From NCBI RefSeq assembly GCF_016909495.1, contig NZ_JAFBFW010000005.1:434001-498000 (forward strand): a stretch of DNA of 64,000 nt. Direction: 5' to 3'. This document shows, one piece after another, positions 1 through 64,000 of the stretch; the stretch's first letter is position 1, and each line of letters starts with the position of its first letter. The position numbers and the translations under genes are program-made. The notes under the pieces were generated by a model. It saw only the letters and a list, made by a program, of their open reading frames with translations, made no database searches and was not told the origin of the DNA. The stretch comes from Pantoea coffeiphila (GTDB taxonomy: Bacteria > Pseudomonadota > Gammaproteobacteria > Enterobacterales > Enterobacteriaceae).

Positions 1-1
1 C

Positions 2-856
2 ATGACGTTATTTAGCCTGTTGTTGGTTCTCGGATGGGAACGCCTGTTCAAAATGGGTGAGCACTGGCAGCTGGATCATCATCTGATGCCATTCTTTCGC
101 AGAGTAAAGTATTTCTCGCTGCTGCGTACCCTGTTGATGACGCTGGTAGTGATGTCTGTCGTGGCGGTGGTGATGCTGTCGCTGAAAGGCTGGTTTTTCG
201 GCGTGCCGCAGTTAATTTTTTGGATCCTTGTTGGCCTGCTGTGCATCGGGGCGGGTTCGGTTCGCCTTCACTATCACGCTTATCTGCGTGCTGCCAGCCA
301 TAATGATGTGCATGCGCATGATGCGATGGCGGAAGAACTGACCCTGATCCACGGTGTGCCGGGTGAGTGCAGCGAACGTGAGTATCTTGGTGAATTACAG
401 AATGCGCTGCTGTGGATTAACTTCCGATTTTATCTTGCTCCGCTGTTCTGGTTTGTCGTCGGTGGTCCGTGGGGGCCGGTGCTGCTGGTGGGCTATGCCT
501 TCCTGCGTGCCTGGCAAAGCTGGCTGGCGCGGCAGCGCGATCCGCTTACCCGTTCCCAGTCAGGCGTGGATGCACTGCTGCACTGGATTGACTGGATCCC
601 GGTTCGGCTGGTTGGTGTCGCTTACGCGCTGCTGGGCCACGGCGAGCGTGCGCTGCCCGCCTGGCTGGCCTCGCTGGGCGATCGCCATACGCCGCAGTAT
701 CAGGTGCTCACCCGTCTGGCACAGTTCTCGCTGGCACGCGATCCGCATATGGATAAGGTAGAAACGCCACGCTTGGCGGTCTCGCTGGCGAAGAAGGTAT
801 CGCTGGTGCTGGTGGTGGTGGTCGCATTGCTGACGATTTACGGTACGTTGGTATAA
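2..856 (+). CDS. ampE: AmpE inner-membrane protein
   Basis: The 284-residue product matches the full length of enterobacterial AmpE, an inner-membrane protein of the ampD-ampE pair linked to control of AmpC beta-lactamase; its biochemical role is unsettled. Hydrophobic segments lie near residues 40-60, 68-87 and 140-170, with a last one at 264-283. The conserved stretch RLHYHAYL and the block [17 protein letters not shown] are present. The ATG is at the second base of the window, so any ampD partner would lie just outside. The next gene is convergent and separated by a palindromic terminator. Identity rests on recalled family sequence and on the aroP-pdhR neighbourhood. Confidence 0.95.
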
Positions 857-896
857 GCCCAGGCCGAGAGCGGCGGGGAGTCATGCAGTAATAAAA

Positions 897-924
897 AATC
901 AGGCCAGCATATGCTGGCCTGATT
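897..924 (-). terminator. Intrinsic terminator of aroP (possibly bidirectional)
   Basis: A perfect 28-base palindrome (left arm AATCAGGCCAGCAT). Read leftward it is followed directly by a T run, so it fits rho-independent termination of the leftward aroP gene. It may also stop ampE transcripts arriving from the left. Confidence 0.8.
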
Positions 925-942
925 GCGTTCTGTCTGAAGAGA

Positions 943-2298
943 TTATGCTTTCTGAGAGCGATTCTTCAGCCAGTAGCCGATAGCCAGAATCAGTATCCAT
1001 ACCGGAATCAGCCAGACGGAAATGGCCATGCCCGGGGTGATTGCCATCAGCACCAGAATACCGGCGAGGAACAGCAGACAGATCCAGTTGCCCAGCGGAT
1101 ATAGCAGCGCCGGGAAGCGGGTTTTCACGCCCTGCTGATCTTTCTTACGACGGAACTTGATGTGCGCCATGCTGATCATTGCCCAGTTAATCACCAGCGC
1201 AGAAACCACCAGTGCCATCAGCAGACCAAAGGCTTCACCCGGCATCAGATAGTTCAACAGTACGCAAAGCGCAGTGGCGATAGCCGAGAACAAAATCGAA
1301 ATCACCGGCACGCCACGGCTATCAACTTTCAGCAGCGCTTTCGGTGCGTTGCCCTGCTGAGCCAGACCAAACAGCATGCGGCTGTTGCAGTATACGCAGC
1401 TGTTATACACCGACAGCGCGGCGGTAAGGATTACGACATTCAGCGCGTTAGCCACCAGAGCATCACCCAGTTCGTGGAAGATCAGTACGAACGGGCTGGT
1501 ATCAGAGGTGACGCGGGTCCACGGCAGCAGCGACAGCAATACGGCCAGTGAACCAATATAGAAGATCAGGATGCGCCACAGCACCTGGTTAGTGGCTTTA
1601 GGGATGCTGGTTTCCGGATTATCCGCTTCTGCTGCGGTGATCCCCACCAGTTCCAGACCGCCAAAGGAGAACATGATAATGGCCATCATCATCACCAGGC
1701 CGCTAAAGCCGTTCGGCAGGAAGCCGCCCTGATCCCACAGATTGCGCACGGTAGCCTGCGGGCCGCCGTTGCCGCTGAACAGCAGCCAGCCACCAAACAG
1801 GATCATGCCGATAACCGCGACCACTTTGATAATGGCAAACCAGAACTCCATCTCGCCGAACACTTTCACGTTGGTCAGGTTGATGGCGTTGATCAGCACA
1901 AAGAAGGCGGCGGCGGACATCCAGGTAGGCACGTCCGGATACCAGAATTGAATATATTTACCGACGGCCGTCAGTTCGGCCATGGCTACCAACACGTACA
2001 GGACCCAGTAGTTCCAGCCGGAGGCAAAACCGGCGAAGTTACCCCAGTACTTATAGGCAAAGTGGCTGAATGAACCGGCGACCGGCTCTTCCACGACCAT
2101 CTCTCCCAGCTGGCGCATAATTAAAAATGCGATAAACCCGGCAATCGCGTAACCCAGAATAACGCCAGGCCCGGCAGATTGAATAACAGACGCACTTCCC
2201 AAAAACAGGCCGGTACCCACGGCCCCACCCAACGCGATCAGCTGAATGTGGCGGTTTTTCAGGCCACGGTGCAGCGTTTCGCCCTGCTGTTGTCCCAT
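943..2298 (-). CDS. aroP: Aromatic amino acid permease AroP, copy 1
   Basis: A 451-residue amino acid-polyamine-organocation permease for proton-coupled uptake of Phe, Tyr and Trp across the inner membrane. The hydrophobicity fits twelve membrane spans. Visible family marks are GGAVGTGLFLGSASVI in the first span, FSFGGLELVGITAAEADNP in the middle and VYNSCVYCNSRMLFGLAQQG. I chose the ATG at 2298, not the in-frame ATG four codons upstream, because a GAGG ribosome-binding site lies six bases before it and the resulting length equals that of the neighbouring paralogue. Of the two copies, this one is closer to E. coli AroP. The second copy lies directly upstream in the same orientation. Confidence 0.93.
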   Translation of the reverse strand: MGQQQGETLHRGLKNRHIQLIALGGAVGTGLFLGSASVIQSAGPGVILGYAIAGFIAFLIMRQLGEMVVEEPVAGSFSHFAYKYWGNFAGFASGWNYWVLYVLVAMAELTAVGKYIQFWYPDVPTWMSAAAFFVLINAINLTNVKVFGEMEFWFAIIKVVAVIGMILFGGWLLFSGNGGPQATVRNLWDQGGFLPNGFSGLVMMMAIIMFSFGGLELVGITAAEADNPETSIPKATNQVLWRILIFYIGSLAVLLSLLPWTRVTSDTSPFVLIFHELGDALVANALNVVILTAALSVYNSCVYCNSRMLFGLAQQGNAPKALLKVDSRGVPVISILFSAIATALCVLLNYLMPGEAFGLLMALVVSALVINWAMISMAHIKFRRKKDQQGVKTRFPALLYPLGNWICLLFLAGILVLMAITPGMAISVWLIPVWILILAIGYWLKNRSQKA

Positions 2299-2597
2299 GT
2301 CTAACCTCATGATGTTTTATTATTTTTCGTCTTTTCAGCAGGCCCTGCCGCCATGCTGTATCGAAAAGTTTACGATTGTTGTGTGAGTAAATATGAGCCA
2401 GAACGTAGCCTCAGGAAGAGAATAGTGCTAAGCGCAGAGGTTTGCACTCGCTTTTTGCTCTACACTCGCAGAAATGACTAAAAAAGCAGCGTGCTGTCTC
2501 ATTTTTTACTATCTATGTTTTGTCACAAATTGGTGCAAATGACGAATAACATTCTCTTATGACCGGTGGGGTTGCTTGGCTGGTGGATAGGTGCTCA

Positions 2598-2671
2598 GGA
2601 ATCCGCCTCTGAGGCCTCGCTCCCTGCACCTCAGCGCCGCGGATTGCCCGGCCGCCGGAGAGGCGGGTTCC
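2598..2671 (-). repeat. Internally deleted copy of the dispersed structured repeat
   Basis: A 74-base element bounded by near-perfect inverted ends (GGAATCCGCCTCT and AGAGGCGGGTTCC). Inside, on the minus strand, is the family's conserved edge GGGCAATCCGCGGCGCTGA. The middle stems found in full copies at 2902, 14864, 15127, 27212 and 27867 are missing. The rest of 2299-2900 contains the upstream region of aroP copy 1 and no gene. Confidence 0.6.
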
Positions 2672-2901
2672 CTTTTGACTCAATCACCCGCTGTAAGTAA
2701 CGGAAAGAGAGGGGAGGGTTTCTGGTTAGATTAGGTGGTGTTTTTCGGCTGCGATCTGTTTATCAGGCAATACTAATATTAGTAAGCGACCGATTGCAGA
2801 CCTGAACGGGCTATCCACGGCACTAAAGGGAAGAGGGGAAAGGGAACAAGCTTGTGACCAGACTTACCTGTTCATCAGGCAATACCAATATCAGAAAGCG
2901 G

Positions 2902-3092
2902 ACTGGCTGCTGCGCCGAACGGGCAATCCGCAGCGCTGAACGGAGAGAGGAAGCCAGGATTCGCCCACAGGGAAGTGGGCGAAAGGGACAGCCGCGCAGG
3001 ACGCGCGTCTGTCCCGGTCCGTCAGGCTGACGAGCGAAGTGAAGGGACCGCAAAGCGGCGCGAGGACCCGCCCGGCAGGAGGAGCAGCCAGT
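2902..3092 (+). repeat. Dispersed structured repeat, full copy
   Basis: A GC-rich element closed by ACTGGCTGCT and AGCAGCCAGT. Internal stems are CGCCCAC/GTGGGCG (2962-2968 with 2975-2981), GGGACAG/CTGTCCC (2985-2991 with 3009-3015), CGCGC/GCGCG inside that, and CGGTCC/GGGACCG (3015-3020 with 3044-3050). The copies at 15127 and 27867 keep the pairing with different bases. Conserved unpaired blocks include GGGCAATCCGCAGCGCTGAA and GGCTGACGAGCGAAGTGA. No coding function is supported. Confidence 0.75.
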
Positions 3093-3229
3093 CAGCGCTA
3101 TCACTGTTATCCCAGAGATAACCAACAACATAAGACCAGTCAGCGCCGCCGCCGTTATCCCAGAGATAACCAACAACATAAGACCAGTCAGCGCCGCCGC
3201 CGTTATCCCAAAGATAACCAGCAGCATTA
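3088..3229 (+). repeat. 48-bp tandem repeat, three units
   Basis: Three head-to-tail units begin at 3088, 3136 and 3184 with CCAGTCAGCGC. Each contains an inverted pair GTTATC/GATAAC around CCAGA or a variant. The array directly abuts the structured repeat and lies 70 bases beyond the 3' end of the second aroP gene. It looks like a local expansion of the repeat's flank. Confidence 0.8.
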
Positions 3230-3301
3230 AACTTTCAGAGCTACCGCTGTTATTTCCGACAACTTCATTTCAGCTCGGCCTTGACGAGTATCAATGTAAC
3301 T

Positions 3302-4657
3302 TTACGCCTTCACCGAACGGCGCTTGAACGCATAGCCAATCGCCAGAATGCCAATCCATACCGGAATCAACCACACGGAAATCGCCATGCCCGGCGTCAT
3401 CGCCATAATTACCAGCACACCGGCCATAAAGGCCAGGCACAGCCAGTTGCCGAATGGATAGAACAGCGCCTTAAAGCGTGGCTCAATCCCTTGCTGGTTA
3501 GCGCGCTTGCGGAAACGCAGGTGTGCCAGACTGATCATCGCCCAGTTAATGATTAATGTAGAAACCACCAGTGACATCAGCAGAGAGAATGCCTCGCCCG
3601 GCATCAGATAGTTGATCAGTACGCCGATAGCGGCGGCGGCGGCGGAAATCAGAATGGCATTCACCGGCACGCCACGACGATCGACCTTCATCAGCGCCTT
3701 CGGTGCGTTACCCTGCTGCGCCAGCCCAAACAGCATGCGGCTGTTGCTGTAAACACAGCTGTTATACACCGACAGCGCAGCGGTCAGGATCACCACATTC
3801 AGCGCATTTGCAACGAACGCATCACCCAGTTCGTGGAAAATCAGCACGAACGGACTGGTATCTTCCGAAATACGAATCCACGGCATCAGCGACAGCAGCA
3901 CGGTCAGTGAACCGATATAGAAGATCAGAATACGCCACAGCACCTGATTGATCGCCTTCGGGATGCTCTTCTCAGGATTCTCGGCTTCCGCAGCGGTCAG
4001 GCCGATCATTTCCAGCCCGCCGAATGAGAACATAATGATTGCCATCATCATCACCAGGCCGTGCAGGCCGTTCGGCATAAAACCGCCATGATCCCACAGG
4101 TTACTGACCGTGGCCTGCGGGCCGCCGTTGCCGCTGAACAGCAGCCAGCCGCCGAAACCAATCATGGCGACGACCGCCACCACCTTAATAATGGCAAACC
4201 AGAACTCCAGTTCGCCGAACACCTTCACGTTGGTCAGGTTAATGGCGTTAATCAATATAAAGAACACCGCTGCGCTGACCCAGGTCGGGATCTCGGGATA
4301 CCAGAACTGAATATATTTACCGACGGCAGTCAGTTCGGCCATGGCAACCAGCACATACAGCGCCCAGTTGTTCCAGCCGGATGCCAGCCCGGCAAACGGT
4401 CCCCAGTACTTATGCGCAAAGTGGCTGAAGCTGCCTGCTACCGGCTCTTCAACAATCATCTCACCCATCTGACGCATAATCAGAAAGGCGATGATACCCG
4501 CGATGGCATAGCCCAGAATGACGGCGGGGCCGGCCGATTTGATAACCGATGCGCTGCCCAGAAACAGGCCGGTACCGACGGCACCGCCTAATGCGATAAG
4601 CTGAATGTGGCGGTTTTTTAACCCGCGATGCAGCGTCTCGCCCTGCTGATGTTCCAT
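3302..4657 (-). CDS. AroP-type aromatic amino acid permease, copy 2
   Basis: A 451-residue paralogue of the gene at 943-2298 with nearly the same sequence through most of the twelve membrane spans (GGAVGTGLFLGSASVI, then FSFGGLEMIGLTAAEAENP). Several stretches lean towards PheP, for example VYSNSRMLFGL in place of VYCNSRMLFGL, and AHLRFR. It is probably also a proton-driven aromatic amino acid transporter, with somewhat different substrate preference or regulation. The upstream regions of the two copies share the motif GAGAATAGTG and a TTTGCACT block, so the duplication probably included part of the promoter region. Transcription runs away from pdhR. Confidence 0.88.
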   Translation of the reverse strand: MEHQQGETLHRGLKNRHIQLIALGGAVGTGLFLGSASVIKSAGPAVILGYAIAGIIAFLIMRQMGEMIVEEPVAGSFSHFAHKYWGPFAGLASGWNNWALYVLVAMAELTAVGKYIQFWYPEIPTWVSAAVFFILINAINLTNVKVFGELEFWFAIIKVVAVVAMIGFGGWLLFSGNGGPQATVSNLWDHGGFMPNGLHGLVMMMAIIMFSFGGLEMIGLTAAEAENPEKSIPKAINQVLWRILIFYIGSLTVLLSLMPWIRISEDTSPFVLIFHELGDAFVANALNVVILTAALSVYNSCVYSNSRMLFGLAQQGNAPKALMKVDRRGVPVNAILISAAAAAIGVLINYLMPGEAFSLLMSLVVSTLIINWAMISLAHLRFRKRANQQGIEPRFKALFYPFGNWLCLAFMAGVLVIMAMTPGMAISVWLIPVWIGILAIGYAFKRRSVKA

Positions 4658-5113
4658 ACTCTTCCTCGTGATGCTTGTTTTTATTTATGTCTGCCAGCGT
4701 GGTTAAATCTAATAACGTACTGAAATATTTACGCTTCTCGATTAAGGAAAACCGGGTTGTATCTGGCGTCGCGCAGAGAATAGTGGTAGGCGGGGTGCTT
4801 TGCACTTTCTTTCTCATTCTGTGCGCCTGCGTGGTTAAAAAATCACCGATCGCACCGGGTGAGTGCATAACGATTTTAGGGAGCAGCATAAGGGAAATCG
4901 TGCATCGCATTTGGTGCTTTTAGTGGGGTGCAATTCAACTAAGCTGCTGCCGTGTTTCAAAAAAGTTTTAAAAATTAACATTTATTATGCATTCGAGTGC
5001 GCCCGAAAAATTCCGCTTACCCCTTGCCAGGAACGAGACGGGGGTCTGGTTTCGCCGGGTTGTCATATAGACATCAGGTGAATACTTTGTTACTTTACGG
5101 GCACCTTTTTTAA

Positions 5114-5128
5114 ATTGGTATTACCAAT
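5114..5128. promoter_or_regulatory. PdhR operator
   Basis: ATTGGTATTACCAAT is a perfect match to the palindromic PdhR box, ATTGGT and ACCAAT separated by three bases. It lies 31 bases before the pdhR start, where E. coli PdhR represses its own operon until pyruvate binds. The interval from 4658 to 5158 otherwise contains AT-rich upstream sequence for pdhR and the divergent permease, with no gene. Confidence 0.9.
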
Positions 5129-5158
5129 TAACTCTGGCACATCGTAGAAGAAGGGATA

Positions 5159-5923
5159 ATGGCCTACAGTAAGATCCGCCAACCAAAGCTCTCTGACGCC
5201 ATCGAGCAGCAGCTTGAGTCCCTGATTATGGAAGGGACGCTGCGTCCCGGAGAGAAATTACTGCCCGAGCGCGAGCTGGCCGTGCAGTTTGATGTCTCCC
5301 GTCCTTCCCTACGAGAAGCAATCCAGCGTCTGGAAGCAAAAGGTCTGCTACTTCGCCGTCAGGGCGGTGGCACCTTCGTCCAGAAAACCCTGTGGCAAAG
5401 CCTGAGCGATCCGCTCATCGAACTGCTTGCCGGCCATCCTGAATCCCAGTTCGACCTGCTGGAAACGCGTCATGCGCTGGAAGGGATTGCCGCCTATTAT
5501 GCCGCGCTTCGCGGGACCGACGACGATATTGCACGTATTCAGCACTGCCATCTGCAGATTCAGACCGCCCAGGACAGCGGCGATCTGGACGCAGAAGCCG
5601 ACGCGGTGATGCAGTATCAGATTGCTGTCACAGAAGCCGCGCATAATGTGGTGCTGCTGCATTTGCTGCGCAGTATGGGTCCGATGCTGGAACAGAACGT
5701 AAGACAGAACTTCGAGTTGCTCTACTCGCGTCGGGAGATGCTGGTGAAAGTGAGTGAACATCGCGCCAGTATTTTTCAGGCGATTGTGGCACGCGAGCCG
5801 GAACAGGCCCGTGAAGCCTCACACCGCCACCTGGCGTTTATCGAGGAAATATTGCTGGACAGAAGTCGGGAGCAGAGCCGTAGAGAGCGTTCCCTGCGAC
5901 GTCTACAGCAACGTAAGGAATAA
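5159..5923 (+). CDS. pdhR: Pyruvate-responsive repressor PdhR
   Basis: A 254-residue GntR-family regulator of the FadR subgroup. The N-terminal winged helix-turn-helix spans roughly residues 10-75, with [20 protein letters not shown] as recognition region and the wing RRQGGGTFV. The C-terminal all-helical FCD domain (about 95-235) is where pyruvate acts in E. coli. In that species PdhR represses pdhR-aceEF-lpd and respiratory genes when pyruvate is low. The operator directly upstream indicates autoregulation. The ATG follows an AAGGGA ribosome-binding site. Confidence 0.96.
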
Positions 5924-6022
5924 CGTAAGTAAAACGCGTAACTATAACGCGGCACTATACCCGAAACCATTGGCGTAACGGCTAACACAGCGCCAGCACC
6001 AGGGACGCAGGGTATAAACGAC

Positions 6023-6071
6023 GAGCCTGTCTCTTTGTGTTTTAAACGACAGAACGCAAAGAGACAGGCTC
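6023..6071. repeat. Long perfect hairpin in the pdhR-aceE gap
   Basis: GAGCCTGTCTCTTTG (6023-6037) and its exact complement CAAAGAGACAGGCTC (6057-6071) flank a 19-base loop. There is no following T run, so it is not a standard terminator. In a pdhR-aceEF transcript it would form a 15-bp hairpin about 40 bases before aceE. It could stabilise or separate the aceEF message, but this is inference. Confidence 0.6.
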
Positions 6072-6113
6072 CAGACAATTCAACGTATTAGACACAGATA
6101 AGGAATACCCCCC

Positions 6114-8777
6114 ATGTCAGAACGTTTAAACAATGACGTGGATCCGATCGAAACTCGCGACTGGCTACAGGCGATCGAATCGGTCATCCGTGAAGAAGGT
6201 GTTGAGCGCGCACAGTATCTGATTGACCAGGTCCTGAGCGAAGCACGTAAAGGTGGCGTGAAAGTGGCTGCCGGTGCTGGGGCCAGCAACTATATCAACT
6301 CTATTGCTGTTGAAGATGAGCCGGAATACCCTGGCAACACATCTTTAGAACGTCGTATCCGTTCTGCTATCCGCTGGAACGCCATTATGACCGTTCTGCG
6401 CGCATCGAAGAAAGATCTGGATCTGGGCGGCCACATGTCCTCCTTCCAGTCTTCTGCCACTATCTATGAAGTGTGCTTCAACCACTTCTTCCGTGCGCGT
6501 ACGGAAAAAGACGGCGGCGATCTGGTTTACTTCCAGGGCCACATTTCTCCAGGTGTTTATGCTCGTGCCTTCCTGGAAGGTCGTCTGAGCGAAGACCAGA
6601 TGAACAACTTCCGTCAGGAAGTTCACGGTAAAGGTCTGTCTTCTTATCCACACCCTAAACTGATGCCTGACTTCTGGCAGTTCCCGACCGTATCAATGGG
6701 TCTGGGTCCATTGGGTGCGATCTATCAGGCTAAGTTCCTGAAATATCTGGAACACCGTGGCCTGAAAGATACCTCTCAGCAGACCGTTTACGCCTTCCTG
6801 GGCGACGGTGAGATGGATGAGCCAGAATCTAAAGGTGCGATCACTATCGCTACCCGTGAAAAACTGGATAACCTGGTCTTCATCATCAACTGTAACCTGC
6901 AGCGTCTGGATGGCCCGGTAACCGGTAACGGTAAGATCATCAACGAACTGGAAGGCATCTTCGGTGGTGCTGGCTGGGAAGTGTTGAAAGTGATCTGGGG
7001 CGGTCGTTGGGATGAGCTGCTGCGTAAAGACACCAGCGGTAAGCTGATCCAGCTGATGAACGAAACCGTTGACGGCGACTATCAGACCTTCAAATCCAAA
7101 AACGGCGCGTACGTGCGTGAGCACTTCTTCGGTAAATATCCGGAAACCGCTGAGCTGGTGAAAGATCTGAGCGACGACGAGATCTGGTCACTGAACCGTG
7201 GTGGTCACGATCCGAAGAAAGTCTACGCTGCACTGAAGAAAGCGCAGGACACCAAGGGCAAACCTGTGGTTATCCTGGCTCATACCATCAAAGGTTACGG
7301 TATGGGTGACACCGCGGAGGGCAAAAACATTGCTCACCAGGTGAAGAAAATGAACATGGACGGCGTGCGCTATATCCGCGACCGCTTCAACGTGCCGGTT
7401 GACGATGCTGCCATCGAAAAACTGCCGTACGTGACCTTTGCTGAAGGCTCAGAAGAGCACACCTACCTGCACGCACAGCGTCAGAAACTGGGTGGCTACC
7501 TGCCAACTCGCGAACCTAAGTTCAGCGAGAAGCTTGAAATGCCAACGCTGGAAGATTTCCGCCAGCTGCTGGATGAGCAGAACAAAGAGATCTCTACCAC
7601 TATCGCTTTCGTGCGTGCCCTGAACGTGATGCTGAAGAACCCGTCGATCAAAGATCGCCTGGTACCAATCATCGCCGACGAAGCGCGTACCTTCGGTATG
7701 GAAGGCCTGTTCCGTCAGATCGGTATTTACAGCCCGAACGGCCAGCAGTACACCCCGCAGGACCGTGAGCAGGTTGCTTACTATAAAGAAGACGAAAAAG
7801 GTCAGATCCTGCAGGAAGGCATCAACGAACTGGGTGCAGGCGCATCGTGGCTGGCGGCGGCAACGTCTTACAGCACCAACAACCTGCCAATGATCCCGTT
7901 CTACATCTACTACTCCATGTTCGGTTTCCAGCGTATCGGCGACCTGTGCTGGGCAGCAGGTGACCAGCAGGCTCGCGGCTTCCTGGTAGGCGGTACTTCA
8001 GGTCGTACGACGCTGAACGGTGAAGGTCTGCAGCACGAAGATGGCCACAGCCACATTCAGTCTCTGACCATCCCTAACTGTATCTCTTACGATCCAGCTT
8101 ATGCGTACGAAGTTGCCGTGATCATGCATGACGGTCTGGTACGTATGTACGGTGATGCACAGGAAAACGTGTACTACTACATCACCACGCTGAACGAAAA
8201 CTACCACATGCCAGCGATGCCGGAAGGCGCTGAAGAAGGTATCCGTAAAGGTATCTACAAGCTGGAAACTATCGAAGGTAGCAAAGGTAAAGTTCAGCTG
8301 CTGGGTTCAGGCTCTATCCTGCGTCACGTGCGTGAAGCGGCAGAAATCCTGGCGAAAGACTACGGCGTTGGCTCTGACGTGTACAGCGTCACCTCCTTCA
8401 CCGAACTGGCCCGCGACGGTCAGGACTGTGAGCGTTGGAACATGCTGCACCCAACTCAGGAAGCACGCGTACCGTACATTGCTCAGATCATGAGTGATGC
8501 ACCGGCCGTAGCGTCTACCGACTACATGAAACTGTTTGCAGAACAGGTTCGCAGCTACATCCCAGCCAGCGACTATCGCGTACTGGGTACTGACGGCTTC
8601 GGTCGTTCAGACAGCCGTGAGAACCTGCGTCACCACTTCGAAGTGGACGCATCTTACGTTGTAGTTGCAGCACTGGGCGAACTGGCTAAACGCGGCGAAA
8701 TCGATAAGAAAGTGGTAGCGGACGCTATTGCCAAGTTCGAAATCGATGCTGATAAAGTTAACCCGCGTCTGGCATAA
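6114..8777 (+). CDS. aceE: Pyruvate dehydrogenase E1 component
   Basis: The 887-residue homodimeric E1p decarboxylates pyruvate with thiamine diphosphate and reductively acetylates the lipoyl groups of E2. The length equals E. coli AceE. The ThDP/Mg signature starts with GDGEMDEPESKGA near residue 230 and ends about 30 residues later in IINCN. The C-terminal transketolase-like half contains GGTSGRTTLNGEGLQHEDGH. The gene follows pdhR and is 13 bases from aceF, so all three are probably one operon under PdhR. Codon use is that of a highly expressed gene. Confidence 0.98.
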   Translation: MSERLNNDVDPIETRDWLQAIESVIREEGVERAQYLIDQVLSEARKGGVKVAAGAGASNYINSIAVEDEPEYPGNTSLERRIRSAIRWNAIMTVLRASKKDLDLGGHMSSFQSSATIYEVCFNHFFRARTEKDGGDLVYFQGHISPGVYARAFLEGRLSEDQMNNFRQEVHGKGLSSYPHPKLMPDFWQFPTVSMGLGPLGAIYQAKFLKYLEHRGLKDTSQQTVYAFLGDGEMDEPESKGAITIATREKLDNLVFIINCNLQRLDGPVTGNGKIINELEGIFGGAGWEVLKVIWGGRWDELLRKDTSGKLIQLMNETVDGDYQTFKSKNGAYVREHFFGKYPETAELVKDLSDDEIWSLNRGGHDPKKVYAALKKAQDTKGKPVVILAHTIKGYGMGDTAEGKNIAHQVKKMNMDGVRYIRDRFNVPVDDAAIEKLPYVTFAEGSEEHTYLHAQRQKLGGYLPTREPKFSEKLEMPTLEDFRQLLDEQNKEISTTIAFVRALNVMLKNPSIKDRLVPIIADEARTFGMEGLFRQIGIYSPNGQQYTPQDREQVAYYKEDEKGQILQEGINELGAGASWLAAATSYSTNNLPMIPFYIYYSMFGFQRIGDLCWAAGDQQARGFLVGGTSGRTTLNGEGLQHEDGHSHIQSLTIPNCISYDPAYAYEVAVIMHDGLVRMYGDAQENVYYYITTLNENYHMPAMPEGAEEGIRKGIYKLETIEGSKGKVQLLGSGSILRHVREAAEILAKDYGVGSDVYSVTSFTELARDGQDCERWNMLHPTQEARVPYIAQIMSDAPAVASTDYMKLFAEQVRSYIPASDYRVLGTDGFGRSDSRENLRHHFEVDASYVVVAALGELAKRGEIDKKVVADAIAKFEIDADKVNPRLA

Positions 8778-8790
8778 GAGGTAAAGAGTA

Positions 8791-10401
8791 ATGGCTATCG
8801 AAATCAATGTACCGGATATCGGCGCGGACGAAGTTGAAGTCACCGAAATCCTGGTGAAGGTTGGCGACACTGTTGAAGTTGAACAGTCGCTGATCGTGGT
8901 GGAAGGCGATAAGGCTTCTATGGAAGTCCCTTCTCCGCAGGCGGGCGTGGTTAAAGAGATCAAAGTTGCGACCGGCGATAAAGTCGAAACCGGCAAACTG
9001 ATCATGATCTTCGAAGCAGCAGGTGGCGCAGCTGCGCCATCCGCTCCGGCTGAAGAGAAGAAAGAAGAAGCGGCTGCACCCGCTGCTGCGGCACCGGCTG
9101 CGGCCAGCGGCCCGAAAGACGTGAACGTACCGGATATCGGCGGCGACGAAGTTGAAGTTACCGAGATCATGGTAAAAGTGGGCGACACCGTTGAAGCAGA
9201 ACAGTCGATCCTGACCGTTGAAGGCGACAAAGCCTCAATGGAAGTGCCGGCTCCGTTCGCGGGTACCGTGAAAGAGATCAAAGTAGCGACCGGCGACAAA
9301 GTCAGCACCGGTTCACTGGTGATGGTCTTTGAAGTTGCAGGCGCTGCGCCAGCTGCTGCGGCTCCCGCTGCGAAAGCTGAAGCACCGGCTGCGGCCGCAC
9401 CGGCTAAGCAGGAAGAGAAAGCGGCTCCGGCTGCTGCCCCTGCTAAAGCTGACGCGAAATCCGACTTCGCTGAAAACGACGCTTACGTTCACGCGACTCC
9501 GGTTATCCGCCGTCTGGCACGCGAGTTTGGCGTAAACCTGGCTAAAGTCAAAGGCACCGGTCGTAAAGGGCGTATTCTGAAAGAAGACGTTCAGACCTAC
9601 GTTAAGGACGCGGTAAAACGCGCCGAAGCGCCAGCCGCTGCTGCGGGTGGTGGTCTGCCTGGCATGCTGCCTTGGCCGAAAGTGGACTTCAGCAAATTTG
9701 GTGAGATTGAAGAAGTTGAACTGGGCCGTATCCAGAAAATCTCTGGTGCGAACCTGAGCCGTAACTGGGTGATGATCCCGCACGTTACGCACTTCGACAA
9801 AACCGACATCACCGAGCTGGAAGCCTTCCGTAAGCAGCAGAACGATGAAGCGGCCAAACGTAAGCTGGACGTGAAATTCACCCCAGTGGTCTTCATCATG
9901 AAAGCCGTTGCTGCGGCCCTTGAGCAGATGCCTCGTTTCAACAGCTCACTGTCCGAAGATGGTCAGAAACTGACGCTGAAGAAATACATCAACATCGGTG
10001 TGGCGGTTGATACGCCAAACGGTCTGGTGGTTCCTGTGTTCAAAGACGTGAACAAGAAAGGGATTACCGAACTGTCTCGCGAGCTGATGGCTATCTCCAA
10101 GAAAGCGCGTGATGGCAAACTGACCGCTGGCGAAATGCAGGGCGGCTGCTTCACCATTTCCAGCCTGGGCGGTATCGGGACAACTCACTTCGCGCCGATC
10201 GTTAACGCGCCTGAAGTGGCTATCCTGGGCGTCTCCAAGTCTGCCATGGAGCCGGTCTGGAACGGTAAAGAGTTCACTCCGCGTCTGATGATGCCGATGT
10301 CGCTCTCCTTCGACCACCGCGTAATCGACGGTGCAGATGGTGCACGCTTCATCACCATCATCAATCAGGCACTGGCTGACATTCGCCGTCTGGTGATGTA
10401 A
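8791..10401 (+). CDS. aceF: Dihydrolipoamide acetyltransferase E2 (two lipoyl domains)
   Basis: The 536-residue E2p core transfers acetyl from lipoamide to CoA. Two lipoyl domains lie at about residues 2-75 and 110-182, with the lipoylated lysines in GDKASME at Lys41 and Lys147. They are joined by Ala/Pro/Lys-rich linkers. A peripheral subunit-binding domain follows near 230-265 ([20 protein letters not shown]), then the catalytic domain with [10 protein letters not shown] near the C terminus. E. coli AceF is longer and has three lipoyl domains, so one repeat has been lost here or never gained. The two domains are very similar to each other. The gene is in an operon with aceE. Confidence 0.97.
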
Positions 10402-10407
10402 CAGCAG

Positions 10408-10433
10408 ACAAGGCCGGCGCAAGCCGGCCTTGT
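10408..10433 (+). terminator. Terminator or attenuator after aceF
   Basis: ACAAGGCCGGC pairs perfectly with GCCGGCCTTGT across a GCAA tetraloop, seven bases after the aceF stop. There is little T run (TTAT), so some transcripts may read on into lpd, which starts about 145 bases later and in E. coli also has its own promoter. Confidence 0.7.
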
Positions 10434-10577
10434 TATAAGGGATTTAGATATTCGTGGCACCGCGGTTTGCAGATTATTAACAATTCTGTAAACTCTTGCG
10501 GTGAACGCGTCCCGGTGGAAGAAGGGCGTTGAATCAAAAGCTGTCTGACCCGCCGGACTATCAAATAAGAGGTCATG

Positions 10578-12005
10578 ATGAGTACAGAAATTAAAACTCA
10601 AGTCGTGGTACTTGGGGCAGGTCCTGCAGGCTATTCTGCAGCCTTCCGTGCAGCGGATTTAGGTCTGGAGACCGTCATCGTTGAGCGTTACAGCACCCTT
10701 GGTGGTGTTTGTCTGAATGTCGGCTGTATCCCTTCTAAAGCCCTGCTGCACGTGGCGAAGGTGATTGAAGAAGCGAAAGCGCTTGAAGCTCACGGTATCG
10801 TGTTCGGCAAGCCGCAAACCGACGTTGACAAAATCCGCGCCTGGAAAGAGAAAGTCATCAACCAGCTGACCGGCGGTCTGTCCGGTATGGCGAAAGGCCG
10901 TAAAGTGAACGTGGTTAACGGTCTGGGCAAATTTACCGGCGCAAATACTCTGGTTGTGGAAAATGAGAAGGGTGAAACCACCACGATCACTTTCGACAAT
11001 GCCATCATCGCGGCGGGTTCCCGCCCAATTCAGCTGCCGTTCATCCCGCACGAAGACCCACGCGTTTGGGATTCTACCGATGCGCTGGAACTGAAATCAG
11101 TCCCAGAGCGTCTGCTGGTGATGGGCGGCGGTATCATCGGTCTGGAAATGGGTACGGTTTACCATGCCCTGGGTTCACAGATTGATGTCGTCGAGATGTT
11201 TGACCAGGTGATCCCTGCTGCAGATAAAGACGTGGTGAAAGTGTTCACCAAGCGTATCTCCAAGCAGTTCAACCTGATGCTGGAAACCAAAGTTACTGCC
11301 GTTGAAGCAAAAGAAGACGGTATCTATGTAACTATGGAAGGCAAAAAAGCCCCTGCAGAACCACAGCGTTACGATGCGGTGCTGGTAGCTATCGGCCGCG
11401 TACCGAACGGTAAAGGTCTGGATGCGGGTAAAGCGGGCGTGGAAGTGGACGATCGCGGCTTTATCCGCGTCGACAAGCAGATGCGTACCAACGTACCGCA
11501 CATCTTTGCTATCGGCGACATCGTGGGTCAGCCAATGCTGGCACACAAAGGCGTGCATGAAGGCCACGTAGCGGCAGAAGTGATTTCTGGTAAGAAACAC
11601 TACTTCGACCCGAAAGTGATCCCATCTATCGCCTACACCGAGCCAGAAGTTGCCTGGGTGGGTCTGACCGAGAAAGAAGCGAAAGAGAAAGGCATCAGCT
11701 ACGAAACCGCCACCTTCCCGTGGGCTGCTTCTGGCCGTGCTATCGCTTCCGACTGCGCAGACGGCATCACCAAGCTGATCTTCGACAAAGCGACTCACCG
11801 CGTGATCGGTGGTGCGATTGTTGGTACTAACGGCGGCGAGCTGCTGGGCGAAATCGGCCTGGCAATCGAAATGGGCTGCGACGCTGAAGACCTGGCGCTG
11901 ACCATCCACGCTCACCCGACTCTGCACGAATCGGTTGGCCTGGCAGCTGAGATCTTCGAAGGTAGCATCACCGACCTGCCAAACCCGAAAGCGAAGAAGA
12001 AGTAA
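10578..12005 (+). CDS. lpd: Dihydrolipoamide dehydrogenase E3
   Basis: A 475-residue FAD flavoprotein that reoxidises dihydrolipoamide with NAD+ in the pyruvate and 2-oxoglutarate dehydrogenase complexes and the glycine cleavage system. The FAD fold starts VVVLGAGPAGYSAA, the redox disulfide is Cys45-Cys50 in GGVCLNVGCIPSK, the NAD fold contains GGGIIGLEMG, and the dimer-interface base lies in HAHPTLHES. Two ATG codons are adjacent. I chose the second because it gives the E. coli-type N terminus MSTEIKTQ and better spacing to GAGGT. Confidence 0.97.
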   Translation: MSTEIKTQVVVLGAGPAGYSAAFRAADLGLETVIVERYSTLGGVCLNVGCIPSKALLHVAKVIEEAKALEAHGIVFGKPQTDVDKIRAWKEKVINQLTGGLSGMAKGRKVNVVNGLGKFTGANTLVVENEKGETTTITFDNAIIAAGSRPIQLPFIPHEDPRVWDSTDALELKSVPERLLVMGGGIIGLEMGTVYHALGSQIDVVEMFDQVIPAADKDVVKVFTKRISKQFNLMLETKVTAVEAKEDGIYVTMEGKKAPAEPQRYDAVLVAIGRVPNGKGLDAGKAGVEVDDRGFIRVDKQMRTNVPHIFAIGDIVGQPMLAHKGVHEGHVAAEVISGKKHYFDPKVIPSIAYTEPEVAWVGLTEKEAKEKGISYETATFPWAASGRAIASDCADGITKLIFDKATHRVIGGAIVGTNGGELLGEIGLAIEMGCDAEDLALTIHAHPTLHESVGLAAEIFEGSITDLPNPKAKKK

Positions 12006-12052
12006 TCGCTGACGGCTCCGCAAGGGGTAATTCGCGTTAGTTAGCGAAAACT

Positions 12053-12085
12053 AAGCCGCTATTGTTAACAGATAGCGGCTTTTTT
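12053..12085 (+). terminator. Intrinsic terminator of lpd
   Basis: AAGCCGCTAT pairs with ATAGCGGCTT around a short loop and is followed by a run of T, 48 bases after the lpd stop. This is a standard rho-independent terminator. Confidence 0.9.
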
Positions 12086-12179
12086 ACGGATAGTCCCGGA
12101 CGATCGACCTGACGCGGCCTCACCTGAGCGTCACGAATGGTTGAAGCGAGATTTCGCTATTAGCCTGGTTTTAACCGAC

Positions 12180-12212
12180 TTGTAAACCAAAAACGTATTT
12201 TTCCTTTTACGC
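12180..12212. promoter_or_regulatory. Candidate BirA (biotin repressor) operator
   Basis: TTGTAAACC (12180-12188) is a complete match to the left half of the enterobacterial biotin operator. After 15 bases comes CTTTTACGC, which keeps only the TTTAC core of the right half GGTTTACAA. It lies about 50 bases before the first gene of an operon encoding a biotin transporter, which supports the reading. The weak right half keeps it tentative. Confidence 0.5.
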
Positions 12213-12259
12213 TAAATAGCGTATCTTTGCCGCTCACGTTTTCAGATTTAAGGCTCTCC

Positions 12260-12964
12260 GTGTCAAACAACGTCGCCCTGATTACCGGTGCCAGCCGTGG
12301 CATTGGCCACCATCTTGCCCGCCATTTCTATGCGCAGGGATATCATCTGATTCTGCTGGCACGTGATGCGCAGGCGCTGAATGCGCTTGCCGCCGGGTTC
12401 GATCCGTCCCGCGTGCAGACGCTGGCGCTGGACGTGTGTGATTTTGCCAGCGTGTCGCAGCGGGTGCAGCATGCGCTTTCCCGCCACGCCCGGCTGGATG
12501 TACTGATTAACGCCGCCGGTATTTTCCGCGCAGGCTCCACGCAGACGCCGCTGGATGACTTCAGCGCGCTGCTGGCTACCAACGTTACCGCCATCCATCA
12601 TCTCTGCCAGCTTTGCACGCCGTGGCTGCAAAAGTCTGAAGATGGTCGCATCTTCAACCTGGCTTCGGTCAGCGGCGTGCAGCCCTACGGCAGCGTCGCC
12701 AGCTATGCCGCCAGCAAGCACGCGCTGGTCGGCTACAGCCGCTCGATTGCCCGCGAGCTGGGCTCGCTGGGAATTAAAGTCACCACGCTGTGCCCGGACG
12801 TGGTGGATACCGATATGGCCGCCGGTTCGGGGCTGTCTGCGGAAGAAATGCTGAGCACGGACGATATCTGCCGCGCGGTGGATTTTGTGATGTCGCTGTC
12901 ACCGGCCGCCGTCATTGAGCAACTGACGATTGGTCGCCAGTATCGTCCGCGTAAACCGTCCTGA
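12260..12964 (+). CDS. Short-chain dehydrogenase/reductase of the biotin transporter operon
   Basis: A 234-residue classical SDR. The nucleotide-binding motif TGASRGIG is at residues 9-16, INAAG near 90, and the catalytic Ser136, Tyr149 and Lys153 are all present (YAASK), so it is probably an active NAD(P)-dependent oxidoreductase. I chose a GTG start at 12260, seven bases after AAGG, over a TTG further upstream. The stop is 13 bases before the transporter ATPase gene, and a BirA-like site lies upstream, so a role in biotin precursor or fatty acyl metabolism is plausible. The substrate cannot be read from the sequence. Confidence 0.85.
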
Positions 12965-12977
12965 GCGAGGCATTTTG

Positions 12978-13652
12978 ATGATTGAACTGAAAGAGGTCTC
13001 CCACGCTTACGGCGATCGCAAGGTATTGAAGAATATCAACTTACAGCTAACCGAGAAGCGTGTCGGCATCGTTGGCAGCAACGGCTGCGGCAAAAGTACC
13101 TTCGTTCGCCTGCTGAATGGCTTGCTGTTGCCTTCTCAGGGCGACGTACTGATCGACGGCCTGAATACCCGTCAGCAGGGCAAAGCGGTGCGGCGTAAAG
13201 TCGGCTTTGTTTTCCAGAACCCCGACAACCAGATTGTCTTTCCGGTGGTGGAAGAGGATCTGGCTTTCGGCATGAAGAACCTCGGGCTGGATAAAGCCAC
13301 GATCCGCGAGCGTACCGACGCGGCGCTGGCCCGCTACGATATGCAGGATCTGCGTCAGCACCCGGCTCACCTGCTCAGCGGTGGGCAAAAGCAGCTGCTG
13401 GCGATCTCCGGTGTGCTGGTGATGGAGCCGGAATATATCGTTTTTGATGAGCCCACCACGCTGTTGGATCTGCGCAACAAACGCCGCATTGCCGCCGCGA
13501 TTGCCGAACTGGATCAAACCGCGATCGTTGTTTCACACGATCTGGAATTTTTGCAGGATTTTGACCGCGTACTGGTGTTTGAACGCGGGGAAGTTGCCGT
13601 CGATGATGTGCCTGCCGTGGCGCTGAAAGAATATGTCAGGATGATGTCATGA
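12978..13652 (+). CDS. bioM: Biotin ECF transporter ATPase
   Basis: A 224-residue energy-coupling-factor ABC ATPase (A component). It has Walker [10 protein letters not shown], a Q-loop in [13 protein letters not shown], the signature LLSGGQKQ, Walker [13 protein letters not shown] and the switch His in VVSHDLEF. It powers biotin uptake with BioN and the substrate-binding BioY. The start follows a GAGG site, and the stop overlaps the bioN ATG by four bases, so translation is coupled. The bioY partner two genes downstream is what assigns the substrate. Confidence 0.9.
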
Positions 13653-14293
13653 CCTTGAGTGATTACGTACCGGGTAACTCGTTTATCCATCGCCTGCCGT
13701 CGGGGATTAAGATCCTTTCCCTGGCGCTGGTGGGTACGCTGCTGTTTGTTTTCCCCCTGCTGGCGGTGGTGCTCTCCACGCTGGTTGTCGTTGCTGCGCT
13801 TTACCCGCTGGCGGGTATTGGGCCAAAAATAATGCTGCTGCAGCTGAAACCGCTGATGTGGGTGCTGGCGCTGCTGTTTGCCGTACAGTGGTGGATGGTG
13901 GACTGGGTTTCTGGCGTGCTGGTCGTTGCGCGACTTTCCGCGCTGCTGCTGCTGGCGGCGCTGGTGACGCTGACCACGCGCACCACCGATATGATTGATG
14001 CGCTGGAAAGCGGGCTGTCCTGGCTGCGTTTTTTGCGCATCAACCCGGCGAAGGTCAGCCTGGCACTCTCGCTGGCCTTGCGTTTTATCCCGGTGCTGGC
14101 CGCCATCACCGCCGAAGTGCGTGAAGCGCAGAAAGCGCGCGGCCTTGACCGCAGTGTGATTGCCGTGGCGGTCCCGGTTATTGTCCGTACCCTGAAAATG
14201 GCTGATGACATTGCGGCGGCGCTGGAAGCCCGCGCATACGATCCCCAGCTTAAACGTCCCCAAAGCGATGCTGAAAAGTCGAGAGGCTCTTAA
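13649..14293 (+). CDS. bioN: Biotin ECF transporter transmembrane (T) component
   Basis: A 214-residue EcfT-type membrane protein. Several hydrophobic spans lie in residues 20-115. The cytoplasmic coupling region carries the two Ala-Arg signatures of T components, AQKARGLD and ALEARAYDP, which contact the ATPase grooves. Its start overlaps bioM (ATGA) and its stop shares a base with the bioY start. It links ATP hydrolysis by BioM to BioY toppling in the inner membrane. Confidence 0.9.
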
Positions 14294-14832
14294 TGTCCAC
14301 CAGAGATATTGTTTATATAGCGCTGTTTGCCGCGATGACTGCGGCGCTGGGTCTGTTCCCGGCCTTTAGCCTGCCGGTGATTGGCGTGCCGATTACCGCG
14401 CAGACGCTGGGCTGTATGCTGGCGGGGGCGATTGCCGGTGCTAAGCGGGGTGCGCTGGCGATGGTATTGTTCGATCTGCTGGTGGCTATCGGGCTGCCGC
14501 TGTTGGCCGGTGGCCGTGGCGGGCTGGGGGTTTATATGGGGCCCGGCGGTGGTTTTATTCTCTCCTGGCCGCTGGCGGCACTGGTCATCGGCTTGTTGTA
14601 CCAGCGCGGTCTGCGTTCACTGACGCTGGTGAAGGAGCTGCTGATTATCGCACTGGGTGGGATTGTGGTGATTTATGCCTGCGGTATTCCGTGGATTGCC
14701 GCCGTTGCGGGTATCACGCTGAAGCAGGCCGCACTCGGCTCGCTGGGGTTTGTGCCGGGCGATATCGTGAAGGTGGTGCTGGCGGCGGTGATTGTACGGG
14801 CGGTACGGCGGGCTTATCCGACGTTGGGATAG
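14293..14832 (+). CDS. bioY: Biotin-binding S component BioY
   Basis: A 179-residue integral membrane substrate-binding protein with about six spans. The family blocks LGLFPAFSLPVIGVPITAQT and a glycine-rich GGRGGLGVYMGPGGGF segment are visible; BioY proteins bind biotin with high affinity. It is the last gene of the SDR-bioM-bioN-bioY unit. E. coli does not carry this transporter here and uses a different biotin carrier, so the operon is an accessory insert between lpd and the following genes. Confidence 0.93.
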   Translation: MSTRDIVYIALFAAMTAALGLFPAFSLPVIGVPITAQTLGCMLAGAIAGAKRGALAMVLFDLLVAIGLPLLAGGRGGLGVYMGPGGGFILSWPLAALVIGLLYQRGLRSLTLVKELLIIALGGIVVIYACGIPWIAAVAGITLKQAALGSLGFVPGDIVKVVLAAVIVRAVRRAYPTLG

Positions 14833-14863
14833 AGTTGGGCGCTGGGTACTGGCGTATGGGGTT

Positions 14864-15059
14864 CAGCCTCTGCTGCTGCTTCAGGGCGGTCCTCGCGCCG
14901 CGCTGCGGTGCCTTCGGTTACGCCATTACGCCGAACGGATCGGCCAGGATTGAACGTCCCTGTTCAAACCCGGCCTGACGCCAGCATCCCTGCTGTCGTC
15001 TCCTGGCGCAATGGCTCCACCTCAGCGCTGCGGATGCCCTTACGCAGCAGCAGAGGCTG
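14864..15059 (-). repeat. Dispersed structured repeat, full copy (inverted)
   Basis: Closed by CAGCCTCTGCTGCTG and its exact complement CAGCAGCAGAGGCTG. The copy at 27212 has GCGGCGG in place of GCTGCTG on one arm and matching changes on the other. On the minus strand it contains an inner stem TTTGAAC/GTTCAA enclosed by GGCC/GGCC. It lies 32 bases after bioY and opposes the next copy head to head. Confidence 0.75.
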
Positions 15060-15126
15060 TCCCCTCCAGATAATTTCATCGCTTTTAGCTTTTGGGCTTT
15101 CAGGCAACACAGAAATCAGAGAGCAG

Positions 15127-15319
15127 GCTGGCTGTGCCCACGAGAGGGCAATCCACAGCGCTGAACGAAGAGAGGAAGCCAGGATTCGGCCGCATGGACG
15201 CGGCCGAAAGTCACAGCCGGGCCAGGACGGCCCGTCTGTGGCGGTCCGGGAGGCTGACGAGCGAAGTGAGGGGACCGCAACGCGGCGCGAGGACCCGCCC
15301 GGCCGGGGGCACTGCCAGC
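15127..15319 (+). repeat. Dispersed structured repeat, full copy
   Basis: Closed by GCTGGCTGTGCCC and GGGCACTGCCAGC (a single T-T mismatch). Internal stems are CGGCCGC/GCGGCCG, GTCACAG/CTGTGGC, CGGGCC/GGCCCG and GCGGTCC/GGGACCGC. At the same places the copy at 2902 has CGCCCAC/GTGGGCG and GGGACAG/CTGTCCC, so both sides of the stems have changed together. Nothing else is seen in 14833-15414. Confidence 0.78.
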
Positions 15320-15414
15320 CAGCGCTAACTGCTGACTCTACAAACAACGCAGCACAAATTTCCATTTGTAACGCGCTCTGGCTGGTCTGCGAACGAACTT
15401 CCGACACGGCTGCC

Positions 15415-16401
15415 TCAAAGCTTCAGCAGAATCTTCCCCTTCAGCGCACCGGACAACACCGCATCCACCGCCTGATGAATATCCGTCAGCGCAAACTCGG
15501 CTACCACCTCGGTGGCAATCACCCCATCGCGGATCAGTGCCATCACTTCATCGATACGCCGCTGCACCAGCGACTTCTCATGGCCGTGTACCCACAACCG
15601 TAAATGGAAATTAGAAAAACGAATATCCGGGCGGCTGCGCCAGAAAGTCGGAGGGATCGGCTGACCGGATAGCAGGCCATAGTGAATAAACTGCCCACCC
15701 GGCATCAGCGCCTCAGCCAGCGACAGCGACTCTTCACCGCCGATGCAGTCCAGAATCGCCTCCACGCCGCCGCCGCGCTGAAGCGCCGCCAGCTGCTGCG
15801 GATAATCCGGGCTGCTGCTGTTCAGCACACTCTCAACGGGAAAGTCGTCAAACAGTGTCAGGTTCTCCGCCTTGCGCACGATGGCGATGGCCCTGATGCC
15901 CAGGTGGCTGGCAATGCGGATCAGCATCTTGCCAATCGCCGAGTTGGCGGCATTGATGATTACCCGCATCCCGGGCGTAAAGTGCAGCTCTTCCGTTAGC
16001 ATCAGCAGGGCGGTCATCGGATTCACGTAGCTGGTCGCCGCTTCTTTATCACTGACGAAATCGGGCAGGGTAAAACACCACTGCGCCTCGCTGTCTTTAT
16101 AGGTCTGCCAGGCACCCATACTCCCCACCGGCAGCACCCGCTGACCGGGCAGAAGTGAGGGATCGTTGCTCTGAACGATATGCCCCATGCCCTCGAAACC
16201 GGGAACGAAAGGTAAGGTAATACGTGAACGGTAGGCACCGGAAATAGTAATAATATCAGAGGGATTTATCGTCGCCCATGCCATCTTAACCCGTACCTGA
16301 CCGGCAGCTAATTCGCTCTGCTCACCGGATTCCAGCCGCAGAATATCCCTGATATTACCGAACTCGCGGACCATCGCTCTGGTGAATAAACTCTCTTTCA
16401 T
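15415..16401 (-). CDS. MDR-family enoyl reductase/quinone oxidoreductase-like protein
   Basis: A 328-residue medium-chain dehydrogenase/reductase. The GroES-like domain is followed by a Rossmann fold beginning near residue 145 (IINAANSAIGKMLIR). The cysteine cluster for structural zinc is absent, and the motif NPSDIITISG resembles trans-2-enoyl-thioester reductases and quinone reductases more than zinc alcohol dehydrogenases. It is transcribed divergently from the thioesterase-ligase-thiolase genes with under 40 bases between the starts, so reduction of an acyl intermediate made by that set is a reasonable inference. The substrate is unknown. Confidence 0.75.
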   Translation of the reverse strand: MKESLFTRAMVREFGNIRDILRLESGEQSELAAGQVRVKMAWATINPSDIITISGAYRSRITLPFVPGFEGMGHIVQSNDPSLLPGQRVLPVGSMGAWQTYKDSEAQWCFTLPDFVSDKEAATSYVNPMTALLMLTEELHFTPGMRVIINAANSAIGKMLIRIASHLGIRAIAIVRKAENLTLFDDFPVESVLNSSSPDYPQQLAALQRGGGVEAILDCIGGEESLSLAEALMPGGQFIHYGLLSGQPIPPTFWRSRPDIRFSNFHLRLWVHGHEKSLVQRRIDEVMALIRDGVIATEVVAEFALTDIHQAVDAVLSGALKGKILLKL

Positions 16402-16438
16402 GGTATATTTTCTTTAGTGGCTTCTGGTTTACAGGTTG

Positions 16439-16882
16439 ATGATTTTTATGCAGCAGTATAATAGTGAAACATTTCGCGTATCAATGCGTGATATCGATCT
16501 GAATGGTCACGTCCATAATTCAGTTTACCTGGATTATTGTGAAGATGCCGTGGTTAATGCCTTTCGCCGTGCAGATATTTTAGCCTTATTTCGCCCGCAG
16601 ACGGCCGGTGTGGTTTATCACGTAAAAAAATGTGAAGCGACCTTTCATTTCCCATTATCAGTCGACGATGTGGTAGAGCCTCAGGTATTCATTGAGAAGC
16701 TCGGTAACAGCAGCTTAATATTTTCTATTCACCTGAATTTACAGGGAAGAAATATTCTGGCTGCCGAAGGAAAATTAGTCTGGGTCTGCATTAACCCTGC
16801 CGATAATAAGCCCTGTCCGATCCCTGAAGAAACCCGTAAGGCTTTGATCCATCACTTTCCGCAGCCAGGAGCCGGAGCCTGA
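16439..16882 (+). CDS. Hot-dog fold acyl-CoA thioesterase
   Basis: A protein of about 147 residues of the 4-hydroxybenzoyl-CoA thioesterase type. The active-site motif is seen near the N terminus in DIDLNGHVHNSVYLDYCEDA, with the Asp, Gly-His and Asn-x-x-Tyr positions of the family. Starts at 16439 and 16448 are both possible because the AGG site at 16433 is badly spaced for either. The stop overlaps the next ATG by one base. The first 300 bases are more AT-rich than the flanks. Confidence 0.8.
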   Translation: MIFMQQYNSETFRVSMRDIDLNGHVHNSVYLDYCEDAVVNAFRRADILALFRPQTAGVVYHVKKCEATFHFPLSVDDVVEPQVFIEKLGNSSLIFSIHLNLQGRNILAAEGKLVWVCINPADNKPCPIPEETRKALIHHFPQPGAGA

Positions 16883-18399
16883 TGCCGGTTCACGACAGGG
16901 TTCAGCAGCACGCCCAAAAACATCCCCACGCCATTGCGGTGAATATTGATGGCCAGACGCTGAGCTGGTTACAGCTGTGGCAGCACTCGCAGGCACTGTA
17001 TCAGCTTATTCTCAGTGAGTCCCAGAACGGCCATACCGTGGCGGTAGCGACCGGCAATGCGATTGCTTTCCCGATAGCCTGGCTGGCGGCAACCGCACAG
17101 CCTCTCACCGCGGCAATCATAGACCCGCTGCTGCCAGCCGAACAGCTGCGCGAAATGCTGAGCCGCATTAAGCCGGGCCTGCTGCTGTTAAACCAGCAGG
17201 ATCGGGCGACGATCGCGCTGGCCGATGCGCTACAGATCCACTGGCTGGCGGTGGATCGCTGGCTGGAAAGCGATCCTTCTGTTACCGAAGATCGGCCCGC
17301 ATTCAGTCAGGGAATGCATGATACCACGCCGTTTTTGATCAATTTCACCTCCGGCACCACCAGCCTGCCGAAGGCGTTTGTCCGATCGCGCCGCTCCTGG
17401 CGCAGCAGCTTTGAAAACGGCGAGGCGATCTTTCAGCTGACGGATGCGCCCTCAACGCTGTTTCCCGGCCCGCTGTCGAACGGCATTGGCCTCTACTGCC
17501 TGAATGAAACGCTGTATGCGGGCGGCTGTTTCTACAGCCTCGGCAAGTGGCAGCCGGACGCCGCCCTGGCGTTGATCGCCGGGCAGCAGATCCAGCGCCT
17601 GGTGGTGGTGCCAACGATGATTGCCGGTTTTGCCCGCGTGGCTGATGGAGAAGCGTTTCCCGGCCTGCGTAATTTGCTCAGTGCCGGAGCCAAGCTGGAG
17701 CTGAACCACTATCGGCAGGCGAGGGCGCTGTTTCCCGCAGCGCGGATGCAGGAGTATTACGGTGCATCGGAGCTGGGATTTGTCGCCGTTTCCACACTGA
17801 ACGACGACAGCATCAGCGACTCTCTGGCCAGCGTTGGGCAGGCTTTTCCGGGGACCACCATTGAAATCCTCGACGATGATGATGTGCCGGTGGCGATGAA
17901 TCAACCGGGGCGGATTTTTATTCGCAGCGAGCAGATTATCGAGGGGTATTTATGGGGTGATGACGGCGGCGCATTTAAAAAAACACCCAGTGGTGCCACG
18001 GTATCGGATATCGGCTATCTGGATGAACGGCAGAACCTGCATATTATCGGCCGCCGGGGAAATATGATCCTCAGCGGCGGTAATAATATTTACCTGTCAG
18101 AAATAGAAACGACGATCAAAGCGATCCCGGGTGTTATAGAAGCGATAGTTATTGCCATTGATGATAATTATCTGGGGAAAAAGATCGTCGCTATTATTGA
18201 GGCGGAATTAACGCTGGCGGAAACGATCCCGGAAATATGCCGCGAGCATCTGGCGAAATACAAATTGCCACGCCACTATTATCACATCAGCCACTGGCCT
18301 TTAACGCCCGCTGGAAAAATTAAACGTGCCGGGCTGGAAATAAGGATCGCAAATCATGACCTCAGAACCGATCTCACTGAACTATCAGCCGGGAGATGA
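16882..18399 (+). CDS. AMP-dependent acyl-CoA synthetase/ligase
   Basis: A 505-residue ANL-superfamily enzyme that activates a carboxylate through an acyl-adenylate. It has the phosphate-binding loop INFTSGTTSLPKAF near residue 155, the adenine motif YYGASELG, the hinge region DIGYLDERQNLHIIGRRG and a C-terminal lysine in TPAGKIKR. It could be loaded with CoA or another thiol; the substrate is not evident. Its start overlaps the thioesterase stop, and its end overlaps the thiolase start by 44 bases, so the three genes form a tight operon. Confidence 0.85.
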   Translation: MPVHDRVQQHAQKHPHAIAVNIDGQTLSWLQLWQHSQALYQLILSESQNGHTVAVATGNAIAFPIAWLAATAQPLTAAIIDPLLPAEQLREMLSRIKPGLLLLNQQDRATIALADALQIHWLAVDRWLESDPSVTEDRPAFSQGMHDTTPFLINFTSGTTSLPKAFVRSRRSWRSSFENGEAIFQLTDAPSTLFPGPLSNGIGLYCLNETLYAGGCFYSLGKWQPDAALALIAGQQIQRLVVVPTMIAGFARVADGEAFPGLRNLLSAGAKLELNHYRQARALFPAARMQEYYGASELGFVAVSTLNDDSISDSLASVGQAFPGTTIEILDDDDVPVAMNQPGRIFIRSEQIIEGYLWGDDGGAFKKTPSGATVSDIGYLDERQNLHIIGRRGNMILSGGNNIYLSEIETTIKAIPGVIEAIVIAIDDNYLGKKIVAIIEAELTLAETIPEICREHLAKYKLPRHYYHISHWPLTPAGKIKRAGLEIRIANHDLRTDLTELSAGR

Positions 18400-19564
18400 C
18401 TGGCAGCCGGTGGTTGTCGCCGCGGTACGCACGCCGGTAGGTAAGGCGTACGGTATGTTGGCCGGGCTGCCGATGGAAGCACTGCTGGCACCGTTGTTCG
18501 CCCGATTGCTTGCTACCTTACCGCAGGGGTTCAGTGCTATTGATGAGGTGATTATCGGCAATGCGACCGGCGGCGGCGGCAACATTGCCCGTCTGGCGGC
18601 GCTCAGTGCCGGACTGCCGCTGGCGGTGCCAGCGGTGACGGTCGATCGCCAGTGCGGTTCCGGGCTGGAGGCGGCGATCAACGCCTGCCGTCTGATCCAA
18701 GCGCGGGCGGGAGAATGCTATCTGGCCGGTGGCGTTGAGAGCGTGAGTACCGCGCCGTGGCGGGTAGAAAAGCCCGGATCGTTGAAGCAGCAGCCGCGTT
18801 TTTACGGCCGTGCGCGTTTTTCCCCGGACGATATCGGCGACCCGGATATGGGCGAAGCGGCGGAAAACGTGGCCCGCCGCTGCGGCATCAGCCGCGAACG
18901 ACAGGATCGATTTGCCCTGCGCAGCCATCAGCGAGCCTTTGCCGCACAGCAGCAGGGCGCATTCCGCGATGAGATCGTGCCGCTGAACGTGGCGGGGCAG
19001 GCGATCGCGCAGGATGAATGCCCGCGCCCGACAACCTCGCTGGCCCGGCTGGCCGCGCTGCCGCCTGTCTTTGCCGCCGACGGCAGCGTGACGGCGGGCA
19101 ACTGCTGCCCGCTGAACGACGGGGCATCGCTGCTGCTGGTCATGAGCCGCCGACTGGCGCGCGAGTGTGGTTTTGTACGCGGGCTGCGCTTTATTGATGC
19201 CTGTAGCGCCGGAGTGGACCCCAACTACCTCGGGCTGGGCCCGGTTCCCGCCACGCAAAAACTGCTGGCGAGGCAGCCACAGCTGAACCTCGACCGCGTT
19301 GCCGCCATTGAGTTTAATGAAGCCTTTGCCGCTCAGGTGCTGGGCTCACTGGATGCATTGGGCATCGACGAGCAGCGCGTTAACCGCCAGGGTGGGGCTA
19401 TCGCGCTCGGCCATCCCTACGGCGCGTCCGGGGCGATCATGGTAACGCGGCTGTTTAGCCAGCTGGTACAGACGGCAGATTGCGAGGACGGGTTTGGCCT
19501 GGCGATGCTGGGAATTGCCGGTGGCCTGGGGCTGAGCGCGCTGTTCCGCGCACAGACGCTGTGA
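18356..19564 (+). CDS. Thiolase-family protein lacking the second catalytic cysteine
   Basis: A 402-residue thiolase homologue. The nucleophile is present as Cys100 in DRQCGSGLEAA, the oxyanion motif as EFNEAFAAQ and the catalytic His353 in IALGHPYGASGA. The usual C-terminal cysteine, in a CIGGG-like motif about 33 residues after that His, is replaced by Gly386 (MLGIAGGLG). Without that base, ordinary acetyl-CoA C-acetyltransferase chemistry should be impaired, so the protein may condense, cleave or transfer acyl groups differently. It is the last gene of the thioesterase-ligase-thiolase operon and is convergent with the crotonase gene 15 bases away. Confidence 0.82.
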   Translation: MTSEPISLNYQPGDDWQPVVVAAVRTPVGKAYGMLAGLPMEALLAPLFARLLATLPQGFSAIDEVIIGNATGGGGNIARLAALSAGLPLAVPAVTVDRQCGSGLEAAINACRLIQARAGECYLAGGVESVSTAPWRVEKPGSLKQQPRFYGRARFSPDDIGDPDMGEAAENVARRCGISRERQDRFALRSHQRAFAAQQQGAFRDEIVPLNVAGQAIAQDECPRPTTSLARLAALPPVFAADGSVTAGNCCPLNDGASLLLVMSRRLARECGFVRGLRFIDACSAGVDPNYLGLGPVPATQKLLARQPQLNLDRVAAIEFNEAFAAQVLGSLDALGIDEQRVNRQGGAIALGHPYGASGAIMVTRLFSQLVQTADCEDGFGLAMLGIAGGLGLSALFRAQTL

Positions 19565-19579
19565 TACACCACCCGGCTG

Positions 19580-20467
19580 TTATCTGCCGCGCCACTGCGG
19601 CGGGCGGCGCTCGCTAAAAGCGCGCAGGCTTTCCTGATAATCTTCGCTCTGCTGAAGCTGGCGCAGCACCTCATCGGCGGAGGGCTGAGGGGCTTTCTGC
19701 TGCGAATCCTCACCGGTGGAGGGCAGAGAATGTGTCTCCTCACCGTCGCCGGTGGAGGGCAGAGGGGGTTTCTGCTGTGTATCCTCACCGTTAGCGGTGG
19801 TGCGCAGATGCTGTTTCAGCAGTGTGTTGCACGCCTGCACCGCCAGCGGGGCACTGCGATTGATGCGTGCCGCCAGCGCCAGCGCTGCATCCTTCAGGTC
19901 GTCATGCGCGGCCAGCTGATTGAAGAGTCCCAGCGCCAGCGCTCGCGGCGCATCGATAGCTTCGCCGGTCAGCAGCAGTTCACGGGCGATATTCACCGGC
20001 AGTCGGGCGGCAAGCTGGCCGATGGCTCCACCGAGCGGCAGCAGGCCGTGCGTCACCTCGGGCAGGGCAATTTTTACCTGCTCGCTGGCAACGATAAAAT
20101 CGCAGTTCAGCGCCATCTCCAGCCCGCCGCCAACCGCATGGCCGTTCAGGGCAGCGATCCAGATTTTTCGCCGGGGCTGATGCTGTAGCGGATTGTAGCC
20201 GCCGCAGCGGTTGCGCACCTTTTTGCCACCGTCGATAAACGCCTCCTGCAAATCTGCCCCGCTGCAAAACGCGCTGCCGCTGCCGGTCAGGATCACCGTC
20301 CAGATCTCCGGGTTCTGCTCGCTGTAATCCAGCCACTGCTCCAGTTCGGCAATCATCATCGCGTTATAGGCATTGCGCTGCGAAGGGCGGTGCAGCGTCA
20401 GGCACAGCACGTGGGAGGCCGGACGGTCTGCCAGCACAAAGCGGGTTAGCGGTTCATCTGCGGTCAT
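19580..20467 (-). CDS. Enoyl-CoA hydratase/isomerase family protein with a low-complexity insertion
   Basis: A 295-residue crotonase. The CoA and oxyanion regions are intact (GSGSAFCSGADLQEAF and NGHAVGGGLEMALNCDF), followed by ARELLLTGEAIDAPRALALG. Near residues 222-265 there is a hydrophilic segment of imperfect repeats (LPSTGDGEETHS, LPSTGEDSQQKAPQPS) where relatives have a short helical linker. It then returns to the normal tail LRAFSERRPPQWRGR. The DNA shows three in-frame units at about 19690-19807. The start overlaps the stop of the LysR gene by four bases, so the two are coupled. Confidence 0.8.
   Translation of the reverse strand: MTADEPLTRFVLADRPASHVLCLTLHRPSQRNAYNAMMIAELEQWLDYSEQNPEIWTVILTGSGSAFCSGADLQEAFIDGGKKVRNRCGGYNPLQHQPRRKIWIAALNGHAVGGGLEMALNCDFIVASEQVKIALPEVTHGLLPLGGAIGQLAARLPVNIARELLLTGEAIDAPRALALGLFNQLAAHDDLKDAALALAARINRSAPLAVQACNTLLKQHLRTTANGEDTQQKPPLPSTGDGEETHSLPSTGEDSQQKAPQPSADEVLRQLQQSEDYQESLRAFSERRPPQWRGR
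19690..19807. repeat. In-frame degenerate tandem repeat inside the crotonase gene
   Basis: Three units of about 36-45 bases share TCCTCACCG and GGTGGAGGGCAGAG or close variants, and two share TTTCTGCTG. All keep the reading frame of the leftward crotonase gene. The sequence is unlike the rest of the gene and looks like an expanded or inserted intergenic-type repeat. Confidence 0.65.
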
Positions 20468-21405
20468 GGCGGATTTCCTGCATGGAAGGATTCAGGCGAG
20501 TCTACCACGCCCCGATTGATCTGCTGCACCCAGTCAATAAAGCAGCGCAGCGCAGCGGAGTGGTATTTGCGGCTGGGGTAGTAAAGCCAGAGCCCCTCAG
20601 GCTTTGCGGCATAATCGGTGAGGATTTCCACCAGTGAACCGTCGGCCAGCCAGGGCTGCGCCAGCTCGCGCATCACCAGCGCCGCACCCGCTCCGGCGCG
20701 GGCGGCCTGAATCATCAACATATCGTTATCCAGCGTCAGATCGCCGCTGACCGCCACATCGAGCGCCTTACCTTCCGTCTGAAATTCCCATTTGTACAGC
20801 ATGCCGCTGGGGAAACGCCGCTGAATGCACGGATAGCCCGTCAGCCCTTCGGGATGCTGCGGCGTGCCGTGCTGAGCAATCAGCGCCGGGCTGGCAACGA
20901 TCGCCCCGTGTATCGGCGGGCCAAAGGGAATGGCAACCATGTCCTGTGGAATCGCCTCGCCGAAACGCACGCCGGCATCGAATCCCTCTTCAATGATATT
21001 GACCAGGCTGTCGCTGGTGGCAATCTCCAGTGCGATATCCGGGTAGCGCTGACGAAACGGCAGCAGGATGCGCTGCAACCAGAGCGTTGCGGCGCTGCGC
21101 GGCATATTCAGGCGCACCGTCCCACGCGGATCGGCCCGCCAGCTGTTCAGCTCATCGACCGCACTGGAAAGATCCACCAGCGCTGGCTCAATCCGTGAGA
21201 GAAAAGCGCGCCCGGCCTCGGTCAGCGATACGCTGCGGGTCGTGCGGTTCAGCAGCCTGACGCCGATGCGCTGCTCCAGATGGTTCATGGTATGGCTGAG
21301 CGTGGACGGCGTGACGTTGCGCTCTTCCGCCGCCTTGCGGAAGTTCAGGTGGCGGGCAATAGCGGCAAAAATCTCCAGTTCCTGGAGCGTGGTGCGATTT
21401 TTCAT
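20464..21405 (-). CDS. LysR-type transcriptional regulator
   Basis: A 313-residue LTTR. The N-terminal winged helix-turn-helix covers residues 5-65 (LEIFAAIARHLNFRKAAEERNVTPSTLSHT), followed by a periplasmic-binding-protein-like effector domain. It is divergent from the aldo/keto reductase gene at 21507, with about 100 bases between the starts, which is the usual arrangement for an LTTR and its target. It is also coupled to the crotonase gene downstream. The effector is not known. Confidence 0.88.
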   Translation of the reverse strand: MKNRTTLQELEIFAAIARHLNFRKAAEERNVTPSTLSHTMNHLEQRIGVRLLNRTTRSVSLTEAGRAFLSRIEPALVDLSSAVDELNSWRADPRGTVRLNMPRSAATLWLQRILLPFRQRYPDIALEIATSDSLVNIIEEGFDAGVRFGEAIPQDMVAIPFGPPIHGAIVASPALIAQHGTPQHPEGLTGYPCIQRRFPSGMLYKWEFQTEGKALDVAVSGDLTLDNDMLMIQAARAGAGAALVMRELAQPWLADGSLVEILTDYAAKPEGLWLYYPSRKYHSAALRCFIDWVQQINRGVVDSPESFHAGNPP

Positions 21406-21506
21406 ATTGATGATTATTTTTCACTAAACCGGTTAAATGGCATCAATTGTTGATTTATTCCGTGAGAAGTATAACTGCTTCATCGCCAGTTAACCGGAGT
21501 ATCACC

Positions 21507-22505
<999 letters not shown>

Positions 22506-22512
22506 GGGGAGG

Positions 22513-22536
22513 CGGCAGACCGATCGTGGTCTGCCG
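22513..22536. terminator. Hairpin between convergent genes
   Basis: CGGCAGACC and GGTCTGCCG form a perfect 9-bp stem with a six-base loop between the aldo/keto reductase and the leftward aminotransferase gene. There is no strong T run on either strand, so termination efficiency is uncertain. Confidence 0.55.
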
Positions 22537-22544
22537 TCAACCGG

Positions 22545-23927
22545 TTAGCGAATCTTGTATTCCTGCGCGGTGCGTTCCACTGCCCGGCGGGTTTTTTCCA
22601 CCAGCTCATCCAGCTCTGCATGGGTAGCAACCAGCGCCGGTGCCATAATCATTCGCCCCAGCGTGGAACGGATAATTACCCCTTCTTCGAAGCCATAGCT
22701 GCGGCAGCGCCAGCTGATCTCATCCTCATTCGCGAAGCGTTTCCGCGTGGCTTTATCGGCGGTAAACTGTAGCGCTGCCACCAGACCGGCGCCCTGAATC
22801 TCACCGATCATGGGATGCTCGCCAAATACCTCACGCAGTTTCCGTTGCAGGTAAGGCCCGGTATCGTTTTTTACCCGCTCAACGATTTTTTCATCACGCA
22901 GCGCCTTGATATTGGCAATCGCCACCGCTGCCGCCACCGGATGCCCGGCGTAGGTCAGGCCATGAGCAAACACACCGCCGTGCTCGACCAGCGCTTCCGC
23001 CATGCGCCTTGAAAGGATCAGGCCGCCCATTGGAATGTAGCCCGAGGTCAGCCCCTTGGCGATGGTGATGGTGTCCGGCTCAAAGCCAAAATGCTGGTGG
23101 GCGAACCACTCTCCGGTACGGCCGAATCCGCCGATGACCTCATCCGCGCACAGCAGCACATCGTACTGGCGGCAGATGCGCTGGATCTCCGGCCAGTAGC
23201 TTTCCGGCGGGAAGATCATCCCGCCCGCACCCTGGAACGGCTCGGCGATAAATCCGGCGACGTTCTCACTGCCCAACTCAAGAATTTTTTCCTCCAGCTG
23301 ACGGGCGCACTTCAGCCCGAACTCTTCCGGCGTCAGATTGCCGCCGTGCGCGAACCAGTATGGCTCATCAATATGGGCAATATCCGGCAGCATGCCGCCC
23401 ATCTCGTGCATAAACTTCATGCCGCCCATCGCGGTACTTGCCAGCGTTGAACCGTGATAGCCGTTCCAGCGGCCAATCATCACCCGTTTCTGCGGTTTGC
23501 CCACCACCTGCCAGTAGCGGCGCGCTGTACGGATTAACACTTCGTTGGATTCCGATCCGGAATTGGTATAAATCACGTGGCTGTAGCGGTCGGGCAGCAG
23601 GCTGAACAGCAGCTCGGACAGCTCGATCACCGACGGGTGGGTGGTGTGGAAAAACATATTGTAATAGGAGAGCTGTTCCATCTGCCGCGTGGCGGCGTCG
23701 ATCAAATCCTGGCGGCCGTAGCCGAGAGCGGTACACCATAGCCCTGACATGCCGTCCAGATACTGGCGGTCGTCATTGTCCCAGACGTAAAGCCCTTTAG
23801 CGCGGTTCATCACGCGCGGGCCCGCCGCGTTCAGTTTTTTCTGGTCGACGAAGGCGTGGATGTTGTGTGCCGCATCCATATTCTGCCAGGTTTGAGTGCT
23901 GTGCTGTTTTGCTTCATTATTTTTCAT
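22545..23927 (-). CDS. Class III aminotransferase, putrescine-pyruvate (SpuC) type
   Basis: A 460-residue PLP enzyme. Landmarks are GLWCTALGYGRQDL, TNSGSESNEVLIRTARRYW, RWNGYHGSTLAS, the Asp in ADEVIGGFGRTGEWF and the PLP lysine in TIAKGLTSGYIPMGG. The overall pattern is that of SpuC, which moves an amino group from putrescine or another omega-amine to pyruvate. The permease and aldehyde dehydrogenase genes upstream on the same strand would supply the amine and oxidise the resulting aldehyde. Substrate choice among diamines is inferred. Confidence 0.85.
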   Translation of the reverse strand: MKNNEAKQHSTQTWQNMDAAHNIHAFVDQKKLNAAGPRVMNRAKGLYVWDNDDRQYLDGMSGLWCTALGYGRQDLIDAATRQMEQLSYYNMFFHTTHPSVIELSELLFSLLPDRYSHVIYTNSGSESNEVLIRTARRYWQVVGKPQKRVMIGRWNGYHGSTLASTAMGGMKFMHEMGGMLPDIAHIDEPYWFAHGGNLTPEEFGLKCARQLEEKILELGSENVAGFIAEPFQGAGGMIFPPESYWPEIQRICRQYDVLLCADEVIGGFGRTGEWFAHQHFGFEPDTITIAKGLTSGYIPMGGLILSRRMAEALVEHGGVFAHGLTYAGHPVAAAVAIANIKALRDEKIVERVKNDTGPYLQRKLREVFGEHPMIGEIQGAGLVAALQFTADKATRKRFANEDEISWRCRSYGFEEGVIIRSTLGRMIMAPALVATHAELDELVEKTRRAVERTAQEYKIR

Positions 23928-23977
23928 CGGTTGTGCTCCAGTCGGTGTAAGGTACAGCAGGATTTTTCCTGCCTGAT

Positions 23978-25396
23978 TTAGCTTTTATGCGGTGGATTCA
24001 GTGCTTTCTCGATGGGTTCCGGGGTAAACAGCGGCTTATGCATCACCAGTTTTACCCACAGCGCGCCGATAATTGCCACCACCGCCAGTACACTGCCAGC
24101 GACGGTGAACACTTCACCCGCCATCTCCGGTGTGGGGGAGGCGTTCCAGATGCCGTACAGCATGCCGACGATCCCCAGGACCTGCGGTAGCGGGTAAAAG
24201 GGGGTTCGAAATGGACGCGGCAGATCCGGGTAGCGGCGGCGTAACACGATGACGTTGATATGGGTAATGATGTAGGCCAGCAGCCAGCAGATTGCTGCGG
24301 CCAGCAGCAGCAGGCTGATGGAGTCGGCGTTCATCAACAGCAGCGGTAGCCCGGTGATAGCGGCCACAAACAGCACCGCCAGCCACGGCACGCCGTTGCG
24401 GCTCTGGCGGTTGAAACAGGGGAAAGCCTGACCGTTTTGCGACATGCCGCTGAGCATGCGTGGGATAGTGGCCAGAGAGGAGTTCAGCGTACTGCAGGTA
24501 GCGGTGATGGCGGCGGCGAGCAGCAGCAGCTTGCCGCTTTCACCGAACACTTTGGTGGCGAACAGGAAGTGCGGTAGATCGTCCCCGACCAGGGCGGATC
24601 GCGGTAGCACCAGCAGTGCGCCGAGGCAGTAGAGGATGATGGTGATAAAAATCAGCGTCAGTCCCACCATCATTGCGCGCGGAATATCGCGCTGAGGCCG
24701 TTTGGTCTCTTCAATCAGCGGGCAGACGAACTCCGCACCGACAAACCCCCAGACGGTAGTGGCGACCAGCGCTATGGCTCCCCAACCCCAGCCCTGCGGC
24801 GCCAGGCTTCCTTGTTCAATGACGCTGTGTACTGTTTCCGCCTGCGGACTGGTAATGGCGCAGATACCCAGTACCAGCAGTACTATCATCATGATCACCG
24901 CCAGCGCCGTTTGCAGGCGAGCGAAGATATCGATGTTCATCAGATTGAACAGGGTAAACAGTAATAACACGCCGGCAGCCACGGTCAGCGGCGGCAGTGA
25001 ACTGTGCGGGAAGATTTTGCCGATAATTAAATCAAGCAGCAGCAACTCTGCCGATAGCGCAAACATCGCCACGACGATATAGCCTGAAAAGGTGGCAATA
25101 ATTGCCGGAAAGTGGCCGAGGGCGACCTCGGTATAGCTGCACAGGCTGCCCGATCGTGGGATCATGAGTGACAGCTCGGAGAACGAGCAGGCGTAACTGA
25201 GGGCCAGCAGCCAGGCCAGCGTTAGCGGGAGGATCAGGCTGATTCCGGCAATCCCTACCGCGTGCAGCATCATCACCATCACCCCCTGCGATACCACCAG
25301 GCCAACGGCAACGGATATCAGCGAGAGAAAACCCAGCTTCGCCACCGGCTTCACTGAAGCGAGCTTACTGGCTGATACATCTGTATTTTGCGACAT
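23978..25396 (-). CDS. APC-family amine/amino acid permease
   Basis: A 472-residue permease with about twelve hydrophobic spans. It belongs to the amino acid-polyamine-organocation superfamily (SELSLMIPRSGSLCSYTEVALGH in an early span, GFVGAEFVCPLIEETKRPQRDIP in the middle). Its position between an SpuC-like aminotransferase and a PuuC-like dehydrogenase suggests putrescine or a related amine. Spacing of 50 and 30 bases to the neighbours fits one operon transcribed from the aldehyde dehydrogenase gene. Confidence 0.82.
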   Translation of the reverse strand: MSQNTDVSASKLASVKPVAKLGFLSLISVAVGLVVSQGVMVMMLHAVGIAGISLILPLTLAWLLALSYACSFSELSLMIPRSGSLCSYTEVALGHFPAIIATFSGYIVVAMFALSAELLLLDLIIGKIFPHSSLPPLTVAAGVLLLFTLFNLMNIDIFARLQTALAVIMMIVLLVLGICAITSPQAETVHSVIEQGSLAPQGWGWGAIALVATTVWGFVGAEFVCPLIEETKRPQRDIPRAMMVGLTLIFITIILYCLGALLVLPRSALVGDDLPHFLFATKVFGESGKLLLLAAAITATCSTLNSSLATIPRMLSGMSQNGQAFPCFNRQSRNGVPWLAVLFVAAITGLPLLLMNADSISLLLLAAAICWLLAYIITHINVIVLRRRYPDLPRPFRTPFYPLPQVLGIVGMLYGIWNASPTPEMAGEVFTVAGSVLAVVAIIGALWVKLVMHKPLFTPEPIEKALNPPHKS

Positions 25397-25426
25397 GAGT
25401 CTGTCCTTTATGCAGGAGAACGAGGG

Positions 25427-26920
25427 TCACTGGCACAGCTGAATCCAGGTGGTTTTTAACTGGGTAAACTTGTCGAACGCGTGCAGCGAAAGGTCGCGGC
25501 CAAAGCCTGACTGCTTGCCGCCGCCGAAGGGAACGCTGACGTCGATCGCATCAATGGTATTAACGGATACCGTGCCGACATTCAGCCGCTGGGCAACCCG
25601 GTGCGCACGGCTGAGATCGCCGCTCCACAGCGACGCGGCCAGCCCGTAGACGCTGTCATTGGCAAGGGCGATCGCCTGCTCTTCACCATCGAAGGGCATC
25701 ACCGCCAGCACCGGGCCAAAAACTTCTTCCTGCGCCAGCTGCATCTCGGGCCGTACGCCGGTAAAAATGGTCGGCTGGATAAAGTTGCTTGAGCCGTTAA
25801 TCGTCAACCGCTCGCCGCCGCAGCGCAGTTCTGCCCCCTGTTCGCGGGCAACCTGGATGTAGCTCATGACTTTTTCGCTATGGCGGCTGCTGACCATCGC
25901 ACCGGCGTGGCTGGCAGGATCGAGCGGATCGCCCGGCTGCCATTTCTGGGCCTGAGCCAGCAGACGTTCAACGAATTCATGGTGAATGCTGTGCTCAACC
26001 AGCAGGCGGGAGTTGGCGGAGCAGACTTCGCCCTGGTTGAAGAAGATGGCAGCAGCGGCTTTTTCCGCAGCCAGTTCAAGGTTGTGGCAGTCGGCGAAGA
26101 TCAGGTTCGGGCTTTTTCCGCCGCACTCCAGCCAGACCTGTTTGAGGTTTGACTGCGCGGCATACTGCATAAAATATTTTCCGACCTGAGTCGAGCCTGT
26201 GAACACCACGGCATCGATATCTGCATGCAGACCAAGCGCTTTGCCGGTAACGTCGCCGTTACCGGGAAGCACATTGAGTACGCCCGGCGGCAGGCCTGCT
26301 TCCAGCGCCAGTTCAGCAAGGCGCAGCGCGGAGAAGGGCGACTGTTCTGCCGGTTTGAGTATGACGCTGTTGCCTGCGGCCAGTGCCGGGGCCAGTTTCC
26401 ATGCGGCCATATCCAGCGGGAAATTCCACGGCACCACGGCGGCGATGACGCCGAGCGGTGCGCGGGTAATCATCGCGACGGCGCTCTGCGCTGTGGGGGC
26501 TATCTGGCCGTAAAGTTTGTCCAGGCTTTCGGCATACCATCTGAACACGCCTGCCGCGCCGGGTACGTCAAGCTCTCTGGCATCGGTCACCGTTTTGCCC
26601 ATGCTCAGCGAATCCAGCAGCGCCAGCTCATCGGCATGCTGCATGATCAGGTCCGCCAGGCGCAGCAGAACCTGTTTACGGGAAGCGGGTGACTGCTGCG
26701 ACCAGTCTCCGCGTTCAAAGCAGCGGCGCGCCACGCCGACGGCCCGATTGACCGTGTTCTGCTCGCTGATATCCACTTCGGCCAGTATCCGCTGGGTTGC
26801 CGGGTTGATAACGGCGAAGGTTTTTTCACTGACCGAGGTCAGTTTCTGGCCATCAATAATTGCCCGTTGGATAAAGTGCTGCTGTTCCGCGCGCTGCTGC
26901 CACTTCTGTTGTGTCCACAT
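25427..26920 (-). CDS. Aldehyde dehydrogenase, PuuC-like
   Basis: A 497-residue NAD(P)-dependent aldehyde dehydrogenase. It has the cofactor region VVPWNFPLDMAAWKLAPALA, the general-base Glu in WLECGGKSPN, the catalytic Cys in FFNQGEVCSANSRLL, and VPFGGGKQSGFGRD at the C terminus. The length and sequence resemble E. coli PuuC, which oxidises gamma-glutamyl-aminobutyraldehyde and 4-aminobutyraldehyde. I chose the ATG at 26920, preceded by a GGGGG-type site, over an ATG 22 codons upstream because it gives the family's usual length. It is probably the first gene of the amine catabolic operon. Confidence 0.85.
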   Translation of the reverse strand: MWTQQKWQQRAEQQHFIQRAIIDGQKLTSVSEKTFAVINPATQRILAEVDISEQNTVNRAVGVARRCFERGDWSQQSPASRKQVLLRLADLIMQHADELALLDSLSMGKTVTDARELDVPGAAGVFRWYAESLDKLYGQIAPTAQSAVAMITRAPLGVIAAVVPWNFPLDMAAWKLAPALAAGNSVILKPAEQSPFSALRLAELALEAGLPPGVLNVLPGNGDVTGKALGLHADIDAVVFTGSTQVGKYFMQYAAQSNLKQVWLECGGKSPNLIFADCHNLELAAEKAAAAIFFNQGEVCSANSRLLVEHSIHHEFVERLLAQAQKWQPGDPLDPASHAGAMVSSRHSEKVMSYIQVAREQGAELRCGGERLTINGSSNFIQPTIFTGVRPEMQLAQEEVFGPVLAVMPFDGEEQAIALANDSVYGLAASLWSGDLSRAHRVAQRLNVGTVSVNTIDAIDVSVPFGGGKQSGFGRDLSLHAFDKFTQLKTTWIQLCQ

Positions 26921-27078
26921 CGGTTTACCCCCGCTGGTGAATGTTGAGATGACAGGATGTTTAAAAATTGTTAAATCCTGCGTCATCCTAACGCCGGGGG
27001 GAGTGGGCGAAAATTAGTAAAAATGTATAGGGTGAGCATGAAAATCCGTGGCAGTGGGGCTGGTGGAGAATATTCTCT

Positions 27079-27195
27079 GGCTGAGTTGGCTGAGTTGGCT
27101 GAGTTGGCTGAGTTGGCTGAGTTGGCTGAGTTGGCTGAGTTGGCTGAGTTGGCTGAGTTGGCTGAGTTGGCTGAGTTGGTTGAGTTGGCTGTGGC
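27079..27195 (+). repeat. 9-bp tandem repeat (candidate VNTR), about twelve units
   Basis: GGCTGAGTT is repeated head to tail from 27079 to 27186, with one variant unit at 27178 (GGTTGAGTT) and a decayed end. One frame reads Ala-Glu-Leu repeatedly, but there is no gene-like context. Copy number in such perfect short repeats usually varies between strains. Confidence 0.9.
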
Positions 27196-27211
27196 TTTGG
27201 GGATCGGGGTG

Positions 27212-27401
27212 CAGCCTCTGCGGCGGCCGGGCGGTCCTCGCGCCGCTTCGCGGTCCCCTCGGTTTCGGCTGCGGGTCTTACGGATCGGCGCGGAGCGGGC
27301 GTCCTGCCCGCGCCACGCCTGAGCCCAGCATCCCTGCTGGTCTCTCCGGCCCCGCCGCCTGCACCTCAGCGCTGCGGATTGCCCGGCCGCCGCAGAGGCT
27401 G
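27212..27401 (-). repeat. Dispersed structured repeat, full copy (inverted)
   Basis: Ends are exact 21-base complements beginning CAGCCTCTGCGGCGG at 27212-27232 and ending at 27381-27401. On the minus strand an inner stem pairs GCGCGGGC with GCCCGCTCCGC around AGGAC. The conserved edges GGGCAATCCGCAGCGCTGA and GCGGCGCGAGGACCGCCC are present. It follows the 9-bp repeat array directly. Confidence 0.78.
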
Positions 27402-27420
27402 AACCCCTTCGTACAATGTG

Positions 27421-27480
27421 CTGGCTGCATGAAACTTCATGGGGATCATAGTGTTTGGTGGGGCATGCCTGAAGTGGTAT
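27421..27480 (+). repeat. Single diverged copy of the 40-bp repeat at 27661
   Basis: TGGTGGGGCATGCCTGAAG and flanking CTGCATG / GATCAT blocks match the tandem units at 27661-27780. It directly follows the structured repeat at 27212, in the same way that the tandem copies follow the partial element at 27565. Confidence 0.6.
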
Positions 27481-27564
27481 GAGAATTGCGAAAATAAACG
27501 GGCCACTGCGGTGTAATGAAAGAAGGTGTCCGGGCTACACCGTGATGAAGTACGTGTTGGTACT

Positions 27565-27627
27565 GGTCTCTCCGGTCCCGCCGCCTGCACCTCGGCGCTG
27601 CGGATTGCCAGGCTGCCGCAGAGGCTG
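27565..27627 (-). repeat. Partial copy of the dispersed structured repeat
   Basis: This 63-base block repeats, with few changes, the right end of the element at 27212, from GGTCTCTCCGG to GCAGAGGCTG. The left end and middle stems are absent. It is followed by the same ACCCC-TT-ATGCAATGTGCTGG type flank as the full copy, so the pair looks like a local duplication. Confidence 0.65.
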
Positions 27628-27660
27628 AACCCCTTTATGCAATGTGCTGGCTGCCTGAAG

Positions 27661-27780
27661 CTGCATGGAAATCATGATGTATGGTGGGGCATGCCTGAAG
27701 CTGCATGGAAATAATGGTGTTTGGTGGGGCATGCCTGAAACTGCATGATAATCATGATGTTTAGCGAGCCTTGCCTGAAC
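27661..27780 (+). repeat. 40-bp tandem repeat, three units
   Basis: Units begin at 27661, 27701 and 27741 with CTGCATGGAA or CTGCATGATA and contain ATCATGATGT or a variant and GGGGCATGCCTGAA. Divergence increases to the right. No gene is seen. Confidence 0.8.
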
Positions 27781-27866
27781 AGTATGAGAATTGTGACGAT
27801 TAACAGCCAGTGCCTGAAAGGTATAAGAACGGTGTTTTTGAACAGGCAACATTGTTATTGAAAGCG

Positions 27867-28058
27867 GGCTGGCTTTGGCCCCTGAAGGGCAATCCGCAGC
27901 GCTGAACGTAGCGAGGAAGCCAGGATTCGCCCACAGGGAAGTGGGCGAAAGACGCAGCCGCGCAGGACGCGCGTCTGCGTCGGTCCGACAGGCTGACGAA
28001 CGAAGTGAGGGCACCGCGAAGCGGCGCGAGGACCGCCCGGCAGGGGCCACAGCCAGCC
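27867..28058 (+). repeat. Dispersed structured repeat, full copy
   Basis: The closing stem pairs 27867-27884 (GGCTGGCTTTGGCCCCTG) with 28041-28058 with one mismatch. Inner stems are CGCCCAC/GTGGGCG and GACGCAG/CTGCGTC; the latter differs on both sides from the equivalent stem at 2985. It is followed by direct-repeat decay (CCAGCCAGCGCGAGCACA occurs twice). From 28059 to 28484 there is AT-rich upstream DNA of acnB and no other gene. Confidence 0.78.
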
Positions 28059-28484
28059 AGCGCGAGCACACAACTCCCACCCTCCACCAGCCAGCGCGAG
28101 CACATAACTACCAGCCATCACCAGCCCCTAACCCGAATCTCAGGTTATCAACTAATGCGAAAAGTTGACGATTTTTAGCACAAAATTAAAAGCGACAAAG
28201 ATTAATTACTGGATTAAATGCCGCTATATCACCCAACGAACAGAATAAATACTAAACATTAACCATCTGACTAGTGTGGAATGCTGTAAAAAAGGAACTA
28301 ACCGGAGTTGACGCACCTCGCAAATAATGTTGCTTATTTGTAAACAGATTAACATGCGAGCGAAATCCTGCTATGCTGCCCCACGCGGAACCGGGCGCCT
28401 TACCCTACACATGGATGGTTATCACTAATAGCGGTGACTTGGGTGACCCGGGATGCCATATACAATGAGAGCGAGGAGAACGTC

Positions 28485-31082
28485 GTGCTAGAAGAATACC
28501 GTAAGCACGTTGCCGAGCGTGCTGCCCAGGGGATCGTTCCTAAACCGTTAGATGCTTCCCAAATGGCCGCGCTGGTTGAACTGCTAAAAGCCCCTCCAGC
28601 GGGTGAAGAAGAATTCCTGTCAGACCTGTTGATCAATCGAGTCCCGCCGGGTGTAGATGAAGCGGCCTATGTTAAAGCCGGTTTCCTGGCCGCTGTCGCG
28701 AAAGGCGAAGCTACCTCCCCTCTGGTTACTCCTGAAAAAGCAGTTGAACTGCTCGGCACCATGCAGGGCGGCTATAACATCCATGCGCTGATCGAAGCCC
28801 TGGATGAAGAAAAGCTGGCTCCGATTGCCGCAGAAGCCCTGTCCCATACGCTGCTGATGTTCGACAACTTCTACGATGTTGAAGAAAAAGCCAAAGCGGG
28901 CAACCCACACGCGAAAAAAATTATTCAGTCGTGGGCTGACGCAGAATGGTTCCTGAAGCGTCCTAAACTGGCAGACAAAATCACCGTAACCGTGTTTAAA
29001 GTGACCGGCGAAACCAATACCGATGACCTCTCTCCGGCACCGGATGCATGGTCTCGCCCGGATATTCCACTGCACGCGCTGGCGATGTTGAAAATCGAAC
29101 GTGATGGCATTGTACCCGACGATGCCGGTAACGTTGGACCGATCAAACAGATCGAAGAATTACAGAAAAAAGGCTTCCCGCTGACCTACGTTGGTGACGT
29201 GGTCGGTACCGGTTCATCACGTAAATCCGCCACCAACTCGGTACTGTGGTTTATGGGTGACGACATTCCTTACGTGCCTAACAAGAAGGGCGGCGGCGTG
29301 TGCCTCGGCGGCAAAATCGCACCGATCTTCTTTAACACCATGGAAGATGCCGGTGCACTGCCGATCGAAGTGGAAGTCGACAAGCTGAACATGGGCGACG
29401 TGATCGATATCTTCCCTTACAAAGGCGAAGTGCGTAACCACGAAACCGACGAACTGCTGGCGAACTTCGAGCTGAAAACCGACGTGCTGCTGGATGAAGT
29501 GCGCGCCGGTGGCCGTATCCCGCTGATTATCGGCCGTGGCCTGACCTCGAAAGCCCGTGAATCTCTCGGCCTGCCGCACAGCGATGTGTTTGTTCAGGCG
29601 AAAGATGTGGCTGCCAGCACACGTGGTTTCTCACTGGCGCAGAAAATGGTTGGCCGTGCCTGCGGCGTGGACGGTATCCGTCCTGGCGCTTACTGCGAAC
29701 CGAAAATGACCTCGGTAGGTTCTCAGGACACCACCGGCCCGATGACCCGTGACGAGCTGAAAGACCTGGCCTGTCTGGGCTTCTCAGCCGACCTGGTGAT
29801 GCAGTCGTTCTGTCACACCGCTGCGTATCCTAAGCCGGTTGACGTGACCACTCACCATACTCTGCCTGACTTCATCATGAACCGTGGCGGCGTGTCGCTG
29901 CGCCCGGGCGATGGTGTTATCCACAGCTGGCTGAACCGTATGCTGCTGCCGGATACCGTCGGTACCGGTGGTGACTCCCACACCCGTTTCCCAATCGGTA
30001 TCTCCTTCCCGGCGGGTTCTGGTCTGGTGGCGTTTGCCGCTGCGACCGGCGTGATGCCGCTGGACATGCCTGAATCGGTACTGGTGCGCTTCAAAGGCGA
30101 AATGCAGCCGGGTATCACCCTGCGCGACCTGGTTCACGCGATCCCGCTGTACGCGATTAAAGCAGGCCTGCTGACCGTTGAGAAGAAAGGTAAGAAAAAC
30201 ATCTTCTCCGGCCGCGTGTTGGAAATCGAAGGCCTGCCTAAGCTGAAAGTTGAGCAGGCATTTGAGCTGACCGATGCTTCCGCAGAGCGTTCTGCCGCCG
30301 GTTGTACCATTAAGCTGGATAAAGAGCCGATCATCGAGTATCTGCAGTCCAACATCGTGTTGCTGAAGTGGATGATCTCTGAAGGCTACGGCGATCGTCG
30401 TACGCTGGAGCGCCGCGTAGAAGGCATGGAAAAATGGCTGGCCGATCCGCAGCTGCTGGAAGCCGATGCTGACGCAGAATATGCCGCGGTGATCGACATC
30501 GATCTGGCGGATATCAAAGAGCCAATCCTGTGTGCGCCAAACGATCCGGACGACGCCCGTCTGCTGTCTGACGTGCAGGGCGAGAAGATCGATGAGGTCT
30601 TTATCGGTTCGTGCATGACCAACATCGGTCACTTCCGTGCCGCTGGTAAACTGCTGGATGCCCATAAAGGGCAGCTGCCAACCCGCCTGTGGGTGGCTCC
30701 GCCAACCAAGATGGACGCTGCACAGCTGACTGAAGAAGGTTACTACAGCGTATTCGGTAAGAGCGGTGCGCGCATCGAGATCCCGGGCTGTTCACTGTGC
30801 ATGGGTAACCAGGCGCGCGTGAAGGATGGTGCAACGGTGGTATCGACCTCAACGCGTAACTTCCCGAACCGCCTCGGTAACGGTGCTAACGTGTTCCTGG
30901 CCTCCGCCGAGCTGGCTGCGGTTGCTTCTCTGCTGGGCAAACTGCCTACGCCGGAAGAGTATCTGAAGTTTATGGATCAGGTGGATAAAACCGCCGTGGA
31001 TACCTATCGTTATCTGAACTTCGACCAGCTGAGCCAGTACACTGACAAAGCTGACGGCGTGATTTTCCAGACTGCGGTCTGA
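28485..31082 (+). CDS. acnB: Bifunctional aconitate hydratase 2 / 2-methylisocitrate dehydratase
   Basis: An 865-residue [4Fe-4S] enzyme converting citrate to isocitrate in the TCA cycle; the apo form binds mRNA in E. coli. Cluster ligands are the Cys in [10 protein letters not shown] and both Cys in [11 protein letters not shown]. The N-terminal HEAT-like domain begins [17 protein letters not shown] chose a GTG start at 28485, six bases after AGGAG, because it gives the exact E. coli length and N terminus; a longer frame exists but has no support. It is monocistronic and followed by a strong terminator. Confidence 0.98.
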
Positions 31083-31177
31083 TAACGCCGAGAGAGAGGA
31101 TTTTTCCGCTTTCAGTCGGTAAAAATCATTCAGATTGGGCAATGCTTCAGGTAGAAATGGATGAGCATTGCCCCGTT

Positions 31178-31206
31178 AAAAAGAGCCGCCGGTCGGCTCT
31201 TTTTTA
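31178..31206 (+). terminator. Intrinsic terminator of acnB
   Basis: AAAAAGAGCCG pairs with CGGCTCTTTTT across a five-base loop, ending in a T run about 95 bases after the acnB stop. The A-rich left arm makes it potentially bidirectional. The remaining 150 bases to the LysR gene hold nothing recognisable. Confidence 0.9.
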
Positions 31207-31358
31207 TTGCCCGTCTTAAACTTCCCCCCACTGAAAGCGGCCTCCCGTCAGGCTCATCTTTGCCCGAAGCCCCGGCGGCTGCCATTCCCGTCAGACCTGT
31301 CTCTGCCCGAGGCTCCGGGTGTGATGCCCGGCGGTCTGTTGTGCATTGATTTTCTTCT

Positions 31359-32282
31359 TCATGCCTGCAATTTCAGCCATGCCAGAAGCTCCGCCTGCGG
31401 GCTGCCCGGCACGAGGGGCTTTGGCGACAGCAGGCAGTAGTGGGAACCATCCTCGACAAACCCCAACGGCGCGTTCAGCACGCCGCTCTCCACATCGTCT
31501 CGCACCAGGTGCCACGGGCCGATGGCCACCCCCAGACCCGCCACGGCGGCCTGCAGGCTGAAATAGAAGTGATCGAACGTTTGCCCCGCATTATCAACAG
31601 AGGGATGATCCGCAGCGGCCGCCCATTCCTGCCATGCGCCGGGCCGGGTACGCGTATGCAGACGCGGTGCATCACGCATGAGTGTGGCAGTATGCTGCTT
31701 TTCGCTAAACCAGCCTGCGGCCTTATCCGTACGGCAAACCGGGCCGACCTTTTCAGCAAACAGCGGTTCGGCGTGATAGCTCCCCGGTAGCGGAAAATCG
31801 CTGCGGCGAATTGCCAGATCGATACCGCTGGCAAAAGAGAACGGGCCGCCGCCAGCAACAAGATGAACGTCGGTGCCCGGATGGCGAGCCTGAAAATCTG
31901 ACCAGCGGGGGATCAGCCAGCGCATCAGCAGCGTTGGTTCGCAGGACAGTACCCACCGCCGCTTCTGGCTGGCGCTGGCGCGCAGCTCGCTGACCGCCTG
32001 GCGCATCAAATCCATTCCCTCTCCGACTGCCCTCGCCAGCGTGCGGCCCGCAGCGGTCAGAAATACCCGTCGGCTGCGGCGCTCGAACAGCGCCACGCCC
32101 ATTTCGTCCTCCAGCAGGCGTACCGCCCGGCTGACCGCGCCGTGCGTAAGGTGAAGCTCAGCGGCGGCGCGGCTGAAGTTCTCCAGCCTGGCGGCGGTCT
32201 CGAAGCAGCGCAGCGCCAGCATCGAAGGCAGTCGCTCATCGTTTAATGGTGATTCAGGCTCACCGTTGATGTCAGAAATCAT
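31359..32282 (-). CDS. LysR-type transcriptional regulator (GcvA-like)
   Basis: A 307-residue LTTR with the helix-turn-helix at about residues 20-80 (LRCFETAARLENFSRAAAELHLTHGAVSRA), a GcvA/AmpR-like pattern, and a C-terminal effector domain. It is divergent from a LysE-family exporter gene with 66 bases between the starts, so it probably controls that exporter in response to an amino acid or similar ligand. E. coli has no equivalent pair between acnB and yacL. Confidence 0.87.
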   Translation of the reverse strand: MISDINGEPESPLNDERLPSMLALRCFETAARLENFSRAAAELHLTHGAVSRAVRLLEDEMGVALFERRSRRVFLTAAGRTLARAVGEGMDLMRQAVSELRASASQKRRWVLSCEPTLLMRWLIPRWSDFQARHPGTDVHLVAGGGPFSFASGIDLAIRRSDFPLPGSYHAEPLFAEKVGPVCRTDKAAGWFSEKQHTATLMRDAPRLHTRTRPGAWQEWAAAADHPSVDNAGQTFDHFYFSLQAAVAGLGVAIGPWHLVRDDVESGVLNAPLGFVEDGSHYCLLSPKPLVPGSPQAELLAWLKLQA

Positions 32283-32348
32283 CGTTATTCATCCTGATAA
32301 CCTACCGCTATTATCGCGGCAATTAACTCATTTCTGACAGGATAACTC

Positions 32349-32966
32349 ATGACCGAACTGATAGCTGTAATCACCATTACTCTGCTGGCCGTGATCAGCC
32401 CGGGGCCGGACTTTGCCATGGTCACGCGCAACAGCCTGATGCTGTCGCGCCGGGCGGGCGTGCTGACAGCACTGGGGATTGGCCTTGGCGTGCTGGTTCA
32501 CGTGACCTATACGCTGGTTGGCGTCGGGCTGCTTATCCAGCAGTCGCTCTGGCTGTTTAACACCATCAGGCTGGTGGGTGCCGTCTGGCTGGTGTATCTC
32601 GGCGTTAAAATGCTGCGCTCCCGCGCGGGCGGCGCGCCGGTTGACCGCCGTGTGTTACCGCTGTCCGACGCGGCGGCGCTGCGCACCGGCTTTCTGACCA
32701 ACGTCCTCAATCCGAAGACGACGATCTTTATCGTCAGCCTGTTTATGCAGGTGGTAGGGCCTGAAACGCCGCTGGCGGTGCAGATCGGCTACGGCGCGTT
32801 TATCTCGGTGGCGCATATGGCGTGGTTTAGCCTGGTGGCGCTGGGCTTCTCGGCGGGTGCAGTACGGGATCGATTGCTGGCCGTGCGCCACTGGATTGAC
32901 CGCGCTTTTGGCGGGCTGCTGGTTGTATTTGGCCTGCTATTGGCAGTAACGGGAGGAAATCGTTAA
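32349..32966 (+). CDS. LysE/RhtB-family exporter
   Basis: A 205-residue inner-membrane exporter with about six hydrophobic spans. The family signature SPGPDFAMVTRNSL is near residue 18, followed by AGVLTALGIGLGVLVH; the second half has LTNVLNPKTTIFIVSLFMQ. Members export amino acids or homoserine lactones. The divergent LysR gene is the likely regulator. The substrate is not determinable from sequence. Confidence 0.9.
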   Translation: MTELIAVITITLLAVISPGPDFAMVTRNSLMLSRRAGVLTALGIGLGVLVHVTYTLVGVGLLIQQSLWLFNTIRLVGAVWLVYLGVKMLRSRAGGAPVDRRVLPLSDAAALRTGFLTNVLNPKTTIFIVSLFMQVVGPETPLAVQIGYGAFISVAHMAWFSLVALGFSAGAVRDRLLAVRHWIDRAFGGLLVVFGLLLAVTGGNR

Positions 32967-33161
32967 GTGCGGCAGTGCCAATGCGTTCATGCTGGCGTGT
33001 GATACCCGCCGCTGACAAGCCGTTGCGAACCTGACCGTCGTCGATATTGCTGTTTTTCCCCCGCCGGGCTGCGATAATGCGCGCTGATGCTCAGTATTAT
33101 CCGGGCAGAGGCGCAAAATAGCCTTGAGCATGCGCGGTCAGTCTGCCGGGAGGGGAACACG

Positions 33162-33527
33162 ATGGAATATGAATTTTTACGCGATATCACCGGGGTGGTG
33201 AAGGTTCGCATGTCGATGGGCCACGAGGCCGTTGGCCACTGGTTCAACGATGAGGTGGATGAAAAAAATCTGGCATTGCTGGATGAAGTCGAAGCCGCCG
33301 TTGCCAGCGTTAAGGGCAGCGAGCGCCAGTGGCAGCGCGTGGGGCGGGAATACACTCTGTGGCTGGATGAGGAAGAGGTGATCGTTCGTTCTAACCAACT
33401 CGGCTTTGAAGGCGATGAAATGGAAGAGGGCATGAACTACTACGACGAAGAGAGCCTGTCGTTCTGCGGCGTAGAGGATTTTCTGGCGGTGATTACCGCC
33501 TACCGCGCGTTTCTGCAGGGGCGTTAA
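33162..33527 (+). CDS. yacL: YacL family protein (UPF0231)
   Basis: A 121-residue acidic protein of unknown function, almost the same length as E. coli YacL and sharing [20 protein letters not shown] and [18 protein letters not shown] chose the ATG at 33162 because AGGGG precedes it and the product then starts like E. coli YacL. Its place between acnB and speD is conserved. No function is proposed. Confidence 0.93.
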
Positions 33528-33567
33528 GCCCGGTAGCCCGGCGCGATCATAACGTCCTACCTGAAAC

Positions 33568-33774
33568 GATCACTACCGTACAGTCAGTGTGGGAATAACA
33601 GCGCGATCTTGCCCAGCGGCGGATCGCGCTCACCGCCGACAGGCGGCTTAGAAAATAGATCCAGCAAGACCATCGATATGCACGGTGTTCACTGCCGTAC
33701 AGGCAGCTTAGAAACGGCGCTTTAGCTCTGCCTCTGCCGCTTCAGCGTTCACTGCCGTACAGGCAGCTTAGAAA
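33568..33774 (+). CRISPR. Orphan, decayed I-F CRISPR mini-array (four repeats, three spacers)
   Basis: Four repeats of the same family as the two large arrays start at 33568, 33628, 33687 and 33747. The last two equal the consensus (GTTCACTGCCGTACAGGCAG followed by CTTAGAAA). The first matches at 21 of 28 positions. The second is 27 bases and has CCGCC/GGCGG in place of CTGCC/GGCAG, so both sides of its hairpin stem have changed. All three spacers are exactly 32 bases. No leader or cas gene is adjacent; the main locus is about 4.3 kb downstream. Confidence 0.85.
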
Positions 33775-33818
33775 TAACAGGAAAGGTATGGTTTTAGACA
33801 GCACATCCTTAAGCCTGC

Positions 33819-33846
33819 TAAAGGGCGATCCGCAGGTCGCCCTTTA
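33819..33846. terminator. Hairpin downstream of speD
   Basis: TAAAGGGCGA and TCGCCCTTTA form a perfect 10-bp stem 25 bases beyond the speD stop, between that gene and the mini-array. The T run is short on the minus strand, so termination strength is uncertain. Confidence 0.55.
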
Positions 33847-33871
33847 AGGCTCTCATGCCTGTATGCAGCAG

Positions 33872-34681
33872 CTACTGCGTTTTTAATCCCACCGACGGAA
33901 TATTGCGTCCGTAGTAAATCTCCCGCATCTCTTTCCACAGCAGATCGGTGATCCGCTTGTGCTCCTGCGGGCTGAGATCGTCAGGTTTAGTGTTAAACAG
34001 ATAGTGGCGAAGATCGAAATCCTTCAGCAACATCTTGGTGTGGAACATATTTTCCTGATAGACGTTCACGTCCATCATGTCATACATCCCTTTCATATCG
34101 TCGGACATAAAGTTCTGGATTGAATTGATCTCGTGGTCGATAAAGTGCTTCACCCCGTTTACGTCGCGGGTGAAACCGCGCACGCGATAGTCGATGGTGA
34201 CAATATCGGATTCCAACTGGTGAATCAGGTAGTTCAGCGCCTTCAGGGGCGAAATCACCCCGCAGGTCGACACTTCAATATCGGCGCGGAAGGTACACAG
34301 GCCGCCTTCCGGATGGCTTTCCGGGTAGGTGTGAACGCAGATATGGCTTTTATCCAGATGGGCAACTACCGAGTTCGGCAGCGGGCCAGGATGTTCAGAG
34401 GTATCAATATCGCGCGGATCGATCGGCTCTTCGCTGACCAGAATCGTTACGCTGGCACCCTGCGGTTCGTAGTCCTGGCGGGCAATATTCAGCACGTTAG
34501 CGCCGATAATCGAGCAGGTTTCGCTGAGAATTTCCGTCAGACGGTTGGCGTTGTACTGCTCATCAATGTACGCAATATATCCGTCGCGTTCCGCTTCTGT
34601 GTTCGCGTAACAGATATCGTAGATACAAAAACTCAGGCTTTTCGTCAGGTTGTTGAAGCCATGTAGTTTAAGCTTTTGCAA
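33872..34681 (-). CDS. speD: S-adenosylmethionine decarboxylase proenzyme
   Basis: A 269-residue pyruvoyl-dependent enzyme that supplies decarboxylated SAM for spermidine synthesis. The proenzyme cleaves itself between Lys111 and Ser112 ([20 protein letters not shown]), with Ser112 becoming the pyruvoyl group. Sequence is nearly collinear with E. coli SpeD, with a few extra C-terminal residues. It follows speE by 27 bases in the same operon. Confidence 0.97.
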
Positions 34682-34708
34682 TTTCGTTCACCCCCTTAAA
34701 ATGCCCGG

Positions 34709-35566
34709 TCATTTGGCCAGCGCATTTAACAGATACTGTGGCAGGGCAAAGCTGCCCGCGTGGATTGCTGGATTGTAGTAGCGGCAGGTCAGCCCGGAGG
34801 CGGCAAAGCGCGCGGCAATCGTTGTTGCATCCAGCTGGCGCAGCGCCGGATTATCGCTGGCCCAGGCAAAGGTCATGATGCCGCCGTAGTAGGTCGGTAC
34901 CGCCGCCTGATAGAAGCTGACGTCTGTGAAATAGTGGCCGAGTTTGCGGTGGCTGTTGACCGCCTCGTCCTGCTGCAGGAAGCAGACGCCATTCTGCGCC
35001 ACGAAGATGCCATTTTCATTAAGGATGCGGTGGCAGCCTTCGTAGAAGTCTGAGGTGAACAGGCTCTCTCCCGGACCGATCGGATCGGTGCAGTCAGAGA
35101 TAATCACGTCAAACTTTTCAGCGGTCTGCTTCACGAAGTTCACGCCGTCATCAATCACCAGCGTAAAGCGCGGGTCGTCATAGGCACCCTGGCTGTGGTT
35201 CGGCAGATACTGTTTGCAGAAGGTCACCACTCCGGCATCGATCTCAACCATGGTGATTTTTTTGATGCTCTGATGGCGGCTCACTTCGCGCAGCATGGCA
35301 CCGTCGCCGCCACCGATAATCAGCACGCTTTCCGCCGCGCCGTGGGCCAGCAGGGGAATATGGGTCATCATCTCATGATAAATGAACTCATCGCGCTCGG
35401 TGGTTTGTACCACGCCGTCCAGCGCCATCACGCGGCCCAAAGCGGCATTTTCAAAGATGATCAGATCCTGGTGCCCGGTCTGCTCGCGATACAGTACATT
35501 ATCGACAGAAAAATACTGTCCGAATCCGGCATGAAGGGTTTCATACCACATTTCTTTATCGGCCAT
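34709..35566 (-). CDS. speE: Spermidine synthase
   Basis: A 285-residue aminopropyltransferase that makes spermidine from putrescine and decarboxylated SAM. The N terminus ([15 protein letters not shown]) and the nucleotide-binding motif [18 protein letters not shown] are intact, with the catalytic Asp in [16 protein letters not shown]. It is the first gene of speE-speD. The putrescine catabolic set at 22.5-26.9 kb would compete for the same substrate pool. Confidence 0.97.
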
Positions 35567-35676
35567 GGTGGGGTTTTCTCCTCATAACAGCCACGAAAAA
35601 TGGGGGGAAACAGGATAGCGATTTCTGACCGTGGTTGCACGGTCAATTCAGACGCGGGGAGGGGAACGGCGGGTAA

Positions 35677-36024
35677 TTATCGGACGTAGGCAAGCAGGCT
35701 CAGTGAGTCGCGGGCCAGGGATTTGCACTTGGTGTCGTTCGGAATGGCAATACCGCTCAGATCGCGATAGCTGTCCTCACCGAGTGCTTTCATATTGAAG
35801 CTGTTGTAATTGCTCAAATCCCAACGATTCTGCTGCGCATAAAACATCAACGCACGACGAACCTGCCCGTCCGGAAGATCCTGGTAGCCACAATCATTTT
35901 TCAGATAAACAAATACAGCGGTTAAATCGGCCAAATCTTCTGCTTCCGTTTCACTCAGGGCGAAACTGGTGGAGGAGAAGCCAAAAAGCCCTAGCAGCAA
36001 CAGAGCCTTGATGCTTTTCTTCAT
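35677..36024 (-). CDS. yacC: YacC family secreted protein (pilotin-like)
   Basis: A 115-residue protein with a Sec signal peptide (MKKSIKALLLLGLFGFSSTSFA, cleavage expected after Ser-Phe-Ala) and a conserved mature part (LSETEAEDLADLTAVFVYLKN, then GEDSYRDLSGIAIP). It resembles E. coli YacC, which is distantly related to type II secretion pilotins of the PulS/OutS group. I saw no lipobox cysteine, so it is probably soluble in the periplasm. I chose the ATG at 36024 because it starts the signal peptide. Its function is unknown. Confidence 0.9.
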   Translation of the reverse strand: MKKSIKALLLLGLFGFSSTSFALSETEAEDLADLTAVFVYLKNDCGYQDLPDGQVRRALMFYAQQNRWDLSNYNSFNMKALGEDSYRDLSGIAIPNDTKCKSLARDSLSLLAYVR

Positions 36025-36137
36025 AGTTATTCTCATTCGTGTGCAATGAGCAGACGTTAGCACAGTTCAGGCCGGGTGCCAGCCCCTTTTCCCTTAGAAA
36101 TCCTGCGATATGCCGTTTTCGCATTTTTTATCGCGGC

Positions 36138-36168
36138 TTGACCTTCCCGCTGGGTAAGGGTTTATGCT
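36138..36168 (+). promoter_or_regulatory. CueR-type copper-inducible promoter of cueO
   Basis: A -35 TTGACC (36138-36143) and -10 TATGCT (36163-36168) are separated by 19 bases, the long spacing used by MerR-family activators. Between them lies the dyad CCTTCCC/GGGTAAGG, close to the E. coli CueR box. It ends 36 bases before the cueO start. Confidence 0.85.
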
Positions 36169-36204
36169 GCCTGTATTTTCGACATCTGACAAAAGGAATG
36201 GATG

Positions 36205-37893
36205 ATGCAACGTCGTGACTTTCTAAAATTAAGCGCCGCGCTTGGCGCAGCAAGCGCCCTGCCGCTGTGGAGCCGCTCGCTGATGGCGGCTGAACAGCGT
36301 CCTTTATTACCCGTTCCCTCACTGCTGCTGCCCGATGCGCGCGGTGAAATTAAACTCGTGGCCCAGCAGGGCACCAGCCACTGGCGGGGCAAAGATGTTC
36401 CCACCTGGGGCTACAACGGCGGCCTGCTTGGCCCGGCGATCCAGCTGGAGCGCGGCAAAGAAGTCCGTGTCAATATCTTCAACCGCCTGCCCGACGCCAC
36501 CACCGTACACTGGCACGGTCTGGAAATTCCCGGCGAAGTAGACGGCGGGCCGCAGGCGAGAATTGAACCGGGGCAGCAGCGCAGCGTCAGCTTTACCCCT
36601 GACCAGCCCGCCGCCACCTGCTGGTTCCACCCTCATCAGCATGGACGTACGGGTTATCAGGTTGCGCAGGGACTGGCGGGCTTGGTGCTGATCAACGACC
36701 CCGAGAGCGGCAAACTCCTGCTGCCAAAACAGTGGGGCGTGGATGATATTCCGGTGATCCTGCAAGATAAACGCCTGACCGAAGACGGCAGCAAAATCGA
36801 TTATCAGCTCGATGTGATGGACGCGGCGGTCGGCTGGTTCGGCGATATGCTACTGACCAACGGCGCGATTTATCCGCAGCACGGCGTGCCGCGCGGCTGG
36901 CTGCGTCTGCGCCTGTTGAACGGCTGCAACGCCCGCTCGCTAAATCTGACTACCAGCGACGGCCGACCGATGTACGTGATTGCCAGTGACGGTGGTCTGC
37001 TAGCGGAGCCGGTCAAACTGAGTGAGCTGCCGATGATACCGGGTGAGCGCTTCGAAGTGCTGGTCGATACCTCCGACGGCAAACCGTTTGAACTACAAAC
37101 GCTGCCGGTGCGACAAATGGGCATGACGCTGACGCCGTTTGACCAGCCGCTGCCGGTGCTGTCGATTACCCCGCTGCGGGTCATGGCCAGCGGCACGCTG
37201 CCGGACAAGCTGGTGGAGATGCCTGCCGTTGCGGTGCCGCAGGCTTCCGACACTCGTTGGCTACAGCTGATGATGGACCCTGAGCTGGACCGCCGGGGCA
37301 TGCAGGCGCTGATGGATAAATACGGCCATGCGGCGATGGCGGGGATGGACATGTCCGCGCACGGGATGGGCGGTGCGACAGGCGATCGTTCTGCAGCAGC
37401 AACAGCCGGGAAAATGCAGGGCATGGATCACGGCAGTATGAGCGGAATGGACCACGGAAAGATGGCCGGGATGGGGCACGGCAAGATGGCGGGAATGGAC
37501 CACGGCGATATGAAGAATAAGCAGGCGAAATCTCCGGCACCCTTCGATTTTCACAATGGAAATAAGATTAACGGCGTTGCTTTCAATATGGAGAAACCCG
37601 CGTTCGAGGCGAAGCAGGGCGTGTGGGAGAAGTGGACCATCTCCGGTGAGGGCGACATGATGATGCATCCTTTCCACGTGCACGGCGCCCAGTTCCGCAT
37701 CCTGTCTGAAAACGGCAAACCGCCGGCAGCGCACCGCAGCGGCTGGAAGGACATGGTGCTTGTAGAGGGCTGGCGCAGCGAAATTCTGGTGCGCTTTAAC
37801 CACAAGGCGGACAAACCCAACGCCTATATGGCGCACTGCCATCTGCTGGAGCATGAAGATACCGGGATGATGCTGGGCTTTACCGTGGCGTGA
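36205..37893 (+). CDS. cueO: Multicopper oxidase CueO
   Basis: A 562-residue periplasmic cuprous oxidase that protects against copper. A Tat signal begins [14 protein letters not shown]. The copper ligands are in [27 protein letters not shown] and [15 protein letters not shown]. The Met/His-rich region that covers the type 1 site is long and repetitive here ([20 protein letters not shown], about residues 393-435). I chose the second of two adjacent ATGs because the Tat motif is then placed as in E. coli. The CueR-type promoter is directly upstream. Confidence 0.97.
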
Positions 37894-37929
37894 TGGCTGG
37901 AGCCGCCGGGGCAATATTGTGCCTCGGTG

Positions 37930-38076
37930 GAACTGGTGAGTTGATACCCTTTATTTTACGGTTTTTTCATCTATCTGATTTGTATGGATATTATTATGGC
38001 TGTAAAAAAGAGGGGTTAACGAGCGCTTAAAGCGAAAACCTGATTATCCTCATCGGGTTATCGTGACAGGATAACG
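37930..38076 (+). promoter_or_regulatory. Probable leader of CRISPR1
   Basis: An AT-rich, gene-free stretch immediately before the first repeat, ending in the inverted pair GTTATCGTGACAGGATAAC. The repeats decay at the other end of the array, which places the leader here and makes transcription rightward. Confidence 0.65.
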
Positions 38077-39606
38077 GTTCACTGCCGTACAGGCAGCTTA
38101 GAAATGGCGTGCCACTTCGGCGATTAGGCTGGTTTCGTTCACTGCCGTACAGGCAGCTTAGAAATGGAAAAACTTCTGGGAAGAAATGGCCCGTAAGTTC
38201 ACTGCCGTACAGGCAGCTTAGAAAACCACACCTCTATCTCCGAAGGCGTTATATTTGTTCACTGCCGTACAGGCAGCTTAGAAATGGTACATCGAGCCAG
38301 CGGAGACCGGACCACCGTTCACTGCCGTACAGGCAGCTTAGAAAAATCGTCAATATTGCCATCCCAATGTATGAGGGTTCACTGCCGTACAGGCAGCTTA
38401 GAAATGCGTGATAGTCTCGGGCCAGGCAGGCGTAGTGTTCACTGCCGTACAGGCAGCTTAGAAATTTCCAACTCCGCAACGTGGGCTACTGGATTCGTTC
38501 ACTGCCGTACAGGCAGCTTAGAAAAGTGCAACATCCAGAGGCTGTGTATTCCAACCGTTCACTGCCGTACAGGCAGCTTAGAAATGAATCATAAAACCGG
38601 TGGTGGCATCCTGATGGTTCACTGCCGTACAGGCAGCTTAGAAAGATAAGACCTGCAAAATCTCCTCATCGGTCGTGTTCACTGCCGTACAGGCAGCTTA
38701 GAAATACAACCCCGGATGTAACATGAATGGCGAAAAGTTCACTGCCGTACAGGCAGCTTAGAAATTCCCAGATGATGCCAGCACCAGCCACAGACGGTTC
38801 ACTGCCGTACAGGCAGCTTAGAAATGACAGCGGACCAGCAGCGCGTAATTGCTGAAGTTCACTGCCGTACAGGCAGCTTAGAAACAATCGCGTTAAACCC
38901 GTTGTTCTGGTCCAGCGTTCACTGCCGTACAGGCAGCTTAGAAAAGGAGAATGGTGTAGTGCTCTGCAAAATGGGGGTTCACTGCCGTACAGGCAGCTTA
39001 GAAATGACAGGCAAAACCGGCAGTCCGCCAAAACCTGTTCACTGCCGTACAGGCAGCTTAGAAAAAACTCGCCTACCCATACCGGCGCGATGTTCTGTTC
39101 ACTGCCGTACAGGCAGCTTAGAAAAAATAACAGCAATGTGCAGAGACTGGTAATGTGTTCACTGCCGTACAGGCAGCTTAGAAAAGAGAACGGCTTGAAT
39201 CCGATAACAGTGACATGTTCACTGCCGTACAGGCAGCTTCGAAACATTCGGCAGAACTGTTCGGGTGAGGCTTAAAGTTCACTGCCGTACAGGCAGCTTA
39301 GAAATTTCAGGAAGAGAGACCATCGAAGCCGTCAGGGTTCACTGCCGTACAGGAAGCTTAGAAAAGTATTGGGCCTCAAGCGCATTAATTGCCGCTGTTC
39401 ACTGCCGTACAGGCAGCTTAGAAAAGGTTGCAGCCCGTAGCTCTCGGTGCGAATGATCGTTCACTGCCGTACAGGCAGCTTAGAAATTACAGTCCTCACA
39501 GGTGTCCATGCCCCACTAGTTCACTACCGTACTGGCCGCTTACAGATGCTTGCTTTATCTACGAGCCAGGTAGAACAGGTGTACTATCGTACTGTCTCCA
39601 TCACTA
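38077..39606 (+). CRISPR. CRISPR1, type I-F array
   Basis: Twenty-four near-identical 28-base repeats begin at 38077 and recur every 60 bases to 39397, then at 39459, with 32-base spacers (one of 34). The repeat is GTTCACTGCCGTACAGGCAG followed by CTTAGAAA, giving the 5-bp CTGCC/GGCAG hairpin cut by Cas6f. Decay is confined to the right end: one substitution at 39217, one at 39337, a diverged repeat at 39519, and a barely recognisable one at 39579 that keeps the phase. Frames through the array that repeat short peptides are artefacts. Confidence 0.98.
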
Positions 39607-39715
39607 GAATCACAGTAGCTTATCTGGGCACATTGTTTGACTGACGTAAATTAACTAATTGAATTTTATGAATTAAACATTGTTGTTAAGTAGGGGCATG
39701 TAAGATAAGCTTGAA

Positions 39716-39864
39716 CAACTCTTTAGCGTTGGACGTATTACGTCTAGTCGGGTGATTAGCCAGACTCTAACTTATTGAACGTATTTGGGGTTGCGAAAGT
39801 GTCGCAACCCTCACTCGTTCCTCCTTCGGGTTGCGACACTTTCGCTTCCTTTAGTAAAGAGTTG
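39716..39864 (+). ncRNA. Retron ncRNA (msr-msd template)
   Basis: The ends are the complementary a1/a2 pair CAACTCTTTA (39716-39725) and TAAAGAGTTG (39855-39864). Next to a1 is AGC with the candidate branching G at 39726. Two msr stem-loops follow: GACGT/ACGTC (39732-39744) and AGTC/GACT (39746-39766). The msd part is a perfect 18-bp hairpin, left arm GCGAAAGTGTCGCAACCC (39793-39810), right arm 39828-39845, with a 17-base loop. The order a1-msr-msd-a2 directly before a retron reverse transcriptase gene identifies it. Ends of the processed RNA and DNA need experiment. Confidence 0.9.
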
Positions 39865-39896
39865 AGCCCGGAAGAATAGATCCTTCCGGGCTTTTT
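39865..39896 (+). terminator. Terminator/attenuator between retron ncRNA and RT
   Basis: AGCCCGGAAG pairs with CTTCCGGGCT and ends in a T run, twelve bases before the RT start. It begins on the base after a2, so it would define the 3' end of the ncRNA and limit read-through into the protein genes. Confidence 0.85.
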
Positions 39897-39908
39897 ACAG
39901 GTAATATT

Positions 39909-40841
39909 ATGTCGTTAATTAACAGGTTAGCTACGTCGTTACAGCAGAGCGAACTGAAGGTAAATGCATACCTGGAAGGTGCATCGGGTAAGTACAAAGT
40001 TTACAGAATTCCCAAACGTACAACGGGTTTTCGAATCATTGCGCAACCTGCTAAGGCGCTGAAAGATTACCAACGTGCTTTTCTCCAGCTTTACCGCTTC
40101 CCCATTCATGAGTGCGCGATGGCGTATCAGAAAGGCAAAAGCATACGTGATAACGCGTTGGCTCATGCTCGAAATCCTTACCTGCTCAAAACCGATCTGG
40201 AAGATTTTTTTAATTCAATTACGCCCGATATTTTCTGGCAATGTGTTGAACGATCTTCCTCCAGTGAGTTGCAGTTCCAACTAGCGGACCGACGCTATGT
40301 GGATCAGGTTCTCTTCTGGAAGCCTACCAAACGCAGCACGCGGTTGATGTTGAGCGTGGGGGCGCCTTCTTCCCCTGTTATCTCGAATTTTTGCCTTTAC
40401 GAATTCGACACACTCATTAATGAATACTGTCGTGAACTGGACATTATTTACACACGTTATGCGGATGATCTGACTTTTTCCTGCAACACCCGTGAAGTGC
40501 TTAAGTCCGTTCCTGCGATTATCGAAACACTGTTAAATAAGATTTTCAGCAAAAAACTAAGGCTGAATCGTGGTAAAACCATTTTTTCTTCTATGGCGCA
40601 TAACCGCCATGTTACGGGCGTCACGCTAAATAACGAAGGTCGGCTTTCTTTAGGTCGTGAACGCAAAAGGTTTATCAAGCATCTTATTAATCAGTACCGA
40701 TATGGGATGATTGATGAATCTGATAAGGCCTATCTTGTTGGACTACTGGCTTTTGCAAGCCATATTGAGCCAGATTTTATTCTTAGAATGAACGATAAAT
40801 ATTCATATGAGCTGATGGATCGTTTGAGGAGGCAGCAGTGA
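39909..40841 (+). CDS. Retron reverse transcriptase
   Basis: A 310-residue RT that should make msDNA from the ncRNA just upstream, primed from the branching G. Catalytic YADD is Tyr184-Asp187 ([12 protein letters not shown]). Retron-specific marks are both present: NAxxH in region X (Asn82-Ala83...His86) and VTG in region Y (Val235-Gly237). The last codons overlap the GTG start of the ATPase gene. With the ATPase and HNH genes it forms a type I-A retron, the class of Retron-Eco7 (Ec78), in which an RT-msDNA complex holds a Septu-like PtuAB effector in check until a phage trigger. Confidence 0.95.
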
Positions 40842-42496
40842 CTAAACAACTGGAGCGTAAAGCCAGAGGAGGGAGTTTACTCTCTGCCTTCGAACTTTAT
40901 CAGCAGGAGAAAAGTACAGCTTCTCTCGGCCCGGATGAGAAAGCCGGAGAGTGGTTCGAGTTTTGCTGGAGTTATCTACAAAATTCCGCACATCTCAATT
41001 CCGACATATATTCTCCAGAAAATCCATTTTTCATGCGTTCGATGTCACTGACCGATTTCCGTCGCTTCCCACAGCTCGATATAAATTTTGAAGCCGATCT
41101 GACCATTATTATTGGTAATAACGGGAAGGGTAAAACCAGTATTCTTTATGCGATTTCCAGGACGTTGAGCTGGTTCACTGCGAATATCCTTAAAGAGGAC
41201 AGCAGTGGGCAAAGACTTAACGAATACTTGGATATCAGGAATGATTCAGATAATCGTTTCACGGATATCAACTCCAGTTTCTCTTTTGGCAAAGGACTTA
41301 AGAACATTTCTATCCGGCTTTCGCGCTCAGCTTTGGGCGCTGCTGAGCGGAGAGAAAGCATTATCAGACCGGCTAAAGAGGTTGCGGATATCTGGCGGGT
41401 TATCAACGATCGGAGAATCGTTAATCTTCCTGTTTTTGCACTTTACTCCGTTGAACGCTCACACCCCTTCAAAAAATCGGCAAAAGAGAGCGCTGAAAAC
41501 CGAGAAGAGCGGTTTGATGCATACAATTATGCGTTAACCGGTGCCGGGCGTTTCGATCACTTTGCTGAATGGTTTATCTCTCTTCACAAAAGATCTGAGG
41601 CTCAAGGGGCATCGGCAATCGAACTACTGCAAGAGCAGGTGAATGACCTGGAGCAGTTAGTCAACAACGGGCTGATCTCAATGATCCCGCTTCTGGAAGA
41701 GACGAAAAGTAAACTACTGACGGCTCAGCTGAGAAAAGAGGCGCTCCAGTCCGTGAACATTCTGACGGACGTGACCCAAATGGATATTGTATCCCGAGCC
41801 ATTACCCGGGTCGTCCCCAGCATAAGTCGCATTTGGGTTGAGACATCATCGGGTGCGGATATTATCAAGGTTACGAACGATCTGCAGGATGTCACTATTG
41901 AACAGCTATCTGATGGACAACGGGTATTTCTGGCCCTGGTCGCCGACCTCTCGCGACGTATGGTTATGCTTAACCCGCTGTTAAAAAATCCGCTTGAGGG
42001 TCGAGGCATCGTTCTCATTGATGAGATTGAGCTACATCTTCATCCAAAATGGCAGCAGGAAGTTATCGTTACTTTGCGCACGGTTTTCCCTAATATCCAG
42101 TTTGTCGTCACAACCCACAGCCCAATCGTGTTATCCACGACTGAAACTCGCTGTATCCGTGAGTTCAGGGAAAACGATAAAACCGGAGAGGTGTTTTTGG
42201 CCGTCCCTCCTATTCAGACCAAAGGCAGTGAGAATTCGGAAATTCTTGAGCAAGTGATGGGCGTTTTCTCAACTCCGCCGAACATTGCTGAATCCTATCT
42301 CCTTAGCAATTTTGAGGAATCAATTATTGGTGAGGGTGATGAACTGAGTGCTGAATCTCTCAACCTTTATAATAATATCGCTTCGCATTTTGGCCAGAAT
42401 AGTTCCGAGCTGAAAAAAGCAGACAGCCTGCTACGCCTTCACCGAATGAAAAACAAAATTAGCCGAGCAAAACGCGAAAAGGATAATCAGGGATGA
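40838..42496 (+). CDS. ptuA: Retron effector ATPase (PtuA-like)
   Basis: A 552-residue ABC/SMC-type ATPase. Walker [10 protein letters not shown] is at about residues 92-100, the ABC signature region reads [21 protein letters not shown], Walker B is [11 protein letters not shown] near residue 391 and the switch is [12 protein letters not shown]. This is the PtuA architecture of Septu and of type I-A retrons. The GTG start overlaps the RT stop, and its end overlaps the HNH gene by four bases. In the Eco7 model it assembles with PtuB and msDNA-RT; the toxic output here is inferred from that model. Confidence 0.9.
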
Positions 42497-43137
42497 AGTT
42501 ACTCAACCGTACTGCTGGACCGGAACATTTACGCCAGTTCAGGGGCGGACGCGACCGGTGGAGGGCTGTTGATAAAGAATTAATTTGGCGGTATTTATTA
42601 GAAATGCAGGGTGAGTTTTGCGCCTATTGTGAGTGCAGTCTCAATCGGAAGCACATAGAACATTTCAGGTCGAGAGATGAATTTACTGCATTAACCTTTG
42701 AATGGGGGAATTTATTTGGATCGTGTGGGGATACAAAAGCAGGTGGCTGGCAACGTTGTGGAATATATAAAGATAATGGCGCAGGTCAGTACCATCCGGA
42801 TCACCTTATCAAACCTGATGATGACAACCCTGACGATTATCTTTTATTCCTGACCTCGGGGCAGGTTGTTCCTGCTAAAGGCATCGACGAGATAAAATTA
42901 TTAAAAGCGCAGGAAACTATTAGGGTATTCAACCTTAACGGAGATTCTGCACTGCTTGGCCGTAGAAAAAAAGCGTTAAGCTTCATTATGGAGGAAGTTA
43001 AAGAGCTTTATGATGCCTATGATGAACTTGGTGAAGAGCAATGGCGCGAATTTCTTGATGATGAGGTTAACGCTTCTAAAAATAAAGAGTTCAGTACGGC
43101 ATTAAAGCACGCATGGCTTCACAAATGCGATTATTAA
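42493..43137 (+). CDS. ptuB: Retron effector HNH protein (PtuB-like)
   Basis: A 214-residue HNH-type nuclease. A zinc pair appears as Cys43-x-x-Cys46 (FCAYCECS), and the HNH core as His54-Ile-Glu-His57, followed by the Asn in WGNLFGSC and a further Cys in GWQRCG. It is coupled to the ATPase gene by an ATGA overlap. In Septu and type I-A retrons this partner supplies the nuclease, acting on host RNA such as tRNA in the Eco7 case. The three retron genes and ncRNA are more AT-rich than the host backbone, fitting horizontal gain. Confidence 0.9.
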
Positions 43138-43278
43138 GTGGTATTGATTTTGGTGTTTAGTTAACTGATTGATTAAAATAATAAAGTTTATTTTTTTTGA
43201 AGCGCAGTTCATCAGCAGTATAGAAAGTTAAACATGCATAGTGATTACATGTAAATCTAACACCGCCAGAGGATCAGT

Positions 43279-44256
43279 ATGGAAACGATCGGCTCGTCGG
43301 ATTTAAAGACGATTCTGCATTCCAAACGCAGCAATATTTATTACCTGCAATACTGCCGGGTTTTGGTAAACGGTGGACGTGTGGAATATGTCACGGATGA
43401 AGGTAAACGATCGCTTTACTGGAACATCCCTATCGCAAATACCACCGTGGTGATGCTGGGAACCGGCACGTCGGTGACTCAGGCTGCGATGCGCGAGTTT
43501 GCCCGTGCAGGTGTGCTGGTCGGATTCTGCGGAGGTGGCGGCACACCGTTGTATGCGGCTAATGAAGTTGAAGTCGATGTTTCCTGGCTGAGTTCGCAAA
43601 GCGAATATCGCCCTACGGAATATTTACAGCACTGGGTTAGTTTCTGGTTTGATGAAGAGTTACGTTTGGAAGCTGCAATTGCGTTTCAGCGCGTTCGAAT
43701 AAACCAGATTCGGCAGGCATGGAGCAGTGCGAAAATGCAGCGAGAAGATAAATTCACTATTGATATTCCTCGTCTGAACGGTGTCCTGGAACGTTTTGAG
43801 CAGGGCCTCGCAGGTTGTCGTAATAGTACTGATCTGTTGGCGCTCGAGGCAGTAATGACCAAGGCGTTATATAAACTCGCTGCCGAAAGCGTTAAATATG
43901 GCGACTTTACCAGGGCAAAACGTGGGGGTGGTATCGATCGCGCCAACCGTTTTCTCGATCATGGTAACTATCTGGCCTATGGCCTTGCTGCGGTGGCCTG
44001 TTGGGTTATCGGCTTACCGCACGGATTAGCCGTGCTGCATGAAAAAACTCGCCGGGGCGGGCTGGTATTTGATGTAGCGGATTTGATTAAAGATGCACTG
44101 ATTCTACCGCAGGCGTTTATTGCGGCGATGGCCGGTGAAGAAGAACAAGAGTTCCGCCAGCGCTGCCTCACCAGCCTGCAAAATGCTGATGCGCTGGATA
44201 CGATGATTAACGCGCTGGAGTCCGTAGCGCAGCAGCTGAGCCGGGTGGGAAAATGA
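43279..44256 (+). CDS. cas1: CRISPR-associated integrase Cas1, type I-F
   Basis: A 325-residue I-F Cas1 which, with Cas2-3, captures and inserts spacers. Beginning METIGSSDLKTILHSKRSNIYYLQYCRVLVNGGRVEY, it has the family block GTGTSVTQAAMREFARAGVLVGFCGGGGTP and a C-terminal helical domain containing DHGNYLAYGLAAVACWVIGLPHG. The start follows AGAGGATC. It overlaps cas2-3 by four bases. The 141-base gap before it should contain the promoter of the adaptation operon, now cut off from CRISPR1 by the retron. Confidence 0.96.
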   Translation: METIGSSDLKTILHSKRSNIYYLQYCRVLVNGGRVEYVTDEGKRSLYWNIPIANTTVVMLGTGTSVTQAAMREFARAGVLVGFCGGGGTPLYAANEVEVDVSWLSSQSEYRPTEYLQHWVSFWFDEELRLEAAIAFQRVRINQIRQAWSSAKMQREDKFTIDIPRLNGVLERFEQGLAGCRNSTDLLALEAVMTKALYKLAAESVKYGDFTRAKRGGGIDRANRFLDHGNYLAYGLAAVACWVIGLPHGLAVLHEKTRRGGLVFDVADLIKDALILPQAFIAAMAGEEEQEFRQRCLTSLQNADALDTMINALESVAQQLSRVGK

Positions 44257-47200
44257 ATATTCTGTTAATTTCCCAATGTAATAAACGGGCTTTGGAAGAG
44301 AGTCGGCGAATTCTCGATCTGTTTGCGGAACGAAAAGGCGATCGTAGCTGGCAAACCGCTATTACCTGGCAGGGGTTACAGACGCTGCGTAAGCTGCTGC
44401 GCAAAACCGCGCGCAGGAATACTGCGGTTGCCTGCCACTGGGTCAAGAAGGACGGGCAAAGCGAACTGCTATGGATTGTTGGAAACCTTCGCCGTTTTAA
44501 TGAGCTGGGCACTGTTCCAACGAATACCACGACGGCTGACGTACTCAAAAGTAAAGACGAAAACAGCTGGCACAGCATTGAAGCGATAGGTCTGCTGGCC
44601 GCTATTGCGGGTCTTTTTCATGATTTCGGTAAGGCTAACAGCCTGTTTCAAAAAATGCTGCGCGGAGAAAAGGGCATCCGTTCGTTTCAGCCCTATCGCC
44701 ATGAATGGATTTCGCTGCGCTTATTTTGTGGTTGGGTGGGTGAACGCAGTGACCGTGAATGGCTCAGCGCGTTGAGCCACATAGATGCCAGTGATGAACC
44801 TGCAATGCTGGCATCTGTGAAAAAAGATGGACTGACGGATTCACCTAACGCGTTCGAAAAGCTACCACCGGTAGCCCGAGTGGTGGCCTGGCTGATTCTC
44901 TCTCATCATCGTTTACCCAGCTATCAGCGAAGAAAAGGTCAGGGTTTGCCTCCTGAACTTATCAATCAGGAGCACTGGCTGACTCATCATCTTGACGTGG
45001 TGTGGAACGCGCTTAATCATGAAATGACAGACTGGATGCAGTCAGATCTTCAGGCGCAGTGGCTGTTTCCACAGGGAACCCCGATACGCAGCAGTACATG
45101 GCGGGCGAAAGCCAGAAAACTGTCACAGCGATTACTGGCTCAGCCTGCGTGGCTGGCCCAGATCGATCTTAATCAACGGTTTACCTGCCATCTTGCCCGC
45201 CTGGTTCTTATGCTGGCCGATCATTTCTATTCTTCTCAGCCAGCAACACCCGGCTGGCAGGCTCCAGGCTATTTATCCCTTGCTAACACCGATCGTGATA
45301 CCGGTAAACCAAAGCAGAAGCTGGACGAGCATAATATTGGCGTGGCGCAGAATGCGTTGCTTCTGGCCAGAAGCCTGCCGAATTTACGGCGCAGCCTGCC
45401 AGCGATTACTCGCCATAAAGGATTTAAAAAGCGCAGCGAGCAAGAAAAATATCGTTGGCAGGACAAAGCTTATGATGCCGCACTTGCCTTGCGTGAGCGA
45501 GCAGCAAAGCAGGGATTCTTTGGCATCAATATGGCTTCAACCGGCTGCGGTAAAACATTCGCCAATGCGCGTATTATGTACGCGCTGGCCGATGAACAGC
45601 AGGGTTGCCGTTTCTCGGTGGCCCTTGGTCTACGAGCCTTAACGCTGCAAACCGGTGATGCGCTGCGTGAAAAACTGACGCTGCAAGAGGATGATTTAGC
45701 GGTACTGATTGGTTCGCAGGCTATGGCACAGTTGCATCAATTGCGGATCGATGAAGAGACATCCGCTGCTGCTAACGGCAGTGAATCCGCCGATGCGTTA
45801 GTGGCTGAGCATCAGTATGTCAGTTACGACGGTAGCCTGGATGACGGACGACTTAGCCTCTGGCTCAAAAGCGACAACAGCCTACATAAACTGATCAGTG
45901 CGCCAGTGCTGGTGACGACTATCGATCACTTAATCTCTGCAACGGAAGGACTACGGGGAGGCCGACAGATTGCTCCCATGCTGCGGTTACTGACTTCGGA
46001 TCTGGTGCTTGATGAACCGGATGATTTTGATATTGATGACCTTCCTGCCCTGTGCCGGCTGGTTAACTGGGCAGGGATGCTGGGTTCGCGCGTGCTGCTT
46101 TCCTCGGCAACGTTGCCTCCCGCGCTGGTGCTGGCGCTGTTTAATGCCTATCGCAGCGGGCGTGAAATTTTTCAGAAAGCCTGTGGGCTGGATGAGAACA
46201 GTCCGGTTTGCTGCGCGTGGTTTGACGAGAATGAGACGTTTACGGAAGAGGTGATCCAACCGCTGGAGTTTAAATCGCGACATGAAGAGTTCGTTACGCG
46301 GCGGATAGGCCGTCTGGATAAAACACCGGTGCTGCGGCGTTGCAGATTGGTGCCGATTGCTTCTGCAACGCATGATGAAGCAGCAGTGTATCGTAGCGTT
46401 GCTGAATGCATATTCAGTTCGATGCTGGCTCTGCATGCTGAGCATCATCAACGTCACTCTGAATCGGGTAAAACCGTGTCCGTGGGCATTGTGCGTATCG
46501 CCAATATAAACCCGCTGGTTGCGATTGCCCGGCTACTGATGTCGACCCCTGCTGCGGAAAACCACCATATTCATTACTGCGTGTACCACAGCCAGCATCC
46601 TCTGGCGATGCGTTCATGGATTGAGCGCAGATTGGATGAGACCTTAACGCGCTATCAGGAGCAGGCTTTATGGCATGTTGAGGAAATCGAAAATGCGCTG
46701 AGTCAGCATCCGCAACAGCATCATCTGTTCGTGGTACTGGCAACGTCCGTTGCTGAAGTCGGCAGGGATCATGATTACGACTGGGCGATTGCCGAACCGA
46801 GTTCAATGCGCTCACTTATTCAACTGGCGGGTCGAATCCAGCGCCATCGACAGCAGCCGGTAGGGGCGGATAATTTCTATATCCTGCAGCAAAATATACG
46901 CGCGTTAAAAAATCCTGGTACACCGCGAGCGGCCTACTGCCTGCCCGGTTTTGAAAATACAACGTTTATGCTGGCCAGCCACGATCTTAATCAACTGCTG
47001 AAGCCTGAACAGTACGCAATCATCAGCGCCGCGCCGCGTATCCAGGAAAGAGCGAAACCGGACGTTCGCTCACCTTTTAGCAATTTTGCCGATCTGGAGC
47101 ATCGACGTCTGTGGGTAGAATTACAGGGAGTAAAGGATTCCCCTGACTGTGCTGCGCTCTGGTGGCGCGAGCAGATGACATGGTGCGGTGAACTACAGCG

Positions 47201-47528
47201 TCAAAAGCCCTTCCGTCAATCGCAGCCTGAATTGCTGTATTTTCTATTGATTGCTGAAGAAGGGGATATCCCCGAATTCTACTTTCCAGATGATGGCCCG
47301 GCAGGCCGTAAGCGAAGCGGAGACTTCTCCGTGGTTAACCCTGTATTTGCCAAAGGGAACAGCGCATGGATGGTGCCGGACTATCAGCAAATCTATCTGG
47401 ATCTGGCCGATAAACTGGGTATGGAGTTAGAAGCGATAAGTATACGCTTTGGCGAGATCGTTCTGCCTGACAGACAGGGTGATAGCTGGTGTTTTCATCC
47501 GATTTTTGGCGTGTTTAAAGAAAGGTAG
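44253..47528 (+). CDS. cas3: Cas2-Cas3 fusion, type I-F
   Basis: A 1091-residue fusion. The N-terminal Cas2 domain covers about residues 1-95. An HD nuclease follows, with His123-Asp124 in LFHDFGKAN. The superfamily 2 helicase has Walker A MASTGCGKTFANA near residues 428-434, a DEPDD motif near 586, and the late motif SLIQLAGRIQRHRQ. It joins Cas1 in spacer acquisition and degrades DNA marked by the Csy complex. Length is typical for the I-F family. In most I-F loci csy1 follows at once; here an insert starts after this gene. Confidence 0.96.
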   Translation: MNILLISQCNKRALEESRRILDLFAERKGDRSWQTAITWQGLQTLRKLLRKTARRNTAVACHWVKKDGQSELLWIVGNLRRFNELGTVPTNTTTADVLKSKDENSWHSIEAIGLLAAIAGLFHDFGKANSLFQKMLRGEKGIRSFQPYRHEWISLRLFCGWVGERSDREWLSALSHIDASDEPAMLASVKKDGLTDSPNAFEKLPPVARVVAWLILSHHRLPSYQRRKGQGLPPELINQEHWLTHHLDVVWNALNHEMTDWMQSDLQAQWLFPQGTPIRSSTWRAKARKLSQRLLAQPAWLAQIDLNQRFTCHLARLVLMLADHFYSSQPATPGWQAPGYLSLANTDRDTGKPKQKLDEHNIGVAQNALLLARSLPNLRRSLPAITRHKGFKKRSEQEKYRWQDKAYDAALALRERAAKQGFFGINMASTGCGKTFANARIMYALADEQQGCRFSVALGLRALTLQTGDALREKLTLQEDDLAVLIGSQAMAQLHQLRIDEETSAAANGSESADALVAEHQYVSYDGSLDDGRLSLWLKSDNSLHKLISAPVLVTTIDHLISATEGLRGGRQIAPMLRLLTSDLVLDEPDDFDIDDLPALCRLVNWAGMLGSRVLLSSATLPPALVLALFNAYRSGREIFQKACGLDENSPVCCAWFDENETFTEEVIQPLEFKSRHEEFVTRRIGRLDKTPVLRRCRLVPIASATHDEAAVYRSVAECIFSSMLALHAEHHQRHSESGKTVSVGIVRIANINPLVAIARLLMSTPAAENHHIHYCVYHSQHPLAMRSWIERRLDETLTRYQEQALWHVEEIENALSQHPQQHHLFVVLATSVAEVGRDHDYDWAIAEPSSMRSLIQLAGRIQRHRQQPVGADNFYILQQNIRALKNPGTPRAAYCLPGFENTTFMLASHDLNQLLKPEQYAIISAAPRIQERAKPDVRSPFSNFADLEHRRLWVELQGVKDSPDCAALWWREQMTWCGELQRQKPFRQSQPELLYFLLIAEEGDIPEFYFPDDGPAGRKRSGDFSVVNPVFAKGNSAWMVPDYQQIYLDLADKLGMELEAISIRFGEIVLPDRQGDSWCFHPIFGVFKER

Positions 47529-47540
47529 GTGTTTCTTATA

Positions 47541-47577
47541 TTATTGATATGGCGTAAAAATTACGCCATATCAATAA
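47541..47577. terminator. Perfect palindrome ending both cas2-3 and the leftward small RNA
   Basis: A 17-bp stem (TTATTGATATGGCGTAA and its complement) with an AAA loop, twelve bases after the cas2-3 stop and ten bases beyond the leftward crRNA-like unit. It suits convergent termination, although T runs are short. It separates cas1-cas2-3 transcription from csy1-4. Confidence 0.65.
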
Positions 47578-47586
47578 AGGGTTAGT

Positions 47587-47665
47587 CTAATGGTCTGCCT
47601 GTTCGGCAGTAAACGTAATGTATATGTATAGCAACTATTTCTAAGCTGCCTGTTCGGCAGTGATG
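47587..47665 (-). ncRNA. CreA/CreR-like crRNA mimic (repeat - 23-nt guide - degenerate repeat)
   Basis: Read leftward, the first pseudo-repeat (47665-47638) matches the array repeat at 25 of 28 positions and keeps the whole 8-base handle CTTAGAAA. The guide is 23 bases (47637-47615), not 32. The second pseudo-repeat (47614-47587) keeps the hairpin CTGCC-GAACA-GGCAG but has lost the last eight bases, which Cas6f cleavage would discard anyway. Both share the same loop change (T to A). The parts needed for processing into one short crRNA are thus conserved and the rest has decayed, the pattern described for CreA and CreR guides in type I systems. Confidence 0.8.
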
Positions 47666-47667
47666 TC

Positions 47668-47698
47668 ATCATACCGTTTAAAGCATTTTTATTGCCAA
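47668..47698 (-). promoter_or_regulatory. Candidate promoter of the crRNA mimic
   Basis: Leftward TTGGCA (47698-47693) and TATGAT (47673-47668), each five of six to consensus but 19 bases apart, would start RNA within the first bases of the pseudo-repeat. The long spacing lowers confidence. Confidence 0.45.
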
Positions 47699-47786
47699 AC
47701 ATTTTCAAGTTTGAAGCCCTCCTGCTTTTTGAACAAAATTTCCTCTTTGCAAGTTGATTACGCTGATGTAGTATCATCTTTATGAT

Positions 47787-47818
47787 CTTTTATATATTAA
47801 TAGTAACTAGGTTGTGTA
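47787..47818 (-). promoter_or_regulatory. Leftward promoter overlapped by a PAM-linked target of the crRNA mimic
   Basis: On the minus strand, CC (47811-47810) is followed by a 23-base site (47809-47787) that matches the guide at positions 1-5, 7-10, 13-17, 19 and 22. CC is the type I-F PAM, and positions 6, 12 and 18, which Cascade does not pair, are all among the mismatches. The same bases hold a promoter: TACACA (47818-47813) and TATAAA (47794-47789) 18 apart. Bound Csy complex would cover it. Mismatches beyond the seed should allow binding without Cas3 cutting. Confidence 0.65.
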
Positions 47819-47907
47819 TTTCTGAGTGATTAGCGTAACCACCGAACATCTAAGTTTTTTGAGCGGTTCAACAGTACATTATTGATTGTTCATGTTTACA
47901 AATAGTC

Positions 47908-47983
47908 CTCTTTTTTGGGTCCTTTTTGTTTACATAAATCAATATAATTCAGTATTATTACATTTAGGGCTCTTTTTTGGGTC
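47908..47983 (+). promoter_or_regulatory. abiE promoter between two direct-repeat operators
   Basis: The 14-base direct repeat CTCTTTTTTGGGTC occurs at 47908-47921 and 47970-47983. Between the copies lie TTTACA (47929-47934) and TATTAT (47953-47958) with an 18-base spacer. AbiEi antitoxins repress their own promoters by binding repeated sites, so these are the likely operators. The antitoxin start is 21 bases after the second repeat. Confidence 0.75.
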
Positions 47984-48003
47984 TTTATTGTAGAGATAAA
48001 GAG

Positions 48004-48537
48004 ATGAATACACTAAGTGCGATTAACTCGCTGGATAGTTACAGTGAAAAAGGGCGATATGTTTTTCATTTAAATGACTTCAGAAACTTGTTTTCTGATG
48101 AACCAGAGCGGGCGTTGAAGTCTTCCCTCAAACGACTGGTTGATAAGAAAATACTGACCCGAGCCGCACAAGGTGTATATGTTTACAATCGAGCCAATAA
48201 AGACGCTTATATCCTTGAACATATTACTAAAACTCTGCGTAGGGGGGAATACAACTACGTGAGTCTTGAATCAGCGCTATCCCAATATGGTGTGATTTCT
48301 CAGGTGCCAATGGACAGGCTCACAGTGATGACCACCGGAAGAAGTGGGGAGTTTAGTACACCCTGGGGAATGATTGAGTTAACGCACACAGAAAGGTCCG
48401 TCGGCGATATTCTTCAAGGTACTATTGAAACAAAGTCTCCGATTAAGTTTGCAAAAAAAGATACCGCTTTACGGGACCTCCGACGAGTTGGCCGGAATAT
48501 GCATTTAGTTGATTTCGGAGCCCTGGAAAATGCCTAA
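48004..48537 (+). CDS. abiEi: AbiEi-type antitoxin
   Basis: A 177-residue type IV antitoxin and autorepressor. An N-terminal winged-helix region is visible (ALKSSLKRLVDKKILTRAAQGVYVYNR), followed by the C-terminal antitoxin domain (YVSLESALSQYGVISQVPMDRLTV). I chose the ATG at 48004 after AAAGAG over an in-frame TTG nine codons earlier. The stop lies within the start of abiEii (ATGCCTAA), so the two are coupled. AbiE systems act in phage abortive infection. Base composition is AT-rich compared with the flanking cas genes. Confidence 0.88.
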   Translation: MNTLSAINSLDSYSEKGRYVFHLNDFRNLFSDEPERALKSSLKRLVDKKILTRAAQGVYVYNRANKDAYILEHITKTLRRGEYNYVSLESALSQYGVISQVPMDRLTVMTTGRSGEFSTPWGMIELTHTERSVGDILQGTIETKSPIKFAKKDTALRDLRRVGRNMHLVDFGALENA

Positions 48538-49450
48538 AAAAGTAGAATTTGATGAGCTGGTCGAAGAAGCTATCCGACAGGGCGGGCTGGCAAACTTACG
48601 TCCGGTGGTAGAAAAAGAACTACTGCATTATGACATTCTCTTTTGCCTTTCAGAAGCCGGGTTACTCAAAGGGCTGACTTTCCAGGGCGGTACATCTTTG
48701 CGGCTCTGCTACGGCTCAAACCGGTTCAGTGAAGATTTGGATTTTGCCGGAGGTCGTGATTTTTGTTCTGCTGATTTGATAAAGGTAAAAAATTGCATTG
48801 AGGATTATCTTGGCGAACGTTATGGGCTCGAAGTAACGGTTAAGGAGCCCAGGGATTTGCGTGAACAGCCTGAGTATGCTGAGGTGAAAGTTGATAAATG
48901 GCAAATATCCGTAATAACAGCACCGGAAAACAAGGATATACCCCGGCAGCGTATCAAAATTGAAATTGCCAATATTCCTGCCTATACCCATGCTTACCGA
49001 CAGTTAGTTCGCAATTACACGGTTTTGCCGGATGGGTACAGTGATACATTGATAAAAGTTGAAACACTTGAAGAGGTTATGGCGGATAAACTGGTTTCCC
49101 TTCCAGCCGCAACTCATCGTATACGCTATCGCGATATGTGGGATCTCATTTGGTTACAGCAGCAGGGTGCAACAATCGATGTAAACCTGGTGAGTAGAAA
49201 ATTGAGTGATTATAAGATTGAGCGCTTTCAGGAAAAAATTCAAAATCGATTAGATTCTTTCCGGGAAATCATTGAAGACGGTAAGTTTTACGCAGAAATG
49301 AAACGCTTCATACCCTCATCGGTTTATGAAACGAGTATTGGAAAAGAGGGTTTTTCTTTATTTCTACAGGATAGTCTTAAAGATTTATTTACCCAGTTAA
49401 AAAAAGGATTGTATTCGGATGGAAGTGGTGTGAATTCATTTAGATTATGA
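48530..49450 (+). CDS. abiEii: AbiEii nucleotidyltransferase toxin
   Basis: A 306-residue toxin of the AbiEii/AbiGii family. The nucleotidyltransferase motif begins near residue 53 as GGTSLRLCYGSNRFSEDLDF, containing the Gly-rich turn and both catalytic Asp. A further conserved block is KVETLEEVMADKLVSL. Family members add nucleotides to RNA targets such as tRNA and stop growth; AbiEi counteracts this without stable binding. The ATG at 48530 overlaps the antitoxin gene. The gene ends 106 bases before csy1 with no obvious terminator. Confidence 0.9.
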   Translation: MPKKVEFDELVEEAIRQGGLANLRPVVEKELLHYDILFCLSEAGLLKGLTFQGGTSLRLCYGSNRFSEDLDFAGGRDFCSADLIKVKNCIEDYLGERYGLEVTVKEPRDLREQPEYAEVKVDKWQISVITAPENKDIPRQRIKIEIANIPAYTHAYRQLVRNYTVLPDGYSDTLIKVETLEEVMADKLVSLPAATHRIRYRDMWDLIWLQQQGATIDVNLVSRKLSDYKIERFQEKIQNRLDSFREIIEDGKFYAEMKRFIPSSVYETSIGKEGFSLFLQDSLKDLFTQLKKGLYSDGSGVNSFRL

Positions 49451-49556
49451 TTTTTAAATATAAATTAGCATTGGTTCATAAATGGCAATTTACATATCTG
49501 TAATTTTATTGGAGTTAAATCATTTATTAATTTATTAATTTATTAAAGGAGATTGC
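49451..49556 (+). promoter_or_regulatory. AT-rich gap between abiEii and csy1
   Basis: A strongly AT-rich 106-base interval with a short tandem repeat (ATTTATTA repeated) leading into AAGGAG, the csy1 ribosome-binding site. No terminator hairpin is seen, so the Cascade genes may be read from the abiE promoter as well as from any promoter here. Confidence 0.5.
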
Positions 49557-50903
49557 ATGTTGCAGGAGACATTGGCTTCTTTTATTACCGACTACATCAA
49601 TGAACGGAAAACAGCAAAGCTCGAACTATTTGAAAAGGAAGAGAAAAAACAGCTATCCGCTCTGTCTGAACAGGGGGAGGCAGCATCGGTCGTGCAGGAC
49701 CTGAATCAACAGCGTGCGGAAATTGAAAAAAAATACCAGCTGAAAGCCTGGTTAACCGATGCCGCCAGTCGGGCCGGGCAAATCAGCCTGGTCACTCATG
49801 CGTTGAAGTTCACCCACAGCGATGCACGCGGCAGCAGCGTTTTCTCTGGGGAGGCAACCACTTCCACTTCCTATCTTTCAACCGCAACGCTAGGTAAACC
49901 AACGCTGGATGCAGTGGGTAACGCTGCGGCACTGGATATCGCCAAGCTGTTGCAAACTGAAGTTCAGGGGGATTCATTAATCGCCAGCCTTAATCGTGGT
50001 GATTACTCTGCGCTGGAGTCCTTAACCGATGACAGAGAACTTTCAGATGTCTGGATTGAAGGATTCAAACAGGTACTGATCGATAAGCAACCCGCCAGCC
50101 ATAAACTGGCTAAGCAAATCTATTTCCCCATCGCGCCACAGCATTACCATCTTATCAGCCCTCTCTTTTCATCCTCTTTGGCACATGTCCTGCATCAGCG
50201 TATTGCCGATGCGCGATTCAGTGAAGAGGCCAAAAATGCGCGAGCGGCAAAGAAGGCAAAAACCTGGCATAGCGAAGCGGTGGTGGATTTTCCTGCCACC
50301 GCGGTAACTAACTTCGGGGGGACTAAGCCGCAGAATATTTCTTATCTGAACAGCGTGCGCAGGGGAAGAGTCTGGTTGTTACCCTGCTTGCCTCCTGCAT
50401 GGCGGGCGGTGATTAAACCACCTTCGAAAAACCAGTCCCTGTTTTCTTACAGTGAATTTTCCCGCCAGGCCTGGCCGGTAATTCTCAGAATGAAACGCTA
50501 CTTACATCAGGTACAGCCGTTGGACAGTACGATGGAGATTCGTCAGCAGCGGTTGGCCTTCACTGATGAAATTATCGATATCCTGTTCAATTATGCTGCG
50601 GGGATTCAGAACCTTACGCAGTTCAGCGGTTGGAGTGCCGATCCGGAATGTAGGCTAAAACAGTCTCAGCGGCTCTGGCTGGACCCGCTGCGCAGCAAAA
50701 CCGATCGGCAGTTTCAGCTTGAGCGTGAAAAGGGTGACTGGAAACAAGAGATCGCCCGTGATTTTGGCCTGTGGCTCAATCATCAGCTGCGGGATGAAAC
50801 GCTGAGGTTGGGGGCAGTGGAGCACCGGAATTTTTCGGCATCTCCTTTGCTTAACAAGCGCCTGCGCGAACTGGAAGATGATTTAGCAGAGGATCTGCCA
50901 TGA
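49557..50903 (+). CDS. csy1: Csy1 (Cas8f), large subunit of the I-F surveillance complex
   Basis: A 448-residue Cas8f that recognises the PAM and holds the 5' handle together with Csy2. Typical stretches are [20 protein letters not shown] and [21 protein letters not shown], where the [11 protein letters not shown] block is a family mark. A strong AAGGAG precedes the ATG. It overlaps csy2 by four bases. In most type I-F loci it directly follows cas2-3; here 2 kb intervene. Confidence 0.95.
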
Positions 50904-51850
50904 GCAACCTGATTATTTTACGCCATCTGCGTGTCGAAAACGCCAATGCGATTGCCGGCCTTACCTGGGGTTTTCCGGCTATAACGCATTTTCTTGGTTT
51001 GACTCATGCGTTGTCTCGCCAGCTCACTCAAACACACGGTATTGAGTTAGACGGTTGTGGCGTGGTCTGCCATCAGCAGCAGGTACACGCGCACTCTTCA
51101 GGCCGCGATCACGTATTTTCCCTGACCCGCAATCCACTAACCCGAGAAGCTAAGACAGCCGCTTTTAATGAAGAGGGGCGGATGCACATGACGGTATCTC
51201 TGTTGATTCGCTTTAACGGAATGATTCGTGATGGGGAGCAGGGGGCTGCTGCACTTGCCGGGCATATTGCAACGCTGTGTCAGCGGTTGAGGCTGGCCGG
51301 AGGAACGGTGACTGCCATAGAGAAGGTGCAGATTATGGGGTGGCCAGAGGATGAGCGGCAGGCCCGACGGGTATTGCGTCGTTTACTACCTGGTTTTGCC
51401 TTGTTGGATCGCTCTCCTTTGCTGGCTGAGCATTTTTCCCATCTGCAGCAGTCCCGGCCTGAAGCCGAAATGATTGATGCGTGGCTGGATTTTTCCACCA
51501 TCAAAATGCAGGCGGTAGCAAATGAAGCTGAACCAGATGAACCTGTTAGCTGGCAGTATCAGCCTAAACCAGCCGCAGGCTTCCTCGTTCCGTTGATGAT
51601 CGGTTATCAGGCGATTTCTCCGATCTATGAGCCCGGCAAGGTAAGTAATGCTCGTGATACGCACACGCCGTTTTGTTTCACCGAGGCGATATATGGCGTA
51701 GGTGAGTGGCGAGGCCTGCATCGAGTTGATGATTTACGTGAACTGCTCTGGCAGTACCACTATGAGGATGGAAGCTATCTCTGCCGGAGTGAAATAACGG
51801 CCAGCGACCAGAATTACTCAGAATATGACGAAGAAATCAATTACAACTAA
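50900..51850 (+). CDS. csy2: Csy2 (Cas5f)
   Basis: A 316-residue RAMP-fold Cas5f that, with Csy1, caps the 5' end of the crRNA. It starts with the family's [35 protein letters not shown] region and contains [27 protein letters not shown]. The start overlaps csy1 and the stop is 23 bases before csy3, so the four csy genes form one operon. Confidence 0.95.
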
Positions 51851-51873
51851 TTTAACGTTATAAGGAAATAATC

Positions 51874-52878
51874 ATGGCTAAATCAACAATTAAGACCGCA
51901 TCCGTCCTGGCTTTTGAACGCAAATTATCTAACTCTGATGCCATCATGCTGGCTGGAAAATGGCAGGAAAGTGAGGGATGGCAGCCAATCAAAATTCAGG
52001 ATAAGGCGGTGCGCGGTACCATTTCTAACCGTTTGAAGAATGCGATTGCCAGCGATCCGTTAAAGCTTGATGCTGAAATTCAAAAAGCGAACCTGCAACG
52101 CGTTGATGTTGCCGCTCTGCCGTACGACACCGATACCCTGAAAGTCTGTTTTACCCTGCGGGTACTGGGCGATCTCTCCACGCCATCCGTTTGTAATGAT
52201 CGCCTGTATCAGGCAGAACTGACCTCCGTAATTAACGGTTATGTCACCCGGCACGGCTTCAGCGAGCTGGCGGCACGCTACGCCGAAAACATTGCGAATG
52301 GGCGTTTTCTGTGGCGAAACCGCGTTGGCGCCGAGCGAATTTCGGTACAGGTAAATAGCGGAGAGCGCGTCTGGAAGTTTAACAGCCATGACTACAGCCT
52401 GCGTTCGTTCAGTCAGCCACAGGGCGATCTGCTGGAACTGGCACAGGCAATTGAACAGGGTCTGGCTGGTAATGCATTCGCGCTGTTTAACGTGGAAGCG
52501 CAGGTTTACCTTGGCAACGGCCAGGAAGTCTTTCCATCACAGGAGCTGGTGCTGGACAGCAACAGTAAAAAAAGTAAAGTCCTCTATCAGATCAATGATG
52601 TCGCTGCTATACACTCGCAAAAAATCGGTAATGCCTTACGGACTATCGATACCTGGTATCCGGAGGCAGATGAACAGGACGTCGGTCCAATTTCAGTAGA
52701 GCCTTATGGTTCAGTCACCAGCAGAGGTATCGCTTATCGCCAGCCGGTTAAAAAAATGGATTTTTACACGCTGCTGGATAACTGGGTCACTAAAGCGCAG
52801 GAACCTGATGTGACGCAGCAACACTATGTGATGGCTACGCTGATTCGTGGTGGCGTATTCGGCGAGAAAAGCGAGTAG
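51874..52878 (+). CDS. csy3: Csy3 (Cas7f) backbone subunit
   Basis: A 334-residue Cas7f; six copies line a 32-nt guide in canonical I-F complexes. Recognisable blocks are [21 protein letters not shown] at the N terminus and [21 protein letters not shown] near the C terminus. If the 23-nt guide of the crRNA mimic is used, the complex would need fewer copies of this subunit. Confidence 0.95.
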
Positions 52879-52887
52879 AGGCTGGCT

Positions 52888-53442
52888 ATGGATTACTATC
52901 AGGATATTCGCGTACTGGCGGATGCTGAGACAGCGGAGCACGTTGTCATGGCGCAGCTTTTTCAACGATTGCACCAGTATTTACAGCGTGCCGCCGATGG
53001 CCGGATAGGTATCAGCTTTCCGGAGGTAAAACTGACGCTGGGCAACAGGCTGCGGCTACACGGATCGCAGGAGGATTTGTCTTCCCTACAGCAGTGCGAC
53101 TGGCAGCATGGTCTGAAGGATTATATTCATTGCGACGTTATAGCCAGGGTGCCAGAGAATAAAAGCTGGCGCACCGTCAGGAGAGTGCAGGTCAAAAGCA
53201 GCGCTGAGCGCCTGCGCCGCCGCTCGGTTAAAAAAGGCTGGTTAAGTGAATCAGAGGCGCAGCAGCAGATTAACGCGATAAATGAACAGCGTAGCGATCT
53301 GCCTTTCCTGTTTATAAAAAGTGGCAGCAACGGTAACGCCTATCCATTTTTTATTGAGCATGGTCCGATCGGTCCTGTGCCGGTTCCTGGAGAGTTTAGT
53401 TCCTATGGCTTGAGTGCCACTACACCTATCCCCTGGTTCTGA
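52888..53442 (+). CDS. cas6f: Csy4 (Cas6f) crRNA endonuclease
   Basis: A 184-residue Cas6f that cuts each repeat after the 20th base, 3' of the hairpin, and stays bound. The catalytic His29 is in AQLFQRLHQYL, the arginine-rich hairpin-binding helix is SAERLRRRSVKK, and the C terminus is YGLSATTPIPWF as in the Pseudomonas enzyme. The hairpins in CRISPR1, CRISPR2, the orphan array and the crRNA mimic all keep the stem it recognises. Confidence 0.96.
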   Translation: MDYYQDIRVLADAETAEHVVMAQLFQRLHQYLQRAADGRIGISFPEVKLTLGNRLRLHGSQEDLSSLQQCDWQHGLKDYIHCDVIARVPENKSWRTVRRVQVKSSAERLRRRSVKKGWLSESEAQQQINAINEQRSDLPFLFIKSGSNGNAYPFFIEHGPIGPVPVPGEFSSYGLSATTPIPWF

Positions 53443-53571
53443 CCCTTTTTTTTCCTCCAACGCTAACCTGTTGATTTTTATTAGCGTTGGAGGGGCCGTT
53501 AGAAAGAGGGTTTATTTAGAATATTTGGCTTTTCAGCCTGTTTCACAGATGGTTAGATGTTTTTCATAACA
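53443..53571 (+). promoter_or_regulatory. Probable leader of CRISPR2 with a 13-bp hairpin
   Basis: A gene-free AT-rich stretch between cas6f and the first repeat. It opens with a 13-bp inverted repeat (CCTCCAACGCTAA at 53454-53466, complement at 53481-53493) that has no T run on its downstream side, so it is not a clear terminator. Decay of the far end of the array supports a leader here. Confidence 0.65.
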
Positions 53572-55213
53572 GTTCACTGCCGTACAGGCAGCTTAGAAAA
53601 CAGTCAAGACAAGATCCTGATGATAAACTATGTTCACTGCCGTACAGGCAGCTTAGAAAAACAGAAGTATCGGCGGGAACGCTGACAATTGGTTCACTGC
53701 CGTACAGGCAGCTTAGAAATTCTACATAGCCTCGCCTACATAATTGAATGCGTTCACTGCCGTACAGGCAGCTTAGAAAAAAACGTTGCAGCCAACACAC
53801 AAGCAATTGCAGTTCACTGCCGTACAGGCAGCTTAGAAAATAAACCTTTACCATGCCCACCGCCTACACCAGTTCACTGCCGTACAGGCAGCTTAGAAAA
53901 CGATAAGCCGCTCTCATTTTTTCTTCAACCAGTTCACTGCCGTACAGGCAGCTTAGAAAGACAACAATGTTTGTTTGAACTCCGCGCCGAGGTTCACTGC
54001 CGTACAGGCAGCTTAGAAATGATTACAAATCAGTTTTTTCATCATATCAGCGTTCACTGCCGTACAGGCAGCTTAGAAAAAAGAAAGCCAGATTTTATCC
54101 CAAACAAATCAGTTCACTGCCGTACAGGCAGCTTAGAAACAATCCAGATGGAGCTGAAGTGTAATCTTTTGGGTTCACTGCCGTACAGGCAGCTTAGAAA
54201 TCGTTAACCTGTTCCAGATTCTGGTAGAAAACGTTCACTGCCGTACAGGCAGCTTAGAAAAGAAGCGCAAGCTTATTAACGATGTCTTCCTCGTTCACTG
54301 CCGTACAGGCAGCTTAGAAATCAAAATGGAGGCCGGAAAGGTCAAGTTCTGTGTTCACTGCCGTACAGGCAGCTTAGAAACAGTAGACCCCTACGCCAGC
54401 TGCGTCGCAGATGTTCACTGCCGTACAGGCAGCTTAGAAAATTCTGGACGGGCGTAAGACGCAGACGCGGCGGTTCACTGCCGTACAGGCAGCTTAGAAA
54501 TGCGAGCATGGGTGAAGACAAAAGAGGAATCAGTTCACTGCCGTACAGGCAGCTTAGAAACATCGTGAATGCTTTCCAATCTGCCCCCGCAGGTTCACTG
54601 CCGTACAGGCAGCTTAGAAATGGTTCCACCACTTGCCCCGCTTGATTTGGGGGTTCACTGCCGTACAGGCAGCTTAGAAATACCTTCGCATCAATTAAGC
54701 CGCTGACAATCTGTTCACTGCCGTACAGGCAGCTTAGAAAATTGAAATCTACAGGAGCGACTATTGGGAGGGGTTCACTGCCGTACAGGCAGCTTAGAAA
54801 TTTTGATTGAGCAGCCAGGTCAGCAGATGTTGGTTCACTGCCGTACAGGCAGCTTAGAAAATTCGCCAGCCGTGGGCCTGGCTAATCGTAAAGTTCACTG
54901 CCGTACAGGCAGCTTAGAAATGAGTGAGATAACGCTTCTTCACTGAATCGCTGTTCACTGCCGTACAGGCAGCTTAGAAATGTCCCGGTCGTTCGCCATA
55001 ACCCATCTGGATGTTCACTGCCGTACAGGCAGCTTAGAAATAAATCCAAATGGAAATTTCAGAAGGCCGCATGTTCACTGCCGTACAGGCAGCTTAGAAA
55101 ATCACCGGCTTCTGATTACGTCGAGACTCGGCGTTCACTGCCGTACAGGCAGCTTAGAAACACCAGCGAATCGCTTCGCATGCGCCTTTACGGTTCACTG
55201 CCGTACAGGCAGC
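53572..55213 (+). CRISPR. CRISPR2, type I-F array
   Basis: Twenty-eight repeats identical to the CRISPR1 consensus, at 53572 and every 60 bases to 54112, then at 54173 and every 60 bases to 55193. Twenty-seven spacers are 32 bases long except one of 33 (54140-54172). The last repeat is cut after 21 bases at 55213, where its handle should begin. This is the csy-side array of a standard I-F locus. No obvious spacer sharing with CRISPR1 was seen by eye. Confidence 0.98.
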
Positions 55214-55279
55214 CCCAATAAAACATCCAACGACAACTCATAACCAGCAGCTCCACCGGCTGCCGCTGGATATCAACCG

Positions 55280-56560
55280 TTACCCCAGCAGCGCCAGCCG
55301 CAGATCCTCGATTAAATCGTCTTTATTCTCGATACCGATCGACAGGCGAATGGTGGTGGATTTAATGCCGATACGGTCGCGGACCTCCAGCGGAACGCCT
55401 GAGTGGGTGGTGCTGGCCGGGTGGCTGGCGAGGGATTCGGTGCCGCCCAGGCTGACCGCCAGCTTGAACAGCTGTAGCGCGTTGAGAAACTTAAACGCTG
55501 CCGCTTCACCGCCGTGAATATCAAAGGAGAAGGTGGAACCGGCACCGCTGCACTGGGCGCGATACGTTTCGCCCTGCGGTGAGTCGGCGTCGAGGAACGC
55601 CAGGTAGTGGATGTGTTCCACCTGCGGATGGCTGCGCAGAAACTCCGCCACCGCGGCGGCGTTGTCGTTAGCGCGCTCCATTCGCAGCGCCAGCGTTTCC
55701 AGCGATCGGCCAATCATCCAGCTGGAATGCGGATCGAGCTGGGTGCCAATGGCGCTGCGCAGCGCTTTCACCTGGCGGATCAGCGCCTTGCTGCCCATTG
55801 CTGCCCCGGCAATAAGATCCGAATGGCCACCAACGTATTTAGTCAGCGAATAGAGCGAGATATCCGCGCCGTGTTCGGTGGGGCGTGAGAATACCGGCCC
55901 CAGCAGCGTGTTATCGCAGGCAATGACCGGGCGGTAATTCTGCTGCTGCTCAATCCTGTCCGCAACGCGTTTAATCAGCGCAATATCCACCAGGCTGTTG
56001 GTCGGGTTGGCCGGGGACTCAATCAGGATCACCGAAACGCGGCCCTGCGCCAGCGCCTTGTCGGCTGCGGCCTGAACCGAGGCTTCATCCACGCCGTCGG
56101 CGAATCCCACGCTGGAAATATTAAGATTGCCGAAGGTTTTACTCAGCAGGGTTTCCGTACCGCCATAAAGCGGCTGGGAGTGCAGAATGGTGTCGCCAGG
56201 ACGGGTAAAGGCCAGCAGCGTGGTAGAAATCGCCGACATGCCGGAGGAGAACAGCGCTGCGCTGTCGGTGCGTTCATACACCGCCAGCCGGTCTTCAACA
56301 ATTTCGCTGTTCGGATGGTTAAAGCGCGAATAGACCAGGCCGTTTCCCTCGCCCGATGGCGGTTCGCGGCGGCCGGAAACGTAGTCAAAGAAATCGCGGC
56401 CCTCTTCGGCACTGTTAAAAACAAAAGTGGAAGTCAGAAACACCGGCGGTTTGACTGCGCCTTCCGACAGCGCCGGGTCGTAACCGTAGTTGAGCATCTG
56501 GGTTTCGGGCTGCAGTTCGCGGTTGCCGATATGCGTTTTTTTGGAATGTGAGGAAGCCAT
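55280..56560 (-). CDS. Cystathionine gamma-synthase family PLP enzyme
   Basis: A 426-residue trans-sulfuration enzyme. The PLP lysine is in [17 protein letters not shown], with the substrate region [20 protein letters not shown], the phosphate-binding part [11 protein letters not shown] and the C-terminal [17 protein letters not shown]. It could be a cystathionine gamma-synthase, cystathionine gamma-lyase or methionine gamma-lyase type; the sequence does not decide, and a separate metB is likely elsewhere. Its 3' end lies 66 bases from the broken last repeat of CRISPR2. E. coli has no such gene beside hpt. Confidence 0.85.
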
Positions 56561-56808
56561 GTAATCTCCTGCCTTTTGGCACGGTGCTTTTATTATTGGC
56601 GCTAAACTATCATGCGCGGTATGGGCGGGATAAATGAATTAACGTTCTATGGATAAAACATGTAGCGATATAAAATATGGCTATCTTTACGTTTAGCAGT
56701 CCGTATGTCTATTGCGTAATTTAACGCGGTGCGTTGCGCAACGGAGGACGTCACGAGGGAGAAATGTGCTAAACTGTGCCGCTTTCCCTGAACAATCGAC
56801 GATTAACT

Positions 56809-57345
56809 ATGAAACATACCGTTGAAGTAATGATCTCCGAAGCCGAGATCAAATCCCGTATCGCTGAGCTTGGCCAGCAAATCAATGAGCATTACCGCAA
56901 CAGCGGCAGCGACATGGTGCTGGTTGGCCTGCTGCGCGGCTCCTTTATGTTTATGGCCGACCTGTGTCGCGCCATTGATGTTCCTCACGAAGTCGATTTT
57001 ATGACCGCTTCCAGCTACGGTAACGGCACCTCCAGCACCCGCGATGTAAAAATCCTCAAGGATCTGGATGAAGATATTCGTGGCAAAGACGTGCTGATTG
57101 TCGAAGATATTATCGATTCAGGTAATACGCTGAGCAAAGTGCGGGAAATCTTCAGCCTGCGCGGGCCTAAGTCACTGGCGATTTGTACCCTGTTGGATAA
57201 GCCCGAGCGCCGGGAAGTGCAGGTGCCGGTTGAATACGTCGGCTTCTCTATTCCTGATGAGTTCGTGGTGGGCTACGGTATTGACTACGCCCAGCGCTAT
57301 CGTCACCTGCCGTATATCGGCAAAGTGGTGATGCTGGACGAGTAA
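56809..57345 (+). CDS. hpt: Hypoxanthine phosphoribosyltransferase
   Basis: The 178-residue purine salvage enzyme makes IMP from hypoxanthine and PRPP. The PRPP motif [14 protein letters not shown] is intact. I chose the ATG at 56809, which gives the E. coli length and N terminus ([15 protein letters not shown]). It is convergent with can, as in E. coli. Confidence 0.97.
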
Positions 57346-57387
57346 ATCGGGCTAAATGACCGCGAGTGCACACCGCACAATCGACCA

Positions 57388-57406
57388 AGGCCGGAAATTT
57401 CGGCCT
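57388..57406. terminator. Hairpin between hpt and can
   Basis: AGGCCG and CGGCCT around GAAATTT, followed by GTTATAT, between two convergent genes. The stem is short and the T run weak. Confidence 0.5.
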
Positions 57407-57458
57407 GTTATATGATATGCGGCAAAGTGCAGTCGGGCAGGGGGTTGCCGCCCGTGGC

Positions 57459-58121
57459 TTACGGATTGAGGTCCGGGTCGTTCAGCAGGTTAGCGATGCC
57501 GTGACGGTAGCGCTGTTCCAGAATCTCGCGGCTGGTGGCCGTTACGCCCAGGTCGCGCAGATAGCCGTCCAGGATGCCGTATACCCAGCCGTGAATTGTC
57601 ACCTTCTGTCCGCGTTTCCACGCTGACTGCATCACGGTTGAGTGACCAAGGTTGTAAACCTGCTCAATCACGTTGATTTCACAAAGTTTATCGAAGCGTT
57701 TTTCTGGTGCCAGCTCACCCAGCAGCGAACTGTGTTTGTACCAGAGATCGCGAATGTGCAGCAGCCAGTTGTTAATCAGGCCCAGCTCCGGGTTTTCCAC
57801 CGCCGCCTGAACGCCGCCGCAGCCGTAGTGGCCGCAGATAATAATATGTTCAACTTCCAGCACCTCCACCGCGTACTGCACCACGGAAAGGCAGTTGAGG
57901 TCGGTGTGAATCACCAGGTTGGCCACGTTACGGTGAACAAAAAGTTCGCCAGGCTCCAGCCCGGTCAGGCGCTCGGCGGGTACGCGGCTGTCGGAGCAGC
58001 CGATCCACAGGAAACGGGGTTTTTGTGCCAGGGACAAACGTTCAAAAAAACCGGGATCTTCCTCCTTCAGCAATCTGGACCATTCGCGGTTATTGCTGAT
58101 AAGGGTTTCAATATCTTTCAT
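57459..58121 (-). CDS. can: Beta-class carbonic anhydrase
   Basis: The 220-residue beta carbonic anhydrase supplies bicarbonate for biosynthesis. Zinc ligands are Cys42 and Asp44 in [12 protein letters not shown] and the His and Cys of [13 protein letters not shown]. Length equals E. coli Can. It lies divergent from yadG with about 120 bases between the starts, a conserved arrangement. Confidence 0.97.
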
Positions 58122-58240
58122 AATGGTGTCGACCAGTCACACAAAAACGTTGCGGTAATATAGGGCAATGCTCAGCGATTGAAAACGGCAAACAAGAAAC
58201 TAAACGCGATACGATAAATACAAAGGGCTATTTCTTACCT

Positions 58241-59167
58241 ATGACTTATGCACTGGAACTTGAAAAACTGACCAAAACCTACGCGGGCGGAGTTCAGGCG
58301 CTCAAGGGAATTGACCTCCGGGTTGAAGCAGGTGACTTCTATGCGCTGCTCGGTCCCAACGGGGCAGGTAAATCCACCACTATTGGCATCATCAGTTCGC
58401 TGGTGAATAAAACCAGCGGCCGGGTGCGGGTGTTTGGTTACGATCTGCAAAACGATGTGGTCAATGCCAAGCGTCAGCTGGGGCTGGTGCCGCAGGAATT
58501 TAACTTTAACCAGTTTGAAACCGTGCAGCAGATCGTCGTCGATCAGGCCGGTTATTACGGTGTGGAGAAGCGCGAAGCGGTGAAGCGGGCGGAAAAATAT
58601 CTGACCCAGCTCGACCTCTGGCAGAAGCGTAACGAGCGTGCGCGTATGCTCTCCGGCGGTATGAAGCGCCGCCTGATGATTGCTCGTGCGCTGATGCATG
58701 AACCGAAGCTGCTGATCCTGGATGAGCCAACCGCCGGGGTGGATATTGAGCTGCGTCGTTCGATGTGGACCTTCCTGAAAGATCTGAATGCCCGTGGCAC
58801 CACCATTATTCTGACCACTCACTATCTGGAAGAGGCAGAAATGCTGTGCCGCAATATCGGCATTATCCAGAGCGGTGAACTGGTGGAGAACACCTCAATG
58901 AAGGGACTGCTGGCGAAGCTGAAATCTGAAACCTTCATTCTCGATCTGGCTGCAAAAAGCCCGCTGCCGCAGCTGGAAGGATTTAAATATCGGCTGGTAG
59001 ATACCTCTACGCTGGAAGTGGAAGTGCTGCGCGAACAGGGGCTGAACAGCGTGTTTAGCCAACTGAGCGCCCAGGGCGTGCAGGTGCTGAGTATGCGCAA
59101 CAAGGCTAACCGTCTTGAGGAGCTGTTTGTTGACCTGGTCAATGGTCACACGGGAGAGAAAGCATGA
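58241..59167 (+). CDS. yadG: ABC exporter ATPase YadG
   Basis: A 308-residue ABC ATPase of the ABC-2 exporter class. It has Walker A LLGPNGAGKSTT, the signature RMLSGGMKRRLM, Walker B LLILDEPTAGVD and the switch LTTHYLEEAEML. It overlaps yadH by four bases (ATGA). The transported compound is unknown in E. coli too. Confidence 0.95.
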   Translation: MTYALELEKLTKTYAGGVQALKGIDLRVEAGDFYALLGPNGAGKSTTIGIISSLVNKTSGRVRVFGYDLQNDVVNAKRQLGLVPQEFNFNQFETVQQIVVDQAGYYGVEKREAVKRAEKYLTQLDLWQKRNERARMLSGGMKRRLMIARALMHEPKLLILDEPTAGVDIELRRSMWTFLKDLNARGTTIILTTHYLEEAEMLCRNIGIIQSGELVENTSMKGLLAKLKSETFILDLAAKSPLPQLEGFKYRLVDTSTLEVEVLREQGLNSVFSQLSAQGVQVLSMRNKANRLEELFVDLVNGHTGEKA

Positions 59168-59934
59168 CACATTTGTACTGGGTAGCCCTGAAGAGCATCT
59201 GGAGTAAAGAGGTTAACCGCTTCGCCCGTATCTGGATTCAGACGCTGGTCCCGCCGGTGATCACCATGACGCTGTACTTTATTATCTTCGGTAATCTGAT
59301 CGGCTCACGCATTGGTGAAATGCATGGCTTCACCTATATGCAGTTTATCGTGCCCGGCCTGATCATGATGGCGGTGATCACCAACGCCTATGCCAACGTC
59401 GCCTCGTCGTTTTTCAGCTCCAAGTTCCAGCGTAATATTGAAGAGCTGCTGGTGGCACCGGTGCCAACGCATGTGATTATCGCCGGTTACGTTGGCGGCG
59501 GCGTGGCGCGCGGGGTCTGCGTGGGCGTGCTGGTGACGGCGATTTCGCTGTTCTTCGTGCCTTTCCAGGTGCATTCGTGGCTGATGGTGGCGGTGACGCT
59601 GCTGCTGACGGCGATTCTGTTCTCGCTGGCCGGGCTGCTGAACGCGGTATTTGCCCGCACCTTTGACGACATCAGCCTGATCCCGACCTTTGTGCTGACG
59701 CCGCTCACCTATCTTGGCGGGGTGTTTTACTCGCTGACGCTGCTGCCGCCGGTCTGGCAGATGGTCTCCAAGCTGAACCCGATCGTCTATATGATTAGTG
59801 GATTCCGTTACGGTTTCCTCGGCATCAATGACGTGCCGCTGGGCTTTACCATGGCGGTGCTGGTGGCGTTTATCGTGGTGTTTTATGCGCTAGCGTGGTC
59901 GCTTATCCAGCGCGGTCGCGGGCTGCGGACCTGA
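59164..59934 (+). CDS. yadH: ABC exporter permease YadH
   Basis: A 256-residue ABC-2 type permease with six predicted membrane spans and the family block FQRNIEELLVAPVPTHVIIAG. The C-terminal half contains FDDISLIPTFVLTPLTYLGG. It partners YadG, to which it is translationally coupled. A terminator follows 18 bases after its stop. Confidence 0.95.
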   Translation: MTHLYWVALKSIWSKEVNRFARIWIQTLVPPVITMTLYFIIFGNLIGSRIGEMHGFTYMQFIVPGLIMMAVITNAYANVASSFFSSKFQRNIEELLVAPVPTHVIIAGYVGGGVARGVCVGVLVTAISLFFVPFQVHSWLMVAVTLLLTAILFSLAGLLNAVFARTFDDISLIPTFVLTPLTYLGGVFYSLTLLPPVWQMVSKLNPIVYMISGFRYGFLGINDVPLGFTMAVLVAFIVVFYALAWSLIQRGRGLRT

Positions 59935-59951
59935 TGTGATTGACTGAACTG

Positions 59952-59986
59952 AACGGGGCGACCAGCAATGGCCGCCCCGTTTTTTT
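59952..59986 (+). terminator. Intrinsic terminator of yadH
   Basis: ACGGGGCG pairs with CGCCCCGT and is followed by seven T. It reaches the last bases of the convergent panD gene. Confidence 0.9.
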
Positions 59987-60365
59987 ACGCCACCTGAACC
60001 GGTACGGCTTTCGCCACGCGCTTCATCTGGTTGTCGCCTTCAAAGTAGGCCACTTTCGGCTGCCATTCGCGGGCTTCCGCATCCGACATCTGCACATAAG
60101 AGCAGATAATCAGCAGGTCGCCTTCGCAGGCGCAGCGTGCGGCCGCACCGTTCACCGAAATGATTTTCGAGCCGCGCTCTGCGGCAATGGCGTAGGTGGA
60201 AAAACGCTGGCCGTTGTTGACGTTGTAAATATCGATCGCTTCATACTGCAGGATGCCGGAAGCGTCGAGGAAATCCTGATCGATGGCGCAGGAGCCTTCG
60301 TAATTCAGGTCGGCCTGGGTGACTTTTACCCGGTGGAGTTTACCCTGCAACATAGTACGGTTCAT
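59985..60365 (-). CDS. panD: Aspartate 1-decarboxylase proenzyme
   Basis: A 126-residue pyruvoyl enzyme that makes beta-alanine for pantothenate. The self-cleavage site Gly24-Ser25 lies in [14 protein letters not shown], so Ser25 becomes the pyruvoyl group. I chose the ATG at 60365 ([15 protein letters not shown]), which gives the E. coli length; an upstream extension lacks support. It lies downstream of panB and panC, 63 bases from panC. In E. coli extra genes separate panD from panC, so here the pathway is compact. Confidence 0.97.
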
Positions 60366-60428
60366 AAGCTGTAACTCTGCAATCAGTCGAAAAACGAACG
60401 ACAGTATTGCCCCTGCGGGCAACGCTGT

Positions 60429-61283
60429 CTACTGGGTGAGATCAACCTGCTGATTATCAATCAGGCGGGCTTTACCCAGCCACGCGGCCATCAGGATCAC
60501 CGCCCGGCGGCTGTCCGTGGTTAACGGCAGCAGGGTATCGGCATCCACAATCGCCAGGCCATCGGCGCGCAGGCCTTTTTCCGCAAGCGCGATCTCCGCG
60601 TCGGCAATCAGTTCTTCAATATGGCGCTCGCCGTTGTTGAGTTTGGTGGCGATATCGTTCATCACCTGGCTCAGCCCCGGCGCAATTTTACGTTCATCGG
60701 CGGTCAGATAGCCGTTGCGCGAGCTGAGCGCCAGGCCGTCTTTCGCGCGCACCGTTGGCACGCCGACGATCTCTATGTCGTAGCCCATATCCGCCACCAT
60801 TTTGCGGATCAGCGCCAGCTGCTGGAAGTCCTTCTCGCCGAAGCAGGCAATATCCGGCTGGACCAGGTTAAACAGCTTGCTGACGATGGTTGACACGCCG
60901 CGAAAATGCCCGGGGCGGCTGGCACCTTCCAGCAGAGTGGAAAGACCGGGAACGTCGACAAACGTTTGTTCGTGCAGTCCCTGCGGGTAGATATCCGCCG
61001 GAGCCGGGGAAAACACCAGATCGACGCCGCGACGGTTCAGCTTTTCACAGTCGGCCTGAAGCGTACGTGGGTAGTTCGCCAGGTCGTCGGCGCGCTCAAA
61101 CTGCATCGGGTTAACGAAAACGGACACCACCACGATGTCCGCACGCGCACGCGCTTCATCAACCAGTGTCATATGTCCATCGTGCAGGTTGCCCATGGTG
61201 GGGACCAGCGCGATACGTTTACCATCCTGACGCCAGCGGCGTATTTCACGGCGGAGCAGCGGCAGGGTTTCAATAATCAGCAC
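60429..61283 (-). CDS. panC: Pantothenate synthetase
   Basis: A 284-residue ligase that joins pantoate and beta-alanine with ATP. The nucleotide-binding HxGH-type motif is in [11 protein letters not shown], and a further block reads [17 protein letters not shown]. Its start is 15 bases after the panB stop, so the genes are cotranscribed. Confidence 0.97.
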
Positions 61284-61298
61284 GGTGTTTCTCCTCGG

Positions 61299-62093
61299 TT
61301 ACTGGAAGCTGTGTTCTTCGGCGGGATAGCTGCCGTTTTCCACTTCCGTGACGTACTGGCGCACGGCTGCACGGATGTCGCCGGTTTCAGCAAGGAAGTT
61401 TTTGGCGAATTTCGGGATATGGCCGCCGGTGATGCCGAAGGCATCGTGCATCACCAGGATCTGTCCGTCGGTCACGTTACCGGCACCGATGCCGATAACC
61501 GGAATGGTCAGCGCGTCGGTGACGCGTTTTGCCAGCGCCACCGGCACGCACTCCAGTACCAGCAGCTGCATACCCGCGGCTTCCAGCGCCAGCGCATCGT
61601 CCAGCAGGCGTTCGGCATCGGCCTCAGCGCGGCCCTGAATTTTATAACCACCGAAGATATTCACCGACTGCGGCGTCAGGCCGAGGTGACCACATACGGG
61701 TACTGCACGTTCGGTTAGCTGTTTAACCGTATCGGCCAGCCATTTCCCACCTTCCAGCTTCACCATATTGGCCCCGGCGCGCATCAGCTGCGCTGCGCTG
61801 TCGAAGGTTTGCTGTGGCGTGCTATAGCTCATAAACGGCAGATCGGCGAGCAGTAGGGCGGCGGGCGCACCGCGGCGGACCGTTTCGGTGTGATAGGCGA
61901 TATCAGACACGGTGACCGGCAGCGTGGAGTCGTGTCCCTGAACCACCATACCCAGTGAATCGCCAACCAGCAGCACCTGGATGCCTTCATCGGCAAACAG
62001 ACGGGCGAAGCTGAACTCATAGGCGGTGATAGAGGCAAATTTACGCCCCTGCTGTTTCCATTGACGCAAGGTCGAGACGGTAGTCGGTTTCAT
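61299..62093 (-). CDS. panB: Ketopantoate hydroxymethyltransferase
   Basis: The 264-residue enzyme adds a hydroxymethyl group from methylene-tetrahydrofolate to 2-oxoisovalerate, the first committed step of pantothenate synthesis. The conserved [18 protein letters not shown] and VKLEGGKW segments are present. It heads panB-panC-panD. The gap of about 100 bases to folK contains its upstream region and no gene. Confidence 0.97.
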
Positions 62094-62194
62094 CGTATCC
62101 TCAGTAAGAGTCTTCCTGGTTGGCGTATCTTAAAGGATGAGAAGGAGAGTGCAAAGGAGATATCCGGCGCAGCACGGACTGCACCGGAAAGGCA

Positions 62195-62674
62195 TTACCA
62201 GGGGCGGATCGCGCTGCTGTCGAGAGGAGCCAGCAGATCGGCAATGCGCGTACCGTCCGGCAGACAGAGGTCGGGAGCGATCTCTCGCAGCGGCAGCAGC
62301 ATAAAAGCGCGGTTGTGCATATCGTAGTGCGGCACCGTCAGACGAGTCGTTGCCAGCGTCAGGTCGCCAAACAGCATGATGTCGAGATCCAGCGTGCGCG
62401 GGCCCCAGCGATGATCCTTACGCACGCGTCCCTGTTCCAGCTCAATACGCTGGGTGTGGTCCAGCAGCGCCTCAGGGCTGAGTTCGGTATCCAGCGCCAC
62501 GGCAGCGTTAAGATAGTCAGGCTGATCGGGTGGCCCGTACGGCGGCGTGCGGTAAAGCGAAGAGCAGGCAATCAGCCTGCTCTGTGGGATCGCCGCCAGC
62601 GCATCCAGGGCTGATTGCACCTGGTGCAGCGGATCGGCCAGGTTACTGCCCAGCGCCAGATAAACCCGCGTCAT
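62195..62674 (-). CDS. folK: HPPK, folate pyrophosphokinase
   Basis: The 159-residue enzyme transfers pyrophosphate from ATP to 6-hydroxymethyl-dihydropterin. The N terminus [12 protein letters not shown] and the motif [16 protein letters not shown] are diagnostic. Its start overlaps the end of pcnB by four bases. Confidence 0.97.
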
Positions 62675-64000
62675 GCGTTGTTGTTGTCGTATCCGTCACG
62701 ACGGCCATTCCCCGGTACGCGCTTGCGCGGACGGCGGGTGCGGCGGCGCGGTGCCGGATCGTCACCAAGGGTGTTCAGCATGGTTTTCTGCTGCGGCGGC
62801 GCGGAAACCTGGAACTCCCCCCACCAGGTTGTCAGGCGCTGCAGCTCGTGGTTGTTTTCCACTTCGGCACGCAGAGCAAGCAGATCGTAGGCGGCGCGGA
62901 ACTTCGGATGTTCCATCAGCTTCCACGCGCGTTTGCCGTGGCGGCGAGACAGGCGAAGCTGTAAGGTCCAGATATCGCGTACCAGCGAGGTAATACGTTT
63001 CGGGATCGCCAGTGAGCGGCAGGCTTCATCCAGCACGTCGTTCATCGCCAGAGCGAAGGCATCGTAATAGGAAAGGCCGCTTTCCTGGGCAATTTTCTGC
63101 GCCGCTTCCAGCTGCGGATACCAGAACATCGCCGCAAACAGGAATGCCGGATTGACGCGCATCTGGCTGTGAATACGGGTATCCGTATTCTTCAGTACCA
63201 GCTGGATCATCCGCTCCATGTTGCTGTCACCCTGCTCGGTGAAGTAGCGGGTGATGATCGGGAACAGCGGCTGGAACAGCTGATATTCGCACAGCTTGCG
63301 GTAGGTGGCTTCACCGTAGCCCGCCTGCAGCAGCTTGAGGGATTCTTCAAACAGACGTGCCGGTGGGATATCGCGCAGCAGTGTGGCAAGACGCGGGATC
63401 GGTTCACCGGTTTCCGGCGCGATGCTCATATCCAGCTTGGCGGCAAAGCGCACGACGCGCAGCATACGCACCGGATCTTCGCGATAGCGGGTTTCCGGAT
63501 CGCCGATCATGCGAATAATGCCCTGCTGCAGATCGTTCAGGCCGCCGACATAATCGCGGACGGTAAAATCGGCCACGCTGTAGTAGAGGCTGTTAATGGT
63601 CAGATCGCGGCGCTGGGCGTCATCTTCGATAGAACCAAAAATGTTATCGCGCAGCAGCATGCCGTTCTGGCCGCGCTGCGAACTGTTACGATCGTCAACG
63701 GACGGCTGCTCAGCTTCGTGGTGACCGCGGAAGGTGGCCACTTCGATGATCTCCGGGCCAAACATTACGTGTGCCAGGCGGAAACGGCGGCCCACCAGGC
63801 GACAGTTGCGGAACAGTTTACGCATCTGCTCCGGGGTCGCATTGGTCGTGACATCGAAATCTTTTGGCTTTTTACCCAGCAACAGATCGCGTACGCCACC
63901 GCCCACCAGGTAGGCTTCAAAGCCCGCTTTATTCAGGCGATAGAGCACCTTGAGGGCATTTTCGCTGATGTCCTTGCGTGAGATATTATGACGATCGCGA
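62671..64000 (-). CDS. pcnB: Poly(A) polymerase I (5' end beyond the window)
   Basis: PcnB adds poly(A) tails that promote RNA decay. The nucleotidyltransferase core [20 protein letters not shown] carries the Gly-Gly and Asp-x-Asp residues, and the basic C-terminal tail has [10 protein letters not shown]. The frame remains open to the right edge and reads [19 protein letters not shown] there, matching E. coli upstream of the core, so the true start lies outside; the GTG at 63948 is internal. The stop overlaps the folK start. Confidence 0.96.

Follow-up and report, generated by a model that had tools for sequence, protein, structure and literature searches.

The closest known case of the arrangement analysed here is the type I-F CreTA of Acinetobacter. 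As the available part of PMC10097628 describes it, this system occurs in Acinetobacter sp. WCHA45, LoGeW2-3 and ANC3789 in the gap between cas3 and csy1, where two degenerate repeats, PsiR1 and PsiR2, accompany a 20-nt guide, and this guide matches a site close by that carries a 5' CC. Guide and target disagree there at positions 6, 11 and 18 of the first 18. Beyond the target lies the tested RNA toxin, a mini-ORF of 33 bp that has a strong ribosome site and is directed away from creA. The supplement of that paper holds 19 further modules. Related systems differ in what is controlled. CreR comprises mini-CRISPR RNAs that regulate cas genes (Liu et al. 2023, cited in PMC12737573) and, in the excerpts of this literature at hand, is described for types I-B, I-E and V-A; another review, in its accessible part, calls it widespread in type I. 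In CrePA it is a protein toxin that CreA controls (Shu et al. 2025, cited in PMC12737573), and this toxin, CreP, is typically a KilA-N protein.

We analysed a window of 64,000 nt from Pantoea coffeiphila contig NZ_JAFBFW010000005.1, and all coordinates given are positions in that window. It holds a type I-F locus in the order array, retron, cas1, cas2-3, the region under study, abiEi and abiEii, csy1–csy4 and second array, with I-F arrays on either side of the cas genes (Table 1). The retron set, between the first array and cas1 (39909–43137), is type I-A-like and comprises a reverse transcriptase (PADLOC, 3.1e-137), a PtuA-like ATPase (2.4e-201) and a PtuB-like HNH protein (1.8e-66). At 33628–33777, about 4 kb ahead of the first large array, stands a separate mini-array with two spacers and three I-F repeats, of which the first is degenerate.

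Table 1. Positions of the features discussed in the text, in window coordinates.
Feature	Position	Strand	Basis or remark
First CRISPR array	38076–39547		
cas1	43279–44256		
cas2-3, upstream neighbour of the mimic	44253–47528	+	Pfam
Palindrome after the mimic, likely terminator of mimic and cas2-3	47541–47577	.	RNA fold
PsiR2, second degenerate repeat	47587–47614	-	Hairpin part 47595–47614 retained
Guide	47615–47637	-	23 nt
PsiR1, first degenerate repeat	47638–47665	-	Hairpin CTGCC/GGCAG; 5' handle at 47638–47645; CRISPR-DR4
Predicted promoter of the mimic	47668–47698	-	TTGGCA (47693–47698), 19 nt, TATGAT (47668–47673); ends 7 nt before hairpin
Best rightward promoter candidate before the target	47747–47777	+	TTGCAA, 19 nt, TATCAT; z 0.74; p 0.08; not significant alone
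Target	47787–47811	-	Protospacer 47787–47809, CC PAM 47810–47811; match, shuffles, uniqueness, relatives
Leftward promoter string	47789–47818	-	TACACA-N18-TATAAA; named by the original prediction; not supported as promoter
abiE control region	47887–48003	+	Direct repeats 47896–47938 and 47958–48000; TTTACA-N18-TATTAT at 47929–47958; consensus scan
abiEi, antitoxin of the type IV pair	48004–48537	+	PADLOC AbiEi 2.6e-72; Pfam
abiEii, nucleotidyltransferase toxin	48530–49450	+	PADLOC AbiEii 6.6e-119; Pfam PF08843
csy1, csy2, csy3, csy4 (Cascade and Cas6f)	49557–53442	+	Pfam for Csy1, Csy3 and Csy4; Cas5f/Csy2 call
Second CRISPR array	from 53571		

The window resembles the Acinetobacter CreTA in its place in the cas3–csy1 gap, in its PsiR1 and PsiR2, in its CC-flanked site nearby and in the direction of the stretch beyond the target, which runs the same way as the mini-ORF (PMC10097628). 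Its guide, however, has 23 nt, position 12 joins 6, 11 and 18 among the mismatches of the first 18, and an AbiE pair follows the target in place of the mini-ORF. With CreR, as far as the excerpts go, it shares a crRNA-like guide that partly matches a nearby putative promoter, and the target of some I-F relatives lies at the putative csy1 promoter, whereas abiE parts target from csy1 in the window. A protein toxin would be under crRNA-like antitoxin control as in CrePA, but in the window the pair is a complete type IV system that brings its own promoter-like site; there is no KilA-N toxin downstream of its target, where the proteins are AbiEi and AbiEii. The two genes are complete and in the order known for AbiE type IV toxin–antitoxin systems from the accessible part of PMC3985639. 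Racr RNAs likewise mimic repeats outside arrays; as the available part of PMC10651486 presents them, they are solitary, viral and inhibit CRISPR-Cas, whereas two repeats and a matching guide stand in a host cas operon here.

The original prediction for this DNA knew of no description of such an I-F instance with an AbiE pair beside it. An I-F CreTA in this gap has in fact been published (PMC10097628), while the AbiE pair in the gap is new: the open-access papers searched, in which the hosts of the 19 supplementary modules are not covered, yielded no I-F CreA unit outside Acinetobacter, and no AbiE pair that stands within an I-F cas operon and follows a CreA target. Our reading of the locus, to which we assign a probability of about 0.6, is that a CreA-type mini-CRISPR guides Cascade to a nearby site and thereby likely silences a rightward promoter toward abiEi–abiEii and csy1–4.

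A crRNA mimic between cas2-3 and csy1

The mimic occupies positions 47587–47665 on the minus strand and consists of a guide of 23 nt, TAGTTGCTATACATATACATTAC, with a degenerate I-F repeat on each side. PsiR1 is identical to the array repeat at 25 of 28 positions and has both the hairpin and the 5' handle CTTAGAAA. PsiR2 retains the 20 nt through the end of the hairpin (18/20 identical), and its final 8 nt have diverged. Rfam recognizes PsiR1 as CRISPR-DR4 with 36.8 bits, over the threshold of 35; PsiR2 scores 18.7 bits, below threshold. Cutting by Csy4 is predicted to yield an RNA of 8 + 23 + 20 = 51 nt. The original prediction had described just this layout, with hairpin and handle in the first repeat, hairpin only in the second and a processed RNA of about 51 nt, and the letters agree with it throughout.

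A promoter of the mimic's own is predicted directly ahead of PsiR1, and the same placement recurs in relatives. Among the 44 units with a good target (see below), the −10 box 6–8 nt ahead of the PsiR1 hairpin scores above 4 in 33; its mean score over these units is 4.51, against 1.50 for the top mean of 200 shuffles. Because of this promoter, transcription of the mimic RNA is predicted to begin within the repeat itself and would not require a leftward promoter at the target. On its other side the mimic is followed by a hairpin: RNA from 47533–47590 (minus strand), which spans the palindrome, folds with a z of −8.45. The palindrome was absent from the list of a terminator scan based on a stem plus a T run.

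The guide matches a PAM-flanked site nearby

Guide and target agree at positions 1–5, 7–10, 13–17, 19 and 22 and differ at 6, 11, 12, 18, 20, 21 and 23. Type I Cascade flips out every sixth base, and a mismatch rhythm of 6, 12 and 18 is expected. We scored matches over the first 18 guide positions minus 6, 12 and 18, which leaves 15 informative positions. The window's pair reaches 14/15, compared with a mean of 9.1 for the top site after shuffling of the intergenic DNA; no shuffle reached 14/15 in runs of 300 and 200. The target pattern with its PAM has a single mismatch-free occurrence in the 5.74-Mb genome, and allowing up to two mismatches adds only the guide itself; a reversed-pattern control likewise gives two hits. 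The mimic and its PAM-flanked guide match are thus confirmed as real, beyond chance. The seed match at 1–5, 7 and 8 beside a CC PAM about 150 bp away, the mismatches at 6, 12 and 18 and the pairing at 9–10 and 13–17, all foreseen by the original prediction, were found as described. The distance from mimic to target is 146 nt in the window, often 57–104 nt in relatives and 138–157 nt in three others.

Guide and target covary across type I-F loci

We surveyed the DNA upstream of csy1 in other type I-F loci. Of 37 genus genomes searched by protein or family, 10 were found to carry csy1; the order gave 60 among 394 genomes and the family 60 among 392. These sets overlap, and each includes the window's own genome. 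Including the window, 115 csy1-upstream regions were read, 60 through the genus and order sets and 54 through the family set; from the order set 8 of the 59 other csy1 genomes were left out (the seven weakest and G455). The scan for units was strict, in that it asked for hairpin plus handle and then a second hairpin, such that units with more degenerate handles would escape it. It found 48 mimic units in 47 of the 115 regions, the same layout that the original prediction had proposed to look for in other I-F loci. A DNA search for the exact unit across 147 genomes, own included, returned nothing beyond the window itself except a 29-bp match in G090, and a DNA search of E. coli genomes and plasmids did not find it. 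The sole exact-pattern match among genome contigs proved to be an ordinary array with a short spacer and was rejected as a unit.

The target of each unit was taken as the best CC-flanked site within its own gap. Among own guide–target pairs, 42 of 48 reach at least 12/15 and 44 of 48 at least 11/15. When guides were instead placed on the gaps of loci with unlike guides, at least 12/15 was reached in 1 of 2,034 swapped pairs and at least 11/15 in 58 of 2,034. By seed the guides fall into 23 clusters, and in 22 of these at least one member reaches 11/15. In the representatives of these 22 clusters, positions 1–5 match in 22, 22, 22, 22 and 21 cases and positions 7–11 in 22, 21, 21, 21 and 21, against only 7 at position 6, 5 at position 12 and 9 at position 18. 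Judged by these comparisons, guide and target covary across many I-F loci.

The hairpin stems also vary with compensation (CTGCC/GGCAG, CAGCC/GGCTG, CTACT/AGTAG): stem position 2 is T-A, A-T or C-G, and positions 4 and 5 are each C-G or T-A. The few unpaired stem cells stem from a misplaced stem frame in G089, G337 and G549.

Occurrence of the unit follows the length of the gap. None of 39 loci with less than 200 bp between cas3 and csy1 has a unit, whereas 42 of the 63 with at least 200 bp have a unit and a matching target; the lengths come from 102 of the 115 loci, as the stretches read for 12 loci showed no Cas3 and the gap of G203 was unmeasurable. The mimic unit therefore goes with a long cas3–csy1 gap in the loci compared. 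In 43 of 44 units the target sits between mimic and csy1.

No convincing target was found for four of the 48 units. G016 and G412 reach 10/15, a score equalled by 44 and 55 of 200 shuffles; the two units of G395 reach 9/15, which 11 and 111 of 200 shuffles equal. These four were excluded from the promoter, class and side tallies (n = 44) and kept in the swap test and the cluster count. By strand, 26 units are minus-type and 15, mostly from one genus, plus-type; the targets of G371, G549 and G666 lie opposite the usual strand, and these units stand outside the 26.

These results bear on the idea that the mimic is the stray end of an array, an ordinary CRISPR leftover whose match is accidental. 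I-F arrays do flank the cas genes on both sides and could supply such an end, but shuffling, swapping and the uniqueness in the genome are all contrary to chance, and the same position and layout recur in dozens of loci. We regard this explanation as hardly credible.

Direction of the promoter at the target

A consensus promoter scan detected none at the window target on either strand. In minus-type relatives a −35 box often stands directly at the PAM complement (GG, then a TTGATC-like box), with a −10 box 16–18 nt further on, reading toward csy1. In 11 of the minus-type units, G001 among them, such an abutting rightward promoter reaches p ≤ 0.05; the other 15 of the 26 are without a significant one, and in the window it is not recognisable (p 0.53). 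Over the minus-type units the abutting promoters combine to a chi-square of 147.8 with 52 degrees of freedom, uncorrected for relatedness, and combined p values overstate the evidence because many of the loci are related. Plus-type units have a TTGACA-like box with a −10 box after the target in 11 of 15 cases, and around the target the rightward score exceeds the leftward in 30 of 44 units. The promoters that can be called at the targets of relatives thus appear mostly to read toward csy1. In the 12 minus-type units classed as lacking an abutting promoter, which include the window (G089, G337 and G462, with p of 0.08–0.10, being counted as abutting), there is a trend for rightward promoters immediately ahead of the target (combined p 0.063) and none for leftward promoters across it (combined p 0.93).

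The original prediction had the target overlapping a leftward promoter. The TACACA-N18-TATAAA string exists, but its function as a promoter is not supported, its score lying below that of shuffled DNA (z −1.59; p 0.67). This weighs against a CreTA in the layout of that of Haloarcula hispanica, in which the target would lie within the leftward promoter of a small RNA toxin encoded from 47786 to 47666, on the mimic's strand and upstream of it. Such a reading could call on the position of the target, which covers the spacer and the −10 box of the string, on a perfect AGGAGG (47718–47723, minus strand) before a TTG codon, which could be chance, on a 68-aa frame running through the mimic, and on a mimic–target distance longer than in many relatives. 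The frame, however, has no family above cut-off and was not taken as a gene; RNA from 47666–47786 (minus strand) folds no better than shuffles (z −0.34); the leftward excess over the target is missing in the 12 units just described; and the mimic owns a predicted promoter. We consider a leftward toxin distinctly unlikely.

Because no promoter at the window target is convincing, we infer the identity of what it controls. The controlled promoter would likely read rightward, toward abiEi–abiEii and csy1–4.

A rightward promoter could also serve autoregulation of the CreR type. In this scheme mimic-guided Cascade would repress the csy1–4 promoter and so limit its own supply, with abiE as a passenger. 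No more than 120 nt separate target and csy1 in 8 of 44 units, several of which have a −35 at the PAM reading into csy1, for example G368 (TTGATC-16-TATACT), G318 and G454, and CreR is described for types I-B, I-E and V-A and, elsewhere in the accessible literature, as widespread in type I. In the window itself, however, 1,746 bp with abiE and its promoter-like site separate the target from csy1, and the rightward promoter that the scheme calls for is not convincing there. For this locus we therefore think autoregulation rather doubtful.

Several of the relatives are candidates for an I-F form of CreR in their own right. In G368, G089, G337, G318, G462 and G454 (L068, L069, L070, L106, L109 and L110) the target lies 47–88 nt before csy1, and the abutting promoter toward csy1 has p ≤ 0.05 in G368, G318 and G454 and 0.08–0.10 in the other three.

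The stretch between target and csy1

Across relatives the stretch from target to csy1 seems to work like a cargo slot, holding a hydrophobic peptide, a protein of about 105 aa or the putative csy1 promoter. A scan for slot frames with ribosome sites covered 36 units with a cut-off of its own. Some slots hold such frames for peptides of about 40–58 residues with one hydrophobic stretch; they were seen in G008, G020, G209, G479, G510, G527, G773, G782 and others (e.g. L056, L054, L062, L146 and L149). These small hydrophobic peptides are possible membrane toxins; none of those compared with Pfam and NCBIfam (five in one set, six in another) had a match over cut-off. The plus-type group has a protein of 104–107 aa in the slot (G238, G291, G421, G320, G403, G153, G366, G186 and G261), and the first 80 residues of one of these gave no Pfam or NCBIfam match over cut-off. 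In G238, G366 and G261 two target sites score equally well.

The slot of the window is occupied by the AbiE pair. A tblastn search of the other 114 csy1-upstream regions detected no AbiE, such that the pair in this gap is unique to the window among the 115; AbiEii relatives occur in 24 of the 392 genomes of the family, a count that includes the window's own. DNA like the abiE control region is also found upstream of a few abiE loci elsewhere. Since this control DNA starts at about 47887, some 75 nt past the target, the target belongs to the mimic unit and not to AbiE. Equally, AbiE need not depend on the target, because its own promoter-like site and operator repeats begin there. A hydrophobic frame of 33 codons at 47892 was rejected as slot cargo: it falls among the operator repeats of abiE, lacks a ribosome site and does not persist in this form in the congener G011.

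Proposed mechanism

The match, its covariation, the mismatches at 6, 12 and 18 and the mimic's predicted promoter together lead us to the CreA-type reading. It keeps one half of the CreTA- or CreR-like arrangement of the original prediction, the CreA-type guide, with guide and target agreeing in 22 of 23 guide clusters in the 6/12/18 mismatch rhythm, and gives up the leftward promoter and toxin.

On this model the mimic would be transcribed and Csy4 would cut both hairpins, releasing an RNA of 51 nt for loading into Cascade. The loaded complex would then find 47787–47811 through PAM and seed and, once bound, would block the rightward promoter without cleaving DNA. Cutting by Cas2-3 is not expected, because pairing past position 19 is poor, and by analogy with the repression described in the available part of PMC10097628 for Acinetobacter. 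Loss of Cascade, or its block by an anti-CRISPR, would free the promoter and raise the amount of slot product, here likely AbiE together with new Cascade. Such release would make CRISPR-Cas addictive or provide an answer to anti-CRISPRs. A more specific version, in which the I-F switch controls an exchangeable cargo slot, filled by an RNA toxin in Acinetobacter and by a peptide, a protein or csy1 itself in the relatives, that here has captured AbiE, kept silent by Cascade and released by anti-CRISPRs, is possible but decidedly tentative.

If the model is true, a CRISPR complex that cuts invaders doubles as a repressor of its own neighbourhood, and does so in far more I-F systems than the one tested. 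It would give a direct explanation of how cells sense that CRISPR has been disabled, whether through loss or through anti-CRISPRs, and it would account for the separation of cas3 from csy1 that so many I-F loci show. With a protein toxin–antitoxin pair in the slot, CRISPR would be tied to abortive infection.

Loss of the unit in a congener

The congener G011 (L059), whose Cas3 is 90% identical, carries a scar at this position: the abiE operator and first codons adjoin the end of abiEii, and mimic and target are gone. Hence abiE was once present there, and abiE and the mimic with its target were both lost. As G011 retains cas3 and csy1 without the mimic, the unit is dispensable.

Alternatively, the window itself might hold a relic: the arrival of abiE would have cost a CreTA or CreR unit its promoter and cargo, while guide and target match for the time being. 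Besides the loss of the whole unit in G011, the want of a recognisable abutting promoter would fit, as would the finding that no frame of at least 10 codons with a ribosome site starts in the roughly 180 nt between target and abiE. Decay would not, however, long preserve a match of 14/15 along with hairpins, handle, predicted promoter and trailing hairpin, all of which are intact, and we hold a relic to be unlikely. The reading in which Cascade is still guided to the target is the one we prefer.

Another congener, G014 (L215), in which no csy1 was found, has DNA like the abiE operator directly ahead of a truncated abiEii.
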